Positions 1 to 64,000 of a DNA stretch of 64,000 bases are shown here, in pieces. The position numbers and the translations under genes were made by a program. Positions within the stretch are counted from its first letter, which is position 1, and each line of letters starts with the position of its first letter. The DNA lies in the NCBI GenBank assembly GCA_022565665.1, contig JAIUMI010000009.1, positions 45,284-109,283 on the forward strand, written 5' to 3'. The notes beneath the pieces were generated by a model. The model did not search any database. It was not told the DNA's origin and saw nothing but the letters and a program-made list of their open reading frames with translations. Source of the DNA: Glycocaulis sp. (GTDB lineage Bacteria; Pseudomonadota; Alphaproteobacteria; Caulobacterales; Maricaulaceae).

Positions 1-1242
1 ACGCTCTCCCTGCGTGCAGGCTTCCGCAATGATCCGGCCAGCACCGCCATCAGCCAGGGCGGGGATGTCCGGCTGGGCTCGATCGGCTCGCATTGCTGGG
101 GCTATGCATCAGAGGCTCCCGATGCGCGTGTCACCTACCGGGCAGGCCGGTACACGCTCTATATCTCCACCGAGAGCGAGCTGGACGGAACGATTGCGGT
201 GCTGGCACCGGACGGCACCTGGCATTGCGATGATGACAGTGCCGGCAATCTCGATCCCGGCGTGATCATCGAAAACCCGCCTTCGGGTGAATACGCCATC
301 TGGGCGGGCACGTTCTCAAATGTGGGCGCACAGACCGCGACGCTTTACGTATCCGAGATCGGCTTTGCCGGCGCGGACAACACGGTGGATGTGTCCGGCA
401 CGCCCCATCATGCCAGCTACAGCCTCAGCGCCGGTTTCTCGCCCGATCCGTTTGCGATGGGCGTCGGCGTGGGCGGTCCGGTCAGTGCCGATATGGGCCT
501 TGTTGGCCACACGGTCGTGGAAGGTTTCTGCCACGGCTATATGACGCGCGAGCCGACCATGCGCCTCACCTGGAATGGTGATGGCGCGCCGCTTTACATC
601 TCTGCGGCAAGCGATGTGGACACGCTGCTTCTGGTCAATGCGCCCGATGGTGGCTGGTGGTGCGATGATGACAGTGCGGGCAATCTCGATCCCGGCCTTG
701 TGATCGATGATGCGCGCGATGGCGTCTACGACATCTATGTCGCCACTTTCTCGCCCGATGAAACGTCGACGGCCACCGTCTATATCTCGCAGACGGGCTG
801 GGGCGCAGAGGCTGTATCCATGCGCGTTGATACCAATCTGGAGCCGCGTTCGGGCGGTGTAACGCTTGATCCGGCGCGGGTGTCCCTGCCCTATGAGGCA
901 GAAGTGCAGGCGGGCGGGCCGCTGCGCGCCTTCCAGGCGGGCCTGAACAGCACCGATTACTGCGTGGGCCATATCAGCCGTGAGCCCACCTATATCGTAA
1001 ACTGGACGCCGGACGGGGATCTGCCCTTCACCATCTATCTCGATGCCGAGCGTGATACCACGCTGGCGGTGATGACGCCTGATGGCAGCTGGCGCTGTGA
1101 TGATGACGGCTCGGTGGGCCTCAATGCCGGGATCAATTTCGCGGCCGGCGAGCCGGGCATGTACTATGTCTATGCGGGCACGTTCGGTTCGCAGGAGACA
1201 CCGGCCACGCTTTACGTCGCGGAAGGGCAGGCACCGCGCTAA
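1..1242 (+). CDS. Secreted-type repeat protein, 5' truncated
   Basis: The frame is open from the first base to the TAA at 1240-1242, so the start lies left of the window; 413 residues are visible. They hold three repeats of roughly 130 residues. Each has a Cys near its start (HCWGY, FCHGY, YCVGH), a strand ending PDGxW, then an acidic loop CDDD followed by GNLDPG (degenerate in the third copy), then GxYxIxxGTF and a TLYV-type strand. The paired Cys per repeat and the Asp-rich loop suggest disulfide-bonded, perhaps calcium-binding, beta-sandwich modules resembling pre-peptidase C-terminal domains. Codons for the acidic loop are nearly identical in repeats 1 and 2, which points to recent internal duplication. 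Export is inferred; the signal peptide is outside the window. No enzymatic function is recognised. Confidence 0.7.
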   Translation, partial: TLSLRAGFRNDPASTAISQGGDVRLGSIGSHCWGYASEAPDARVTYRAGRYTLYISTESELDGTIAVLAPDGTWHCDDDSAGNLDPGVIIENPPSGEYAIWAGTFSNVGAQTATLYVSEIGFAGADNTVDVSGTPHHASYSLSAGFSPDPFAMGVGVGGPVSADMGLVGHTVVEGFCHGYMTREPTMRLTWNGDGAPLYISAASDVDTLLLVNAPDGGWWCDDDSAGNLDPGLVIDDARDGVYDIYVATFSPDETSTATVYISQTGWGAEAVSMRVDTNLEPRSGGVTLDPARVSLPYEAEVQAGGPLRAFQAGLNSTDYCVGHISREPTYIVNWTPDGDLPFTIYLDAERDTTLAVMTPDGSWRCDDDGSVGLNAGINFAAGEPGMYYVYAGTFGSQETPATLYVAEGQAPR

Positions 1243-1315
1243 GCCCCTTGCGTTTTGGGGCGCGATGCGTATAACCGCGCCTTCGTTTCATCCGGCTCAT
1301 CAGGCCCGCGACATG

Positions 1316-1369
1316 CCTGACAGCCGCGAACGGCTTGCCCTGCCCTCTGGCCGGGCCACACTTGTCAGG
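1316..1369 (+). promoter_or_regulatory. Structured 5' leader of rpmI-rplT hiding the Shine-Dalgarno
   Basis: CCTGACA (1316-1322) pairs with TGTCAGG (1363-1369), which includes part of the ribosome-binding site. Inside lie two hairpins: GCCG-CGAA-CGGC (1323-1334) and GCCC...GGGC (1337-1356). The result is a three-way junction ending eight bases before the ATG. Ribosomal-protein operons are often autoregulated through such leaders by their own product (L20 in other bacteria). Regulation here is inference; the pairing is seen directly. Confidence 0.45.
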
Positions 1370-1377
1370 AGACCGAA

Positions 1378-1581
1378 ATGTCGAAGATGAAGACCAAGAG
1401 CGGCGCCAAGAAGCGCTTCAAGGTGACGGCAACGGGCAAAGTGCTCGCGGCCCAGTCCGGCAAACGCCACGGCATGATCAAGCGGACGCCCAAGCAGATC
1501 CGCAACAAGCGCGGGACCGACACCCTGTCGGCCCCCGACGCGAAGATCGTGAAACAGCACTACCTGCCCTACAGCCGCTAA
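1378..1581 (+). CDS. rpmI: 50S ribosomal protein L35
   Basis: L35 is a small basic protein of the large ribosomal subunit. The 67-residue product starts [20 protein letters not shown] and ends YLPYSR, with the usual Lys/Arg-rich content, [19 protein letters not shown] core and family length. An AGGAGA ribosome-binding site precedes the ATG. It is followed after 36 bases by rplT, the standard neighbour. No infC is present upstream, unlike the enterobacterial arrangement. Confidence 0.97.
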
Positions 1582-1617
1582 GGTTGGCCGGTAACATCCG
1601 TTTGAAGGACTGATAAT

Positions 1618-1977
1618 ATGGCACGCGTTTCCGCAGGACCCGCTTCCCACGCCCGTCACCGCAAGGTGATCAAGGCCGCCAAAGGCTATTATGGCCGCCG
1701 CAAGAACACTTTCCGCGCCGCCAACCAGGCGGTCGAGAAGGCCGGCCAGTACGCTTATCGTGACCGCCGCAACAAGAAGCGCACCTTCCGCGCGCTCTGG
1801 ATCCAGCGCATCAATGCCGCTGCCCGGCTGAACGAGATGACCTACGCCACGTTTATGAACGGGCTCAAGAAGGCCGGTATCGAACTTGACCGCAAGGTGC
1901 TCTCCGATATCGCGACCCGTGAGCCCGAAGCCTTCTCCGCCCTGGCTGACCAGGCGCGCGCGGCTCTCAAGGCTTAA
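1618..1977 (+). CDS. rplT: 50S ribosomal protein L20
   Basis: L20 binds 23S rRNA directly and is needed early in large-subunit assembly. The 119-residue product has the typical start [19 protein letters not shown], the basic N-terminal helix with [13 protein letters not shown], and the globular part with [20 protein letters not shown]. The length matches the family. It forms an operon with rpmI; a strong terminator follows 43 bases after the stop, separating it from pheS. In several bacteria L20 represses its own operon, which would fit the structured leader before rpmI. Confidence 0.97.
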
Positions 1978-2020
1978 CTGGCGATCCGGCCTGAGCATCT
2001 TTCAGGCCCGGTCAACGGAT

Positions 2021-2057
2021 AAAAGGCCCGCCTGCGCGCCCCGCAGGCGGGCCTTTT
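2021..2057 (+). terminator. Intrinsic terminator after rplT
   Basis: A perfect 16-bp stem, 2021-2036 against 2042-2057, with a five-base loop. The stem is flanked by A-run and T-run (AAAA at the left, TTTT at the right), so it can terminate in either direction. It closes the rpmI-rplT unit. Confidence 0.9.
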
Positions 2058-2142
2058 CCTGTCCGCTACAAGCCAGTGTTTGAACCTTCCGGCCAAAAGG
2101 GTCTAAGACCCGCTTACCCTTCCGATACGAGACGAGACAGCC

Positions 2143-3225
2143 ATGACGACGAGCGATGATCTGGACGCGCTGGAAAAGCGCTATAGCGCGGCCATAGAGG
2201 CCGCTGACGCCATCCCTGCGCTGGAAGAGGTGCGGGTGGCCGCGCTCGGCAAGAAGGGCGAGGTCAGCCTTAAAATGCGTGATCTGGGCGGTATGAGCCC
2301 GGAGGAGCGCAAAGTGTTCGGCCCCGCGCTCAACGGGCTGAAAGACCGTCTCACCAGCGCGATCGAGGCGAAGAAATCGGCATTGGAAGCGGCTGCTCTG
2401 GATGCCGCACTGGCGTCCGAGCGCGTCGATATCACCCTGCCGGCGCCTCGCGAACCCAAAGGCTCGCTGCACCCGGTTTCACAGGTGATGGAAGAGCTGG
2501 CCGTCATTTTCGCCGATATGGGCTTTGCGGTCGCCGAGGGCCCGGACGTGGAAGATGATTTTCATAACTTCACCGCGCTGAACTTCCCGGCTGACCACCC
2601 TGCCCGCGATACGCACGATACCTTCTTCATGGAGGCCAGCGCAGACGGGACGGCCAAGCTCCTGCGCACCCACACCTCCCCGGTGCAGATCCGCACGCTG
2701 ATGAATTCAGAGCCGCCTGTACGCATCATCGCGCCGGGCCGGGTCTACCGGTGTGACTGGGACCAGACGCATACGCCGATGTTCCATCAGATCGAGGGCC
2801 TTGTCATCGACAAGGATACCCATATGGGCCACCTCAAAGGGTGCCTGATCGATTTCATCGCGGCCTTTTTCGAGACCGACGAGGTGGAGGTGCGCTTCCG
2901 GCCCCACCACTTCCCCTTCACCGAGCCGAGCGCGGAGATGGATGTGCGCTATGAGCGCGTGGGCGATGCCATCAAGGTCGGCTCCGGTGACAAATGGCTG
3001 GAGATTCTGGGCTGCGGCATGGTGCACCCCAACGTCATCAAGGCGTGTGGGCTCGACCCGGATGTCTATCAGGGCTTCGCCTTTGGCATGGGCGTTGATC
3101 GTGTCGCGATGCTGAAATACGGGATGAGCGATCTGCGTCCCTTCTTCGAGCCGGACCCGCGCTGGCTTTCCCATTATGGCTTCTCGCCGCTTCTGCAGGC
3201 CAATCTCGCGACCGGACTGAGCTAG
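2143..3225 (+). CDS. pheS: Phenylalanyl-tRNA synthetase alpha subunit
   Basis: The alpha subunit carries the catalytic core of the alpha2-beta2 enzyme that charges tRNA-Phe. The 360-residue product has the N-terminal coiled-coil region (about residues 1-90), class II motif 2 around [20 protein letters not shown], and motif 3 [20 protein letters not shown] near the C-terminus. Length is normal for bacterial PheS. The ATG follows GAGACGAGACAG, a weak ribosome-binding site. pheT begins 12 bases after the stop, so the two subunits are co-transcribed. Confidence 0.97.
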
Positions 3226-3237
3226 GAGACCACGCCC

Positions 3238-5631
3238 ATGAAATTCACTCTCTCCTGGCTCAAGGAACATCTTGAGACCGACAAGAGCCTCGCCGAAATC
3301 GCCGATGCGATGACGATGGCGGGTCTCGAGATCGAGCATATCGACAATCCGGCTGACAGGCTCGCCGCGTTTACGGTCGCCCATGTGAAAGATGCGCAGC
3401 CGCACCCGGATGCGGACAAGCTGCGTGTCTGCACGGTGGAAACGGTTGATGGCGTCAAGCAGATCGTCTGCGGTGCGCCCAATGCGCGCGCCGGGATGAC
3501 AGCCATCTATGCGCCGCTGGGCGCGTATATTCCCGGCCTCGATTTCGCACTCGATGCCAAGCCGCGCAAGATTCGCGGCGTGGAAAGCCATGGCATGCTG
3601 TGCTCCACCAAGGAGCTGGAAGCGGGCGACGACCATGACGGCATTGCCGACCTGAAAGGCGACTGGGCTGTCGGCACGCCTGCCGCCGAGGCGCTGGGGC
3701 TTGATGATCCTGTCATCGATTTCGAGGTAACGCCCAACCGGCCTGACTGGCTGGGCGTGCACGGCATTGCCCGCGATCTCGCCGCTGCAGGCGTCGGCAC
3801 GTTCAAGGACGAGGCCATCGTGCCGGTGAAGGGCACATTTCCCTGCCCGGTGAAAATCGAGACTGCATGGCCGCAGGCCTGCCCCGTCTTTGCGGGCCGG
3901 GTGGTCAGGGGCGTAAAGAATGGTCCGTCGCCGGAATGGCTGCAAAAGCGTCTGAAAGCCATCGGCCTGCGGCCTATCAATACGCTGGTTGATATTACCA
4001 ATCTGATCTCGCATGAGCGCGCCCGTCCGCTGCATGTCTATGACCTTTCAAAAATTGGAACGACCATTCGTGCACGGACGGGTCACGGTAAGTCAGACCG
4101 CTTCGAGGCGCTGGATGGCCGGGAGTATGACCCGCAGGCCCATCATTGCGTGATCGCCGATGATACACGGTGTCTCGGCCTTGGCGGCGTGATGGGCGGG
4201 GAGTATTCCGGCTGTACCGGCACTACCGTGGACGTGTTCATCGAAAGCGCGTGGTTCGAGCCTGCAATCATCCGCACGACCGGTCGTGAGACAGGTATCG
4301 TATCGGATGCGCGCTATCGCTTTGAGCGCGGCGTGGATACCGGCTCGGTCCTGCCGGGTCTTGAGCTTGCCACCCGCCTGATCCTCGATTTGTGCGGCGG
4401 CGAGGCGTCCGAGGTTTATGTGGCAGGTGAAGTACCGGTCGTACCGGCGCCGATTGCCTTCGATCCGGTGCGCGTGGCGCGCCTGACCGGGCTCGACATC
4501 TCCTATGACCGTATCGCGAGTATCCTCATCGCGCTGGGCTTTGGCGTGGACCGGGCGAACCCTGTCTGGACCGTAACCGTGCCGAGCTGGCGGCGTGACT
4601 GTACTGAAGGCGCGGACCTGATTGAGGAAGTCGCCCGCATTGAGGGCTATGACCGCCTGCCCGCCACCAGCCTGAAACGTCCTGCAGGACGGTTTGAAGC
4701 ACCCGCCACGCCGATGCAGAACCGGGTACGTGCTGCGCGCCGGGCTGCGGCGAACCGGGGCTATCAGGAGGCCGTCACCTGGTCCTTCTGCCGCGAGGAC
4801 CAGGCCGCGCTCTTTGGCGGGCACGGGACTGGGCTGAAGCTCGCCAACCCGATCTCGTCAGAGCTCGACGTGATGCGTCCAAGCGCGCTGGTGCACCTCT
4901 TGCTGTCCTTGCAGAAGAGCCTCGACAAGGGGCTGGCCGATCCGCGCTTCTTCGAAGCCGGGCCGATCTATCTTGATGATACGCCCACCGGACAACGAAC
5001 GGTCGTTTCAATGGTGCGCGCTGCCAGCGCAGGGCGCGACTGGAAGGGTGCAGCCCAGCCGGACGTGTTCGATGCCAAGGCTGATGCCTTGGCCGTACTA
5101 GAGGGGGCCGGTGCGCCCGTTGCCAATCTGCAGGCGGCGCCTGAAGCGCGTGAGTGGTGGCATCCGGGTCGTTCGGGCGTGTTACGTCTGGGTCCGAAAA
5201 ATGTCCTGGCGGAGTTCGGCGAGATACATCCCGGTGTCCTGAAAAGCCTCGCGGTTGAGGGCCGGGTGCTGGCCGTCGAGGCGTTCCTTGATGCCGTACC
5301 GGCTGCCAAGGCGAAAGCCACCAAATCACGTGCCGCCCTTCAGGTCTCCGACCTCATGGCGGTACGGCGCGATTTTGCCTTCCTGACGCCGGAGGGCGTT
5401 GCCGCAGGCGATCTCATCCGCGCGGTGGCGGGCGCCGACAAGCAGTTGATCAGCGATGTCGCGCTCTTTGACCGCTATGCGGGCAAGGGCGTGCCGGAAG
5501 GCCATGTCTCGCTGGCGGTCGAGGTAACCCTTCAGCCGCAGGACAAGACCCTCACCGAGGCCGAGATCGATGCAGTATCAAAACGCATCATCGCAGCGGC
5601 AGAGAAGCAGGGCGCAAAGCTGAGGGCCTGA
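3238..5631 (+). CDS. pheT: Phenylalanyl-tRNA synthetase beta subunit
   Basis: The beta subunit binds tRNA and edits mischarged Tyr-tRNA-Phe. The 797-residue protein shows the N-terminal tRNA-binding domain (residues about 40-150, with HPDADKLRVCTV), the B3/B4 editing region, the B5 domain and a C-terminal anticodon-binding fold (FAFLTPEGVAAGDLIRAV to the end). Length agrees with the family. GGAGACCACGCCC precedes the ATG. The stop TGA directly abuts the TTG start of the next gene. Confidence 0.97.
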   Translation: MKFTLSWLKEHLETDKSLAEIADAMTMAGLEIEHIDNPADRLAAFTVAHVKDAQPHPDADKLRVCTVETVDGVKQIVCGAPNARAGMTAIYAPLGAYIPGLDFALDAKPRKIRGVESHGMLCSTKELEAGDDHDGIADLKGDWAVGTPAAEALGLDDPVIDFEVTPNRPDWLGVHGIARDLAAAGVGTFKDEAIVPVKGTFPCPVKIETAWPQACPVFAGRVVRGVKNGPSPEWLQKRLKAIGLRPINTLVDITNLISHERARPLHVYDLSKIGTTIRARTGHGKSDRFEALDGREYDPQAHHCVIADDTRCLGLGGVMGGEYSGCTGTTVDVFIESAWFEPAIIRTTGRETGIVSDARYRFERGVDTGSVLPGLELATRLILDLCGGEASEVYVAGEVPVVPAPIAFDPVRVARLTGLDISYDRIASILIALGFGVDRANPVWTVTVPSWRRDCTEGADLIEEVARIEGYDRLPATSLKRPAGRFEAPATPMQNRVRAARRAAANRGYQEAVTWSFCREDQAALFGGHGTGLKLANPISSELDVMRPSALVHLLLSLQKSLDKGLADPRFFEAGPIYLDDTPTGQRTVVSMVRAASAGRDWKGAAQPDVFDAKADALAVLEGAGAPVANLQAAPEAREWWHPGRSGVLRLGPKNVLAEFGEIHPGVLKSLAVEGRVLAVEAFLDAVPAAKAKATKSRAALQVSDLMAVRRDFAFLTPEGVAAGDLIRAVAGADKQLISDVALFDRYAGKGVPEGHVSLAVEVTLQPQDKTLTEAEIDAVSKRIIAAAEKQGAKLRA

Positions 5632-6969
5632 TTGGCCAGACCGGATCATCTCGCCGACAGGGCCGCAAGGCCGGTCTATGCCCTTATCCATGATGAGGAT
5701 GAGGGGCGGATGTGCGCGGACATTCCTGATGAAGCGTGCGCCCATCAGCCGCGCAATGTCGTCATCTCCGCCCTTGTCCTGTCCCTGACCAAGACCGGCG
5801 ACCGGTTGATGGACCCCAAGATCGTGCTCGCCTGGATGGTGAGTGTGCTGGGCGCGCCGTCTGTGATTATCGGTCTTCTGTCCCCGGTGCGCGAGGCGCT
5901 TGCCCTTCTGCCCCAGCTCTTCATTGCGCGCATCATCCGCCAGCGCCCGCGCAGGAAATTCTTCTGGGCACTGGGGTCGGCCGGCCAGGCGCTATCGCTC
6001 ATCGCGATGGCCATATGCGCCCTCACGCTGGAAGGCTGGGCATTGGGGGGCGGTGTGCTGGCCGCGCTCGCCTGCTTCGCGCTCAGCCGGGGCGTATCCT
6101 CGGTTGCCTACAAGGATGTGCTGGGCAAGACCGTCTCCAAGGCCCGCAGGGGCGCGGTGGCGGGCTACGGGGCGAGCCTCGGCGGGATCGCCGCGAGCGC
6201 GCTGGGTGTCTGGCTGATGGTGATGGAGGCGGGCGGCAATGATCAGGGCCCGGCCTTCTTCGCCGGGTTGCTGCTGGCGGCGGCGGGCCTGTGGCTGCTG
6301 GCCGCTGCGCTCTATCTCCTGCTGGCCGAAGCCTCCGGCTCCACTGATGGTGGCGTCAATGCCATCGAGGCGGTCAGGGCCCAGCTGGCACTGGTCTGGA
6401 AGGAGGCGCCTTTGCGCGACTTCCTGATCGTGCGTGCGCTTCTCATCTCCACCGCGCTGGCCACACCCTTTTATGTTGCCATCGCGCAGGACCGCTCGGG
6501 GACGGACCTTGCCGGGCTGGGCGGTTTTCTGCTCGCTGGAGCGCTGGCCAGCGCGCTTGGCGGCTGGGTCTGGGGAAGGGCCTCGGACGCTTCCAGCAGG
6601 CTTGTAATGGCCGCTGCGGGGGTTCTGGCGGCGCTGGCGGCGGCGGGGGTACTGGCCAGCCAGCTGCTCGATGCGCCCTGGGCGGCGTCACCAGCATTCT
6701 ATGCCGGGATCGTCTTTGTGCTGTCACTTGCCCATGAGGGTGTGCGCCTGGGCCGGTCCACCTATCTTGTTGACCTGGCGAGCGAAAAGATGCGCGCGCA
6801 TTATACCGCCGTGTCTAACACGGTGATCGGCGCACTTCTGCTTCTCATGGGGGCGGTCTCGGGTGCCGTCTTCAGTTTCGGGGCGGAATACGCCCTTGCC
6901 TTCCTTGGTACCTGCAGCCTTGCGGCTGCAGGTATGGCGGTGCGGCTGAAGCCGGTCTCAGGCGCCTGA
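5632..6969 (+). CDS. MFS-type transporter
   Basis: A 445-residue polytopic membrane protein with about ten to twelve hydrophobic segments rich in Ala, Gly and Leu. It contains a major-facilitator-like repeat with a loop motif near RRKFFWALGSAGQ. The frame starts with TTG immediately after the pheT stop, which would mean translational coupling. The first 60 residues are hydrophilic and poorly conserved in look, so the true start may instead be the ATG at 5710 (MCADIPDE) or the ATG at 5809 (MDPKIVLAW). The substrate cannot be inferred. It may share the pheST transcript. Confidence 0.75.
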   Translation: MARPDHLADRAARPVYALIHDEDEGRMCADIPDEACAHQPRNVVISALVLSLTKTGDRLMDPKIVLAWMVSVLGAPSVIIGLLSPVREALALLPQLFIARIIRQRPRRKFFWALGSAGQALSLIAMAICALTLEGWALGGGVLAALACFALSRGVSSVAYKDVLGKTVSKARRGAVAGYGASLGGIAASALGVWLMVMEAGGNDQGPAFFAGLLLAAAGLWLLAAALYLLLAEASGSTDGGVNAIEAVRAQLALVWKEAPLRDFLIVRALLISTALATPFYVAIAQDRSGTDLAGLGGFLLAGALASALGGWVWGRASDASSRLVMAAAGVLAALAAAGVLASQLLDAPWAASPAFYAGIVFVLSLAHEGVRLGRSTYLVDLASEKMRAHYTAVSNTVIGALLLLMGAVSGAVFSFGAEYALAFLGTCSLAAAGMAVRLKPVSGA

Positions 6970-6973
6970 AACC

Positions 6974-7606
6974 CTAGAAGGGCAGGATGTTGCGGCGGCG
7001 CGAATAGGCGAGATAGCCGACATTGGCACCCGCCCGGAAGCCGACGCCCGAGCGGATGGGCGCAAGCGTGATGTAGTCGGCGCGCTGATAGTTCACGCCC
7101 ATACCGGCGACGAAATAGGCGCTGCCTTCCACGCCGGGAAAGCGCTGATAGATGCGGTCAGGCTGATCGAGATTATAGATCAGCGTGAACACCCTGCTGG
7201 CATTGCCGCCGGCATCGAAACCGACAGACGGGCCCTGCCAGTAGACGCGCTGGCGCCCGGTTTCGCCTTTCAGCACCATATCGCCCTGGCCATAGCGCAG
7301 GCCGACACCGACCGCGCCGGAGGCTTCCTCGCCGATGATATAACCCACCGGCTCGCCCAGATCGTTGAAGACCCGCTCTACCAGCGTGCCCGCCGCTTCT
7401 GCCGTCACGCCGAAGAAATCCGACACCGCTTCGACAATTTCCGTGCTGGTGTAGGTTTCGCGCTGCGGCTCCGCCTGCGGTCCGCCCGCCAGCTCGTCAT
7501 CGGAGCGGCTGGACGAGGTTGTGTTGCAGGCCGACAGGGCAAGCCCGGCAGCCATGATGAAGGCAACAAGGCCCAGAGGCCGCATCATATCCGGTGAAAC
7601 ACGCAT
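6974..7606 (-). CDS. eipA: EipA family envelope protein (DUF1134)
   Basis: A 210-residue protein with a lipoprotein-like signal peptide (hydrophobic stretch then LSAC, Cys near residue 26). The mature part has the DUF1134 pattern: VEAVSDFFGVTAEAAGTLVE, GYIIGEEASGAVGVGLRYG, then SAYFVAGMGVNYQRAD and a basic C-terminus. In Brucella the EipA protein is a small periplasmic beta-barrel that supports envelope stress resistance, and its gene is activated by CtrA. A perfect CtrA box lies 90 bases upstream here, supporting the same assignment. It diverges from lepA. The acylation site is a difference from a purely soluble periplasmic form. Confidence 0.88.
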   Translation of the reverse strand: MRVSPDMMRPLGLVAFIMAAGLALSACNTTSSSRSDDELAGGPQAEPQRETYTSTEIVEAVSDFFGVTAEAAGTLVERVFNDLGEPVGYIIGEEASGAVGVGLRYGQGDMVLKGETGRQRVYWQGPSVGFDAGGNASRVFTLIYNLDQPDRIYQRFPGVEGSAYFVAGMGVNYQRADYITLAPIRSGVGFRAGANVGYLAYSRRRNILPF

Positions 7607-7695
7607 ATTGGTCTGGTCTCTCCAAAACGGGGCACTGTCCGGGCCGAAGGCGGCGGAGCGGTGCCAAGCCCCATGACAGCGATGCTCTGCGCCGG

Positions 7696-7710
7696 TTAAG
7701 GCGCAATTAA
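7696..7710. promoter_or_regulatory. CtrA-type binding site (TTAA-N7-TTAA)
   Basis: The sequence is TTAA, GGCGCAA, TTAA, an exact match to the alphaproteobacterial CtrA full site. It lies between divergent eipA (start at 7606) and lepA (start at 7835). The eipA orthologue in Brucella is a known direct CtrA target, so eipA is the more likely client. Binding itself is inferred. Confidence 0.65.
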
Positions 7711-7834
7711 GGACGCTGCGGAACCGCGCTGCGTTACAGCTTCACATGAAAACGCCCGGCACCGGTCTCTGGTTCCGGTTTCCTGCGGCGTATCCTGCTT
7801 GGCGCGGGCCCTTGCGAGTGCTAACTCCCCGCCC

Positions 7835-9643
7835 ATGAGCACCAATCCCGCCAATATCCGCAATTTCTCCATCGTGGCCCATATCGACCACGGCAAGTCC
7901 ACCCTGGCTGACCGGCTGATCCAGTTCACCGGCGGGCTGACGACCCGCGAGATGAAGGAGCAGGTGCTCGACAATATGGAGCTGGAGCGCGAGCGCGGCA
8001 TCACCATCAAGGCGCAGACCGTTCGCCTGGATTACACCGCCCGCAATGGCGAGAAATACGTCCTGAACCTGATCGACACGCCGGGCCATGTGGACTTCGC
8101 CTATGAGGTCTCGCGCTCATTGTCGGCGTGTGAGGGCGCGCTGCTGGTGGTGGACGCCGCACAAGGCGTCGAAGCCCAGACGCTCGCCAATGTCTATGCC
8201 GCGATCGAGGTCGATCTCGAAATCGTCCCCGTTCTGAACAAGATCGACCTGCCGGCCGCCGAGCCCGACCGGGTGCGCGCCCAGATCGAGGACGTGATCG
8301 GCATCGATGCCTCCGAAGCGGTGGAAATCTCCGCCAAGACCGGGCTTGGCATTGACGCGGTGCTCGAAGCGATCGTCCATCGCCTGCCCCCGCCCAAAAC
8401 CGGCGATCCTAACGCGCCTCTGAAGGCCCTGCTGGTGGATAGCTGGTATGACGCCTATCTCGGCGTGATCTGCCTTGTGCGTGTCCATGAAGGCACGCTG
8501 AAAAAAGGCATGCGCGTGCGCCTGATGGGGACCGGCGCCAACTACAATGTGGACGGGGTGGGCGTATTCCGCCCCGCCAAGGTCAATGTGGACTCGCTGG
8601 GGCCGGGCGAGATCGGCTTTCTCAACGCCTCGATCAAGCAGGTGCGTGATGCGCGCGTGGGTGACACCATCACCGAGGAAAAGCGCCCCACCTCCTCCAT
8701 GCTGCCCGGCTTCAAACCCGCCATTCCGGTGGTGTTCTGCGGGCTCTTCCCCGTTGATGCCAATGATTTTGAGGATCTGCGCGATGCGGTGGAGCGTCTG
8801 GCGCTCAACGATGCCTCGTTCAGCTTCGAGATGGAAACCAGCGCCGCGCTGGGCTTCGGCTTCCGCTGCGGCTTCCTGGGGCTGTTGCATCTGGAGGTCA
8901 TCCGCGAGCGGCTGGAGCGCGAATATGATGTAGACCTCATCACCACCGCCCCGTCCGTGATTTACAAGATCAAGATGACCGACGGCTCGGTGATGGATCT
9001 GCACAACCCTGCCGACATGCCGGACCCCGTGCGCATCGACACGATTGCCGAGCCGTGGATCAAGGCGACCATATTGGTGCCTGACGAGTATCTCGGCGGC
9101 GTCCTGAAGCTGTGCGAGGACCGGCGCGGCGTCCAGAAGGAGCTCACCTATGCCGGCAGCCGGGCCATGCTGGTCTATGAACTGCCGCTCAACGAGGTGG
9201 TGTTTGATTTCTACGACCGGCTGAAATCCGTCACCAAGGGCTATGCCAGCTTCGACTATCAGTTTGTCGAGCACCGCGAGGGCGATCTTGTGAAGATGTC
9301 GATCCTCGTCAATGAGGAGCCGGTCGACGCGCTCTCCATGATCGTGCACCGCGCGCGCGCCGAAATGCGCGGCCGGGGCATGTGCGAGAAGCTGAAAGAC
9401 CTGATCCCCCGGCACATGTTCAAGATCCCGATCCAGGCGGCCATTGGCGGGCGCGTGATCGCGCGCGAGACGCTGTCGGCCCTCAGGAAGGACGTGACGG
9501 CCAAATGCTATGGCGGCGACGCCACCCGCAAGCGCAAGCTTCTGGAAAAGCAGAAAGCCGGCAAGAAGAAGATGCGCCAGTTCGGCCGGGTCGAAATCCC
9601 GCAGGAAGCGTTCATCGCCGCGCTGAAAATGGACGGGGATTAG
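7835..9643 (+). CDS. lepA: Elongation factor 4 (LepA), back-translocating GTPase
   Basis: LepA is a ribosome-dependent GTPase involved in initiation or stalled elongation. The 602-residue product starts [20 protein letters not shown] and carries G1 [10 protein letters not shown]3 DTPGH, G4 NKID, an EF-G-like domain III and the LepA-specific C-terminal domain ending in the basic [19 protein letters not shown] region. I chose the ATG at 7835 over an in-frame TTG 36 bases upstream because it matches family N-termini. No clear Shine-Dalgarno precedes it. The stop overlaps the end of the convergent small gene. Confidence 0.96.
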
Positions 9644-9858
9644 GGGTAGCCATGGCAGACTTTGACTTCGTTTAACGAGGTCAGATCGAACTTCCGGGCG
9701 AAGTCGTAGATAACGTCTGCTGGGTCGCGAGATTCAGCGAATTCCTGCCTCAATCTGTCGTCGTCCAGCCCGGCGTCGTTCAGATTGATGCAGTACTGCG
9801 ACATCAAATGGGCTTCGGCCTCTTCACGCCAAGAATCGAAGCTTTGCGGTTTGCTCAC
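9640..9858 (-). CDS. Small hypothetical protein downstream of the HNH endonuclease
   Basis: A 72-residue acidic protein (GTG start, [20 protein letters not shown]) containing [15 protein letters not shown] and a C-terminal [14 protein letters not shown]. It begins only four bases after the stop of the HNH gene, with its AAGGGA ribosome-binding site formed by that gene's last codons, so the two are almost certainly translated together. No signal peptide or membrane segment. No family recognised. Possible partner or inhibitor of the nuclease, by position only. Its 3' end overlaps the lepA stop. Confidence 0.6.
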
Positions 9859-9862
9859 TGGG

Positions 9863-10747
9863 CTATCCCTTAAACCGGTTTTCGCGATGCCAACGCAAGA
9901 AGGCGGGGTTAGGCTGTGACCGTGCCTCTGGCGGCACGAAAATGTGACCGCTCGGATCGAACAAGCGATCTACGCCTTCGGGCAATAATGGTTTGGCAGT
10001 CAGTAGTTTGAAATCGTCATCAACGCTGATCAAGCCGCGATCAAACATCCAATGAACGGTACGAGACAAGGCTAATCCGTTGCGGACGGAGTCGGGGCCT
10101 CTGTCGGCTACCGGCTTGATATGCGCCGCTTCCATCTCGGCTCTGCCGCCACCATTAATGATTTTCAAGCCGGTGACTGCACATCGAGAATCATAGGCGG
10201 TTCTAACCTGTGCGGCGAAAACCCGATCACGAAACGGCCTCATTGAAACCTGTTCGATGATTGGTCTTTCAAAGTCCAACTGCTCCTCTGCAACACCCAT
10301 CATAGCGGTGCTGTCATTAGCATCCGGTTGAACGGACAGCGCGGGCAAATAGCCAGCCCTTAATATGAGCTCGAACTCGTGGTCTGGAATGCGTCGGATC
10401 GACCACCCCATGGCGCCTCGGCTAGGGAGGCCATCTGGACGACCGAGCTTTTCTTCCCAGAAAGACCTATCAGCACGCTGAAACGGGACGGGTTCAGGAA
10501 ACTGGAGGAAGTCCTCGATCTTTGCGTAGAAGTGGTCGGCGCGCTGTGGATCGGGGTAGACGTGGGCGATCCTTGCGGATGCCCAATAGGCCATCCTTCC
10601 GCCACTGCGTCGCGGCTCATAGTACAGGCAGCCATCACCCACAGCAGCTTGGGCGGCAGCAAGGTACTGCTTCGGGAAGTGATAGACGTCCCCCGTGACA
10701 TCATCATATCCGCTGTCCGCGCGTTGCGTGAGAACAACCTTGGCCAC
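9863..10747 (-). CDS. HNH endonuclease, probably modification-dependent
   Basis: A 294-residue protein. The C-terminal half has an HNH_2-type nuclease core: SRCAVTGLKI, then EAAHIKPVADRGPD, NGLALSRTVHWMFDRGLISV. The N-terminal half (YDDVTGDVYHFPKQYL, CLYYEPRRSGGRMAYWASARI, HVYPDP) looks like the reader domain seen in EVE-HNH type IV enzymes such as VcaM4I, which cut DNA with modified cytosine. That specificity is inference. I prefer the GTG at 10747, preceded by GGGGA, over a TTG eight codons upstream. The gene and its small partner sit between lepA and the copper chaperone gene and appear less GC-rich than neighbours, suggesting transfer. Confidence 0.8.
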   Translation of the reverse strand: MAKVVLTQRADSGYDDVTGDVYHFPKQYLAAAQAAVGDGCLYYEPRRSGGRMAYWASARIAHVYPDPQRADHFYAKIEDFLQFPEPVPFQRADRSFWEEKLGRPDGLPSRGAMGWSIRRIPDHEFELILRAGYLPALSVQPDANDSTAMMGVAEEQLDFERPIIEQVSMRPFRDRVFAAQVRTAYDSRCAVTGLKIINGGGRAEMEAAHIKPVADRGPDSVRNGLALSRTVHWMFDRGLISVDDDFKLLTAKPLLPEGVDRLFDPSGHIFVPPEARSQPNPAFLRWHRENRFKG

Positions 10748-10810
10748 TGCGATTTCCCCGCCTTCTCGCAAGACTTTGATCTTATTGACCCAAGTTGTCT
10801 ACCAACACCA

Positions 10811-10843
10811 AAAACGCCGCCGGATCGTCTCCGGCGGCGTTTT
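10811..10843 (-). terminator. Intrinsic terminator after the copper chaperone gene
   Basis: Perfect 13-bp stem (10811-10823 with 10831-10843), seven-base loop, followed on the minus strand by TTTT and then GG. It also sits upstream of the HNH gene, insulating that cassette. Confidence 0.85.
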
Positions 10844-10895
10844 CGCATGTGTGTCCGGCCATCAGGCCGGCGAGGTGCGGGAGGCGGGCCTGCGC

Positions 10896-11534
10896 CTATT
10901 CCTCTTCCCCGCCGTCTTCATCTTCGACCGGCTCGTGATAGTCGCCGCGCTGGTGGGCGTCACCATGATCCATCGCCGAATGGTCCATGCCCCCATGACC
11001 GTCCGTGCTGGCGGGCGCATCAGCCTGCGGCGGCGTGGCGCTCAGGGGCAGGCGGATGGTGGTTTCGGCGCCGCTGGCAAATTCCAGCGTGATCTCCACC
11101 TCGCCATCAAGCGAGGCGGTATCAACGCCAAAGAACATGAGGTGGTCGCCGCCGGGGCGCAGCGATACCGGCTCGCCTGCGGGCAGGTCGATGGCCTCGA
11201 CCTGGCGCATGCGCATCACCTCGCCGTCATCTTCCATCGTGTGCAGCTCGATGGCCGCCGCGGCGGGCGAGCGTGCCCCGATCAGCTGGTCATCTTCGGT
11301 TTCGGCCAGAAGCGTCATATAGCCCGCGGTCACGTCGCGTCCTGCGGGCGGGGTGCGCACCCAGCCGGAGGTGACGAGCGGAACGGAAGGCTCGATCGCG
11401 GCCATGGCATCCTCCGCAGGGCTAGGGGCTGCCGGTTCGGTGGCCGCCGGGTCCGGCGCGTCGCCACAGGCCGCCAGCAGCAGGGCGGACGCGGCAACAG
11501 GGCCAAGGATAGCGCGCGGCGTGAAACAGATCAT
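10896..11534 (-). CDS. PCu(A)C family periplasmic copper chaperone lipoprotein
   Basis: A 212-residue protein with a lipoprotein signal (LLLAAC, Cys near residue 23). The core is the PCu(A)C domain: GWVRTPPAGRDVTAGYMTL, then ELHTM, EVMRMR and GGDHLMFFG, supplying the His and Met copper ligands. These proteins deliver Cu(I) to the CuA site of cytochrome oxidase. The C-terminus adds a His/Met-rich stretch (DGHGGMDHSAMDHGDAHQRG) followed by a very acidic tail, which could hold extra copper. No SCO or oxidase gene is adjacent. Terminated by the hairpin at 10811-10843. Confidence 0.88.
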   Translation of the reverse strand: MICFTPRAILGPVAASALLLAACGDAPDPAATEPAAPSPAEDAMAAIEPSVPLVTSGWVRTPPAGRDVTAGYMTLLAETEDDQLIGARSPAAAAIELHTMEDDGEVMRMRQVEAIDLPAGEPVSLRPGGDHLMFFGVDTASLDGEVEITLEFASGAETTIRLPLSATPPQADAPASTDGHGGMDHSAMDHGDAHQRGDYHEPVEDEDGGEEE

Positions 11535-11632
11535 GTCAGAAACTCCCGTGAGCCAGAGCGGAGCTGAAGGGCGGGCAGGCGGGGCTAGCCCTCTCCCGGC
11601 GCTTCAGGCATGGCGCATAACTGGGCCGAAAC

Positions 11633-11650
11633 GGCCTTGCTGACAAGGCC
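11633..11650 (-). terminator. Possible weak terminator after trpS
   Basis: Stem GGCCTTG (11633-11639) with CAAGGCC (11644-11650), four-base loop. On the minus strand it is followed by G and TTT only, so termination would be inefficient. It lies 34 bases past the trpS stop. The remaining 11535-11632 stretch shows no gene. Confidence 0.35.
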
Positions 11651-11683
11651 AACCGCTCCGGTCCGGCGTTTTGCCGCAAGGTT

Positions 11684-12721
11684 TCAGGCCCGCCAGTAGC
11701 CGACCAGATTGCGCGCTTCGGCGATCACAGGCGCCGCAACCTCGCGGGCCTTGTCCGCCCCTGCGGTGAGGATGCGGTCGATCTCGGCCCGGTCAGACAG
11801 AAGCCGCGCATAGGTGTCGGCGATGGGCGACAGGAACTCCACCGCCACTTCGGCCAGACGTGGCTTGAACACGCCAAAGCCCTGTCCGGCAAACTCATCG
11901 AGCACGCTCTGGCTCGTGGTGCCGGTAAGGGCGGCATAGATGCCGACCAGATTCCTTGCTTCCGGACGGCCTTCCAGCTCTTTGGTGCTCGCGGGCAGGG
12001 GTTCAGGATCGGTCTTGGCCTTCTTGATCTTGCGCGCGATCGTGTCAGCGTCGTCCGCGAGGTTTATGCGCGAATTGTCGCTGGGATCGGATTTCGACAT
12101 TTTAGCCGTGCCGTCTTTGAGCGACATGATGCGCGCGCCATCGGGCATGATGACGGGTTCAGGCAGCGGGAACACCGCTTCGCCCTTGCCAAAATCGCGG
12201 TTGAAGCGCGCGGCGATATCGCGCGACAGTTCCAGATGCTGCTTCTGGTCCTCACCGACGGGCACATGGGTTGCCTTGTAGACGAGGATATCGGCCGCCT
12301 GCAGGACGGGATAGGTGAAGAGGCCGACGCTCGCGCGTTCGGCGTCCTTGCCGGCCTTGTCCTTGAACTGGGTCATGCGCTCCAGCCAGCCGAGGCGCGC
12401 CACGCAATTGAAGATCCAGGCGAGCTCGGCATGCTCGCGCACGGCAGACTGGGCAAAGACGGCGCTGCGCGACGGGTCGACGCCCGCGGCGAGATAGGCG
12501 GCCGCCACCGAGCGCACGGCGTCGGGCAGGGCGGCCGGATCGTGCGGCATGGTCATGGCGTGCATGTCCACCACGCAATAGAAGCAGGGCACGCCCCGAT
12601 CCTGCAGCGCGACCCAGTTCTTCAGCGCACCGAGATAATTGCCAAGATGCAGCGCGCCTGTCGGCTGCATGCCGGACAGGATGCGCTCAGGGCCTTTGTA
12701 ATCGGTCGGGGTGTCGCTCAT
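11684..12721 (-). CDS. trpS: Tryptophanyl-tRNA synthetase
   Basis: Class I synthetase charging tRNA-Trp. The 345-residue product begins [20 protein letters not shown] and has the HIGH-like motif in [13 protein letters not shown], the substrate loop near [15 protein letters not shown], and the KMSKS motif in [10 protein letters not shown]. The frame is open a further 101 codons upstream, but the Arg-rich composition there and the family N-terminus favour the ATG at 12721. It lies downstream of murJ on the same strand, 92 bases away. Confidence 0.95.
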
Positions 12722-12813
12722 GGCTTTGTCTTTGTCTTCGCGCTGGCTGGGAATGGGAGAATGCAGGCAAGGCGAAGGGGTGTAGCCGCCCGCAAGGCAG
12801 GGCTCAAGCGGGG

Positions 12814-14418
12814 TTACACCGCATCGTCCGGGCTGGTGACGGTTTTGGCATCGCGCTGTGGCCGCAGCGCTTCGGCAAACTCGGATGGGCGCAGCGCCCC
12901 GAGCGCCAGACAGGCACCGCCAAACACTCCGCCGCCGGCCCCGACGGCAAGGATCAGGCTGACAAGCGTCACGAGGCTGGTACCCAGCATGGGCAGGCTC
13001 GCGGTGATCAGTCCGGGCAGCCACGCTGCCAGCGCCCAGACGGTGCCTGCCATGATGAGGGCGGCGAGCAGAAGGCGCGGCGCGGTGCGCGCCAGCCGTT
13101 TGTCGATCTGTAAAAGCCCGCGCGTGCGCAAGGTCAGGCCCAGCAGCACCGCATTCACCCAGCCGGCAAGGCTGGAAGCTATGGCAAGCCCGACAAAACC
13201 CAGCCCGCCAAAGAAGAGCGCGAGCGCAAAGACGAAATTGACCGCCACGGCGGCGAGCGCGAAGCGCATCGGGGTTTTGGTGTCTTCCCGCGCGAAGAAG
13301 GCGGGCGCGAGCACTTTCACCAGCACGAAGGCGGGCAGGCCGAGCCCGGCAATGGCAAGCGCAATGCCGGTATTGCGGGTATCTGCGGCGGAGAACGCGC
13401 CGCGCTCGTAAATGCCCGCCGTGATCAGCTCGGGCATGGCCACGAGGGCAAGAGCGGCGGGCAGGGTCAGCGCGAGCGAGATTTCCAGCGCCCGGTTCAT
13501 GGCAAAATGCCCGCCGGTCTCGTCCCCGGTGCGCACGCGCCGGGTGAGATTGGGCAGGAGCGCAATCCCCATGGCGATGCCGATCATGCCCAGAGGTAGC
13601 TGGTAGAGGCGCTCGGCATAATTGAGCCAGGAGCGTGCGCCCTCTTCCAGCGTCGCGATGGAGGAGGTCACCACCACATTGATCTGCACCGCGCTAGCAG
13701 CGATTGCGCCGGGAATACCGAGCGCGATGAGGCGTTTGACACGCGGGGTCAGCTTTGGCGGCAGGACGCGCAGGCGCAGCCTGGCGCGCGCTGCCGATGT
13801 CCACAGCATCGCCACCTGCGCCGCGCCGGAGAGCGTCACCCCCCAGGCGAGCCAGACCACCAGCTCATCGGTCGAGTCACCCGGATTGAAGGCCAGCACC
13901 GCAATCATCACCAGATTGAGCGCAACCGGCGCGAAAGCGGCCATCGCAAACCGGCCATGGCTGTTCAGCCCGCCGGAGATCAGCGCGGCCACCACCATGG
14001 TCAGGAGGTAGGGCATCATGATCTGCAACAGCAGGACGGCGAGGGCCATGCCATCGGGATCGCCAATGCGTCCGGGGAAGAAGGCATAGGCAAGCCAGGG
14101 CGCGAAGATCTGGAAAGCGATCACCAGCGCGCCGGTCACCGTCACCATGAAGGAGAGGGCTTCGGAGGCGAACCGGTCGGCTTCCTCGCGCCCCTTGCCT
14201 TCCAGCTCCCGGCCATAGAGCGGCACAAAAGCCGCGTTGAACGCGCCTTCGGCCAGCACCCGGCGGAAGGTGTTGGGGATGGTCATGGCCTGGAAGAAGG
14301 TGTCGGCTACCGGGCCTGCGCCAAGACGCGCCGCGGTCAGCATTTCGCGCGCCAGCCCGGCCACCCGGCTGAGCAGGGTCAGACTGCTGATGACGCCGAG
14401 ATTACGTAAAAGGCGCAT
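12814..14418 (-). CDS. murJ: Lipid II flippase MurJ
   Basis: MurJ moves lipid II across the inner membrane for peptidoglycan synthesis. The 534-residue protein has about 14 membrane segments, the N-terminal signature [20 protein letters not shown], and the conserved segments [18 protein letters not shown] and [19 protein letters not shown]. Length is typical. The gene starts three bases after the glnD stop, and glnD-murJ-trpS is a recurring order in alphaproteobacteria. Confidence 0.95.
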
Positions 14419-14421
14419 CGT

Positions 14422-17241
14422 CTAGCGGCCCACGCTGGCTTCGGCGCGCTGGCGGGTGTCGGCGCCCGGCGCGTTCGCCTCCGCCCCGCCCAGCACGGCA
14501 AGGAGGGCGTCTTTCAGCGCTTTCTCACGTTTCGGATCGGTAATCTTGCGGCCCTGCTCGGTGACGTAGAACACGTCCACCGCGCGCTCGCCATAGCCGT
14601 CAATGCGCGCAGCCTGCACCGACAGGCCAAGCCCGGTAATCGCGCGGGCGAGATCGTGCAGCAGGCCCGGCCGGTCACGGCCAGACGCCTCCACCACCAG
14701 CGCGCCATCGGCCGCCTTGCCTTCGATTTTCACATAAGGCGTGACGGTAAAAGCCGCCTCGCGCCTCGCAACGCGCCGGGCCGGGATCAGATGTTTCTCG
14801 CCAAGGCCTTCGCGGGCGGCCGTGTCCACGCGGGCTTTCAGCCGGTCGAGCGCAGCAAGGTCTGACCAGCCATAGGGCTTGCCGCCCGGTTCCTGCACAT
14901 AGAACACGTCAAACGCCGTGCCGCCCGCCGTGGTGGCGACCTGCGCGCCGACGACATTCGCGCCGGACAGGGCCAGCGCGCCCGCGATATCGGCAAAGAG
15001 CCCGTCCCGGTCGGGCGCGAGGATCAGCACCTCGGCGGCAGAGCGGCGGCGGTCTATGCGCACCCCGCAGGCCACATCCGCGCCGCGCGCCTCAGCCGCG
15101 CGCACAAAGGCGGCATGGCGCAGCCGGTCGCTCTCGGCAAAGGAGAGCCAGTAGCTGTCATCAAGCTGACCGCTCCAGCGCTCGCCAAAGGCTGGATCAA
15201 TGCGCTCCATCTCGGCGCGGAACAGGGTGCGGGCGCGGTCTGCGCGCGCGTGCAGGCGGGCCAGCGCCTCGTCCTCGCCCGCGCGTCCCTCGCCAGTGAG
15301 GACCGCGGCTGTCGCCTCATAGAGATCGCGGATCAGCTGGGCCTTCCAGCCATTCCACACGCCGGGCCCGACCGCGCGGATATCGACCACGGTCAGCACG
15401 GTCAGAAGCCGCAAGCGCTCCAGATTGCTCACGATACCGGCAAAATCGAGCACGGTGCGCGGATCGGACAGATCGCGCCGCTGGGCGGCATCGCTCATCT
15501 CCAGATGGGAGCGGATCAGCCAGGCCACCAGTGCCGTTTCGGTTTCATCAAGCCCCAGCCGTGCGCAGGCCACCAGCGCGCGCTCCGCCCCTTCAATGCA
15601 CTGATCGCCCTGCCCCTTGCCGGTATCGTGCAAGAGCACGGCCAGATGCAGAGCCCGCCTGTGGGTGATGTCATGGATGATGCGGGTGGCCAGCGGGTGA
15701 TCGCCGGCGAGCCGGCCCCGCTCGATTTCGCGTAAGAGGCCGAGGGCATTGAGCGTATGCTCGTCCACCGTGAAGCGGTGATACATGTTGAACTGGGTGC
15801 GTGCGACGATATCGCCGAACTCGGGGATGTACGCGCCCAATAGCCCGGCTTCCGTCATTGCCCGCAGCGTCATGCGCGGATCATCAGCTTCCAGCAATAT
15901 GGCAAAGAAGCTGCGCGCGGCGCGCTGGTCAGCCCGGAAATCGTCATCTACCAGCCGGAGGGAATGTGCGACCAGCGCCACCGCATCCGGGTGCAGGTCG
16001 AGATGGCGTGCGGCGGCCAGCTCGAACAGCGTCAGCAGGCGTACCGGGTCATCTTCCACCACAGTGGGGTCGGCAAAGGTCAGCCGGCCTGAACGGATCG
16101 CAAAACCGGCCTCGGCCAGCCCCTCATCATCCGGTGCGCCATCAGCGGGCAGGAAGCGGCCAATACCGGCGGGCGGGTCTTTCAGCTCATCTGCCTCGAG
16201 TTTGGCGCACACAAGCCGGGTCAGCGCGCCGACATCGATGGCGCGCCGGAAATAGTCCCGCATGAAATCTTCCACGCCGAGCGTTTCTTCGCTGTCCTCA
16301 TAGCCCATGAGGGTAGAGATTTCAGGTTGGGTATCGAAGGTCAGCCGGTCATCCTTGCGGGCGTTGAGCGCGTGCAAATGGAAACGCACGGTCCAGTAGA
16401 AGTCCTCGGCCTTCAGATAGCGCTCCACGTCCTGCACGGTCAGAAGGCCGCCTGCCACCCAGCGCTCCATTGCGTCATTGCCGTAGAGCACCTGGGCGAG
16501 CCAGCGAATGGTCTGCAGGTCGCGCAGCGCGCCCTTGCCGTCCTTTATGTTTGGCTCGACCGCATAGCGGCTGTCACCTTGCCGGTCGACACGGGCATCG
16601 CGCTCGGAGAGCTTCGCGCTGACAAAGCCTGCGATTTCGTCATGGGCGCGCAGCGTGCGGGCAAACTTGTGCTTCAGCGTGGAGACAAGGCGCTCATCGC
16701 CGGACACCCATCGTATATCGAGAAGCGCGGTGCGCTCCGACACATCCTCGCGGGCAAGGGCAATGGCTTCGTCCACGGTGCGGATCGCGCCGCCGCCAAT
16801 ATTGAGCCCGCAATCCCACAGCACGTAGAGCATGCGCTCCACAATGCCTTCCCCGCCTTCGCGAAGCGGCGTTCCGGCGAGAAACAGAAGATCGATATCT
16901 GATTGCGGGGCGAGCTCGCCCGCGCCCCAGCCGCCAAGCGCGCACACGGCAAGGCCTGGCGCATTGGCGCCTTCCGGGTCCACATCGGTGGCGATGGAAT
17001 CGAAAAGCGCGCGGATGGCAGCATTCATCACGCCGGAGAGGGCGCGCGCAGCCTCCAGCCCCCCGCCCTTGCCGTGAAGCTTGCCGGCGGCATAGACGCG
17101 GCCCGCTTCGATATATTTCTTCAGCCGGCCAATGCCTGCCTGACGCGAGGCAGGTGGCTCCCAGCCCTCGCGCGTGGCCGCGGCGAGCTCTGCGCGCAGG
17201 CGCAGTCCATCAAGGGAGGCGGGCAGGGCAGACAGGCGCAT
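14422..17241 (-). CDS. glnD: PII uridylyltransferase / uridylyl-removing enzyme
   Basis: GlnD senses glutamine and adds or removes UMP on PII proteins, setting nitrogen assimilation. The 939-residue protein shows the nucleotidyltransferase motif GGWGAGELAPQSDIDLLFL (residues about 103-121), the central HD hydrolase domain with LHLAVLLHDTGKGQG, and two C-terminal ACT domains (around APDRDGLFADIAGAL and RDRPGLLHDLARAI, each followed by AFDVFYV/AVDVFYV). Length is normal. ATG at 17241 preceded by no strong Shine-Dalgarno. Confidence 0.95.
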   Translation of the reverse strand: MRLSALPASLDGLRLRAELAAATREGWEPPASRQAGIGRLKKYIEAGRVYAAGKLHGKGGGLEAARALSGVMNAAIRALFDSIATDVDPEGANAPGLAVCALGGWGAGELAPQSDIDLLFLAGTPLREGGEGIVERMLYVLWDCGLNIGGGAIRTVDEAIALAREDVSERTALLDIRWVSGDERLVSTLKHKFARTLRAHDEIAGFVSAKLSERDARVDRQGDSRYAVEPNIKDGKGALRDLQTIRWLAQVLYGNDAMERWVAGGLLTVQDVERYLKAEDFYWTVRFHLHALNARKDDRLTFDTQPEISTLMGYEDSEETLGVEDFMRDYFRRAIDVGALTRLVCAKLEADELKDPPAGIGRFLPADGAPDDEGLAEAGFAIRSGRLTFADPTVVEDDPVRLLTLFELAAARHLDLHPDAVALVAHSLRLVDDDFRADQRAARSFFAILLEADDPRMTLRAMTEAGLLGAYIPEFGDIVARTQFNMYHRFTVDEHTLNALGLLREIERGRLAGDHPLATRIIHDITHRRALHLAVLLHDTGKGQGDQCIEGAERALVACARLGLDETETALVAWLIRSHLEMSDAAQRRDLSDPRTVLDFAGIVSNLERLRLLTVLTVVDIRAVGPGVWNGWKAQLIRDLYEATAAVLTGEGRAGEDEALARLHARADRARTLFRAEMERIDPAFGERWSGQLDDSYWLSFAESDRLRHAAFVRAAEARGADVACGVRIDRRRSAAEVLILAPDRDGLFADIAGALALSGANVVGAQVATTAGGTAFDVFYVQEPGGKPYGWSDLAALDRLKARVDTAAREGLGEKHLIPARRVARREAAFTVTPYVKIEGKAADGALVVEASGRDRPGLLHDLARAITGLGLSVQAARIDGYGERAVDVFYVTEQGRKITDPKREKALKDALLAVLGGAEANAPGADTRQRAEASVGR

Positions 17242-17300
17242 GAGCCAAGGTCTTACGCCATCACATGGCCCTCGTCAGCCATCCTTTTGCCGTAAGGGCG

Positions 17301-18386
17301 TCAGCGCCCCTCCACCTCAACGACCAGCGCTTCGCTGGCGGCCACCTCGCCGCGCACAAGGGCCTGGTAGGCGGAAAGCGTCTCCTGTGGTCCAATAAGG
17401 CTGCGCCAGGCCAGAAGCGTATCTGCGACTGCGGCAAACTGCGACCATGCTTCGCCCTGCCTCTGCGCAAAGCCTTCAGGCCCCCATTCGCCAACGCGTT
17501 GGCGGGCATGGTCAGGGGCGAAGAAGAAGGAAGGTCTGGGACCGGGCAGGGCACGCGCGGGCGCACTTGTCTCCCAGTGGGCTCCACCAACGCGGATATT
17601 GGCCTTCAGGCTGTCACCAAAATGCGTGTGGAGCGTGCGGTTCACATCTGCCGAGCCTGCAAAATCGACGATCAGGCGGGCGGGTGCAGGGTCCATCCGC
17701 TCGATATCGTCATAGGCGATAACGGCGTCATAGAGCCCGCTACCCTTCACGAAACCGGTATTGCGCGCGGAGGTCAGGCCTTCGATGGAGAGACCCTCCG
17801 GCCGATGGCGTTTCAGCAGTAAGGCGAGCGCCAGTGCGGTCTTGCTCGACGCACTGGTGAGAACGATCCGTTCCGCGCCGGAAAAGCCGGTATCGCGCAA
17901 ATGCGCATCAATCAGGAAGGAGGTCAGGAACAGGGGTTGGAGCACCATCTGCGCGGCCTCGCGCACCGGGTTCTCGCCGGACCCCGCCGGGCAGCGCTCG
18001 TAGCGGTTATAGACTGCCGGCAGCTCGGCGCGGTGAGCGGCGGCATCGATGAAGCTCTCCGGGCGGATCTTGCCCGGCGTGATGATCAGCTCAGCAGCAG
18101 CAGGCAGATAGCCATAGACGCGTTCGCCAACTGACAAGCCTTCGCAGCGGCTCTCGATCACTTCCGCAAAGCCCCAGACGGGCAGGCGGCCGCGCCCGTC
18201 CGCTCCGGGAAAGAAGCGCCAGTATCCCATCGCCTCGCCGAAGGCGGCATAGGTGATGTTGTTGGCCGTCATGGCAAAGCGGCGCACGGCAAGGCGTGCC
18301 TCGCCCGCCTGCAATTCACGGGACATCTCCTCCACGAGGCTGGCTTGCATGATGTCGCCCTGCTCAATGCTCAAAGCCCAGCTCAT
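17301..18386 (-). CDS. DUF2855 family protein
   Basis: A 361-residue soluble protein of the DUF2855 family, with features AMTANNITYAAFGEAMGYW, LPVWGFAEVIESRCEGLSVG and ERVYGYLP in the N-terminal half and a Rossmann-like segment (ERIVLTSASSKTALALALLL) after residue 160. The arrangement resembles zinc-free medium-chain dehydrogenase/quinone oxidoreductase folds, but no cofactor or substrate is established. It ends 59 bases before glnD's start and begins 13 bases after mutS's stop, so it may be read from the mutS transcript. Confidence 0.8.
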   Translation of the reverse strand: MSWALSIEQGDIMQASLVEEMSRELQAGEARLAVRRFAMTANNITYAAFGEAMGYWRFFPGADGRGRLPVWGFAEVIESRCEGLSVGERVYGYLPAAAELIITPGKIRPESFIDAAAHRAELPAVYNRYERCPAGSGENPVREAAQMVLQPLFLTSFLIDAHLRDTGFSGAERIVLTSASSKTALALALLLKRHRPEGLSIEGLTSARNTGFVKGSGLYDAVIAYDDIERMDPAPARLIVDFAGSADVNRTLHTHFGDSLKANIRVGGAHWETSAPARALPGPRPSFFFAPDHARQRVGEWGPEGFAQRQGEAWSQFAAVADTLLAWRSLIGPQETLSAYQALVRGEVAASEALVVEVEGR

Positions 18387-18399
18387 CGGTCATATCTCC

Positions 18400-21099
18400 T
18401 CATGGTTTGCCTTCATCCAGCAGGCCTTTGAGTGCATAGAGCGCATCCAGTGCCTCGCGCGGGGTCAGTTCGTCCGGATTGATGGCTTTAAGCCGCTCCT
18501 CGGCTCTTGAGGGTTTGCGCGGCGCTTCCACCGGTGTTGCCGAGAACAGCGGCAGATCGGCCAGCGCCGCTGCCGGGCTGCCATCGGATTCCAGTTTTGA
18601 CAGAATGGCCTGCGCGCGCTTGACCGCGGCAGCGGGCAGGCCCGCGCGTTTGGCCACCTCCACCCCGTAGGAACGGTTGGCCGGGCCGGGGCCCACCTCG
18701 TGCAGGAAGACCAGCTCGCCCTGCCATTCGCGCGCCCTCAGGGATACATTCCCGGTAGCGTCCAGCTCATCAGCGAGCCGTGTCAGTTCATGATAATGCG
18801 TGGCAAAAAGCGCGCGGCAGCGGTTTACCCCATGCAAATGCTCCACCGTCGCCCATGCAATCGAGAGCCCGTCCCACGTCGCCGTCCCGCGCCCGATCTC
18901 GTCAAGGATCACAAGGCTTTTCGGGCCTGCCTGATTGAGGATGGCAGCCGTCTCGATCATCTCGGCCATGAAGGTGGAGCGGCCTCTGGCCAGATCATCT
19001 GCCGCGCCCACGCGCGAGAACAGCCTGTCCGCAATGCCGATCACGGCGCGTTTCGCGGGCACAAAGAGCCCGGCCTGCGCCAGAATGGTGATGATGGCGC
19101 ACTGGCGCAGATAGGTCGATTTGCCAGCCATGTTGGGGCCGGTGACGAGCAATAGCCGCGCCGCGGTCTTGCCCTCGCCGTCCAACGAACAGTCATTGGG
19201 TGTGAAGCGCCCCTCGCCTGACCTTGCGAGCGCGGCTTCCACCACCGGATGCCGTCCGCCTTCGATAACGAGCTCGCTGCCGGTGGATATCTCGGGGCGT
19301 ACCGCATTGGTTTCCACCGCCCAGGCGGCGGCTGCTGCCCACACATCAAGGCGGGCCAGCGCCTCTGCCGCGCGGCGGCCCGGCTCGGCCAGCGCTTCTG
19401 TGCGCGCGCGCAGATCAGCGAACATTTCCAGCTCCAGCGCGATGGCGCGGCTGGCGGCACTGGCGATTTTCGATTCCAGTTCGCCAAGCTCCGCGGTGGT
19501 GAAGCGCACGGCATTGGCCATGGTCTGGCGGTGGATGAAGGGCTCCACCCCCATCAGCGCGTCGGCCTGTTTGGCGGTTACCTCGATGAAATAGCCGAGC
19601 ACATGATTGTGCTTCACCTTCAGGGCGGCTACGCCTGTCTGGTCGGCATAGGTCTTCTGCAGGCCGGCGATTACCTTGCGGGACTGGTCGCGCAGCGTGC
19701 GCAGCTCATCGAGCGCCGGGTTCCAGCCCGTGGCGACGAACCCGCCCTCCCGCGTCAGCAGAGGTGGTTCCTCCACCAGCGCGCGGGCAATATCTTCGAC
19801 CAGTGCGGCAAGGTCAGGGTTGGCGCTCAGGGAAAGCGCATCCAACGCCTGCGTGATGGCTTCGGGCAGGCTTGCCAGCGTCTGACGGGCAAAGCGGGCG
19901 ACCAGCCGCTCGCCTTCTTTCAGCGCGCGGGCAAGCCCCGCAAGATCACGCGGGCCGCCGCGCTCCAGGCACAGACGCGAGAGCGCACGCGCCGGATCGC
20001 CAGCGGCTTTAAGCGCCTCACGGATATCGGCGCGCAAGCCTTCCTCACTGACAAGGAAGCCCACCGCATCCAGCCGCGAGGCGATTGTGTCCGGATCGGT
20101 GGACGGGCGGGCGAGCTGTTCGGCCAGCAGGCGCGCGCCGGGCGCGGTCACCGTCCGGTCGATGGCATCGAGGAGTGAGCCCTTGCGCTGGCCCTGAAGC
20201 GTGCGCTCTATCTCGAGGCTTGCCCGCGCCGCCGGGTCAATCGCCATCACCGTGCCGGGCAGGTGGGTGACGGGCGGGGCGAGCTTGGCGGGCGCGCCGG
20301 CCTGCGACAGTTCGAGATAATCGAGCAGACAGCCCAGCGCCGCGATCTCGGCCTTTGAAAAATCGCCAAAGGCTTCAAGGCTTTTCGCGCCGAACCGTTC
20401 CAGCAGGCGCCGCTCGCCGCTTGCGGGATCGAACTTCGCTTTTGCCCGCGTGGTGATGGCGGTGGAGGGGCAGATAAGCGCGGCCTCCCTCGCATCCTCG
20501 TCGCGCACCAGAAGTTCGGCCGGATTCAGCGCGGCGAGCTCTGCGGCGAGGTCGTCCTCGTCCAGTTTAAGCGAGGCAAACCGGCCTTCGGAGATATCGG
20601 CGTGGCCTAGCGCCAGCTCCCCGCTGGCCAGTCTTGCCAGCGCCGCGATCCGGTTGGCGCTGCGCGCATCAAGAAGATCGTCCTCGCTTAGCGTACCCGG
20701 TGTGACGATGCGCACAATGGCGCGCTCGACCACCGATTTGGAGCCGCGCTTTTTCGCTTCTGCCGGATCTTCGACCTGTTCACCGATCGCCACCTTGAAA
20801 CCGGCCCGGATCAGGCGGGAGAGATAGGTCTGTGCGTTGTGTACCGGTACGCCGCACATGGGAATCGGCTCGCCCTGATGCTCCCCGCGCCGGGTCAGCG
20901 TGATGTCGAGCGCGGCAGCGGCCCGCACGGCGTCATCGAAGAACAGCTCGTAGAAATCGCCCATGCGGTAGAACAGCAGCGCCTCGGACGGCACCTGCGC
21001 ACGCAAGTTCAGGAACTGCACCATCATGGGCGTCGCGCCTTCCGCGTTGGGGAAGGTGCGCGTGGCCAGATCTGACTGGGCGCAGGCGTCCGGGCTCAT
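18400..21099 (-). CDS. mutS: DNA mismatch repair protein MutS
   Basis: MutS recognises mismatches and recruits MutL. The 899-residue protein has the mismatch-contact Phe-x-Glu within [11 protein letters not shown] near residue 50, the Walker [15 protein letters not shown], Walker [17 protein letters not shown], and the His-containing FATHYHELT. Near the C-terminus LADLPLF resembles a sliding-clamp-binding motif. The start at 21099 gives a 24-residue extension before [11 protein letters not shown]; the downstream ATG pair is an alternative. Divergent from maeB across about 146 bases. Confidence 0.96.
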
Positions 21100-21245
21100 G
21101 GCGGCAAATTAACCGTGCCCGCGCCGGTAGCAAGGCGCAGTGTTCGCGCGATTGCAGGCGCTATGCCGGGTTTGGATTGCCCGCGCGCACAAAGCCGCTA
21201 GGCTTGAGCTCCCTTCGCGTCACGAGATCTGATGGACCGCCCTTT

Positions 21246-23519
21246 ATGACCGACCGCAAGCCGCGCGTGGATGATGAAGAAGCCCTCGCCTTCCACCGCC
21301 AGTTCCCGCCCGGCAAGATTGCCCTGCGCGCGACCAAGCCCATGGCGACACAGCGCGATCTGTCGCTCGCCTACAGCCCCGGCGTCGCGGCGCCGGTAAA
21401 GGCGATCCATGCGGACCCGGAGGCGGTCTACGACTACACCTCCAAGGGCAATTTCGTCGCCGTCATCTCCAATGGCACGGCGATTCTGGGGCTGGGCAAT
21501 CTGGGCGCCGCCGCCTCCAAGCCGGTGATGGAAGGCAAGGCGGTTCTCTTCAAGCGCTTTGCCGATATCGACGCCATCGATATCGAGGTGGAAGAAGAAG
21601 ACCCGCAAGCCTTCATCGAATGCGTGCGCCGCTTCGGCAACACGTTTGGCGGCATCAATCTGGAAGACATTAGCGGGCCGGACTGCTTCATCATCGAGGA
21701 GCGTCTGCGCGAACTGCTCGATATCCCGGTCTTTCATGATGACCAGCACGGTACGGCGATCATATCGGCTGCGGGGATCATCAATGCCTGCCACCTCTCG
21801 GGCCGCAAGCTGGAAGACCTCAAAGTCGTCGTGAACGGGGCGGGGGCTGCGGGCATTGCGGTGCTGGAGCTCATCAAGTCGATGGGCGTGAAGCACGACA
21901 ACGCGATCCTGTGTGACAGCAAGGGCGTCATCTACAAGGGCCGTGAGAACGGCATGAACCAGTGGAAATCGGCTCACGCCGCCGACACCAAGGCGCGCAC
22001 GCTGGAAGAGGCGCTGGACGGGGCGGACTGCTTTATCGGCCTGTCGGTGAAGGGCGCGGTGACCAAGGCGATGGTGAAATCGATGGCCGCCGATCCGATC
22101 ATCTTTGCAATGGCCAATCCCGACCCGGAGATCACGCCCGAAGAGGTCCGCGAGGCGCGCTCAGACGCCATCATGGCGACCGGCCGGTCCGATTATCCCA
22201 ATCAGGTCAATAACGTGCTGGGTTTCCCCTACATCTTCCGCGGCGCGCTGGACGTGCGCGCACGTACGATCAATGAGGAAATGAAAGTCGCGGCTGCGCA
22301 GGCGCTTGCCGAGCTGGCCCGCGAGGATGTGCCCGACGAGGTGGCCGCTGCCTATCACGGGGCCCGGCCCACATTCGGCAAGGAATACATCATCCCTGCC
22401 CCGTTCGATCCGCGCCTGATCAGTCATGTGCCGCCCTATGTGGCGCAGGCCGCAATGGATTCCGGCGTTGCCCGCCGCCCGATCTCCGACATGGAGGCCT
22501 ACCGCGCCAAGCTCGCCCAGCGGCTCGACCCGACAGCGGCCATATTGCAGTCCATCCACGATGCGGTGCGCGCGTCGGACCGCAAGACGATCGTCTTTGC
22601 CGAGGGCGAGGAGCCGATGGTGATCCGGGCCGCTTACGCCTTCCAGAATCAGGGGCTTGGCGATGCGGTTCTGGTCGGCCGCGAGGAGCCGACCAAGGCC
22701 AATATGCGCCTTGTCGGCGTGCCCGAGGATGCCATCCGCATCGTCAATGCCCGCCTGTCGGACCGCAATGCGGACTATGCCGACTGGCTGTTCACCCGCC
22801 TGCAGCGCCGGGGCTATCTGCGCCGTGATGTACAGCGCCTCGTCAATAATGACCGCAACGTATTTGCCGCCTGCATGGTCGCTCTGGGCGATGCGCACGG
22901 CATGGTCACCGGCACCACGCGCAATTACGGGCAGGCCCTGAGCGATGTGCTGCTGGTGCTGGATCCCAAGCCCGGCGAGCGGGTGATGGGCATGTCGCTG
23001 GTGCTGTCACGCGGGCGCACGCTCTTCATCGCCGATACGAATGTCACCGAGTTTCCGACCGCCCAGGCCATGGCCGACATGGCGTGCGAGGCGGCAGAGG
23101 CCGCCCGCCGCTTCGGTGTCGAGCCGCGTGTGGCATTGCTTTCCTATTCCACGTTCGGCAATCCGGCCGGTGACAGGGCGGAAAAGATCATCGAGGCGGT
23201 CAGGCTGCTCGACACGCGCGGCGTGGATTTCGAGTATGAGGGCGAGATGAATGCCGATGTGGCACTCGATCCCGATCATGTGCGCCTCTACCCGTTCTCG
23301 CGGCTCACCGGACCGGCCAATGTGCTGATCATGCCGGCCATCCATTCGGCCTCCATCTCCACCAAGCTCTTGCGCGCTGCCGGCGGGGCGACGGTGCTGG
23401 GGCCGATGCTGGTGGGACTTTCCAAGCCGGTGCAGATCGCACGGCTGGGCGCTGGCGTGTCCGATATCCTCACCCTGGCGGCGCTGGCTGCGCATGATCT
23501 CTCGGTGGAGGAAGGCTAG
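21246..23519 (+). CDS. maeB: NADP-dependent malic enzyme, two-domain MaeB type
   Basis: Oxidatively decarboxylates malate to pyruvate. The 757-residue protein joins an N-terminal malic enzyme domain (SLAYSPGVAAPVKAI, NGTAILGLGNLG, FHDDQHGTAI, VVNGAGAAGIAVLELI) to a C-terminal phosphotransacetylase-like domain from about residue 430 (KTIVFAEGEEPMVIRAA to RAAGGATVLGPMLVGL), which in this family is regulatory and senses acetyl-CoA. The ATG at 21246 matches family N-termini; an upstream ATG at 21177 would add 23 atypical residues. The 3' end overlaps the convergent ampG stop by four bases. Confidence 0.95.
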   Translation: MTDRKPRVDDEEALAFHRQFPPGKIALRATKPMATQRDLSLAYSPGVAAPVKAIHADPEAVYDYTSKGNFVAVISNGTAILGLGNLGAAASKPVMEGKAVLFKRFADIDAIDIEVEEEDPQAFIECVRRFGNTFGGINLEDISGPDCFIIEERLRELLDIPVFHDDQHGTAIISAAGIINACHLSGRKLEDLKVVVNGAGAAGIAVLELIKSMGVKHDNAILCDSKGVIYKGRENGMNQWKSAHAADTKARTLEEALDGADCFIGLSVKGAVTKAMVKSMAADPIIFAMANPDPEITPEEVREARSDAIMATGRSDYPNQVNNVLGFPYIFRGALDVRARTINEEMKVAAAQALAELAREDVPDEVAAAYHGARPTFGKEYIIPAPFDPRLISHVPPYVAQAAMDSGVARRPISDMEAYRAKLAQRLDPTAAILQSIHDAVRASDRKTIVFAEGEEPMVIRAAYAFQNQGLGDAVLVGREEPTKANMRLVGVPEDAIRIVNARLSDRNADYADWLFTRLQRRGYLRRDVQRLVNNDRNVFAACMVALGDAHGMVTGTTRNYGQALSDVLLVLDPKPGERVMGMSLVLSRGRTLFIADTNVTEFPTAQAMADMACEAAEAARRFGVEPRVALLSYSTFGNPAGDRAEKIIEAVRLLDTRGVDFEYEGEMNADVALDPDHVRLYPFSRLTGPANVLIMPAIHSASISTKLLRAAGGATVLGPMLVGLSKPVQIARLGAGVSDILTLAALAAHDLSVEEG

Positions 23520-24952
23520 CTGATCTGCGGCTTGTGAGCCGCGACTTCGCGCGCGGATCGCCAGCGCATGACGATCCAGACCAGCAGCACGGCCGGCGCG
23601 CCTATAAGGGCGGTGGTGGTGAAGAAATTGGCATAGCCAAGACCATCCACCATGATGCCGGAGAAGCCGCCAAAGAGCTTGCCCGGCAGGGCGTAGAACG
23701 AGCTGAAGAGCGCATATTGCGTGGCCGAGAAGGCCCGGTTGGTCAGGCTGGACATATAGGCGATCAGCGCCGTGCCCGCCCAGCCGCCCGCCACATTCTC
23801 CGCCGTGATGGCGAGCGTCAGGTTGAGGATGGAGGGGCTTTTCTCCTGCGGCCACGGGGTGAGCGCGACGCCGTCAACAAGTGTGATCTCGCCGGTAGGC
23901 TGGATGAGCGCCAGCCAGGTGAAGGCCAGGGCAGAGACCGCGCTGATGACCGCGCCGATCATCAAGACCGGATAAACACCCCAGCGCGTAGCGGCGATTC
24001 CGGCCAACATGGCCCCGCCCAGCATGGCGAAGACACCATAAACTTTTGAAATCGCGCCGATTTCAGACAGCGTGTAGCCCATATCGACGTAGAAGGGATA
24101 GGCCATGAAGCCGAGCACGAAATCATTCAGCCGGTAGGCGCCGATCAGGGTGAGGATCAAAAGCGCGATCCAGCGATAGCGCACGATGAAGTCCACAAAC
24201 GGAGCCACCACGGCGGAATAGAGCCAGGCGGCGGCCTCGCCCAGCGGATTACCCTTCACCGCGCCTTCAACGGCTTCCGTGCCACCACCAAGCGCCTCCG
24301 GGCGTTTGGGCTCGGGCGCGAGGAACATGCCTGCCACACCGATCAGCATCAGGGCGGCCAGAACCGTGTAGGCAAAGGAGAAGCCGCCAAAATCGGCCAT
24401 CACCAGCGCGCCTGCGCCGGCCGCGATCATGCCGAACCGGTAACCCCACTGATAGATGGCGACCAGCAGGGCCTGCAGCCTGTCTTCGGCCACATCAATG
24501 CGCCAGGCATCGAGCGCGATATCCTGCGTGGCGGAGCCAAACGCGATCATCACGGTCGCCACGGCGATGACGAAAAGCCCGGTGGAGGGCGTTGCCGTGG
24601 AGGCGAGCAATATCGCGCAGATCACGACGATCTGGGCGAGGAATATCCAGGAGCGCCGCCGGCCCAGAAGCTTGTCGAGGAAGGGCAGGGGCAGGCGGTC
24701 GACCAGCGGCGACCAGATGAATTTGAACGTGTAGGCCATGCCGGCCCAGGCGAAGAAGCCGATCTCGGTGCGCGAGACGCCCTCCAGCCGCAGCCAGGCC
24801 GACAGCGTTGAAAAGACGAGCAGAATGGGAAGGCCAGCAGAGAAGCCCAGCAGCAGCATGACCAGTGCGCGGCGCCAGCCAAGATCGGTGATCGAGGTCC
24901 ACAGACTGCGCGTCTCGGGCGCGTCCTCGGGCGCTGCGGTGATGTCGGTCAT
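23516..24952 (-). CDS. ampG: AmpG family muropeptide permease
   Basis: An inner-membrane MFS protein that imports anhydromuropeptides for cell-wall recycling. The 478-residue product has about 12-14 hydrophobic segments and the AmpG-like N-terminal half: LLLGFSAGLPILLVFSTLSA, GVSRTEIGFFAWAGMAYTFK, WSPLVDRLPLPFL, LGRRRSWI. A later QDIALDAWRID matches the family. A long loop between the halves (residues about 215-235, PEPKRPEALGGG) is typical of these permeases. No AmpC or AmpR gene lies nearby. Convergent with maeB. Confidence 0.88.
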   Translation of the reverse strand: MTDITAAPEDAPETRSLWTSITDLGWRRALVMLLLGFSAGLPILLVFSTLSAWLRLEGVSRTEIGFFAWAGMAYTFKFIWSPLVDRLPLPFLDKLLGRRRSWIFLAQIVVICAILLASTATPSTGLFVIAVATVMIAFGSATQDIALDAWRIDVAEDRLQALLVAIYQWGYRFGMIAAGAGALVMADFGGFSFAYTVLAALMLIGVAGMFLAPEPKRPEALGGGTEAVEGAVKGNPLGEAAAWLYSAVVAPFVDFIVRYRWIALLILTLIGAYRLNDFVLGFMAYPFYVDMGYTLSEIGAISKVYGVFAMLGGAMLAGIAATRWGVYPVLMIGAVISAVSALAFTWLALIQPTGEITLVDGVALTPWPQEKSPSILNLTLAITAENVAGGWAGTALIAYMSSLTNRAFSATQYALFSSFYALPGKLFGGFSGIMVDGLGYANFFTTTALIGAPAVLLVWIVMRWRSAREVAAHKPQIS

Positions 24953-24974
24953 GCGGCGTGACGGCTCCGGAGGC

Positions 24975-26867
24975 TCAGGTCCCCAGCCTTGCGCGGTTTT
25001 TGCCGCCGCACAAGCCGGTCAGCACGTCTGCCAGTGCATCAGGATCCACCGGCTTGGTCAGGAAGGCGTCCATGCCGGCAGCGAGACACTCATCCCGGTC
25101 CGCTTCGGTGGCATTGGCTGTCAGCGCGACCAGCGGCACCGCGCCCGGCTCACCGGACAGGGCCCGGATGCGCGATGCGACATCGCGGCCATCCATTTCC
25201 GGCATGCGCAGATCCAGCAGCACTGCGTCGAACCCGCCCTGGCTGGCCTCCAGCAGGGCTTCCTTGCCGGTTGCGGCCAGAACGATGGTCGCGCCCAGCC
25301 GCGTCAGCAGGGTGCGGGCGATCAGGGCGTTGACCGGATCATCCTCGGCCAGAAGGATGCGGTACCCGGCCAGAACCGGTCCGGTGACCGGGCCGGCCCT
25401 GCGCTCCTCGCCGGAACTCTGGCCCAGTGCAAAGCGGGCCAGCGAGCCAGCCCGAACCGGCGCAACCAGCCAGCCATGAATGCCTGCGGGGCGCTCCTTG
25501 CCTGCATAGCGCGCCTTGGTGCGTGGCCGGGCGAGCGCGAGAATACGCGTATTGGTACCCAGAGCCGCCAGCGTCCCGGCGTCCTCGCACCAGCCATCGT
25601 CCAGAATGATGATGTCGGGCCGGGCTGCGCCTGCGCGGTGAACGAGCTGGGCCTGGCTGTGACAGGTCTCCGCCCATGCGCCAAGGGTTTCGGCGTGCAG
25701 CGACAGTGCTTCGGCTTCGATCTGGCAGGGTGTGGCGATCAGCAGGCGGCGCCCGGCGAGTGGGCGGCGGGCCGGCGCGCGCTGTAGTATCTCGGGTGTG
25801 AAGCTGACCCAGAAAAGTGCGCCTTCACCGGGCTGGGAATGCACGCCGACCTCGCCATCCATCGCCTCGGCGAGCCGCTTGACCATGGCCAGACCAAGTC
25901 CGGCGCCCGGTGCGCTCTTGTCGCGCTCAGCCGCACCGCGCTCGAACTGTTCAAACAGGCGGGCCTGATCGGACGGGCAGATACCCGGCCCGGTATCGCG
26001 CACCGACAGGCGCAGCAGGCCGGCCTCCATCTCCAGCGTCACCAGTACGCCGCCCTCGCGGGTGAATTTCACGGCATTGCCGGCCAGATTGAACAGGATC
26101 TGTTTCAGGCGGGCCGGATCGGCGCGGATCTGGGCGGGCACGCCGGGCCCTTGCGCATGCGCAAGGGCAAGCCCCTTCTCGGCGGCCTTCTCGGAAAGAA
26201 GTTCGCAGACCTCTTCCACAAGGCGTGCCGGATCGACCGGCTCGGGGCGCAGATCAAGCTTGCCGGCCTCCAGCCGGGAGAGGTCCAGAATATCATCAAT
26301 CAGGGAGAGGGCGTGGGCCGTGCTGGCCTTCAGGGCCGCGACATAAGCCGACTGGTCGGGTTTCAGCCCGGTATCTTCCAGAAGCCGCGCCGTGCCGAGC
26401 GCGCCGGAGAGCGGCGTGCGCAGCTCATGGGTGACGGCGGCGAAAAACACGCTTTTCCCGCGCGCGGCCTCGTTCTCCCTTGCGACCAGATTGCGCTGCT
26501 CGGTCACATCACGGCCCACCGCGACAATTCCGCCGCGCGGACACAGCGTTTCGGACCATTCAATCCAGACCGACCCGGCACGCGTGCGCATTGCCACATC
26601 ATAGCGGGTCTGACGGCCATGTTCGCCAAAGGAGGGTGCCACCGCGAACCAGCGCCCGATCCAGTCCTCGCGCTCCCCGCCGAATGCGCGCAGGAAGGCG
26701 CCGTTTACATCGGTGAGCCGGCCGTCCGCGTCCCGCACGATAACAAGCTCGGACATCGCATCGAAAACATCGCGCAGGCCATTGCTTTCAATCGGAATAT
26801 CCAGCGCCTCAACCCGGTCGGAGGCGAAGGGCTCCTCAACGAGCCGGGATAGGGAGCGCGCGGTCAT
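24975..26867 (-). CDS. Hybrid sensor histidine kinase with PAS and two receiver-like domains
   Basis: A 630-residue soluble kinase without membrane segments. In order: PAS domain (about 28-140, VFDAMSELVIVRDADGRLTD), HisKA with phospho-acceptor His in FFAAVTHELRTPLSG (near 160), HATPase (NLAGNAVKFT, DTGPGI, GAGLGLAMVKRL), a degenerate receiver (about 375-475, LLIATP...DIIILDDGW, no LxDxxMP), and a C-terminal true receiver (LLAEDDPVN, LLDLRMPEMDG, LTANA, TKPVD). The layout resembles ArcB/BarA-like phosphorelay kinases without the Hpt domain, so an external phosphotransferase is needed. The signal is unknown. Starts 24 bases after the yifB stop. Confidence 0.9.
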   Translation of the reverse strand: MTARSLSRLVEEPFASDRVEALDIPIESNGLRDVFDAMSELVIVRDADGRLTDVNGAFLRAFGGEREDWIGRWFAVAPSFGEHGRQTRYDVAMRTRAGSVWIEWSETLCPRGGIVAVGRDVTEQRNLVARENEAARGKSVFFAAVTHELRTPLSGALGTARLLEDTGLKPDQSAYVAALKASTAHALSLIDDILDLSRLEAGKLDLRPEPVDPARLVEEVCELLSEKAAEKGLALAHAQGPGVPAQIRADPARLKQILFNLAGNAVKFTREGGVLVTLEMEAGLLRLSVRDTGPGICPSDQARLFEQFERGAAERDKSAPGAGLGLAMVKRLAEAMDGEVGVHSQPGEGALFWVSFTPEILQRAPARRPLAGRRLLIATPCQIEAEALSLHAETLGAWAETCHSQAQLVHRAGAARPDIIILDDGWCEDAGTLAALGTNTRILALARPRTKARYAGKERPAGIHGWLVAPVRAGSLARFALGQSSGEERRAGPVTGPVLAGYRILLAEDDPVNALIARTLLTRLGATIVLAATGKEALLEASQGGFDAVLLDLRMPEMDGRDVASRIRALSGEPGAVPLVALTANATEADRDECLAAGMDAFLTKPVDPDALADVLTGLCGGKNRARLGT

Positions 26868-26891
26868 GCACGCACGCTAGAGCCAATGAGG

Positions 26892-28460
26892 TTAAGGAAG
26901 CGTCGAAGCCGAGCGGTGAAATGCGGGCTTGTGCAGTCTGGCCGCCAGCGCGCCCTCTGCCGTGCCGGCCCCTTGCGTCCGCCGCCGGGCGCTCAAGGCT
27001 TCGGCGATATGGATGCGGCGCACCCCGCCAGAGCCCTCCAGATCGGCAATCGTGCGGGCGGTGCGCAGAACACGGTGATACCCGCGTGCGGTAAGCCCCA
27101 TGGCCTCGGCGGCCCGGCCAAGCAGTTCGCGCCCGGCCGGATCGGGCTCTGCAATCCGGTCAAGCGCCTCACCGGACAACCGGGCATTCAGCCCACCACG
27201 CGCCAACTGCACCTCGCGGGCTTTTGCGACCCGCGCAGCCATCTCTGCGGTGCCTTCCTCCGCCGGGGGCAGGGCGAGATCGGCAGGGGTTACGGCGGGC
27301 ACTTCGATCTGCAGATCGATCCTGTCCATCATCGGGCCGGAAATACGGGCCTGATAGCTCTGCGCACAGCGCGGCCCGCGTGCGCAGGACTGCCCGTCCG
27401 CACCCGCCCAGCCGCACCGGCACGGATTCATTGCGGCGATCAGCTGGAAGCGGACAGGAAACGTGATGCGGGCATTGGCACGCGCCACGGCGATCTCACC
27501 GGTTTCCAGCGGCTGGCGCAGCGAATCGAGCACTTGCGGATGAAACTCCGGCAGCTCATCAAGAAAGAGCACGCCGTGATGGGCGAGCGAAGCCTCGCCG
27601 GGGCGTACCCGCGTTCCCCCGCCCACCATCGCGGCCATGGAGGCGGAGTGGTGGGGTGCACGAAAAGGCCGCGTGCGTCTGAGCTGTCCACGCTCCACCA
27701 GCCCGGCCACGGACTGGATCATGGAGATTTCCAGCAATTCCTGCGGCGAGAGCGGGGGCAGCAGGCCCGGCGCGCGTTCAGCCAGCATTGACTTGCCGGC
27801 CCCTGGCGGCCCGACAAGAAGCAGGTTGTGGCCTCCCGCCGCCGCTATCTCCAGCGCGCGCTTGGCAGTTTCCTGACCGCGCACATCGCGCATGTCCCTG
27901 AACTGCGCGCCCTCCACGAGATCGCCGGGCACAGGGCGCGCGAGCGCCTGCCCGCCGCGGAAGTGGTTGACCAGCTGGATGAGGGAGCCGGGCGCCAGGA
28001 TGGGCAGATCTCCACTGGCCCAGGCCGCCTCCGGTCCGCTGGCTTCAGCGCAGATGAAGCCAGCCCCTGTCTCAACCGCCAGCATGGCAGCAGGCAGGGC
28101 CCCGGGCGCGGGCGAAATGGAGCCGTCAAGGCCCAGCTCCCCCATGGCGAGGTGATCGCTCCCCGCCTCGGGGGGCAGCACGCCCATGGCGATGAGAATA
28201 CCGATGGCTACGGGCAGGTCGAAATGCGCGCCTTCCTTGGGCCGGTCGGCCGGAGCGAGATTGACGATGAGCCGCTGCCCGGGAAGGGACAGGCCGATAG
28301 CGGCAAAGGCGGCGCGCACCCGCTCGCGGCTTTCTGCCACGGCCTTGTCAGCCAGACCCACGATCATGAAATTGGGTGTGCCCCCGGCGATCTGCACCTG
28401 CACATCCACGAGGCGGGCCTCGGCGCCTTCAAATGAGGCTGATCGTGTGCATGCACTCAT
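26892..28460 (-). CDS. comM: YifB/ComM family Mg-chelatase-like AAA+ ATPase
   Basis: A 522-residue protein with the N-terminal ChlI-like domain (VQIAGGTPNFMIVGLADKAV), AAA+ core with Walker A LLVGPPGAGKSML, Walker B GVLFLDELPEF, sensor region IAAMNPCRCGW, and the C-terminal Mg-chelatase domain (LSARGYHRVLRTARTIADLE). ComM is a hexameric helicase promoting branch migration during natural transformation in Vibrio and Acinetobacter. GGAGGG precedes the ATG. A promoter with a LexA box lies about 100 bases upstream, suggesting induction by DNA damage. Confidence 0.92.
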   Translation of the reverse strand: MSACTRSASFEGAEARLVDVQVQIAGGTPNFMIVGLADKAVAESRERVRAAFAAIGLSLPGQRLIVNLAPADRPKEGAHFDLPVAIGILIAMGVLPPEAGSDHLAMGELGLDGSISPAPGALPAAMLAVETGAGFICAEASGPEAAWASGDLPILAPGSLIQLVNHFRGGQALARPVPGDLVEGAQFRDMRDVRGQETAKRALEIAAAGGHNLLLVGPPGAGKSMLAERAPGLLPPLSPQELLEISMIQSVAGLVERGQLRRTRPFRAPHHSASMAAMVGGGTRVRPGEASLAHHGVLFLDELPEFHPQVLDSLRQPLETGEIAVARANARITFPVRFQLIAAMNPCRCGWAGADGQSCARGPRCAQSYQARISGPMMDRIDLQIEVPAVTPADLALPPAEEGTAEMAARVAKAREVQLARGGLNARLSGEALDRIAEPDPAGRELLGRAAEAMGLTARGYHRVLRTARTIADLEGSGGVRRIHIAEALSARRRTQGAGTAEGALAARLHKPAFHRSASTLP

Positions 28461-28522
28461 ACCTGCCCTCCATGAATTTATTCACTGAATTGATATGGCA
28501 TATGTTTTCGCGCCCCGCCCCT

Positions 28523-28531
28523 TTATCCACA
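28523..28531 (+). promoter_or_regulatory. Perfect DnaA box TTATCCACA in the comM leader
   Basis: Exact nine-base match to the DnaA consensus, on the plus strand. It lies between the LexA-box promoter and the comM start, in the transcribed leader. A single box does not indicate an origin. DnaA acts as a transcription factor in related bacteria, so regulation is possible but unproven. Confidence 0.5.
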
Positions 28532-28560
28532 GATGACATGAACAAAGAGGATCAAACGCG

Positions 28561-28595
28561 GAACAATAACAGAACAAACATCCCCAATACGTCAA
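28561..28595 (-). promoter_or_regulatory. SOS promoter of comM: LexA box over the -10
   Basis: On the minus strand, TTGACG (28590-28595) and TGTTAT (28566-28571) are 18 bases apart. The LexA box, at 28561-28575, reads GTTC-TGTTATT-GTTC on the minus strand, exactly the alphaproteobacterial consensus, and covers the -10. LexA binding here would block RNA polymerase. The only gene downstream is comM. Confidence 0.75.
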
Positions 28596-28625
28596 GTTTT
28601 TTCGATTCCCTTCGAAAAACACGTG

Positions 28626-29015
28626 TCAGATCAGACTGTTCTCGCCCACACACTCGGCGCTCAGCACGCCTTTTAGGTGACGGGGCCAGCGTCCGGGCGA
28701 CAGGCAGATGAGATCGAACCGCGTATTCAGCCGGGCGAGATCATCGCGGCGTGAACGCCACAAGGCGGCGGCCCGCATCAGGCGCTGCTGCTGGCGCGGA
28801 TGCAGTGCGCCCAGCGCCGCCTCGGGGTCGGCGCGCCACTTCACCTCGATAAAGGCCAGCACCTTTCCCTTGCGCGCTATCAGGTCAATTTCGCCAAGCG
28901 GCGTGCGCGCCCGGCGCGCCAGAATCTGCCAGCCTCCAATTCCCAGCCATAGCGCGGCCCAGACCTCACCGCGCCGGCCCCGTTGCTCGGCCTGCTGGCG
29001 GCGGGCCCTGTTCAT
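28626..29015 (-). CDS. YraN family (UPF0102) nuclease-like protein
   Basis: A 129-residue basic protein starting MNRARRQQAEQRGRRGEVWA. It has the family's PD-(D/E)xK-like core: GEIDLIARKGKVLAFIEVKWR, with Asp, Glu and Lys in the expected order, then HPRQQQRLMRAAALW. The biological role of YraN is not established. The frame continues far upstream, but this ATG gives the family length. It diverges from the LpoA-like gene, its usual neighbour in proteobacteria. Confidence 0.9.
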   Translation of the reverse strand: MNRARRQQAEQRGRRGEVWAALWLGIGGWQILARRARTPLGEIDLIARKGKVLAFIEVKWRADPEAALGALHPRQQQRLMRAAALWRSRRDDLARLNTRFDLICLSPGRWPRHLKGVLSAECVGENSLI

Positions 29016-29126
29016 GCCGAGCCCGCGCGCATGTGCGTGGTTGCTCCGGCCGCGCGGGCTTTGTAGCCTTGCGCCGGACTGGCGGGCCTGCGACGGCCAT
29101 GAGGGGTGGCGGAGAGGATATTGCCC

Positions 29127-30515
29127 ATGATGAGGATACTCTTGCGCACCGGGCTTCGTGCGCCAAGCCTGAACTCTGGCGGCGCACACGTGCCCTTGCG
29201 CGCAGGACTGGCCGCGGCCCTGGCTCTCGGCCTTGCTGCTTGCGGGGCGACCACGGGTGGTCCCGGCCCGGTCACCCAGCAACCTGATTCTCCCTTTGTG
29301 GGCGCGCCGCCTGAACCGGCGGTGCTGGGCGTGGAGATGACGCCCGAGCGTACCCTGCTCACCCCAGTGCATCTGGCCGGCCGCGATCTGGTGCGTGTGG
29401 CCGTATTGCTGCCCTTCTCTGCTTCCGCTGCGCCCGCCCGCAGCGAGGCGACGCACATGTTGCGCGCAGCCGAGCTAGCCCTGTTTGAACGCGGGGTGGA
29501 CAATGTCCTGCTGATGCCACGCGATACCGAGGGTACGGCACGCGGCGGCGAAGCCGCCGCCGAGGCCGCGATTGCCGATGGTGCCGACCTCATTATCGGG
29601 CCGCTCTTTGCTGCTGCTGTGCGCGGTGCGTCCGGCCCGGCCCGGCGTGCGGGCGTGCCGGTCATTTCCTTCTCCACCGATGCCAGCGTGGCCGGGAACG
29701 GGGTCTATCTGCTGAGCTTCCCGCCGGAGGAGGAGGTGCGCCGCATCGTCTCGTTCACCGCGTCGCGCGGCGCGGACCGGTTTGCCATCGTCGCACCGGC
29801 CACGCCCTATGGTCAGCTGGTCTCGCAAAGCTATCGCAGCGCAGTGGCCGAAACGGGCGGTGTGGTGACGGTGGAGGAGGTTTATTCTGGCGGGGTGGAT
29901 TCCATGACCCAGGCCGCGCGCAGGCTGGCCCGCGCCGGTATCGAGCGTCTGGACGTATCGCGCGCACTGGCGATGACGGGTGAAGACTGGACCCCGTCCG
30001 AGGGCGGCGCGTTTCAGGCTGTACTCTTACCTGCTGGCGGGGATGATCTGCGCATGCTGGCGCCTGCCATGCTGTTTGCCGATATCGACCCGCTGCTTGT
30101 GAAGTTTCTCGGCACCAGCCTGTGGCGCAACCCCGCCACGATACGTGAGCCCTCGCTCGCCAATGGCTGGTTTGCCGGGCCTGATCCCGATCAGCGCGCG
30201 CGCTTTGAAGCCGTGTACGAAAGCGTTTTTGACGAGGCTCCCTCACGCCTGGCCGGGCTTGGCTATGACGCGGCGTCGCTCGCCGCGCTCATGGCGGCCA
30301 ATGGCGGGCGCATCGACCGCGCGATGATTGAGGATGAGAATGGATATCTGGGCGTGGACGGCCTGTTCCGCCTGCGCGCTGACGGCATGGTGGAGCGCGG
30401 TCTTGCGGTCTACACCATCCGTAATGGCCAGTTCCACGTGCTCGACCCGGCACCGGAAAGCTTCGACCCGTCGGGGCGCGTGCTCGATATCGAGCCCGAT
30501 GACGGGGAAGTCTAG
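29127..30515 (+). CDS. LpoA-like penicillin-binding protein activator lipoprotein
   Basis: A 462-residue lipoprotein (signal peptide ending LGLAAC) with a periplasmic-binding-protein-like fold: VRVAVLLPFSASAAPARSEA, a DGADLIIGPLFAAAVRGAS segment, and GVPVISFSTDASVAGNGVYL. The family includes the C-terminal part of LpoA, which activates a bifunctional penicillin-binding protein from the outer membrane; activation here is inferred. The ATG at 29127 is preceded by GGAGAGGA at eight bases, better than an in-frame GTG at 29106. Its 3' end overlaps the convergent hemW stop by four bases. Confidence 0.85.
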   Translation: MMRILLRTGLRAPSLNSGGAHVPLRAGLAAALALGLAACGATTGGPGPVTQQPDSPFVGAPPEPAVLGVEMTPERTLLTPVHLAGRDLVRVAVLLPFSASAAPARSEATHMLRAAELALFERGVDNVLLMPRDTEGTARGGEAAAEAAIADGADLIIGPLFAAAVRGASGPARRAGVPVISFSTDASVAGNGVYLLSFPPEEEVRRIVSFTASRGADRFAIVAPATPYGQLVSQSYRSAVAETGGVVTVEEVYSGGVDSMTQAARRLARAGIERLDVSRALAMTGEDWTPSEGGAFQAVLLPAGGDDLRMLAPAMLFADIDPLLVKFLGTSLWRNPATIREPSLANGWFAGPDPDQRARFEAVYESVFDEAPSRLAGLGYDAASLAALMAANGGRIDRAMIEDENGYLGVDGLFRLRADGMVERGLAVYTIRNGQFHVLDPAPESFDPSGRVLDIEPDDGEV

Positions 30516-31663
30516 GCGTCAGCTGAAGGTGCCAGCTCCATCGCGATCCTGTCGGCATAGATGCGCCCGCTTGCGGTCAGTGCCACGCGGGTCTCGTCCA
30601 GCGTGATGAAACCCGCACCTGCGTGCTGGCGTGCTGCGTCCTCATCAATGTCGTGGCCCGTGGCGGCTTTGAGCGCGGTGCGGTCCAGCCCTTCGATGAT
30701 GCGAAGCCCCATAAGGATGCGCTCCTGCGCTTCCTCCAGCGCGCCAAGCGGCTCTGCCCAGGCCAGGCGGCCTGCCTTCACCGCTTCGCCATAGTCTGCC
30801 GGGCGCAGGGGCGCAGCACTGGCCCGCCGCCCGCCCGCTGCGTGCGAGCCGAGCCTGCCATGCGCGCCAGGGCCAATTCCTATCCAGTCCCCCCCGGTCC
30901 AGTAGAGCCGGTTATGGCGCGAACGGTGCGTATCCCCGCGCGCATGATTGGAAATCTCATAGGCCTCCAGCCCGGCGGCCTGCGTCAGTCCCTGCGTGAT
31001 CTCGAACATCTCTGCGGCATCCTCTTCGCCGGGCGGGCGCAGCGTGCCGCGCGCCAGCTGGCGGTCAAAGGCCGTGCCGGGCTCGATGGTCAGCTGATAG
31101 AGCGAGAGATGATCGGGCGCGCGCGCCAGCATGGCGGAAAGCTCGGCTTTCCAGTCAGAAGGGCCTTGTCCTTCGCGCGCATAGATGAGGTCGGCTGACA
31201 CGCGGGCGAAAAGATCGCGCGCCGTATCAAAGGCGTTCAGCGCCAGCGCCGCGTCATGATCGCGGCCCAGTCTTTTAAGGGCGCCATCGTCGAGTGCCTG
31301 CATGCCGATGGAGAGCCGCCCGACACCTGCGCGGGCAATATCGCCAAAGCGCGCCAGCTCGGCCGGATTGGCCTCAAGACCAATCTCTGCACCCTCTTCC
31401 AGCCCGAACAGCTGCTCGGCAGCGCCTATCAGCCCCTCGATATGCTGCGGAGCCATCAGAGAGGGCGTGCCCCCGCCAAAATGGATGCTGGCCAGCGGCC
31501 TGGGTCCTGTCAGGTCGCGCCACAAGGCAAGGTCGGCAAGGAGCGCCTCGTAAAGCGGCCCGGTCTCGTTCCGCCCCGCCTTGTAGACGTTGAAATCGCA
31601 GTACGGGCAGATGCGCGCGCAATACGGCCAGTGGATGTAGAGGCCGAGCGGAACCGGGTTCAC
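30512..31663 (-). CDS. hemW: HemW-like radical SAM protein (heme chaperone)
   Basis: A 383-residue radical SAM protein. The N-terminus [20 protein letters not shown] carries the CxxxCxxC cluster motif preceded by YIHWPYC, as in HemW rather than the longer Hem[12 protein letters not shown] and [14 protein letters not shown] also fit. HemW-type proteins bind heme and are now considered heme chaperones, not coproporphyrinogen oxidases. The start overlaps the rdgB stop by four bases; rdgB-hemW is a widespread gene pair. Confidence 0.92.
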
Positions 31664-32283
31664 GGGGTCAGCACCGTTGTCACCAGCTTTCTGAACGCAT
31701 TGGCGCGATGGCTCATCGCATGCTTGGCGGCCGGATCCATCTCGCCGAATGTCACCTCATGCCCGTGGGGCACGAAGACGGGATCATAGCCAAAGCCGTT
31801 CTCTCCGCGCGGCGGCCATACGAGATGGCCGCTGACCTCGCCTTCAAAGACCAGCTCTGCCCCGTCAGGATGGGCCAGCGCCAGCGCGCAGACAAAGCGG
31901 GCCGACCGGTCAGGGCTTCCGCTGGCCTGAAGCTTTTCTTCCACCGTGCGCATGGCGAGCTGAAAATCGCGATCCGGTCCGGCCCAGCGGGCCGAGTATA
32001 TACCCGGATCTCCCCCCAAAGCGTTCACCTCAAGACCGGAATCGTCGGCGAGCGCGACCGTTCCGGAGGCCTTCGCGGAGGCTCTCGCCTTCAAAAGCGC
32101 ATTGCCGGAAAAAGTTTTTTCAGTCTCCTCCGGCTCGGGAATCGACAGCTCGCCAGCCCCCTTCACGGCAATCGAAAAGGGCCGCACGAGATCGGCTATC
32201 TCTTTGATTTTGCCTGAGTTATGGCTCGCAATCACCCACATCGGAGCCTTGCGGAACAGGCGGTTTATGGTTACTGCATCCAT
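31660..32283 (-). CDS. rdgB: dITP/XTP pyrophosphatase (RdgB/HAM1)
   Basis: Removes non-canonical purine nucleoside triphosphates (dITP, XTP) from the pool. Motifs: [14 protein letters not shown] at the N-terminus, [37 protein letters not shown], and [10 protein letters not shown] at the C-terminus. I give the ATG at 32283 (207 residues); the ATG at 32241 (MWVIASHN) is closer to the usual family start and also has an AAGG upstream, so it is nearly as likely. Frame continues upstream into AT-rich DNA without coding look. Confidence 0.93.
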
Positions 32284-32334
32284 TATTGCATATCGCCTTT
32301 CGAAAAATTCATATCGTTTTTCGATATTTTTTTG

Positions 32335-32363
32335 TTGCAAAGCGATGAGGGCTCCGCTACATA
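32335..32363 (+). promoter_or_regulatory. Candidate sigma70-type promoter for the small-protein/DUF2975 unit
   Basis: TTGCAA (32335-32340) and TACATA (32358-32363) are 17 bases apart. The region 32284-32345 before it is AT-rich and holds an inverted repeat, ATATCG/CGATAT around a T-run. Downstream, GCTCCGG (32407-32413) can pair with CCGGAGC (32429-32435) in the untranslated leader. The 197-base stretch between rdgB and the small gene holds nothing else I recognise. Confidence 0.45.
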
Positions 32364-32480
32364 CAGTCTCGAGGCGAACGGGAACCCCCGCCGCTTCACG
32401 GCAAAAGCTCCGGCGCAAACAAAAAAGACCGGAGCCAAGGCCAAAGGTTGATCGATAACACAAGCTCGAAGGAGAGTAAG

Positions 32481-32597
32481 ATGGTCAGGCTCGAAAACAA
32501 CACCCGCCGCTTCCCGTTTGCGGCGCTTATCAACACGGTTCTGGTCGCCGCAGTGGTGGCGGGCATGGCCGCAGCTCTGTCGCCGATCGTCGCCTGA
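32481..32597 (+). CDS. Small single-pass membrane protein, 38 residues
   Basis: Begins [13 protein letters not shown] and continues into one hydrophobic helix ([19 protein letters not shown]) before ending SPIVA. A strong AAGGAGAG ribosome-binding site sits five bases before the ATG. Basic residues before the helix predict an N-in topology. It lies 109 bases upstream of the DUF2975 gene on the same strand and follows a plausible promoter. No family recognised. Coding status is supported by the ribosome-binding site and the clean membrane-segment pattern only. Confidence 0.6.
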
Positions 32598-32625
32598 GGC
32601 GAAATCGTGCTAGAGCAGAACGGAA

Positions 32626-32679
32626 CCGGGCACTCCCTGTAACAGCCTCTCCCCCCTTGGAGGCGGCAGGGATGCCCGG
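32626..32679 (+). promoter_or_regulatory. Long bulged hairpin before the DUF2975 gene
   Basis: CCGGGCA-C-TCCCTG (32626-32639) pairs with CAGGGATGCCCGG (32667-32679) with one bulged C. Inside, GCCTC (32645-32649) pairs with GAGGC (32660-32664). It is followed by TAGCCGTTTTAAA. It may be a partial terminator/attenuator after the small gene or an RNA element; function unknown. Confidence 0.45.
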
Positions 32680-32706
32680 ATAGCCGTTTTAAAGGAAGGG
32701 GCAGGG

Positions 32707-33258
32707 ATGCGTACACTGGGTCCGGGGTCTCTGACTTCCCTTCTCAAACTTTTCCTGGACATAGCGATTATCGTGCTGTGGGGCTTGCTGGTCATGGCGA
32801 GCCTCGTAACGCTGGCGATGATGTTTGCCGGCGTTTATCGCGTTACGGGCATGGGCCCGGAACTGCCGGAGAGCCTGCTGCGCTTTCTCCAGCTGGATAT
32901 CGTCATCGCCCTGCCACTGGGAGTGGCGGCGATCATCGCCATCCTGTTCATTTCAGACCGCCTGCGCCGCATCCTGATCACGCTGATACAGGGTGATCCT
33001 TTCGTGCCGGAAAATGCCGGCCATCTGCGTGCCATCGCGATTGCCATCGCGGTCTACCAGATCATCCGCTACGGCGCGCACGGCATTATCGCCCTCATTT
33101 TCACCCTGTTCGGCCGCTCGGTTGAGAGCGGGGTGAGCGTGGAGCCCCAGTTCGGGCTCAATCTGGGTGCCTGGGTCGCCGTCATCGCCCTTCTCGTCCT
33201 GGCAGAGGTGTTCCGTGAGGGAACACGGCTGCGCGACGAGCAGAAATATACGATCTAG
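32707..33258 (+). CDS. DUF2975 family membrane protein
   Basis: A 183-residue protein with four hydrophobic segments (about residues 12-45, 62-84, 104-131, 151-169) and the family loop RLRRILITLIQGDPFVPENAGHLR. DUF2975 proteins are nearly always encoded just before a small Cro/CI-type regulator, as here. The pair's role is not established; membrane control of the regulator has been suggested by context only. GGAAGGGGCAGGG precedes the ATG. Confidence 0.88.
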   Translation: MRTLGPGSLTSLLKLFLDIAIIVLWGLLVMASLVTLAMMFAGVYRVTGMGPELPESLLRFLQLDIVIALPLGVAAIIAILFISDRLRRILITLIQGDPFVPENAGHLRAIAIAIAVYQIIRYGAHGIIALIFTLFGRSVESGVSVEPQFGLNLGAWVAVIALLVLAEVFREGTRLRDEQKYTI

Positions 33259-33269
33259 GGGGCGCGCCA

Positions 33270-33512
33270 ATGGCAATTCGCGTCACCCTCGACCGGATGC
33301 TTCTGGAGCGGCGCATGTCGCTCACCGAGCTGTGCGACCGCGTCGGCATCACCATGGCCAATCTGTCCATCCTGAAGACCGGCAAGGCCAAGGCCGTGCG
33401 CTTCTCCACGCTGGAGGCGTTGTGCCGGGAGCTTGATTGCCAGCCGGGCGATCTGCTCACCTATACGGACGAGCCGGGCGAGGATGATGATGAGGATGAA
33501 GGCGCCGGCTAG
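33270..33512 (+). CDS. XRE/YozG-like transcriptional regulator
   Basis: An 80-residue helix-turn-helix protein: VTLDRMLLERRMSLTELCDR, GITMANLSILKTGKAKAVRF, STLEALCRELDCQPGDLLTY, matching the short Cro/CI family that partners DUF2975. It has an acidic tail (DEPGEDDDEDEGAG). It starts 11 bases after the DUF2975 stop, so the two form an operon. Its end overlaps the convergent dapB stop by four bases. Likely binds its own promoter region; target inferred. Confidence 0.9.
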   Translation: MAIRVTLDRMLLERRMSLTELCDRVGITMANLSILKTGKAKAVRFSTLEALCRELDCQPGDLLTYTDEPGEDDDEDEGAG

Positions 33513-34345
33513 GCCCTTGGCAGGCCCAGCATGTCCTCCATGCCGTAAAGCCCCGCTTCGCGCCCTGTTGTCCAGCGGGCCGCTTCCACCGCGCCGCGGG
33601 CGAAGATGAAGCGGTCATTGGCGCGGTGGCGCACTTCCACCTCTTCAAATGCGCCGAGGAACAGGGCGGAATGTTCGCCCACTGCGGCGCCCCCCCGGAT
33701 GGCCGAAAAGCCGATATCGCCGACAGGGCGCGTCCCGCCGGTGCGGGGCCGCTCAAATATGGCGTGACGGTCCAGCGTGAGCCCGCGTGTCCGTGCGGCC
33801 GCCTCACCGACATTCAGTGCCGTGCCCGACGGGGCATCGGCCTTGCGCCGATGGTGGGTCTCCACGATCTCCAGATCAAACTGTTCAGCCGGCAGGTAGC
33901 GGGCAGCCTCGGCAGTGAGCCAGGCCATCACGGCGGCGCCCAGCGAGAAATTGCGTGCATAGAAGACGGGTCCGGCCTTGGCCGCTTCGCTCAGCACCGC
34001 TTGCTGGTCGGCATCAAGACCGGTTACCCCGCAGACCAGCGGCGGTCCGCCACGCTCGACCAGCTGACGGGCAAGGGCCACGCTGGCCTGCGGTGAGGAC
34101 ACGTCGATCACCACGTCGGCGGCGTCGGCCGCATCGATCATGGACACGCTGGTTTCCTGCCCGGTCAGCGGCCCGCCGGCAAGCTCGCCCAGATCGGCGC
34201 CCAGCATGATGGAATCATGGCGCACCACACCGGCCACCAGCTCGAAATCCGGTCTGCGGATGAGCTCGGCCATGATCAGCCGGCCCAGACGCCCGGACGC
34301 TCCGATTACCGCTGCTTTGAGAGGTTCACTCACCAATCCGGACAC
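33509..34345 (-). CDS. dapB: 4-hydroxy-tetrahydrodipicolinate reductase
   Basis: Catalyses the NAD(P)H-dependent step toward diaminopimelate and lysine. The 278-residue protein has the nucleotide-binding AVIGASGRLGRLIMAEL, the catalytic EIVETHHRRKADAPSGTAL with the paired His and the Lys, and the dimerising C-terminal domain with GEHSALFLGAFEEVEVRHRA. Length is normal. It follows dnaJ's start-side neighbour on the same strand with a 70-base gap to dnaJ's stop. Confidence 0.95.
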   Translation of the reverse strand: MSGLVSEPLKAAVIGASGRLGRLIMAELIRRPDFELVAGVVRHDSIMLGADLGELAGGPLTGQETSVSMIDAADAADVVIDVSSPQASVALARQLVERGGPPLVCGVTGLDADQQAVLSEAAKAGPVFYARNFSLGAAVMAWLTAEAARYLPAEQFDLEIVETHHRRKADAPSGTALNVGEAAARTRGLTLDRHAIFERPRTGGTRPVGDIGFSAIRGGAAVGEHSALFLGAFEEVEVRHRANDRFIFARGAVEAARWTTGREAGLYGMEDMLGLPRA

Positions 34346-34415
34346 TCCCGCTCACCTGACAGACATTATCCTATCAGGGCGTGATTGGGTTAGCGGGCGG
34401 TGAATGGCGATGACA

Positions 34416-35594
34416 TCAGTGCGGGCCGGGCCGCGCCTCGTCATCGCCGCGCACATCATCCCAGAAGCGCTTCACCTTCTTGAAAAAACCGTCGCTGTCA
34501 GGATTGCACCCATCACCGGACAGCTCACAGAACTCGCGCAAGAGCTCTTTCTGCCGCTCGCACAGCTTTTGCGGGGTTTCCACGAACAGCTCCACAAACA
34601 TGTCGCCGCGCGCACCGCCGCCCTTGAGCCGGGCCATGCCCTTGCCTTTCAGGCGCATGCGCCGCCCGGTCTGTGAGCCAGCAGGGATGTTCATTTCCGC
34701 GCGCCCGCCCTCAATGGTGGGGGCGAGGATCGAACCGCCCAGCGCCGCCGTCACCATGGGCACGGTGGCCCGGCAATAGAGATTGGGACCGTCGCGTTCG
34801 AAAATATCGTGCGGTTTCAGCGAGATGAAGATGTAGAGATCGCCTGGCGGACCCCCGCGTCCGCCCGCCTCGCCCTCACCGGCCAGACGTATGCGCATGC
34901 CGTCCTCGACGCCTGCCGGGATCTGCACCTGCAGCTCGCGGTTTTTGCGTACCCGGCCTACGCCATCGCACTCCTTGCAGGGTGTTTCCACATACTGGCC
35001 GCGCCCGCCACAGGTCGGGCAGGTCTGTTCCATGGTGAAGAAGCCCTGCGTGCGGCGGATGCGTCCGGCCCCGTTACAAGTCTCGCAGGTAATGATCTTG
35101 GAGCCCGGTTCCGCACCCGAGCCATCGCAATGACCGCAGGAGACGGTGGTCGGCACGCGGATTTTCGCGTCCTTGCCGGCAAACGCCTCTTCAAGCGTGA
35201 TTTCCATGTCATAGCGCAGGTCGGAGCTGCGCGCGGGCCCCGTCCGCCGCCGTCCGCCGCCACGCCCGGCAAAGGCCTCGCCAAACACTTGCTCGAAGAT
35301 ATCGGCGAAATCAGCCGCGCCGCCGAACCCGCCCGGACCGAACGGACCGCCTGCCCCGCCGCCGCCATTCTGGAAGGCGGCATGACCCATTCGGTCATAG
35401 GCGGCGCGCTTGTCGCCATCCGACAATATGGCATAGGCCTCGCCGACCTCCTTGAAGCGGGCCTCGGCCTCGGCATCGCCCGGATTGCGGTCGGGGTGAT
35501 ACTGCATGGCGAGCTTGCGGTAGGCGCTCTTGATCGCGGCAGCGTCCGCCCCGCGTTCAACGCCCAGAGTCTCGTAATAGTCGCGCTTGCTCAT
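34416..35594 (-). CDS. dnaJ: Chaperone DnaJ
   Basis: Co-chaperone that stimulates DnaK ATPase and delivers clients. The 392-residue protein has the J domain with HPD ([11 protein letters not shown]), a Gly-rich linker ([19 protein letters not shown]), four zinc-binding CxxCxGxG repeats ([32 protein letters not shown]), and the C-terminal substrate domains. Located 87 bases after dnaK, past a terminator-like hairpin that probably reduces its expression relative to dnaK. Confidence 0.97.
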
Positions 35595-35629
35595 GATCGC
35601 CTGATAGGTGGGAACTCTTCTTTGTCAGG

Positions 35630-35663
35630 AAAAGGCCCCGGCCTTCATGGGAGGACCGGGGCC
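35630..35663 (-). terminator. Terminator-like hairpin between dnaK and dnaJ
   Basis: GGCCCCGG (35634-35641) pairs with CCGGGGCC (35656-35663) around a 14-base loop; on the minus strand TTTT follows. It starts 19 bases past the dnaK stop. As dnaJ has no obvious promoter of its own, it is likely a partial terminator. Confidence 0.75.
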
Positions 35664-35681
35664 GTATCTGCTGCGCCTGTA

Positions 35682-37601
35682 TCAGGCGCTTTTCTTCTTG
35701 TCGTCGCCGTCCACCTCGGTGAACTCGGCATCGACCACATCATCGCCGCCCGCAGCGCCGTCATCGGAACCGGCATCATCGCCGCCTGAGGCCTGCTGCT
35801 GGGCATACATGGCTTCACCCAGCTTCATTGCAGCCTGCAGTACGGCTTGCGTCTTCTGCTGGATGGCTTCCACATCCTCGCCGTCCTTGACGTCTTTCAG
35901 CTCGGAGATCGCGGTCTCGATGGCGGACTTGTCTTCGGCGGAGACCTTCTCGCCAAACTCTTCCACCTGCTTCTCTGTCTGATGGATCAGGGCCTCGGCA
36001 TTATTGCGGGCCTCGGCCAGTGCACGGCGCTTCTTGTCAGCTTCCGCATTGGCTTCGGCGTCTTTCACCATTGTCTCGATGTCAGCGTCAGACAGGCCGC
36101 CAGAGGCCTGGATGCGGATCGCCTGTTCCTTGCCGGTCGCCTGATCCTTCGCCGAGACATTCACGATGCCGTTGGCGTCGATATCAAACGTCACCTCGAT
36201 CTGCGGCATGCCGCGCGGGGCGGGCGGGATACCGACCAGATCGAACTGGCCGAGCAGCTTGTTGTCCGCCGCCATTTCCCGCTCGCCCTGGAAGCAGCGG
36301 ATCGTCACGGCGGTCTGGTTGTCATCGGCCGTGGAGAAGGTCTGGCTCTTCTTGGTCGGGATGGTGGTGTTGCGGTCAATGAGGCGGGTAAACACACCGC
36401 CCAGCGTCTCGATACCCAGCGAAAGCGGGGTCACGTCGAGCAGCAGCACGTCCTTCACATCGCCCTGCAGCACGCCGGCCTGGATGGCCGCGCCCATGGC
36501 GACCACTTCGTCCGGGTTCACGCCGCGATGGGGCTCCTTGCCGAAATAGGCCTTCACCGCTTCCTGAACCTTCGGCATGCGGGTCATGCCGCCAACCAGC
36601 ACGATCTCGTCGATCTGACCGGTGGAGAGGCCTGCGTCTTTCAGTGCAGCCTTGCACGGCTCGATCGTACGCTTGATGAGGTCTTCAACCAGCGCTTCCA
36701 GCTTGGCGCGGCTGACCTTCAGATTGAGGTGCTTCGGGCCTGACGCATCGGCCGTGATGAAGGGCAGGTTAACCTCGTAGGACGTGGCGCTGGAGAGCTC
36801 CTTCTTGGCTTTTTCAGCCTCTTCCTTCAGGCGCTGGAGGGCGAGCTTGTCTTTGCGCAGGTCAATCGCGTTCTCTTTTTTGAACTCGTCGGCGAGGTAA
36901 TCGACAATGCGCATGTCGAAATCTTCACCGCCAAGGAAGGTGTCGCCATTGGTGGCCTTCACCTCGAACACGCCGTCGCCGATCTCCAGGATGGAGATGT
37001 CGAACGTGCCGCCACCCAGGTCATAGACCGCTATGGTTTTCGACTGCTCGGTCTTGTCGAGGCCGTAGGCAAGCGCGGCCGCGGTCGGCTCGTTGATGAT
37101 GCGCAGCACTTCAAGACCGGCAATCTTGCCGGCATCCTTGGTGGCCTGACGCTGGGCGTCGTTGAAATAGGCGGGAACCGTGATGACGGCCTTCTCGACC
37201 TTCTCGCCGAGATAGCTTTCAGCGGTTTCCTTCATCTTCTGCAGGATGAAGGCGGAAATCTCGGCGGGCGCGTATTTCTTGTCGCGCCCCTGTACCCAGG
37301 CATCGCCATTGTCACCGGGGACGATCTTGTAGGGCACCATGTCGGCGTCCTTCTTGACCGTCGGGTCATTCATCGTGCGGCCGATCAGGCGCTTGATGGC
37401 GAAGAAGGTCTGCTCCGGGTTGGTCACGGCCTGACGGCGTGCTGGCTGGCCGATAAGGCGCTCGCCATCCTCGGTGAAGGCGACCACGGACGGGGTGGTG
37501 CGCGCGCCTTCAGTGTTCTCGATCACGCGGGCCTGCCCGCCTTCCATGACCGACACACACGAGTTCGTGGTGCCAAGGTCAATCCCGATAACTTTGCTCA
37601 T
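35682..37601 (-). CDS. dnaK: Chaperone DnaK (Hsp70)
   Basis: ATP-dependent chaperone central to protein folding and the heat-shock response. The 639-residue product begins [20 protein letters not shown], has the phosphate and adenosine motifs ([32 protein letters not shown]), the [14 protein letters not shown] linker region and a C-terminal lid with an acidic tail ending in VDAEFTEVD-type residues. The Gram-negative N-terminal insert ([20 protein letters not shown]) is present. No CIRCE element is visible upstream; in relatives the gene is driven by sigma32. Confidence 0.98.
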
Positions 37602-37794
37602 GTGTTCGCTCTCTCCAGTATTGGCAGGGCGGGGTGCGCGTTCCGTAAACCTTCAAAAGCGTTTGCGGCGGCTCGCCGTCAAATCCGCCCCCCGTGCAGG
37701 TGCTGTGTATTGTCTGGTCCGTTGCAGGGGCCGGTAAAAACCCCTTGTGATACGGGGCGATTTAGGGAGGCCGGGCCAGAACCGCAAGGGCCGA

Positions 37795-38142
37795 TTACGG
37801 CTTATTTGTGCGGTGTTTCCACCAGCGCCACCCCGCTGCGCTGCCAATCACTGCAAATGCGGGCACACAAACCGGCATGGTGGCGCGCGCCACGGGCTCC
37901 GGCAGGAAGAGGATATCGCGCGCCCAGCCCTCCTCGATTCCCGAAAGCTGGCGCGCCCAAGTCTGCAATATGCACTCCCCGTTGATCAGGATGCCGATGA
38001 AGATCAGCACCGGAAAGCCCAGTGCCCACGGGACAAATCGTTCGAACCGCCCGGTCAGCACATAGGCCGCGAGCCCGATCACCATGGTGACGGCCACCAC
38101 CCAGACGAGGGTGTGGACCAGTTGCAGGATGAACAGCGCCAT
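37795..38142 (-). CDS. Small integral membrane protein, unknown function
   Basis: A 115-residue protein with about three or four hydrophobic segments (residues 3-28, 38-52, 88-104). A conserved-looking central loop, NGECILQTWARQLSGIEEGW, lies between segments two and three. It ends in basic residues. AGGGGG precedes the ATG. I do not recognise the family. It diverges from a lipoprotein gene. The 193 bases between it and dnaK hold dnaK's leader and a weak CCCC/GGGG hairpin with TTTTT at 37736-37757, which could terminate this gene. Confidence 0.7.
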   Translation of the reverse strand: MALFILQLVHTLVWVVAVTMVIGLAAYVLTGRFERFVPWALGFPVLIFIGILINGECILQTWARQLSGIEEGWARDILFLPEPVARATMPVCVPAFAVIGSAAGWRWWKHRTNKP

Positions 38143-38261
38143 GTGCCCCCTCGCGCCCTGTCTTGCCTGCCATCCATACTGGCCCGGCTTCCGGCGCAGT
38201 CCAAATGCTGATTGAGTGTGTGTCAGGAAATAAGCTGCGCCCTGCTCTCAGGAGGCTGACA

Positions 38262-38930
38262 ATGAACACCATCCCGATCCGCGCTGGCCTTGTCACCTTG
38301 ATGGCGCTCGCCCTCATGGCCTGCGCCATTGAGCGTGAACATGTGCTGGCGCCTGACACGCACGGCCTGGTGGTGGATGCGGATACGCTTGCGCCGGTAC
38401 AGGGTGCGCAGGTGCGTTTCGAGGCGCTGACCGGAAGCCTTGCGTCCATGACGGACGAAGAGGGCCGGTTTTCCCTGGAGGGGCGTACCGAAATGCGCCG
38501 CGTCATGCCTGTTGTCGGCGGCGTCTACCGGGACTCCTCGCGCGTACATGCCAGCGCCAGCGGATACGAGTCGGGCTATTCCAGCGCGGCCTTCATCAAC
38601 GGGCTGGGTCCGGCGCAGGCCGAGTTTCCGGTAATTGTTGTTCTGTTCCCGCAAGGCATCGTCGAGCCTGATCTGGCGCGCCTGATGGCAGACTGCCTTG
38701 AGACGCCTGAGCAGCGCCACGCTGTCCATGTCGCGGCCCGTCTCGCTGAACTGGACCGGGAAACTTTGCCCGGCTGGCTGGACGCAGATGCGGTACTCGG
38801 GCTGGAAGAGCATATCAGCCTCGTCCTGCAGCCCAGCCTGCTGCTGGGGTGTGAGCAGACACAGGCCGCGCACGAAACGCTGCAGGGCCATCTTTCGGCC
38901 TTTCGCGCCGCAGCGGCTGTCAGGGAGTAA
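38262..38930 (+). CDS. Lipoprotein with carboxypeptidase-regulatory-like domain
   Basis: A 222-residue lipoprotein: MNTIPIRAGLVTLMALALMA then Cys, giving a mature outer- or inner-membrane-anchored protein. The next part, GLVVDADTLAPVQGAQVRFE followed by MTDEEGRFSLEG, matches the Ig-like carboxypeptidase regulatory fold. The C-terminal half is helical, with no known motif. AGGAGG at 38250 precedes the ATG, so I prefer 38262 over an upstream in-frame start. alkB follows three to six bases after the stop. Confidence 0.8.
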   Translation: MNTIPIRAGLVTLMALALMACAIEREHVLAPDTHGLVVDADTLAPVQGAQVRFEALTGSLASMTDEEGRFSLEGRTEMRRVMPVVGGVYRDSSRVHASASGYESGYSSAAFINGLGPAQAEFPVIVVLFPQGIVEPDLARLMADCLETPEQRHAVHVAARLAELDRETLPGWLDADAVLGLEEHISLVLQPSLLLGCEQTQAAHETLQGHLSAFRAAAAVRE

Positions 38931-38936
38931 GCCGTG

Positions 38937-39575
38937 ATGGAAGCAGGCCGGGTCACCGGGCCGGACGGGTTTGTCCTGCTGCCGGGGTATTTCGACCGGG
39001 CTGCGCAGGAGAGCCTTCTGGCTGAAGTGCTGGCCGCCATCGAAGCCGCACCGCTCTATCAGCCGGTCATGCCGCGCACCGGCCAGCCCCTGAGCGTGAA
39101 GATGACCAATATGGGGTCGCTGGGCTGGATCTCGGACCGGAAGGGCTATCGCTACGAGCCCATACATCCTGTCACCGGCAAGCCGTGGCCTGCCATGCCC
39201 AAGGCACTCACTGATCTGTGGGATGCGTTCGGCCACTGGCCGGACCGGCCTGAAGCCTGCCTGGTCAATTATTACGGACCGGAGGCGCGCATGGGGCTGC
39301 ATATAGATGCCGACGAGGACATTCTCGACGCGCCGGTCATCTCGGTCAGCCTGGGTGACAGGGCGCGCTTCCGGCTTGGCGGCCCTGAACGCTCCAGCCC
39401 GACGCGTTCCATGGTGCTGTCATCAGGCGATGTGGTTGTGTTGGGCGGGGCGTCTCGCCGCTTCTATCACGGGGTCGACCGGATCTATCCCGGCACTTCG
39501 ACGCTTCTGCCGGAGCATCTGCACCCCGGGCGGATAAACCTGACCCTGCGCCGGGTGAGGGCGGTCGCGCAATAA
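38937..39575 (+). CDS. alkB: AlkB-family Fe(II)/2-oxoglutarate DNA dealkylase
   Basis: Directly reverses N-alkyl damage such as 1-methyladenine and 3-methylcytosine. The 212-residue product has NYYGPEARMGLHIDADE (HxD iron ligands), the distal His in RRFYHGVDRI, and RINLTLRRVR with the 2-oxoglutarate-binding Arg. AGGGAG lies nine bases before the ATG; a GTG one codon upstream is an alternative start. It is probably co-transcribed with the preceding lipoprotein gene. No ada-type operator is evident. Confidence 0.92.
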   Translation: MEAGRVTGPDGFVLLPGYFDRAAQESLLAEVLAAIEAAPLYQPVMPRTGQPLSVKMTNMGSLGWISDRKGYRYEPIHPVTGKPWPAMPKALTDLWDAFGHWPDRPEACLVNYYGPEARMGLHIDADEDILDAPVISVSLGDRARFRLGGPERSSPTRSMVLSSGDVVVLGGASRRFYHGVDRIYPGTSTLLPEHLHPGRINLTLRRVRAVAQ

Positions 39576-39681
39576 AGTTTGCGGAACCCATTTTGTTCAT
39601 CTTGCGTATAGCGAAGGTCTGCTTCAATTGCGGATAACGGCGGCACGAGGGCTCGCCGTACCGATTTGGATGGAGGCTCCC

Positions 39682-40035
39682 ATGCGGAAGCTGATGATTA
39701 TCTCTCTGGCCGCCCCGGCCCTGCTGGTTGCGGGTTGTGCGGCCAATAATACGATGACCCATGCGGCAGGCGGTGCGGCAGCAGGTGCCCTGGCCGGCGC
39801 GGTGATCGGAAACAATACCGGCAGCGGTGATGCCCGTCAGGGCGCCATCATTGGGGCGGTTGTCGGTGGCGCGGTGGGCGCCTATGCGGGTTGCCGTGAA
39901 GACGGGGGCTGCCGCTGGAACCAGTCCAACCCGAACCATTCCCAGCTTTACTATGATCAGCACGCGCGCCGGTATTACTATATCGACCAGCGTACCGGTC
40001 AGACCTTCTGGCAGGACGGCCAGTTCCGCGGTTAA
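39682..40035 (+). CDS. Glycine-zipper lipoprotein, copy 1
   Basis: A 117-residue lipoprotein (signal ending LLVAGC). The middle is a glycine-zipper segment: AAGGAAAGALAGAVIGNNTG then GDARQGAIIGAVVGGAVGAYAG, of the kind that packs in outer-membrane or lysozyme-resistance proteins. The C-terminus, HSQLYYDQHARRYYYIDQRT, is Tyr-rich. TGGAGG precedes the ATG. It is a close paralogue of the next gene, sharing zipper, Cys pair and the QLYYDQH motif. Followed by an intrinsic terminator. Confidence 0.85.
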   Translation: MRKLMIISLAAPALLVAGCAANNTMTHAAGGAAAGALAGAVIGNNTGSGDARQGAIIGAVVGGAVGAYAGCREDGGCRWNQSNPNHSQLYYDQHARRYYYIDQRTGQTFWQDGQFRG

Positions 40036-40070
40036 GCGGTCCATCTCCCCTTTGGATCAGCCAACTGCAG

Positions 40071-40100
40071 GCCCCGGCGGTTTACCCGCCGGGGCTTTTT
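40071..40100 (+). terminator. Intrinsic terminator after glycine-zipper gene 1
   Basis: Perfect 10-bp GC-rich stem (40071-40080 with 40086-40095), five-base loop, then TTTTT. Confidence 0.9.
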
Positions 40101-40185
40101 CATGGAGTTAGCGGGAACACAAATCGGACATGAGTTGTAGATAGGGTGTGATACCCTCAACGCTTCGACATGAAGGAGCTCTCCC

Positions 40186-40554
40186 ATGATCCGCAAGTTT
40201 GCCATTATCGCCGTGACCGTGCCCTTCCTGGCTGCGGCCTGTGCCACCACGCCGGCCGCACGCGGCGGCGCGACCGGTGCTGCTGTGGGCGCTGTTGGTG
40301 GTGCCGTGATCGGCAACCAGGTCGGCAGCGGCCATCCGCGCACAGGTGCGGCCATTGGCGCGGTGGGCGGTGCGATTGCCGGTGCGGCCATTGCCTGCCA
40401 GCAGCAGGGCGGCTGCCAGCACAACCCGAACAATCCGCGCCACTCCCAGCTCTATTACGACCAGCACAATGACCGCTACTGGTATGAAGACCACCAGACC
40501 GGCAACACCTACTGGCAGAATGGCGAGCCGCGCACGCGCGCGCCGCGCCGCTAG
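40186..40554 (+). CDS. Glycine-zipper lipoprotein, copy 2
   Basis: A 122-residue lipoprotein (signal ending LAAAC) with the zipper ATGAAVGAVGGAVIGNQVGS and GAAIGAVGGAIAGAAIA, a QQQGGC motif and the Tyr-rich NPRHSQLYYDQHNDRYWYED. It is a tandem duplicate of the preceding gene; the terminator between them indicates separate transcription. AAGGAG precedes the ATG. A hairpin without T-run (40566-40603) follows the stop. Function unknown; envelope integrity is the usual guess for such proteins. Confidence 0.85.
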   Translation: MIRKFAIIAVTVPFLAAACATTPAARGGATGAAVGAVGGAVIGNQVGSGHPRTGAAIGAVGGAIAGAAIACQQQGGCQHNPNNPRHSQLYYDQHNDRYWYEDHQTGNTYWQNGEPRTRAPRR

Positions 40555-40661
40555 CCAGAACGCTCCTGACCGGGGCCTCACAGAGGTTTAATGTCCCGGT
40601 CAGCGTGCCGTAATCCGCGGACTGTCAGGCAAGCTCCCTCAAGAAAACGGGGGAGTTTGTC

Positions 40662-41573
40662 ATGCTGGCCTGGATGAGCGCTGTGCTGTTGGCTACCAGC
40701 ACACAAGCACTGGATGCCACTTTCGAGAACGATCTGGTTTTTGTCACGCTCCGGACAGCCGACGGTACGGTGGTTCGGGTTTATACCGATACCGGCGGCG
40801 GGATGTTCCTCTATGCGGATTCCGCTGAGCGCGCAGGGCTGCTGGCGCCCGGTGAGGAGGCCGTTTCCTACGCCCGTGCCGCGCCCGGTCATCTGACCTC
40901 GGTGTTGGGAGCGGACACCCGTATTGGCGCCATGCCCCGGCAGGACCCTCCCGGCTGTGATGGCGCTGTGGGCCTGTCGCTGGGCGAGGCAGACGGCATG
41001 TTTGGCGGACGCTGGTTTGCCGGGCGTGCCTGGCACTTCGACTATGAGGCAGAGACACTTCACATCGTGCCGGGCGGCAATGTCCCGGAAACGGGCGGCT
41101 GGACCGGCTTCGGTCTGCATTTTCGCGAGGACCCGGACGTGCCGGAACACGAACGGCCACACTTCCCGCGCGTCAGCGTTGAGATTGGCGGGGAGACGGT
41201 AGAACTCCTGTTCGATACCGGGGCGCAGGGCTGTCATGTGCTGCCCGGTGAAGACGGCCCGCCGCTCTGGCGCGCGACCAGCTTCATTTCGGCCAGCCTC
41301 GCCGCACGCTGGCGGGCCAGCCATCCCGATTGGCGCTATCTGGAGGGCGGCGATGGGCTTTTCCAGCCCACCGACATGATCGAGGCAGAAAACGTACGCC
41401 TTGCTGGCAAGGATCTGGGCCCGGTCTGGTTTGTCATCCGCCCCGACGAGAATTTCTCCGAATTCATGTCGCAATGGATGGATGAGCCGGTGGTGGGCGC
41501 GCTGGGCGGTAACGCGCTGTCGGGGCGTGAGGTGATCCTTGATTATCCCGCCCGGCGCGGGGCGATCCGCTAG
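40662..41573 (+). CDS. Retropepsin-like aspartic protease with two DTG lobes
   Basis: A 303-residue protein with a short N-terminal hydrophobic segment that could be a signal peptide. Two copies of the aspartic protease active-site motif occur: VRVYTDTGGGMFLYADSA near residue 43 and VELLFDTGAQGCHVL near residue 187, each preceded by a beta-strand pair. C-terminal VVGALGGNALSGREVILDY matches the end of bacterial retropepsin-like domains. Most bacterial members have one lobe and dimerise, so this may be a single-chain, pepsin-like arrangement. GGGGGAG precedes the ATG and may be masked by pairing with CTCCC at 40630. Confidence 0.75.
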   Translation: MLAWMSAVLLATSTQALDATFENDLVFVTLRTADGTVVRVYTDTGGGMFLYADSAERAGLLAPGEEAVSYARAAPGHLTSVLGADTRIGAMPRQDPPGCDGAVGLSLGEADGMFGGRWFAGRAWHFDYEAETLHIVPGGNVPETGGWTGFGLHFREDPDVPEHERPHFPRVSVEIGGETVELLFDTGAQGCHVLPGEDGPPLWRATSFISASLAARWRASHPDWRYLEGGDGLFQPTDMIEAENVRLAGKDLGPVWFVIRPDENFSEFMSQWMDEPVVGALGGNALSGREVILDYPARRGAIR

Positions 41574-41575
41574 CG

Positions 41576-42241
41576 TCAGGCTTCCACGTCCAGCCCGCTT
41601 CCGGGCTGTGCCGTGCCGCCATTGGCTTTCGGCTGAGCCTGGGCATCGCCCTGGCCTGCGCCCTCTGCCGGACCTGCGGACACGACGACCATCGCCGCGC
41701 GCAGGATGCGCTCCCCGATCACATAGCCGGGCTGCATGACATGGGCGATGCGGCCCTTGGGCTGTTCATGCGGGATCTGGGCGGCGGCCTGATGCCGGTT
41801 CGGATCGAGCGGCTCGCCGGGTTCTGGCGCGATGCGCTTTACCCCGTGGCGCTCCATGGTGGAGAGCAGGCGCCGCTCGGTCATCTCCACGCCTTCCAGA
41901 AGCGGCTTAACCCCGTCTGGCAGGCTGGCGCGCGCCTCGTCGCTGAGAGATTCCAGCGCGCGGGCGAGATTGTCGGCGACATCCAGCATGTCGCGCGCAA
42001 AGCCGGTGACGGCGTATTCGCGGGTTTCCTTCACTTCGCGCGCGGCGCGCTTGCGGGTATTGTCCGCATCCGCCACGGCGCGCAGAAGCCGGTCCCTGAG
42101 ATCATCAATCTGGGCCTGCAGGGCCTCCGGGCCGGTTTCGCCGGCTGACGGATCTGCAGCCTCCAGCCCTTCCTCTTCATCGGGACCGATAGCGTTCTCG
42201 ATATCGGTCTGATCTTCCGGGGCGGGTTTCTCGTCACTCAT
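41576..42241 (-). CDS. grpE: Nucleotide exchange factor GrpE
   Basis: Releases ADP from DnaK. The 221-residue protein has an acidic N-terminus, a coiled-coil (QAQIDDLRDRLLRAVADADN), the family motif RKRAAREVKETREYAVTGFA, and the beta-domain HQAAAQIPHEQPKGRIAHVM, GYVIGERILRAAMVVVS. The C-terminal tail is rich in Ala, Gly and Gln. It lies 45 bases downstream of hrcA on the same strand, the usual order. Confidence 0.95.
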   Translation of the reverse strand: MSDEKPAPEDQTDIENAIGPDEEEGLEAADPSAGETGPEALQAQIDDLRDRLLRAVADADNTRKRAAREVKETREYAVTGFARDMLDVADNLARALESLSDEARASLPDGVKPLLEGVEMTERRLLSTMERHGVKRIAPEPGEPLDPNRHQAAAQIPHEQPKGRIAHVMQPGYVIGERILRAAMVVVSAGPAEGAGQGDAQAQPKANGGTAQPGSGLDVEA

Positions 42242-42286
42242 GAGGCAGTCCTGATGCTTTGTAGGTGAGGGGCATGAATAGGGGTA

Positions 42287-43357
42287 TCAGCGGCGCGCGT
42301 CGAGCAGGCGGCCCACCACGCGGGCGGTATAATCAACCAGCGGTATGACGCGCGCATAGTTCAGCCGGGTCGGCCCGATCACGCCGAGCGCGCCGAGTAT
42401 CTTCTTCTCGCTATTGCGGTATGGCGCCACGATCACGCTGGAACCCGATAGCGAAAAGAGGGGATTTTCCGAGCCGATGAAGAGGCGCACACCCTGAGCT
42501 GACTGGGCTTCATCCAGCAGCGAGAGCAGGTCTTCCTTGCGCTCGATATCCTCAAAGAGGAGCCGGATTCGCTCAAGATCCTCTGCCGCATCCACCGATT
42601 CCAGCAGGCGCGCCTGTCCGCGCACGATCAGGGAGCGGTTCTCCGCCCCGCTCCAGTCTGCCAGCCCGCTTTCGACAAGAGAGGCCGCTGCCTCGTCCAG
42701 CTGGGCGCGCTTTTCGGCAATCTCGGCGGCGATCTCGCTGAGCGCCTGGCTGAGCGTGCGCCCGCGCAGGCGCGCAGACAGGTAATTGCCCGCCTCCACC
42801 AGTGCTGCGGGCGGCAGGCCGTCCGGCGCTGTCATCAGCCGGTTTTCCACCCGCCCGTCCTCGGAGACGAGGACGGCCAGCACCTCGACAGGAGAGATCG
42901 GCACGAACTCCACATGGCGCAGGGCCATATCGCTCTTCTGGGAGGCGACAAGCCCCGCACCGCCGGCGAGGCCCGACAGCATGGAGGAGGCTTCGGCCAG
43001 CACGTCTTCGGGCCGCTTCCCGGCTGAAGCCACGCGTGCATCGATATCGCGCCGGTCGTCCTCGGACACTTCGCCGATCTGCAACAACCCGTCGACGAAG
43101 AGGCGCAGGCCCGCATGGGTGGGCAGACGCCCTGCCGAGGTGTGCGGCGCGGTCAGAAGACCGGCGGTTGCGAGGTCTGCCATCGTGTTGCGGATGGAGG
43201 CCGGGGACAGGCCCAGCGTGGATCGCTTGGAGAGCGTGCGAGAACCCACCGGCTCGCCGGAATCCAGATACGCCTCGACCAGCTCGCGGAAAATATCGCG
43301 CGAGCGGGCATCAAGTTCGGCCAGTGAAGGCGACAGGCGGGGCTGGTCACTCATCAT
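42287..43357 (-). CDS. hrcA: Heat-inducible transcription repressor HrcA
   Basis: Represses chaperone genes by binding CIRCE operators. The 356-residue protein has the N-terminal winged helix ([40 protein letters not shown]), then the GAF-like domain, and the ending [20 protein letters not shown]. Length is normal. No CIRCE sequence (TTAGCACTC-N9-GAGTGCTAA) is seen upstream of this gene or of dnaK, so its targets, probably groESL, lie outside the window. Divergent from rph. Confidence 0.95.
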
Positions 43358-43465
43358 CCCATCAGGTAGGCCATGCGGGCCTTGCCTGCAATCCTTGCCG
43401 GTCCGGCCTTGTTCTTTACCGGCATATCGCCATACTCAATCCTCGAAACGCTGGGAGCCCGCCTG

Positions 43466-44188
43466 ATGCGTCCTGATAACCGCCCTGCCGATGCGCTGCG
43501 TAGAGTAAGCTTTGAAATGGGCGCTGCGCCCTATGCGGAGGGGTCGTGCCTGGCCGTGTTTGGCCATACCCGTGTCTTGTGTTCGGCGACGGTGGAAGAC
43601 TCCACCCCGCCCTGGCTGCGCGGACGCGGGCAGGGCTGGGTGACGGCGGAATACGCGATGCTGCCTCGCGCGACGCACCAGCGCACCCGCCGTGAGGTGA
43701 CCAGCGGCAAGCCGTCTGGCCGCACACAGGAAATCCAGCGCCTGATCGGACGCTCTCTAAGGGCCGTGACGGATCTCAAGGCGCTTGGCGAACGCCAGGT
43801 CATTCTTGATTGCGACGTGCTGCAGGCCGATGGCGGTACCCGTACCGCCGCCATTACCGGCGCGTGGATCGCGCTTTATGCGGCCTGCCAGTATCTGGGC
43901 CAAGAGGGCGGGCTGGCCGCGAATCCGGTCACCGGGCAGGTGGCGGCGGTGTCTTCGGGACTGGTCAAGGGCGAGGCCCGGCTTGATCTGGAGTATGAGG
44001 AAGACAGCGCGGCTGACGCCGATGCCAACTTCGTCCTCACCGCCTCTGGCGGCGTGGTCGAGGTGCAGGCGACCGCCGAAACCGATCCGATGAAACCGGA
44101 AGAGTTCGACGCTCTCTTTGCGCTCGCGCGCAAGGGGATTGGCGAGCTTGCAGCCCTCCAGCGGGAGGCGCTGGGGCTTAAGGACTGA
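43466..44188 (+). CDS. rph: Ribonuclease PH
   Basis: Phosphorolytic 3'-exoribonuclease that trims tRNA 3' ends. The 240-residue product starts [20 protein letters not shown], with [40 protein letters not shown], and [17 protein letters not shown]. The C-terminal region [17 protein letters not shown] holds the catalytic acidic residues. The ATG at 43466 fits the family; the upstream in-frame extension does not. Divergent from hrcA, the common arrangement. Confidence 0.95.
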
Positions 44189-44208
44189 CCATAAAAACGG
44201 GAGGAGAC

Positions 44209-45399
44209 ATGACCGGCAGGCCGAATGATGTGCGCGCCCGCGTGCCGCGCCACAAGGATAATGATCACACGCATGAAGCTGCCAAAGAGCGGCGGGATTT
44301 TCTGGCCGAGCGGGCAGGCGTGACGCTCGATCATGTTGGTGCCTTCTCCTTCGATCCCGGCGTCACGGCGGGCAATATCGAGAATTTCATCGGTGTCGCG
44401 CAGGTGCCGATAGGCCTCGCCGGTCCGCTGCGGATCAATGGCGAGCATGTGAATGAAGACGTCTATGTGCCGCTGGCCACGACCGAGGGCACGCTGGTCG
44501 CCAGCTATAACCGGGGTATGCGCATCCTTACCGAGGCTGGCGGGGTAAAGACCACCATCCATGAGCGCTTCATGCAGCGCGCGCCGGTTTTCCATTTCGA
44601 TGACGCCGGAGGGGCGCGGGACTTTGCCGGCTGGGTCGATGCAAATCTGGGCGGTATCCGGGAAGCGGCCGAGGCCACCTCATCAGTGGCAAAACTCTCC
44701 CATATCGAGCGCTATTCGGTGGGGCCGATGCTCCACTTACGCTTCAACTATGAGACGGGTGACGCGGCGGGCCAGAATATGTGCGGCAAGGCGACCTTGG
44801 CCGCATGTGAGTGGATTGCCGCCAACCACCCCGGCGGCGCGCGCTACACGCTCTCCGGTGCGATGGACACTGACAAGAAGCACTCCCAGCTCAACGTGCT
44901 GCATTCACGTGGCGCGCGGGTGATCGCCGAGGCCCGCATCCCGAGCGCGCTGCTGAAGGAACGGGCCGGGGTTGATGCCGCCACGCTCTTCCGCGCGCGC
45001 CTCAACTCGTTTGCCGGATCGGTGATGGCGGGCAGCGCCAATAACGGCATGCATGCGGCCAATGGGCTGGCCGCGCTCTTCATCGCCTGCGGGCAGGACG
45101 CGGCCAATATCGCCGAGTCCCATACCGCGATGACCTTTGTGCGGCTGGAGGATGAGGGGGAGACCTATTACTGGTCGATCACCCTGCCTGCCCTGATTGT
45201 GGCGACGTTTGGCGGGGGTACCCAGCTTCCGACGCAGGGCGAGTGCCTCGATATCCTCGGCTGCCGGGGCAAGGGCAAGGTGGGCCGCTTCATCGAAATC
45301 TGCGCGGCGACCGTGCTGGCGGGAGAGATATCGCTGGCGAGCGCGGTCGTGGCGGGGGACTGGGTGGAGAGCCACGACCGGCTCGGCCGCAATCGCTGA
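44209..45399 (+). CDS. Class I-type HMG-CoA reductase
   Basis: Interconverts HMG-CoA and mevalonate. The 396-residue soluble protein has ENFIGVAQVPIGLAGPL, PLATTEGTLVASYNRGM (catalytic Glu), SGAMDTDKKHSQLN (Lys), ACGQDAANIAESH (Asp), FGGGTQLPTQGECLDILG, and the terminal VESHDRLGRN (His). The order and spacing follow the eukaryotic/archaeal class I enzymes without their membrane domain. GGGAGGAGAC precedes the ATG. Alphaproteobacteria mostly make isoprenoids by the MEP route, and no other mevalonate gene is in the window. Starts 20 bases after rph. Confidence 0.9.
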   Translation: MTGRPNDVRARVPRHKDNDHTHEAAKERRDFLAERAGVTLDHVGAFSFDPGVTAGNIENFIGVAQVPIGLAGPLRINGEHVNEDVYVPLATTEGTLVASYNRGMRILTEAGGVKTTIHERFMQRAPVFHFDDAGGARDFAGWVDANLGGIREAAEATSSVAKLSHIERYSVGPMLHLRFNYETGDAAGQNMCGKATLAACEWIAANHPGGARYTLSGAMDTDKKHSQLNVLHSRGARVIAEARIPSALLKERAGVDAATLFRARLNSFAGSVMAGSANNGMHAANGLAALFIACGQDAANIAESHTAMTFVRLEDEGETYYWSITLPALIVATFGGGTQLPTQGECLDILGCRGKGKVGRFIEICAATVLAGEISLASAVVAGDWVESHDRLGRNR

Positions 45400-45421
45400 C
45401 CTTGAGGGAGAGGTCAGCGGA

Positions 45422-45739
45422 TCAGTGAAACAGCTCCAGCTGGCGCGCTTCGCTATTGAACGGCGCGATTGTCACCGGGCCTGTCTTCAGCCTGCGGGTT
45501 TTCAGTGCCGGGCGGCTGACCGGCAGGGTGTCCGGCGTTTCCACAAGCTCCAGATGCAGCGCGGCGGCCTTGGTACGGATCGCACCTTCGGGCCGGCCGA
45601 GAATGAGCGAGATGCGTTTTAGCGGCACGCCGCGCTGGGCCAGCGCGCGCAGCTCACGCTCATCCTCATAGCGCCAGCGCTTGCCCGCATTGCGGGCATA
45701 ACCACCGCCGGAAGCCTTGATCTTGGATGCATAGGACAT
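45422..45739 (-). CDS. Small LexA-box protein with putative DNA-binding domain and clamp motif
   Basis: A 105-residue basic protein. Residues about 20-62 (KRWRYEDERELRALAQRGVP, LKRISLILGRPEGAIRTKAA) look like a Myb/SANT-type or homeodomain-like helix-turn-helix. The middle is Arg/Lys-rich and probably flexible (SRPALKTRRLKTGP). The C-terminus is ARQLELFH, where QLELF closely matches the sliding-clamp-binding pentapeptide QL(S/D)LF. AGGAG lies eight bases before the ATG. The promoter carries a LexA box over its -10 element. Together these suggest an SOS-induced protein acting on the replisome; family unrecognised, function inferred. Confidence 0.75.
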   Translation of the reverse strand: MSYASKIKASGGGYARNAGKRWRYEDERELRALAQRGVPLKRISLILGRPEGAIRTKAAALHLELVETPDTLPVSRPALKTRRLKTGPVTIAPFNSEARQLELFH

Positions 45740-45762
45740 GGCAATGCTCCTGCTCTGACTAA

Positions 45763-45792
45763 GAACATAAGCGGAACATTAACCAAAGTCAA
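45763..45792 (-). promoter_or_regulatory. SOS promoter: LexA box over the -10
   Basis: On the minus strand TTGACT (45787-45792) and TATGTT (45764-45769) are 17 bases apart. The LexA box GTTC-CGCTTAT-GTTC spans 45763-45777 and covers the -10. The expected start of transcription is about 20 bases before the ATG of the small gene, leaving room for its ribosome-binding site only. Confidence 0.8.
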
Positions 45793-45797
45793 GGGAT

Positions 45798-45806
45798 TGT
45801 GGATAA
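45798..45806 (-). promoter_or_regulatory. Perfect DnaA box TTATCCACA upstream of the SOS promoter
   Basis: Reads TGTGGATAA on the plus strand, an exact consensus match, five bases upstream of the -35 element of the small SOS-type gene. This is a position where a DnaA activator could contact RNA polymerase. Function inferred. Confidence 0.5.
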
Positions 45807-45810
45807 AATC

Positions 45811-46275
45811 TTACCAGCTGCCGGTATTTTCCATGCTGGCCCAGGGCTCTTTCGCAGGCAGGCGGTCCCCCTCCTGCAAGAGTTCGAAGGAGATATTGTC
45901 GGGCGAGCGCACGAAGGCCATGTGGCCGTCGCGCGGAGGGCGGTTGATCGTATAGCCCATATCCATCAGGTGCTGGCAGAGCGCGTAGACATCCTTCACC
46001 CGGAAGGCCAAGTGCCCGAAATTGCGCCCGCCGGTATAGGTTTCCGGATCCCAGTTCCAGGTGAGCTCGATGCAGGGCAGGCCTGCGGGCAGGGAGCCGG
46101 TTTCCGGCACGCCGCCCGCCGCTGCGATATCGTCCGGCGAGGCAAGAAAGATCAGGGTGAAACGGCCCTTCTCGTTCTCCATGCGGCGGACTTCCTTCAG
46201 ACCCAGCCCTTCGCAATAGAAGCGCAAGGACGCCTCGATATCGCTGATGCGCACCATGGTGTGGAGATATCGCAT
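45811..46275 (-). CDS. gloA: Lactoylglutathione lyase (glyoxalase I)
   Basis: Detoxifies methylglyoxal with glutathione. The 154-residue protein has the vicinal-oxygen-chelate fold with metal ligands in YLHTMVRISD (His), CIELTWNWD (Glu), NFGHLAFRV (His) and ISFELLQEG (Glu), and a glutathione-binding TYTGGRNFGH region. Length and the absence of the eukaryotic insert suggest a nickel-type bacterial enzyme. Lies just upstream, on the same strand, of the SOS-type gene, 71 bases away. Confidence 0.94.
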   Translation of the reverse strand: MRYLHTMVRISDIEASLRFYCEGLGLKEVRRMENEKGRFTLIFLASPDDIAAAGGVPETGSLPAGLPCIELTWNWDPETYTGGRNFGHLAFRVKDVYALCQHLMDMGYTINRPPRDGHMAFVRSPDNISFELLQEGDRLPAKEPWASMENTGSW

Positions 46276-46311
46276 TTGTCTGATCCTCTTAACCGCTGTC
46301 CTGGGGACTAG

Positions 46312-46899
46312 TTAGTCACCGCCGCCACCATCGCTACCGCCCGAACTGCCATCGGGGGCATCCGGATCGGGCCGTACGCGCCGGGCCCATTTCGGCCTCC
46401 GCCGCCAGCCGGTCTCCTCGGGTATGGGTTCGCCGCGCGCGCGGGCAAGGGCGTGGCTGAAGGGTTCGGGCGCGCGGGTATGGTGAAAGCGCGCGAGCAG
46501 GAAGGCGGGAAACGCGCCTATCGCCACCACGCCGAAAAACACCGTGAACATGAAGACATAGCCACCCCGTCCCGCCCAGTCAGCGGCCCCGCTGGCATAC
46601 CAGATCTGATCATAGATGGCCGGGATTACCAGCAAGGCGACGGGGCTGAGCCCGATCGCGAGGGCGCAGGCCGCGGCCAGATAGAAGGCCCAGCGCGGCG
46701 CGAAGCTGCGTACATAGAGCCGGAGAAACTCGTCGCGCGACACACCCCTCACGCTGGCGGGCTTGGTGGCTGTGCGGTCAGCGTATTCGTCTGCCGCATC
46801 GCGGTGCAGAACGCGCAGGCGGAACACGCCATAGCCAAGGCAGGCCAGGATGAAGACGGCTATGGAGCCGAGGAGAAGCAGAAGCGAGAGATCATACAT
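46312..46899 (-). CDS. Hypothetical membrane protein with disordered tail
   Basis: A 195-residue protein with four hydrophobic segments: an N-terminal one (SLLLLLGSIAVFILACLGYG) and three more at about 68-92, 107-125 region and 113-135. The C-terminus is a basic, Gly/Ser/Asp-rich low-complexity tail (PDGSSGGSDGGGGD). No family recognised. It begins 10 bases after the stop of the AraC-MGMT gene and ends 36 bases before gloA's start, so it may be in one transcript with both. Confidence 0.65.
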   Translation of the reverse strand: MYDLSLLLLLGSIAVFILACLGYGVFRLRVLHRDAADEYADRTATKPASVRGVSRDEFLRLYVRSFAPRWAFYLAAACALAIGLSPVALLVIPAIYDQIWYASGAADWAGRGGYVFMFTVFFGVVAIGAFPAFLLARFHHTRAPEPFSHALARARGEPIPEETGWRRRPKWARRVRPDPDAPDGSSGGSDGGGGD

Positions 46900-46909
46900 G
46901 CAGCGCTAT

Positions 46910-47770
46910 TTAGCGTGTCGCGGCCTCGTATGCGAGCATGGCGCGCTTGCGTTGCAGTCCCCAATGGTAGCCATTGAGTCGGCCATCGCTCGCCAGTACG
47001 CGGTGACAGGGGATCAGCCAGCTGACCGGGTTTGCCCCCACCGCCGCGCCGACCGCGCGGCTGGCCCTGGCGGTACACACTTCGCGGGCGATATCGCCAT
47101 AGGATATCGTATCCCCCGGCGGAATGGCCAGGAGCGCGCGCCAGACCTGCCGCCGCCAGGGCGTGCCATAGAGCGCCAGCGGGATCGGGCCTGATCCACC
47201 CTCCCCGAAAATGCGCGTGGCGTATTCTCCAGCAACACTGTCATCGCGCTGGAAATCGGCGGCCGGAAACCGGTCCTTCAGGTCGTCTTCGGTCTCGCGC
47301 TCTTCGCCGGGATCAGCAAAGCCCAGCGCAGACAGGCCACGCGGCGCGATCAGGAATACGCCGGTGCCAAACGGCGTTGGCGCATGGCCCACCCGGAAGG
47401 TCAGGCCCTGCCCCGCATTGCGGGCATTGCCGGGCGTGACGGCCTCCTCGGCAATGAAGACATCATGCAGGCGGGACGGGCCGGACAGCCCTGTCTCGAA
47501 GGCCGCGTCCATCACGCTTGCCCCTTCACTCAGGAGCCGCCGGGCACTCGCATGGGTCAGCGCAGCGACGAGGCGCTTCGGGCTGGCTCCTGTCCAGCGG
47601 GTGAAGACGCGCTGGAAATGATGCGGGGAAAGACCCGCCGCGTTGGCGATCCGTTCAAGGCTTGGCTGTTCGTCCCAATGGGCGGCAATGAAATCGAGCG
47701 CGGCATTGATGCGCGGATAGTCCTGCGCGCGCAAAGCCAGCTCGGCGGGGGTGTGGGCGGCGGTGTTCAT
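46910..47770 (-). CDS. AraC-type regulator fused to methylguanine-DNA methyltransferase
   Basis: A 286-residue Ada-like protein. The N-terminal part is an AraC helix-turn-helix pair (LERIANAAGLSPHHFQRVFT, MDAAFETGLSGPSRLHDVF). The C-terminal part is an O6-methylguanine methyltransferase with GTPWRRQVWRALLAIPPGDT, AVGAAVGANPVSWLIPCHRV and the PCHR acceptor Cys. The Ada phosphotriester-binding Cys4 domain is absent, so the classical switch to activator is missing. The ATG at 47770 fits the family start. It diverges from nothing; DUF2244 lies upstream on the same strand. Confidence 0.92.
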   Translation of the reverse strand: MNTAAHTPAELALRAQDYPRINAALDFIAAHWDEQPSLERIANAAGLSPHHFQRVFTRWTGASPKRLVAALTHASARRLLSEGASVMDAAFETGLSGPSRLHDVFIAEEAVTPGNARNAGQGLTFRVGHAPTPFGTGVFLIAPRGLSALGFADPGEERETEDDLKDRFPAADFQRDDSVAGEYATRIFGEGGSGPIPLALYGTPWRRQVWRALLAIPPGDTISYGDIAREVCTARASRAVGAAVGANPVSWLIPCHRVLASDGRLNGYHWGLQRKRAMLAYEAATR

Positions 47771-47793
47771 GACGCCAGAATGGCCGGGAGCGG

Positions 47794-48372
47794 CTAGGGC
47801 GCGCCACCTGTTTCTTGCGCAAAGCCCGTGCGGGCCGATTTCGCCTTCTCCAGCGCCTGTGACACCGCCTGCGCCAGCTCCTTGCGCTCGCGCGGAGAGA
47901 GCGCCTGACCGATAATGAGGCATTTGCCCATCGCGGCGAGCCGGGCCTGCACACCGCCGCGGCGGCTCTCGCTCAGCTCAACGCGTGTCCAGGCAGCGGG
48001 CAGGCGGTAGAGTGTTTCATGACCCGTTGGCCAGCGCCGGATCACATCGATGCGGTCCGGCGTGATATGGACCCGTTCGCGCTTGCGCCCGGCCCGGTAG
48101 TTCATCCGGAAGGCGAGCCAGATGATCAGCACGTCGAGGCCAAAAAAGCCCAGCACCGGCCACGCCCCGATGGAGGCAAAGGCGATCCCTGCGGTAAAGC
48201 TGATCGCGATCACCGCGCCCATCAGCGCCAGAAAGGCAGGATTGCTGAGCGAGCGGTTGGGCCGGATCTCGGCGTCCATCAGCACGGTTTCTCCCGCCAT
48301 CTCGTTGGGCAGGCCGAGCGGGCGTCCATGGGCCTCAACAGGCCAGTTCTCGATGCGGGCATCGCTGTGCAT
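47794..48372 (-). CDS. DUF2244 family membrane protein
   Basis: A 192-residue protein with two adjacent hydrophobic segments (about residues 47-68 and 72-88) and a C-terminal soluble domain. RPNRSLSNPAFLALMGAVIA and AFRMNYRAGRKRERVHITPD match DUF2244, a family common in alphaproteobacteria. Function unknown. GGAG sits seven bases before the ATG at 48372, which I prefer over a TTG four codons upstream. Confidence 0.85.
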   Translation of the reverse strand: MHSDARIENWPVEAHGRPLGLPNEMAGETVLMDAEIRPNRSLSNPAFLALMGAVIAISFTAGIAFASIGAWPVLGFFGLDVLIIWLAFRMNYRAGRKRERVHITPDRIDVIRRWPTGHETLYRLPAAWTRVELSESRRGGVQARLAAMGKCLIIGQALSPRERKELAQAVSQALEKAKSARTGFAQETGGAP

Positions 48373-48551
48373 GACAGGCTCCAAGATAGGGCAAGGGGCC
48401 GCTCGCGGCGAGAGGGCAAGGTGCGGCGATTGGGACGGTCAAAGCCACTGCAAGCTGTCACGAGGATGAACGTGACCGCCTTTCGCCAGCCGCAATTTGC
48501 CATTAGCCATAGACACTAACGACCCGGGATTTTGATGAAGGATCAAACCCC

Positions 48552-49280
48552 ATGATGAACTCGCTCGCTACGGCACTTGCCGCCCTGATGACGGGTTGGG
48601 CTTCGCCCCAGCCCGCCCCTCTGCCGCAGATTCCCGTTCAGGCCGAGGAAGAGGTCGAAGAGGCGCTCGACGCCCTGCCGCCGGCCGAAATCGTGGAACG
48701 CTCGGGCCGCGGTGAAGCGGTGGAACGTGAGCGCGCGCTCGAAATCTTCGCCGCCATCACCACGATGGAAGGCCGCTTCCGTCAGATTAACCCCGATGGC
48801 AGCGTGAATGAAGGCGCGCTGGCGCTCTCACGCCCCGGCCGGGTGCGCTTTGCCTATGATGCGCCTTCGCCTCTGCTGATCGTGGCCGATGGCTCGACGG
48901 TGGCGATAGCCGATAGCGCGCTGGAAACCGTGGATCGTGCGCCGATCCGCTCCACCCCGCTGCGCTGGCTTCTCGCGCCTGCCGAGGAACTGGAGCGCTC
49001 CGGCGCCATCGTCGAGACGGGCCGGTTCGATAATCAGCTCTATGTCACGCTGGTGGACCCTGAAGGCGAGGCAGAGGGCCGTGTCACGCTGGTGCTCGAT
49101 GATACCGACCCGGCAGAACCGGCTTCCACCGTCGCGCTCAATGGCTGGTATGCGGTGGATTCGCTCGGCAGCGTCACGCAGGTGAGCTTGAGCGAGGTGC
49201 GCCTTGGCGAGCGCGCTGATCCGCGTCTCTTCATCCTTGATGATGACATGTTCTCTTCTAGGCGGCGCGGGCGGCGGTAG
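48552..49280 (+). CDS. lolA: LolA-like outer-membrane lipoprotein carrier
   Basis: Periplasmic chaperone that carries lipoproteins from LolCDE to the outer membrane. The 242-residue protein has a short hydrophobic N-terminus, an acidic Pro-rich linker (residues about 18-50), then the LolA fold: TTMEGRFRQINPDGSVNEGA, LALSRPGRVRFAYDAPSPLL, IVADGSTVAIAD, and a long C-terminal beta region ending in basic SSRRRGRR. GAAGGATC precedes the ATG. The signal peptide is less typical than usual. Convergent with polA over a repeat element. Confidence 0.85.
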   Translation: MMNSLATALAALMTGWASPQPAPLPQIPVQAEEEVEEALDALPPAEIVERSGRGEAVERERALEIFAAITTMEGRFRQINPDGSVNEGALALSRPGRVRFAYDAPSPLLIVADGSTVAIADSALETVDRAPIRSTPLRWLLAPAEELERSGAIVETGRFDNQLYVTLVDPEGEAEGRVTLVLDDTDPAEPASTVALNGWYAVDSLGSVTQVSLSEVRLGERADPRLFILDDDMFSSRRRGRR

Positions 49281-49310
49281 GAGCACTCTATTCCGGCGTC
49301 ATTCCGGGCC

Positions 49311-49396
49311 ACCCATGCCTGAGAGCTTCACGCCAGCGGGTTCTTTGCAGGCATGGGCCCCCGGGACCTCGCTTGCGCTCGGCCCGAGGATGACAG
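49311..49396 (-). repeat. Dispersed intergenic repeat, copy A
   Basis: Fills the gap between lolA and polA stops (49281-49403). Read on the minus strand it contains CTGTCATCCTCGGGCC (49381-49396) and CTCTCAGGCATGGGT (49311-49325). Both blocks recur exactly, in the same order, in copy B after gyrB. The GGAATGAC core also appears in both surroundings. The spacing between blocks differs. No gene is present. Confidence 0.75.
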
Positions 49397-49403
49397 TCAT
49401 GGC

Positions 49404-52178
49404 TTAATGCGCCTGCCCCCAGGTGGCAGCCGCCTTGGCCTCCACCACCAGCGGGACGGAGAGGTTGACCGCTGGCAGTGCCGCCTTGCCCATCACCTCC
49501 TGCACCAGCGGGATCAGTGCGTCGGCCTCGCCTTCCGGGCATTCAAAGACGAGCTCGTCATGCACCTGCAGCAGCATGCGCGCTTTCAGGCCCGCCTGCT
49601 CTATCGCTGCGTCCATGCGCGCCATGGCCCGCCGGATGATATCAGCGGCTGAGCCCTGTATGGGCGCATTGATGGCCTGACGCTCGGCGAACTGGCGCAT
49701 GGCCGGGTTCTTGTCCTTGATACCGGGGAAGTGGCAGCGCCGACCGAACACGGTCTCGATATAGCCCTTTTCGCGCGCGGTCTCCTTCATCGCGTCCATA
49801 TAGGCGGCGATGCCCGGGAATTTCTCGAAATAGCTCTCGATATAGGCTTTCGCCTCATCGCGCCTGATGCCGAGATTATTGGCGAGGCCGAAGGCGGAAA
49901 TCCCGTAAATGATGCCGAAATTGATGGCTTTCGCCTTGCGCCGCGTCGCGCCATCCATCTGATCCAGCGGCACGCCGAACATTTCCGATGCCGTCATGGC
50001 GTGAATGTCATGACCGGCCTTGAACGCGTCTTTCAGGGCATCGACACCCGCAATGTGGGCGAGCAGACGCAATTCAATCTGGGAATAGTCGGCGGCGACC
50101 AGCACATGGCCCTTCTCGGCGACGAAGGCTTCGCGGATCAGGCGGCCCTCTTCGGTGCGGATCGGGATGTTCTGCAGATTGGGATCAGAGCTGGAGAGCC
50201 GCCCGGTCGTCGTCGCCGCCAGCGAAAACGATGTATGCACCCGGCCGGTATCGGGATTGATCGCGGCTTTGAGCGCATCGGAATAGGTTGATTTCAGCTT
50301 GGCAAACTGACGCCATGTCAGCAGCGCGCGCGGCAGGGCATGGCCTTCATTGGCCAACTCCTCGAGGACGCTCGCATCGGTCGACCACGCCCCGGTCTTG
50401 GTCTTCTTGCCGCCCGGCAGGCCCATATCACCAAATATGATGTCGCCGATCTGTTTGGGACTGCCGAGGTTGAAGCGTGTGCCGGCCGCCGCGAAGGCCT
50501 CCTCCTCGGCCTGCGCCATGCGCTGCGCAAATTCTGATGACAGGCGCGAGAGCTGCGCGACATCCACCTTGATGCCGTTGAGCTCCATCTTCGCCAGCAC
50601 GGCGGGCATGGGCCTTTCAAGCGTCTCGTAGACGGTTGCGAGCCCCTTGCCCGCAAGGCCGGGCTTCAAAAGCTCATAGAGGCGCAGCGTGATGTCGGCG
50701 TCCTCGGCGGCATATTCGGTCGCGCGTTTGAGATCAATCTCGCCAAAATGCTTCTGATTCTTGCCCGTGCCTGCCACTTCCTTGAAGGCGACCGGCTTGT
50801 GGCCCAGATGCAGCTCGGACAGCTCGTCCATGCCATGCCCGTGCAGGCCCGCCTCCTGCACATAGGAGATCAGCATGGTGTCATCGATCGGCGCCGTGTT
50901 GATGCCCTGACGGGCCAGCACGGCGAGGTCATATTTGATGTTCTGGCCGACTTTCAGGACTGCAGGGTCTTCCAGCAGCGGCTTCAACAGCCCGATGGCC
51001 TCGGCCATGTCGATCTGCTGAGGCCGCCCGCCGCCATCGGCAAGATCACCGCCCAGATGAGCCAGCGGGATGTAGCAGGCTTCGCCCGGCTTGACCGCGA
51101 TGGAGATACCCACCAGCCCCGCCGCCGTCGCCGACAGCGCATCGGTCTCGGTATCGACCGCGATCACGCGCATGATTTTCGCTTTCGCGATCCAGTCTTT
51201 CAGAGCCTCCACCGTCTGCACGCATTGATAGCCGGAGCGGTCCACCGGCGCCGTGGCGTCGCCGGTCTCGTCCGCCGGGCCAGCACCCAGCGCTTCCTCG
51301 ACCCGGCGCGTGATGGTGCGGAACTCCATCGAGCGCAGGAAGGCGACAAGCTTCTCGCCATCGGGCTCCGCCGCGCCGAAATCTTCAAGGCTGTCAGGGG
51401 TTTCTATGTCATCTTTCAAAGTGACCAGCAGCTTGGAGATGCGCGCATTCTCTGCATTCTCGATCAGCTTGGTACGCCGTGCGGGCTGTTTGATCTCTTC
51501 GGCGCGCGCCAGCAGGGTTTCCAGATCGCCATAGGTGTTGATGAGTTCTGCTGCCGTCTTGATGCCGATACCCGGCACGCCCGGCACATTATCGACGCTG
51601 TCACCGGCCAGCGCCTGCACATCGATCACCCGGTCGGGGCCGACGCCAAACTTTTCGCGTACTTCCTCAGTCCCGATCCGGCGCACCTTCATCGGGTCGA
51701 GCAGCGTCACCTGTCCGTTCACCAGCTGCATCAGATCCTTGTCTGACGAGGCGATGGTGACGCGCGCGCCCTTTTCCGCCGCTTGGCGGGCATAGGTCGC
51801 GATCAGATCATCGGCCTCGAACCCGTCCATTTCGATGCACGGAAGATCGAACGCCTTGGTGGCGTCGCGGATGATCGCAAACTGGGGCCGCAGATCTTCG
51901 GGCGGCTCTGGCCGGTGGGCCTTGTAGAGCGGATAAAGATCATTGCGGAAGGTCTTGGCCGAATGGTCGAAAATCACCGCCAGATGGGTCGGCTGGTCCT
52001 CGCCCTTGAGATCTTCCAGCAGCTTCCACAGCATGTTGCAAAAGCCCTGCACCGCGCCGACCGGCGTGCCGTCAGAGCGCGTCAGCGGCGGCAGCGCATG
52101 ATAGGCGCGGAAAATATAGCCCGACCCGTCCACCAGATAGACATGGGAATCCTTGGTAACGGGGCGGTTCGTGGCCAT
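49404..52178 (-). CDS. polA: DNA polymerase I
   Basis: Fills gaps in repair and removes RNA primers. The 924-residue protein has a 5'-3' exonuclease (YLVDGSGYIFRAYHAL, CIEMDGFEADDLIATYA, ASSDKDLMQLV, GDSVDNVPGVPGIG), a 3'-5' proofreading domain with intact acidic residues (VIAVDTETDALS), and the polymerase domain (VAADYSQIELRLLAHI, RRKAKAINFGIIYG, MLLQVHDELVFECP). The ATG at 52178 is followed by MATNRPVTKDSHVYLVDG; an in-frame upstream start adds atypical residues. Length is normal. Confidence 0.96.
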   Translation of the reverse strand: MATNRPVTKDSHVYLVDGSGYIFRAYHALPPLTRSDGTPVGAVQGFCNMLWKLLEDLKGEDQPTHLAVIFDHSAKTFRNDLYPLYKAHRPEPPEDLRPQFAIIRDATKAFDLPCIEMDGFEADDLIATYARQAAEKGARVTIASSDKDLMQLVNGQVTLLDPMKVRRIGTEEVREKFGVGPDRVIDVQALAGDSVDNVPGVPGIGIKTAAELINTYGDLETLLARAEEIKQPARRTKLIENAENARISKLLVTLKDDIETPDSLEDFGAAEPDGEKLVAFLRSMEFRTITRRVEEALGAGPADETGDATAPVDRSGYQCVQTVEALKDWIAKAKIMRVIAVDTETDALSATAAGLVGISIAVKPGEACYIPLAHLGGDLADGGGRPQQIDMAEAIGLLKPLLEDPAVLKVGQNIKYDLAVLARQGINTAPIDDTMLISYVQEAGLHGHGMDELSELHLGHKPVAFKEVAGTGKNQKHFGEIDLKRATEYAAEDADITLRLYELLKPGLAGKGLATVYETLERPMPAVLAKMELNGIKVDVAQLSRLSSEFAQRMAQAEEEAFAAAGTRFNLGSPKQIGDIIFGDMGLPGGKKTKTGAWSTDASVLEELANEGHALPRALLTWRQFAKLKSTYSDALKAAINPDTGRVHTSFSLAATTTGRLSSSDPNLQNIPIRTEEGRLIREAFVAEKGHVLVAADYSQIELRLLAHIAGVDALKDAFKAGHDIHAMTASEMFGVPLDQMDGATRRKAKAINFGIIYGISAFGLANNLGIRRDEAKAYIESYFEKFPGIAAYMDAMKETAREKGYIETVFGRRCHFPGIKDKNPAMRQFAERQAINAPIQGSAADIIRRAMARMDAAIEQAGLKARMLLQVHDELVFECPEGEADALIPLVQEVMGKAALPAVNLSVPLVVEAKAAATWGQAH

Positions 52179-52250
52179 GGGAATTGCGTCCTTGGGGTGC
52201 GGGCGAGGGAGTGCTGCCCGCAAACTAGGCGCGCTTCGGTTTCGGGGCAA

Positions 52251-53888
52251 TCAGGCGGGGTGCTGGAGGGTTTCCTTTGCCTCTTGCAGGTCAATGCGTA
52301 GCTTTTTGTTGTAGCCGCTTAGCATGTGCAGGAGGCCTGACCCATCGATAAGTGCCAGAGGTTTGTTTGCGACGAACTTGCGGGCATCCGGGCCAAACTG
52401 AGCAGTTGTAACCAAAATGCCCTTTATGGCCCCCTCGTTCATTACGGTGCCATAAAGATCCCTGACGGCGGACACGCCGACTGTGTTGGTGTAGCGCTTT
52501 GCCTGGATGACGATTTTACCGCCACGGATTGGGTCCGGGTCGAATACGATAGCATCTACACCCCCGTCTCTGCTCCCTTGCGTGACCCTCACTTCGCAGC
52601 CGTCTTGAGAAAACTCCCGCTCAAAAAGTTCTCGGATGAGGTGCTCGAAATCCTGCCAGCTCATAGCGGCGATATTCTCGCCTTCTTGGAGCTTGGAGCC
52701 GGCTTCCACATTGGGGATAAACCGGGAGTCGTCGCGCTGTAACATCATCAGTGGCGGAACCGGAGCAAGTTGGCTCAGTGAGGACGCCGCTACACCCTTC
52801 AAGCCTTTGAAACACGCCTTGGGATCGACGGCTGCGAGGTTGATTGCGCTGAACTCTTCAACTCCAACCTGAATCGAACAAATGCAACTGGTGATAGGCT
52901 GCCCGGTGGTATTTGAAACGGATTCCGTTATTCCGTTGAAAACCACAGCAAAGATATTTTTGGTTTCGCGGTCAGCTTCGAAGAGTTCGTGCAGTGTTCT
53001 GAGGGTGATTTGATACACGATTGAATCGTAGTGTTTTCGCTTTTGAGTATCGATTAGAAGCTTCTTGTCAAAGCTGTCACGCGCCGCAACATATCTGACA
53101 GCCGCGAGTATGGGGATATCTTCCGGGTTAGGAAGGCGATAGTTCACGATTAAAATTTTTGTTTCTTCTTGGTAGTCGAGTTCCCAGTCTCGATTGTACC
53201 AAGCCGGGTATGGAGAGTTAGCTAGAACCAAATCTGCATATTTTTCAACAGCATCGACTTCGCCAATTTTATGCTTCTGTCGAAGCATGTCCACGCGTGA
53301 ATTATGGGCAGCTTGATCTCTATAGAATTGGGACTCTCGCTCTTGCCACGCGTCCACATCGCTCTGGTATGCGAGCATCTTTTCCCTGTGGACTTCAATA
53401 CGCTGCTTACAGCTTGACTCCCACTTTCTGGTTTCGGCCTCGAACCTCCACATGGCATCGGCTTCACGCCGCTTCCTGATAGCTGGAATTAAGTGTCCGA
53501 GAACTCCAAGCTGAGGTCGGAAATCTTGCGGCGCTGGCTGAACTGGAGTGGAAGGTCTCTTGGGTGCAATTGGCTTTGGGCCACCAAATTTTGAATGATC
53601 GTAAAATTGTTTCCAATCTATAATGTTTTTATGCCCAAGTGACTTCAGCAGTAATGACGAAGCCTCAGTCAGAGCTGATTCCGCTTCTTCTGTTAACTTT
53701 TCACTGAGCGCCTTTTTGGCTTCCTTTGTGGCTGCAGCTTGCTGTCGCGCCCACTGGTCTTCCCACTTAGCCTGTTGGGCGTCAGCTTTCATTTCGACAA
53801 CGCGTCGGTCTCGTCCCCTGATAAGGCGATACGTGTTCAAGCCAGAGTGTCGGATCTCGATTTCGTACATCGTCCCGTCGCGAGACAT
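52251..53888 (-). CDS. Mrr-type restriction endonuclease-domain protein
   Basis: A 545-residue protein. The C-terminal 130 residues form an Mrr-like PD-(D/E)xK nuclease: MSWQDFEHLIRELFEREFS, VTQGSRDGGVDAIVFD, GGKIVIQAKRYTNTV, ALIDGSGLLHML. Asp of GGVDA and QAK are the catalytic residues. The N-terminal 250 residues are charged and coiled-coil-like (EAKKALSEKLTEEAESALTE) and unlike typical Mrr recognition domains. The gene is visibly AT-richer than polA and gyrB on either side, which suggests transfer. GGGAGG precedes the ATG at 53888; a TTG seven codons earlier is less likely. Likely role in defence against foreign DNA. Confidence 0.8.
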   Translation of the reverse strand: MSRDGTMYEIEIRHSGLNTYRLIRGRDRRVVEMKADAQQAKWEDQWARQQAAATKEAKKALSEKLTEEAESALTEASSLLLKSLGHKNIIDWKQFYDHSKFGGPKPIAPKRPSTPVQPAPQDFRPQLGVLGHLIPAIRKRREADAMWRFEAETRKWESSCKQRIEVHREKMLAYQSDVDAWQERESQFYRDQAAHNSRVDMLRQKHKIGEVDAVEKYADLVLANSPYPAWYNRDWELDYQEETKILIVNYRLPNPEDIPILAAVRYVAARDSFDKKLLIDTQKRKHYDSIVYQITLRTLHELFEADRETKNIFAVVFNGITESVSNTTGQPITSCICSIQVGVEEFSAINLAAVDPKACFKGLKGVAASSLSQLAPVPPLMMLQRDDSRFIPNVEAGSKLQEGENIAAMSWQDFEHLIRELFEREFSQDGCEVRVTQGSRDGGVDAIVFDPDPIRGGKIVIQAKRYTNTVGVSAVRDLYGTVMNEGAIKGILVTTAQFGPDARKFVANKPLALIDGSGLLHMLSGYNKKLRIDLQEAKETLQHPA

Positions 53889-54037
53889 TTGCAGCCCTCC
53901 CACAAGCAAGCTGAATAACTAATAGTTGTGGCTGAGCAATCCGCCAAGCGTAGGCAAACGACGCCGCTTTGTCTTCGCCTACTCCACCCCCTTCTTTTGT
54001 CATGTCAAACATGGCGGTTGCGGCCTCTATGGGCTAG

Positions 54038-56467
<2,430 letters not shown>

Positions 56468-56520
56468 ACTGCCTTCTGGTTGTCCGGTAAGCATGCCGCA
56501 TTTTCTGGAATGACACTCAG

Positions 56521-56588
56521 CTGTCATCCTCGGGCCGCGCAGCGAACGTCCCGAAGGACGAGGGAAAAACAACCTCTCAGGCATGGGT
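56521..56588 (+). repeat. Dispersed intergenic repeat, copy B
   Basis: Lies in the 302-base gene-free stretch between gyrB and cydA (56468-56769). CTGTCATCCTCGGGCC (56521-56536) and CTCTCAGGCATGGGT (56574-56588) match copy A, in opposite orientation on the chromosome. A short inverted repeat ATCACCCGC/GCGGGTGAT-like (56587-56608 area: CACCCGC, GCGGGTG) follows. The rest of the stretch holds the cydA leader. Confidence 0.75.
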
Positions 56589-56704
56589 CACCCGCATGAA
56601 GCGGGTGATGACATGAGTGGCGGCATGCAAGCTCTCCCCCGCGACAATCTCGCCCTGCGTCAGAATGCGCGCTGGTAAAAATTTTCTACAACTGAAATAG
56701 GGAT

Positions 56705-56732
56705 AAAAGCCCGCAATCGTGCTACGGCTTTT
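56705..56732 (+). promoter_or_regulatory. Hairpin in the cydA leader
   Basis: AAAAGCC (56705-56711) pairs with GGCTTTT (56726-56732), extended by one T-A pair. It lies 37 bases before the cydA start and has an A/T-flanked, terminator-like shape. An AT-rich segment before it (56683-56704) may hold the promoter; no FNR-type TTGAT-N4-ATCAA site is visible. Confidence 0.35.
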
Positions 56733-56769
56733 AATCGCAGCACATCGCCATTCTGACCGGAGCCCCTCC

Positions 56770-58356
56770 ATGATCGACATGGAAGTCGTAGAACTCTCAC
56801 GCTGGCAGTTCGCCCTCACTGCCATGTATCACTTCCTCTTCGTGCCGCTCACGCTGGGCCTGGCCTTCATGCTGGCCATCATGGAGACGGTCTATGTCAT
56901 GACCAATCGTCAGGTCTGGAAGGACATGACGAAATTCTGGGGGGCGCTGTTCGGCATCAATTTCGCGCTCGGCGTCGCCACCGGCATCACGATGGAATTC
57001 CAGTTCGGCATGAACTGGTCTTACTACTCCCACTATGTGGGCGATGTGTTCGGCGCGCCCCTGGCCATTGAGGGCCTGATGGCCTTCTTCCTGGAAGCGA
57101 CGCTCGTTGGCCTCTTCTTCTTCGGCTGGGACCGGATGAGCAAGCAGGGCCACCTTGCGGTGACCTGGTTCATGGCGCTCGGCACCAATCTCTCCGCCTT
57201 GTGGATCCTCATCGCCAATGGCTGGATGCAAAATCCGGTGGGCTCGGAATTCAATCCCGACACGATGCGCATGGAAGTGGTGAATTTCGGCGCCGTGCTT
57301 CTCAACCCGGTCGCGCAGGCCAAGTTCGTGCACACCGTCTCGGCGGGCTATGTCACGGCTGCGGTATTCGTGCTGGCGGTCTCGGCCTGGTTCCTGCTTC
57401 AACGCCGCCATACCGGCTTTGCCAAGCGCTCCATGACGGTGGCAGCCGGCTTCGGCCTTGCCGGCGCGCTCTCGGTCGTGGTGCTGGGCGATGAAAGCGG
57501 TTATGCGCTCACCGACAACCAGCGCATGAAGCTCGCTGCGCTGGAGGCCATGTGGGAAACCCATGAGCCACCTGCCCCGCTGACCGTGATCGGTTTCCCT
57601 GACGTGGAGAACCAGACCACACATTTCGCCGTCGATATCCCCTGGGTCCTCGGCCTGATCGCCACGCGCTCCTTCGACCGGGAGGTGGAGGGAATTCTGC
57701 CCCTCGTCGCCATTGCCGAAGACAGGGTGGAAAACGGCATACGCGCCTATGACGCGCTGATGACGCTGCGCGTGGACGAAACCGATGTGGACGCGCGCGC
57801 CGTGTTCGAGGAGAGCTGGCGCGATCTGGGATACGCCTATCTGCTGACCGCCTATATGGAGGACCCGCGCGAGGCGACGCCTGAGCAGATAAGGCAGGCC
57901 GCGCTCGATACCATTCCTGACGTGCCGGTCCTATTCTGGTCCTTCCGCATCATGGCGGGGCTCGGCTTCTATTTCATCCTTCTGTTCGGCGTGGCGTTCG
58001 TTCTGGTGACGCTGCGCAAGCACGAGACGCGCTGGTTCCTCTGGGTGGCGCTGTTCTCGCTGCCCCTGCCCTGGGTTGCGGCGGAGCTCGGCTGGCTCCT
58101 GGCCGAATATGGCCGCCAGCCCTGGATCATCGAGGGCCAGCTGCCGACCTTCATGGGCGTCTCCAGCCTCAACGCCACACAGATATGGATGACGATTGCG
58201 GGCTTCACCGTGTTCTACGGCGTGCTGGCCGTAATCATGGTCATGCTGATGCTGCAGGTCATCAAGAAGGGCCCCTATCCCGAGCTGGCCGGGGGCGAGA
58301 CGCCGAAAAAGCGGCCCTCTGTGCATGGCTCAACCAAACCCGTTCCGGCCGAATAA
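56770..58356 (+). CDS. cydA: Cytochrome bd ubiquinol oxidase subunit I
   Basis: Quinol-oxidising subunit of the high-affinity bd oxidase, in the inner membrane. The 528-residue protein starts MIDMEVVELSRWQFALTAMY, with the heme-ligand His in the first helix (MYHFLFVPLTLGLAF), GITMEFQFGMNWSYYSHYVG, and a long Q-loop (HFAVDIPWVLGLIATRSFDR on to the AYDALMTLR region), as in the E. coli type. I chose the ATG at 56770 over the upstream one because it matches the family. Followed after 14 bases by cydB. Confidence 0.96.
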   Translation: MIDMEVVELSRWQFALTAMYHFLFVPLTLGLAFMLAIMETVYVMTNRQVWKDMTKFWGALFGINFALGVATGITMEFQFGMNWSYYSHYVGDVFGAPLAIEGLMAFFLEATLVGLFFFGWDRMSKQGHLAVTWFMALGTNLSALWILIANGWMQNPVGSEFNPDTMRMEVVNFGAVLLNPVAQAKFVHTVSAGYVTAAVFVLAVSAWFLLQRRHTGFAKRSMTVAAGFGLAGALSVVVLGDESGYALTDNQRMKLAALEAMWETHEPPAPLTVIGFPDVENQTTHFAVDIPWVLGLIATRSFDREVEGILPLVAIAEDRVENGIRAYDALMTLRVDETDVDARAVFEESWRDLGYAYLLTAYMEDPREATPEQIRQAALDTIPDVPVLFWSFRIMAGLGFYFILLFGVAFVLVTLRKHETRWFLWVALFSLPLPWVAAELGWLLAEYGRQPWIIEGQLPTFMGVSSLNATQIWMTIAGFTVFYGVLAVIMVMLMLQVIKKGPYPELAGGETPKKRPSVHGSTKPVPAE

Positions 58357-58370
58357 GAAGGACATAAACA

Positions 58371-59516
58371 ATGGAAATCCCTATTTCCTATGAAGTTCTG
58401 CGTGTCCTCTGGTGGGGCCTTCTGGGCGTCCTGCTGATCGGCTTTGCCGCCACGGACGGATTTGATTTTGGCGTGGCCGGGCTCCTGCCCTTCGTGGCCA
58501 AGACCGATTCAGAACGGCGCGTCGCCATCAATACGGTCGGGCCGACCTGGGAGGGTAACCAGGTCTGGTTCATCCTCGGGGGCGGGGCGATCTTCGCCGC
58601 CTGGCCGCTGGTCTATGCGGTGTCCTTCTCCGGGCTTTATCTGGCGATGTTCGTGCTGCTGGCCGCGCTGATCCTGCGTCCGGTCGCGTTCAAATACCGC
58701 TCCAAGCGGGAAGATCCGCGCTGGCGGGCGAGCTGGGACTGGGCGCTCTTTACCGGCGGCTTCGTGCCCGCCCTCCTGTTCGGCGTGGCGGTCGGCAATG
58801 TCCTGGTCGGCCTGCCCTTCCGGCTGGACGATAATATGCGCGCCTACTGGGACGGCTCCTTCTTCGATCTCCTGAACCCGTTTGCCATTCTGTGCGGATT
58901 GCTTTCGGTGACGATGATGGGCCTGCACGGTGCGGCCTGGCTGTCGATGAAGGCCGAATATGGTCCGGTGCGTGACCGCGCGCGGACATTCGCGCCGATC
59001 CTGGCCATTGCCTCGATTGTGCTGTTCGCCATTGGAGGACTGGTGATGGCTTACGGGCCCTACGGCTTCACCCATGTGTCTGAAGCCAATCCGGGCGGGC
59101 CGTCCAATCCGCTGCTTACCGAGACAGCGGCAGAGGCGGGCGCGTGGCTTTCCAACTATGCCGCCCATCCCTGGATGATCCTGGCGCCCGTGCTGGGCTT
59201 TGGCGGCGCGTTCGCGGCGCTGGCGGGGTTGAGGATGAACTCTGAGGCAGTGACCTTTATCGGTTCAAAGCTCTCCACCTTCGGGATCATCTCCACGGTG
59301 GGGCTTTCCATGTTCCCCTTCATCCTGCCGTCGAGCATTCAACCCAATGCCAGCCTGACGGTGTGGAACAGCTCATCAAGCCAGCTCACCCTGTTCATCA
59401 TGCTGATCACCACGGTGATCTTCCTGCCCATCATCCTCGCCTACACCGCCTGGGCGTTCAAAGTGATGTGGGGCCGGGTGACCACCGAAGACGTCACCAG
59501 CGGCGATTATTACTAG
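58371..59516 (+). CDS. cydB: Cytochrome bd ubiquinol oxidase subunit II
   Basis: Second membrane subunit of the bd oxidase, contributing to heme binding and stability. The 381-residue protein has the start LRVLWWGLLGVLLIGFAATD, GFDFGVAGLLPFVAKTDSER, NTVGPTWEGNQVWFILGGGA and the C-terminal VWNSSSSQLTLFIMLITTVI. About nine membrane segments. AAGGACATAAACA precedes the ATG. cydX follows 20 bases later. No cydDC genes lie nearby, though they are needed for assembly. Confidence 0.96.
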   Translation: MEIPISYEVLRVLWWGLLGVLLIGFAATDGFDFGVAGLLPFVAKTDSERRVAINTVGPTWEGNQVWFILGGGAIFAAWPLVYAVSFSGLYLAMFVLLAALILRPVAFKYRSKREDPRWRASWDWALFTGGFVPALLFGVAVGNVLVGLPFRLDDNMRAYWDGSFFDLLNPFAILCGLLSVTMMGLHGAAWLSMKAEYGPVRDRARTFAPILAIASIVLFAIGGLVMAYGPYGFTHVSEANPGGPSNPLLTETAAEAGAWLSNYAAHPWMILAPVLGFGGAFAALAGLRMNSEAVTFIGSKLSTFGIISTVGLSMFPFILPSSIQPNASLTVWNSSSSQLTLFIMLITTVIFLPIILAYTAWAFKVMWGRVTTEDVTSGDYY

Positions 59517-59536
59517 GCAGAAGGAGTGTAACGACC

Positions 59537-59665
59537 ATGTGGTATTTTGCCTGGATACTCGGCATTGGCCTTGCCTGCTCCTTCGCCATCCTCAATGCGA
59601 TGTGGCACGAAATGTCGCTTGGCGATGAGGGCGACAAGGGCACCAGCGAGGAAGCCGCGCGCTAG
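59537..59665 (+). CDS. cydX: Cytochrome bd oxidase small subunit CydX
   Basis: A 42-residue single-helix subunit that stabilises the heme site of the bd oxidase. It starts MWYFAWILGIGLACSFAILN, the signature of the CydX/YbgT family, then NAMWHEM and an acidic tail. AAGGAG lies about ten bases before the ATG. It completes a cydABX operon. Its stop abuts the stop of the convergent BLUF gene. Confidence 0.92.
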   Translation: MWYFAWILGIGLACSFAILNAMWHEMSLGDEGDKGTSEEAAR

Positions 59666-60118
59666 TCAGCCCGTGCCGGTTATGTTCACGCCCGCACTCT
59701 GACGGCGGGCAATCAGCCCGGTCTCGTGGATGCGTCTGGCGCGCTCCAGCAGGCCGTTTGCGGTGATGTGATCATAATCGGGCTGGCGCGGCTCGCAGCC
59801 GGGCAGCGCGTCCTCGCGCAGCACTGCGACCGCCCAGTCGTAGAAGCAGCGCTGCTCCACCTCGCCGCACATTACCAGTTCCACATCATGGTGACGTTCG
59901 TCCGCCGCAATCCGCCGGAACGTCGATGACACCGCGTGCCGCGGACCTTCCAGTACCTGGATGAAGCGGTCGCCATCGACGGCCAGCACGCCCGTCAGGC
60001 CGAGGGAGGGATTGTGGGCCAGCCCGGCGGAGAGAATGCGGCCGAGTTCCTCTGAGACGGTGCGGTCTTCCACCTCGAAATTCGCACAGCTATGATAAAT
60101 CAGGCGGGTCAGGAACAT
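59666..60118 (-). CDS. BLUF-domain blue-light sensor protein
   Basis: A 150-residue FAD-binding photosensor with a stand-alone BLUF domain. The key residues are present: Tyr in MFLTRLIYHS, Asn in HNPSLGLTGVLAVDG, Gln in RFIQVLEGPR, and the RHHDVELVMCG strand with RCFYDWAVAV. The C-terminal 50 residues contain a helix (ANGLLERARRIHETGL) that may relay the signal. No effector domain, so it probably acts through a partner. Convergent with cydX with no gap; link to respiration is by position only. Confidence 0.9.
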   Translation of the reverse strand: MFLTRLIYHSCANFEVEDRTVSEELGRILSAGLAHNPSLGLTGVLAVDGDRFIQVLEGPRHAVSSTFRRIAADERHHDVELVMCGEVEQRCFYDWAVAVLREDALPGCEPRQPDYDHITANGLLERARRIHETGLIARRQSAGVNITGTG

Positions 60119-60244
60119 GGCCGTTTGCTCCTTGCTCGGTCATCGGACTTTCCGGCGCTGACATCGAGGTTCACGGAGCACGGTTAACTGTCCGTGAACC
60201 CATCGCCCGGGTTGACGCATAAACAAATTCATGAAGCGGGGCTT

Positions 60245-60880
60245 CTAGAAATGATGGACGCGTTCAGGGCCGCCATTTTCCTCGACGAAGCGGTCATAGG
60301 CCTCGGCCCTCAACAGGGCGGTTGCGGAGTGCACCAGCCACTCGGTGCCCGAGAAAATCGGTGTTTGTACGGAGTGAAAATAGCGCCGCGCAGCGCTGAC
60401 CTCGGCCGTCCATACAAATTCGATGCAGGCGATCTCGCCGTCAAAGGCGCCGGCCTGCACAGCACGGCAAACCAGCCCGGCCACGGTCTGACCCAGCGGA
60501 TCGTTCACGGCCAGGCCGTCAAAGTAGCGGTCAAACGGCGGGCCGGCATCGCGGAAGCGCTGGCTGGCCGCTTCCACCTGCACTACCCTGTCCGTGCATG
60601 ACAGCAGGGCAACAGCATGGGGCGAATGCAGCACGACTGACTTGAGCTGGTCGATCAGGGGCCGGTGTGCCGGTGTATGAATTAGCGAAGCCAGCCGCGC
60701 GGCGATTTCCGGCGACGGTGTAATCACCCCGTTCTCCAGCCGCGAGACATAGGACTGGCTCACCTGAAGCCGGCGCGCCGCATCGTCCTGTTTCATATTA
60801 CTGCGCAGGCGCAGCGCCCTCAGCGCGCGCCCCCATTTCGCGGACTTCCCCTCAAGCCCGCGCCCGTTGCCCTCTGTCAA
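60245..60880 (-). CDS. XRE-family regulator with PAS-like C-terminal domain
   Basis: A 211-residue protein. The N-terminal helix-turn-helix is clear: WGRALRALRLRSNMKQDDAA, RRLQVSQSYVSRLENGVITP, then SPEIAARLASLI. Residues about 85-205 look like a PAS-type sensing domain (VALLSCTDRVVQVEAASQRF, FDRYFDGLAVNDPLGQTVAG). Ligand unknown. It diverges from the acyl-CoA synthetase gene, which could be a target. The 126 bases between it and the BLUF gene hold no further gene. Confidence 0.85.
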   Translation of the reverse strand: MTEGNGRGLEGKSAKWGRALRALRLRSNMKQDDAARRLQVSQSYVSRLENGVITPSPEIAARLASLIHTPAHRPLIDQLKSVVLHSPHAVALLSCTDRVVQVEAASQRFRDAGPPFDRYFDGLAVNDPLGQTVAGLVCRAVQAGAFDGEIACIEFVWTAEVSAARRYFHSVQTPIFSGTEWLVHSATALLRAEAYDRFVEENGGPERVHHF

Positions 60881-61105
60881 CCAAGCGCTCCCGTACCACT
60901 CAAATTCCCCACCAAATTGTATGGATGAACGTGCTAACGCGCTGATGCATGCATGAATTTATTTTGTTGCACATGTGGCACGTGCAGCCAGCCACTCTCG
61001 CCGCAGGCAATAGCATCCCTGACGCACCGCTTCGCCTTGACCGCAAACGGGCGGGATTTACTGTCACGCCCTAACGATACAACACCATTCGGGAGGCCGT
61101 GTTTC

Positions 61106-62917
61106 ATGGGGTTTTTCAGCGCGCTCAAGCGGGAGATTTTCTACACCCGCGAGCTGGTCCGGCTTTTGAAGACGCTCAAGACGATCACGCCGGATTCAGA
61201 TGATCTGACTCCGGACATGCTCGAACGCAGCGTGGACAAGCACGCCTCGCGCCCGGCTTTCATACTGGAAGACGGCTCCACGGTCAGCTATGGCGCGTTT
61301 GATGCCTTTGCCAACCGGGTGGCGAACTGGGCGCTCGCCACCGGCATAAAGCCGGGCGATACAGTGGCGCTCTATATGGGCAATCGCTGGGAATATATCG
61401 CCTTCTGGTATGGCCTGACCAAGGTGGGTGTGCTGACCGCGCTCCTGAACAACCAGGTGACGGGCAAGGCGCTGTCCCACGGCGTCCGGATCGCCGAGGC
61501 TGATCACGCCATCATCGAGGGCGAGCTTTCCGGTGCCTTTGCCGCCGTGGCGTCCGACACCGGCTCGATCACGCCGTGGATCTATGATGGCGAGGCAGGC
61601 AGCGTGCCTGCCGGGCGCGATCTCAAGGCCGCTCTTGATGGGGCAAGCGATGCCCGTCCGGGCCGGGAGCACCGGGCCCACCTCAAGGCCAAGGATCCGT
61701 GCCTGAAAATGTACACCTCCGGCACGACGGGCCTGCCCAAGGCGGCCATCGTCGCCCATACCCGCGCGCTCTACTATCTGCAGGTCTTTGCCGTGGCGTC
61801 TCACGCCTCGCCGAAAGACCGGATGATGATGGTGCTGCCGCTCTATCACGCCACGGGCGGGCTTTGCGGCGTGGGCTGCGCCCTGTCGCAGGGCGGCGCG
61901 CTGATCGTGCGGCGCAAATTCTCCGCCAGCGCCTTCTGGTCCGAAGCCGCTGAACACGGCGCGACCATGTTCATGTATGTCGGCGAGCTGTGCCGTTTTC
62001 TCATTTCGGCAGAGCCAAACCCGGCCGAGAAGAAGCACAAAATCCGCGTGGCCATCGGCAATGGCCTGCGCCCCGATGTCTGGCCGCGCTTTGTGGAGCG
62101 CTCCGGCATCAAGCGCATCATGGAGTTCTACGGCGCGACCGAGGGCAATGTCGGCTTTCTTAATCTCGATTCCAAGCCCGGCGCGATCGGCCGCATTCCG
62201 CCTTTCCTGAAGCACCGCTTCAATGCCGATCTGGTGAAGTTCGATATCGAGAAGGAAGAGCCTATCCGCGACGCCAAGGGGCGCTGTATACCCTGCGGGC
62301 CAGACGAGGTGGGCGAGGCCATTGGCGAGATTCGCGCCGATGATGCGCGCTACCGGTTTGACGGCTATGGCGACAAGGAAGCCACCGAGAAGAAGCTGCT
62401 GCGCAATGTCTTCAAGGAGGGAGATCTCTATTTCCGCACCGGCGATCTGATGAAGCGCGACCGCCAGGGTTATTTCTACTTCATCGACCGGATTGGCGAC
62501 ACGTTCCGCTGGAAAGCGGAGAATGTCTCCACCGCCGAAGTGGCCGAGATCATGGGGCTCGCACCCGGCATCGTGCAGGCCAATGTCTATGGCGTGGAAG
62601 TGGCCGGCTATCCCGGCCGCGCCGGCATGGCAGCCCTGATCGTCAATGGCGGGTTCGATCTGGAAGCCCTGCACGCCCATGTGACGAAGGAACTGGCCGC
62701 CTATGCCCGCCCTGTCTTCCTGCGTATCCATCAGGAAGATCCATCCGAGCACACGACCGGCACATTCAAGCTGAAGAAAACCGATCTGGTGGCCGAGGGA
62801 TGGGATCCGGAGAAAATCTCCGAGCCGCTCTATTTCGACGATCCGGAGGCGGGGCGCTATGTCGAGCTGACCGCAGACATCCGCGCCGCGATTGAAAGCG
62901 GGGAGAAGCGGGTGTGA
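61106..62917 (+). CDS. FATP-type long-chain acyl-CoA synthetase
   Basis: Activates long or very long fatty acids, possibly with uptake. The 603-residue ANL-family protein has the P-loop MYTSGTTGLPKAAIVAHT, EFYGATEGNVGFLNLDSKPG with the FATP-like NVGFLNLDSKPGAIGR, the catalytic YFRTGDLMKRDRQGYFYFID and RIGDTFRWKAENVSTAEVAE hinge, and the C-terminal TGTFKLKKTDLVAEGW. No signal peptide. GGGAGG precedes the ATG at 61106; the upstream in-frame extension is atypical. Its stop overlaps the next start (GTGA). Confidence 0.92.
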   Translation: MGFFSALKREIFYTRELVRLLKTLKTITPDSDDLTPDMLERSVDKHASRPAFILEDGSTVSYGAFDAFANRVANWALATGIKPGDTVALYMGNRWEYIAFWYGLTKVGVLTALLNNQVTGKALSHGVRIAEADHAIIEGELSGAFAAVASDTGSITPWIYDGEAGSVPAGRDLKAALDGASDARPGREHRAHLKAKDPCLKMYTSGTTGLPKAAIVAHTRALYYLQVFAVASHASPKDRMMMVLPLYHATGGLCGVGCALSQGGALIVRRKFSASAFWSEAAEHGATMFMYVGELCRFLISAEPNPAEKKHKIRVAIGNGLRPDVWPRFVERSGIKRIMEFYGATEGNVGFLNLDSKPGAIGRIPPFLKHRFNADLVKFDIEKEEPIRDAKGRCIPCGPDEVGEAIGEIRADDARYRFDGYGDKEATEKKLLRNVFKEGDLYFRTGDLMKRDRQGYFYFIDRIGDTFRWKAENVSTAEVAEIMGLAPGIVQANVYGVEVAGYPGRAGMAALIVNGGFDLEALHAHVTKELAAYARPVFLRIHQEDPSEHTTGTFKLKKTDLVAEGWDPEKISEPLYFDDPEAGRYVELTADIRAAIESGEKRV

Positions 62918-63474
62918 GCCCGGAGGCGGTTCTGCACTTCTGGTTTGAGGAGACCGGGCCGGAAGAATGGTTCGCCTCCAGCGCGGAGTTCGATGCGACG
63001 ATCCGCCAGCGTTTTGGCGATTTTACGCAAGGTTTCCGGCAGGCGCAGACCATCGCAGGTCACGCCTGGCTGGAAGGCGCTGGCAGCGCGCTGGCGCTTG
63101 TCCTCGTACTGGACCAGTTACCGCGCAATATCTGGCGCGGCAGCGCAGAGGCGTTCGCGCTGGATACACTGGGGCTGGAGGCTGCGCGGATCATACTTGA
63201 TAACGGCCATGATCTCGAACTGGCCGATAACCGGCGCGCCTTTGCCTATATGCCTTTCATGCATTCAGAAGCACTGGCCGATCAGGAATTGTGCGTGCAG
63301 CTTTGCGAGACCCGGCTGCCGGAGGGTGCAGGCACCGCTCATCACGCCCGCGCGCATCGCGATGTGATCGCGCAGTTCGGACGTTTTCCCTACCGCAATG
63401 CGGCGCTCGGCCGGGCCGATACGCCCGAAGAGGCACAATGGCTGGCCAGCGGGGGCTACAGACCCGGCGGCTAG
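62914..63474 (+). CDS. DUF924 family protein
   Basis: A 186-residue soluble, helical protein. MSPEAVLHFWFEETGPEEWF, VLVLDQLPRNIWRGSAEAFA and FPYRNAALGRADTPEEAQWL match DUF924, whose fold is TPR-like and whose function is not known. The GTG start overlaps the acyl-CoA synthetase stop by four bases, so the two are translationally coupled. Confidence 0.92.
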   Translation: MSPEAVLHFWFEETGPEEWFASSAEFDATIRQRFGDFTQGFRQAQTIAGHAWLEGAGSALALVLVLDQLPRNIWRGSAEAFALDTLGLEAARIILDNGHDLELADNRRAFAYMPFMHSEALADQELCVQLCETRLPEGAGTAHHARAHRDVIAQFGRFPYRNAALGRADTPEEAQWLASGGYRPGG

Positions 63475-63607
63475 AGCCATAACGCAAACCATGACAGGAA
63501 TTGTACGGCGTGATACCCGCTTGTTCATTGAAAGCCGGGCCTGCCAAGTCTAACAGGTCGGGGGCCGGGCTGTAGCCGGTTGCCATCACATACGGGGGGA
63601 TACGTCC

Positions 63608-63880
63608 TTGAGCGCTGTTTTCGACAAGCTGATCATCCAGATACCGTGCCTGAACGAGGCGGACACCCTGCCTATTGCGCTGGCCGACCTGCCGCGTGAG
63701 GTGGAGGGCTTCCGCAAGGTCGAATGGCTGGTCATTGATGACGGCTCCACCGACAACACGGTGGAAGTGGCCCGTGCAAACGGCGTTGACCACATCATCT
63801 CCTTTCCCCAGAATCAGGGCCTCGCGAAGGCCTATATGGCGGGCCTGGAAGAGGCGCTGCGCCAGGGCGCGGAGGTAGTG
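63608..63880 (+). pseudogene. Family 2 glycosyltransferase, cut by an insertion sequence
   Basis: Starts with the GT2 pattern: FDKLIIQIPCLNEADTLPIA, VEWLVIDDGSTDNTVEVARA and ISFPQNQGLAKAYMAGLEEA, the nucleotide-sugar-binding part of a polyprenyl-phosphate-type glycosyltransferase. After RQGAEVV the similarity stops and the frame runs into unrelated residues to a TAG at 63914-63916. The break coincides with the TGTCTCAG end of an insertion element. The remaining coding part, including the metal-binding DxD, should lie beyond the window. Likely inactive. Confidence 0.75.
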
Positions 63881-64000
63881 TCTCAGTTTGAAATTTCAGC
63901 GCTGCGCTTTTTGTAGGGGCCGCGCTTGGCCGGACGCTTCTCCGCCTCGTTCGCGTCCACACGGTCCAGAATGTTATCAAAGCTCCAGAGCGTGTCAGAG
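63879..64000. mobile_element. End of an insertion sequence, truncated by the window
   Basis: From TGTCTCAGTTTG (63879) the DNA no longer fits the glycosyltransferase. A minus-strand reading frame with a transposase-like, basic C-terminus begins five bases inside this end. TGT-ended termini with the transposase stop near the end are typical of IS481- and IS3-type elements; the family is uncertain. The other end and the target duplication are outside the window. Confidence 0.6.
63883..64000 (-). CDS. Transposase C-terminus, partial
   Basis: An open minus-strand frame enters from the right edge and ends at 63883-63885. The visible 38 residues include SDTLWSFDNILDRVDANEAE and end KRPAKRGPYKKRSAEISN, a basic tail like those of DDE transposases. 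The catalytic residues lie beyond the window, so the family cannot be fixed. Confidence 0.5.
   Translation of the reverse strand, partial: SDTLWSFDNILDRVDANEAEKRPAKRGPYKKRSAEISN

Follow-up and report, generated by a model that had tools for sequence, protein, structure and literature searches.

A LexA-boxed gene of Glycocaulis encodes a small, probably DNA-binding protein with a predicted C-terminal clamp-binding motif

To our knowledge, the SOS-induced proteins that use the sliding clamp are mostly polymerases or repair enzymes. The closest described systems are the SOS clamp-binding polymerases (Y-family enzymes of the Pol IV/UmuC type and ImuB), which combine a LexA box with a QLxLF-type motif, as does the gene described here. 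Its 105-residue product differs from them in lacking a polymerase domain, with an HTH of some 40 residues as its sole domain, and in carrying the motif at its C-terminus, whereas the motif of the Y-family polymerase of the host genome is internal. The clamp motif of the Caulobacter protein SocB acts on DnaN according to PMC9690074, as we predict for the present protein; compared by description, the latter differs from SocB in its HTH core and LexA box and in having no recognised adjacent antitoxin. GcrA resembles the protein in its N-terminal HTH, which is close in length and pattern. Judged by sequence comparison, the protein is a variant of the SOS-induced clamp users, set apart by the absent enzyme domain. 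Among the titles and abstract openings listed by the literature searches, some of which showed a part of their papers, none described the protein, and no paper linked LexA with Maricaulis or Glycocaulis with the SOS response.

The gene was found in a window of 64 kb (the whole stretch of DNA that was analysed) from a host genome of 2.74 Mb in 31 contigs; its features are collected in Table 1. When the minus strand was read again, the ORF, promoter, box and QLELF proved to be exactly as the earlier note had described them. The protein ends in RQLELFH, and the minus-strand sequence over the promoter, box and AGGAG is cccTTGACTttggttaatGTTCCGCTTATGTTCttagtcagagcAGGAGcattgccATG. Differences by codon position, summed over ten pairs among five of the six same-genus (g1) genomes, were 135, 92 and 330, which supports the ORF being coding; together with homology, they ruled out a spurious ORF. 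A glyoxalase-family gene was present upstream, at most about 700 nt away, in 21 of the 23 strong homologue loci described below; the other two (L050 and L060) had no glyoxalase-family match within the stretch examined. We treat this gene as a syntenic marker outside the proposed mechanism. The other neighbour is presumably an HMG-CoA-reductase-like ORF, and no recognised antitoxin gene was present among the window ORFs neighbouring the gene.

Table 1. Coordinates of the features discussed, numbered from the first position of the window.
Feature	Position	Strand	Basis
105-aa ORF (HTH core, variable linker and C-terminal clamp-binding motif, predicted)	45422..45739	minus	ATG start
QLELF, predicted DnaN-binding motif, residues 100-104	45428..45442	minus	23-row alignment
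Three-helix HTH core, residues 24-60	45560..45670	minus	AlphaFold2 model
Conserved basic arm GYxRNAGKRWR, residues 13-23	45671..45703	minus	23-row alignment
AGGAG, likely ribosome-binding site	45747..45751	minus	from sequence
LexA box GTTCCGCTTATGTTC, 38 nt upstream of ATG	45763..45777	minus	GTTC-CGCTTAT-GTTC
Sigma-70-type promoter TTGACT-N17-TATGTT	45764..45792	minus	exact sequence
Glyoxalase-family gene (PF00903)	45811..46275	minus	Pfam
YifB/ComM-type Mg-chelatase-like AAA ATPase gene	26892-28460	minus	family match
Exact box GTTCTGTTATTGTTC	28561-28575	minus

The spread of the protein was estimated from successive searches. Among 61 genomes, 14 were matched at E <= 0.01, 11 of them well, and the 11 good matches were aligned into a profile that was run over the 137 genomes of the host taxonomic family. 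The profile matched 30 of these genomes at E <= 0.001. Twenty-three were strong homologues (E <= 1e-30) from four of the 19 genera (six in g1, 14 in g5, one in g14 and two in g15), and seven were weak matches (g4, g9 and g19), namely six short HTH proteins and one GcrA. The earlier note had asked whether homologues keep the motif and the box together; both were present in all 23 strong homologues, and the seven weak matches all lacked the terminal motif and any box in the upstream 200 nt. The search was widened to 398 genomes at the level of the order and 385 at that of the class, scoring at most 12 first-look candidates per genome, so that weak ones may be missed; no match outside the host family covered the tail, and even the furthest went no further than position 90 of the 102 in the profile. 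Of 241 candidate stretches in genome_contigs, a scan confirmed two, both already among the known members. Among the genomes searched, the protein was seen in one taxonomic family only.

Several partial relatives were recorded. Other genomes of the order contain short HTH proteins (L080-L084) that share a similar HTH pattern without the Q-x-[DE]-L-F end and, except for L080 (box 97 nt upstream of the match), without an exact box within 200 nt upstream; several of them carry KPxNQSPY near the end. The GcrA match (L076) is longer and likewise has neither the Q-x-[DE]-L-F end nor an exact box within 200 nt upstream. A scan for remnants covered 25 glyoxalase loci in 26 genomes without a strong member, taking the three longest forward ORFs per locus, with L115 and L136 anchored wrongly. 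In genome G025 (L118/L073), a 60-aa HTH-like ORF lies beside the glyoxalase-family gene, with no box or clamp tail, and is possibly a remnant or an ancestor of the gene. A phage origin was rejected, as none of 40 pattern matches in viral_contigs was confirmed; three records from two phages matched the query over 50-55% of its length, within the HTH part.

The exact pattern GTTCN7GTTC, published as the LexA motif of Caulobacter (PMC12700426), occurred three times in the window against 0.96 expected; five of 100 shuffles reached three. The whole genome contained 44 sites, and the pattern read backwards also gave 44; because of this equality, the box taken alone proves nothing about SOS control. 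The comparison of homologues is more informative. All 23 strong homologues had an exact box no more than 60 nt before the matched start, and every half-site column (both GTTC) of the box-anchored alignment was invariant (23/23), although the spacers comprised 10 different sequences and most flanking columns fell below 1 bit. The box therefore exceeds chance, and a chance occurrence was dismissed on this ground in spite of the genome-wide counts. The TTGAC columns of the -35 were conserved in 21-23 of the 23 and the TA of the -10 in all of them. The -10 overlaps the second GTTC; since the first GTTC sits between the -35 and the -10, promoter function alone would be insufficient to explain its conservation.

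We inspected the neighbours of 19 of the 44 genomic sites, those whose spacer holds four or more A/T. Nine of these boxes precede the following: the 105-aa gene, lexA, recA, ssb, an ORF group encoding an ImuB-like protein together with the error-prone polymerase DnaE2, the Y-family polymerase, a PA0069-type radical SAM gene, mraZ and the YifB/ComM-type gene of the window. The remaining 10 lie before or inside genes without a recognisable SOS link. The ImuB-like protein matches Pfam IMS, and the ORF at the ImuA position had no match in the family searches; both names are our assumption from neighbourhood. The 105-aa gene has the operator GTTCN7GTTC in common with lexA, recA and other SOS genes of the host genome. 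The earlier note had argued for LexA control from the box over the -10, and the conservation in all 23 homologues, together with the boxes at known SOS genes, supports it; the 105-aa gene is almost certainly under LexA (SOS) control, a reading strongly supported by comparison.

Eleven of the 23 homologues (L055, L057, L060-L062, L064-L066, L068, L070 and L072) possess a second exact box, inverted, 34-36 nt upstream of the first and just before the -35, which suggests tight repression. In Caulobacter, ~97% of SOS promoters have a single box, according to PMC12700426. Two other sites in the host genome deserve mention. The box GTTCTGTTATTGTTC lies ~100 nt upstream of the YifB/ComM-type gene, so that comM is possibly under SOS control. 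A further exact GTTCN7GTTC (L103, C13:11404-11418) was located 180 nt upstream of a Pfam MraZ ORF. In many bacteria mraZ heads the division/cell-wall cluster, and this box may possibly link the SOS response to division.

The fold was modelled with AlphaFold2 from the 23 sequences. Helices were predicted at residues 12-16, 24-36, 40-47 and 51-60, and the ten-residue blocks covering residues 21-60 had mean pLDDT values of 89-92 (overall mean 73.3, pTM 0.49). G13, Y14, R16, N17, A18, G19, W22 and R23 were each identical in 23 of 23 sequences, and the pI was 10.7-11.7 across all members. Further along, P77, R82 and L84 were each conserved in 21 of 23, with PPPxRTL[ST]R in 11 of the 14 g5 members. 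Foldseek against the PDB gave weak structural matches alone (best E 0.82). In a profile search of PDB sequences, the best-supported entry was the CRISPR-repeat-binding protein 2lvs (E 9.9e-6); the same search for the 105-aa family returned a Myb domain at E 0.24 and GcrA at E 0.77. The curated families searched (Pfam and NCBIfam) do not contain the 105-aa protein, which had no match at E <= 1, PF07750 and PF00249 included. Among the family members, GcrA (PF07750) was matched weakly by four of 23 (best E 0.0089) and Myb/SANT (PF00249) by three of 23 (best E 0.015). All 23 matched PHROG 323 ('transcriptional regulator, D5-like', best 1.2e-9), but the match of the window protein spans about 60 of the 319 profile positions (137-198), the HTH part only. 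The Myb/SANT-like reading proposed earlier is weakly supported: three helices are modelled with confidence at residues 24-60, no PDB entry was a confident match of that fold, and PF00249 was matched weakly by three members. A DNA-binding HTH is the natural reading and a likely one, given the modelled fold and the charge.

The C-terminal motif showed a similarly sharp pattern of conservation. Q100, L103 and F104 were invariant in the 23 strong homologues, position 102 was always acidic (D in 12, E in 11) and position 101 varied (L in 11, G in six, M in three, P in three); the columns flanking Q-x-[DE]-L-F vary, and the linker has diverged and differs in length. With its fixed Q, L and F, variable second and acidic third position and place near the chain end, the motif looks like a clamp peptide, for which PMC9690074 gives the bacterial consensus QL(S/D)LF. 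For comparison, all DNA retrieved for the analysis was translated in six frames, and the ORFs of 60 aa or more gave 2,293 distinct C-termini. Q-x-[DE]-L-F ended within three residues of the terminus in 23, each of them a homologue, and in none of the other 2,270; the looser Q-x-x-L-F occurred in 25 of the 2,293. The QL(S/D)LF-type peptide, conserved in 23 of 23, lies in the low-confidence tail of the model, the last two blocks of which had a pLDDT of 59. The LexA-boxed Y-family polymerase of the host genome contains RQLDLF in its internal position. The host DnaN could be aligned from end to end with 5wce, the best match among solved clamps (E 5.5e-147), which we take to be the clamp of C. crescentus. 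That QLELF is a clamp-type motif, as the earlier note had it, is thus supported, and docking of the tail on DnaN is highly probable and strongly supported by comparison.

The relation to translesion polymerases was assessed among the 23 carriers. ImuB was present in 17 and the Y-family polymerase in seven, with at least one of them in 22; across the 137 family genomes the numbers were 65, 58 and 107 (either). The excess of either polymerase in carriers (p 0.017) and that of ImuB alone (p 0.005) are both uncorrected for relatedness. Because 107 of the 137 family genomes also have either polymerase, the 22 of 23 represents a weak association, and it fits action on the shared clamp, not on one polymerase. 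Six carriers had no ImuB match at E <= 1e-30, which argues against a dependence of the protein on the ImuB system. The role of an obligate ImuB-DnaE2 accessory as its sole function is unsupported on the same count, though the enrichment of ImuB leaves room for a tie to that system. Within the 14 g5 carriers, ImuB (eight) and the L105-homologous Y-family polymerase (five) never occurred together at E <= 1e-30, and one of these carriers (G126) had neither ImuB nor a Y-family polymerase at that threshold.

Our best reading, to which we give a probability of roughly 0.5, is that the product is a DNA-binding adaptor under LexA repression, which docks on DnaN once DNA is damaged and alters access to the clamp. 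LexA would occupy the -10 and block transcription (strongly supported by comparison) until DNA damage leads to production of the small basic protein. The HTH core would then probably grip DNA, as its fold and charge suggest, and the flexible tail would insert Q-x-[DE]-L-F into the cleft where DnaN binds its partner proteins, again strongly supported by comparison. At DNA-bound clamps the protein could compete for the cleft with other clients, Pol III among them; it could in this way slow or re-order the access of polymerases to damaged forks, and the SOS repair and translesion polymerases might thereby gain time or access. For such an effect on polymerase access we see about even odds. A more specific and rather tentative form of the idea draws on eukaryotes, where p21 and PAF15 are damage-induced PCNA binders. 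Our protein might be their functional counterpart in bacteria, a dedicated, polymerase-free SOS protein that grips both DNA and the clamp, and might direct the use of the clamp at damaged forks with any translesion polymerase that the species has.

Competition for the cleft is not the only use to which such a tail could be put. As a recruiter, it would bring the DNA-binding domain to DNA that is damaged or freshly replicated, with polymerases not limited, and the domain might there mark structures or bring in a repair enzyme. The anatomy and the promoter are equally compatible with this, and the second conserved stretch (P77, R82 and L84) could hold a partner, yet no partner gene is apparent and the constant neighbour (21 of 23) is of the glyoxalase family, with no evident repair role. 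We regard the recruiter, in either form, as unlikely. A manager or brake is favoured over it because the clamp peptide is the sole recognisable effector and because a replication-wide target fits persistence with either translesion system; the present comparison is compatible with brake, manager and recruiter alike.

Blocking could also be the whole function. Two toxins are described as acting on the clamp, SocB, which blocks DnaN by its clamp motif (PMC9690074), and RipA (PMC12795458). A blocker of the SocB kind, triggered by the SOS response to stop replication elongation and arrest or kill the cell, would agree with the tight control hinted at by the double LexA boxes of 11 homologues. However, a plain blocker would have no need of a conserved HTH, the gene stays in the same syntenic position in 21 of the 23 cases, and the adjoining window ORFs include no recognised antitoxin gene; a clamp toxin is improbable. 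We are more sceptical of a GcrA/D5-like transcription factor whose clamp tail couples transcription to replication, as in phage T4 late transcription, where gp55 binds the clamp (PMC9690074). The matches of all 23 members to PHROG 323 and the weak matches to GcrA point that way, but the PHROG match of the window protein is confined to the HTH, and the Pfam and NCBIfam searches found no sigma- or polymerase-binding domain. Finally, since the motif is identified from sequence only, the tail might bind something other than DnaN or have been inherited without function, but the invariance of Q, L and F in all 23 homologues, amid varying adjoining columns and linker lengths, leaves this hardly any credence.

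The adaptor reading thus describes a small DNA-binding protein with a clamp peptide as its sole recognisable effector and LexA control conserved in several genera. If it is true, the protein would provide a simple handle on how cells choose the clamp-using polymerase after damage, as well as a natural ligand of small size for the cleft of DnaN, and it may represent a new traffic controller for the copying of damaged DNA.
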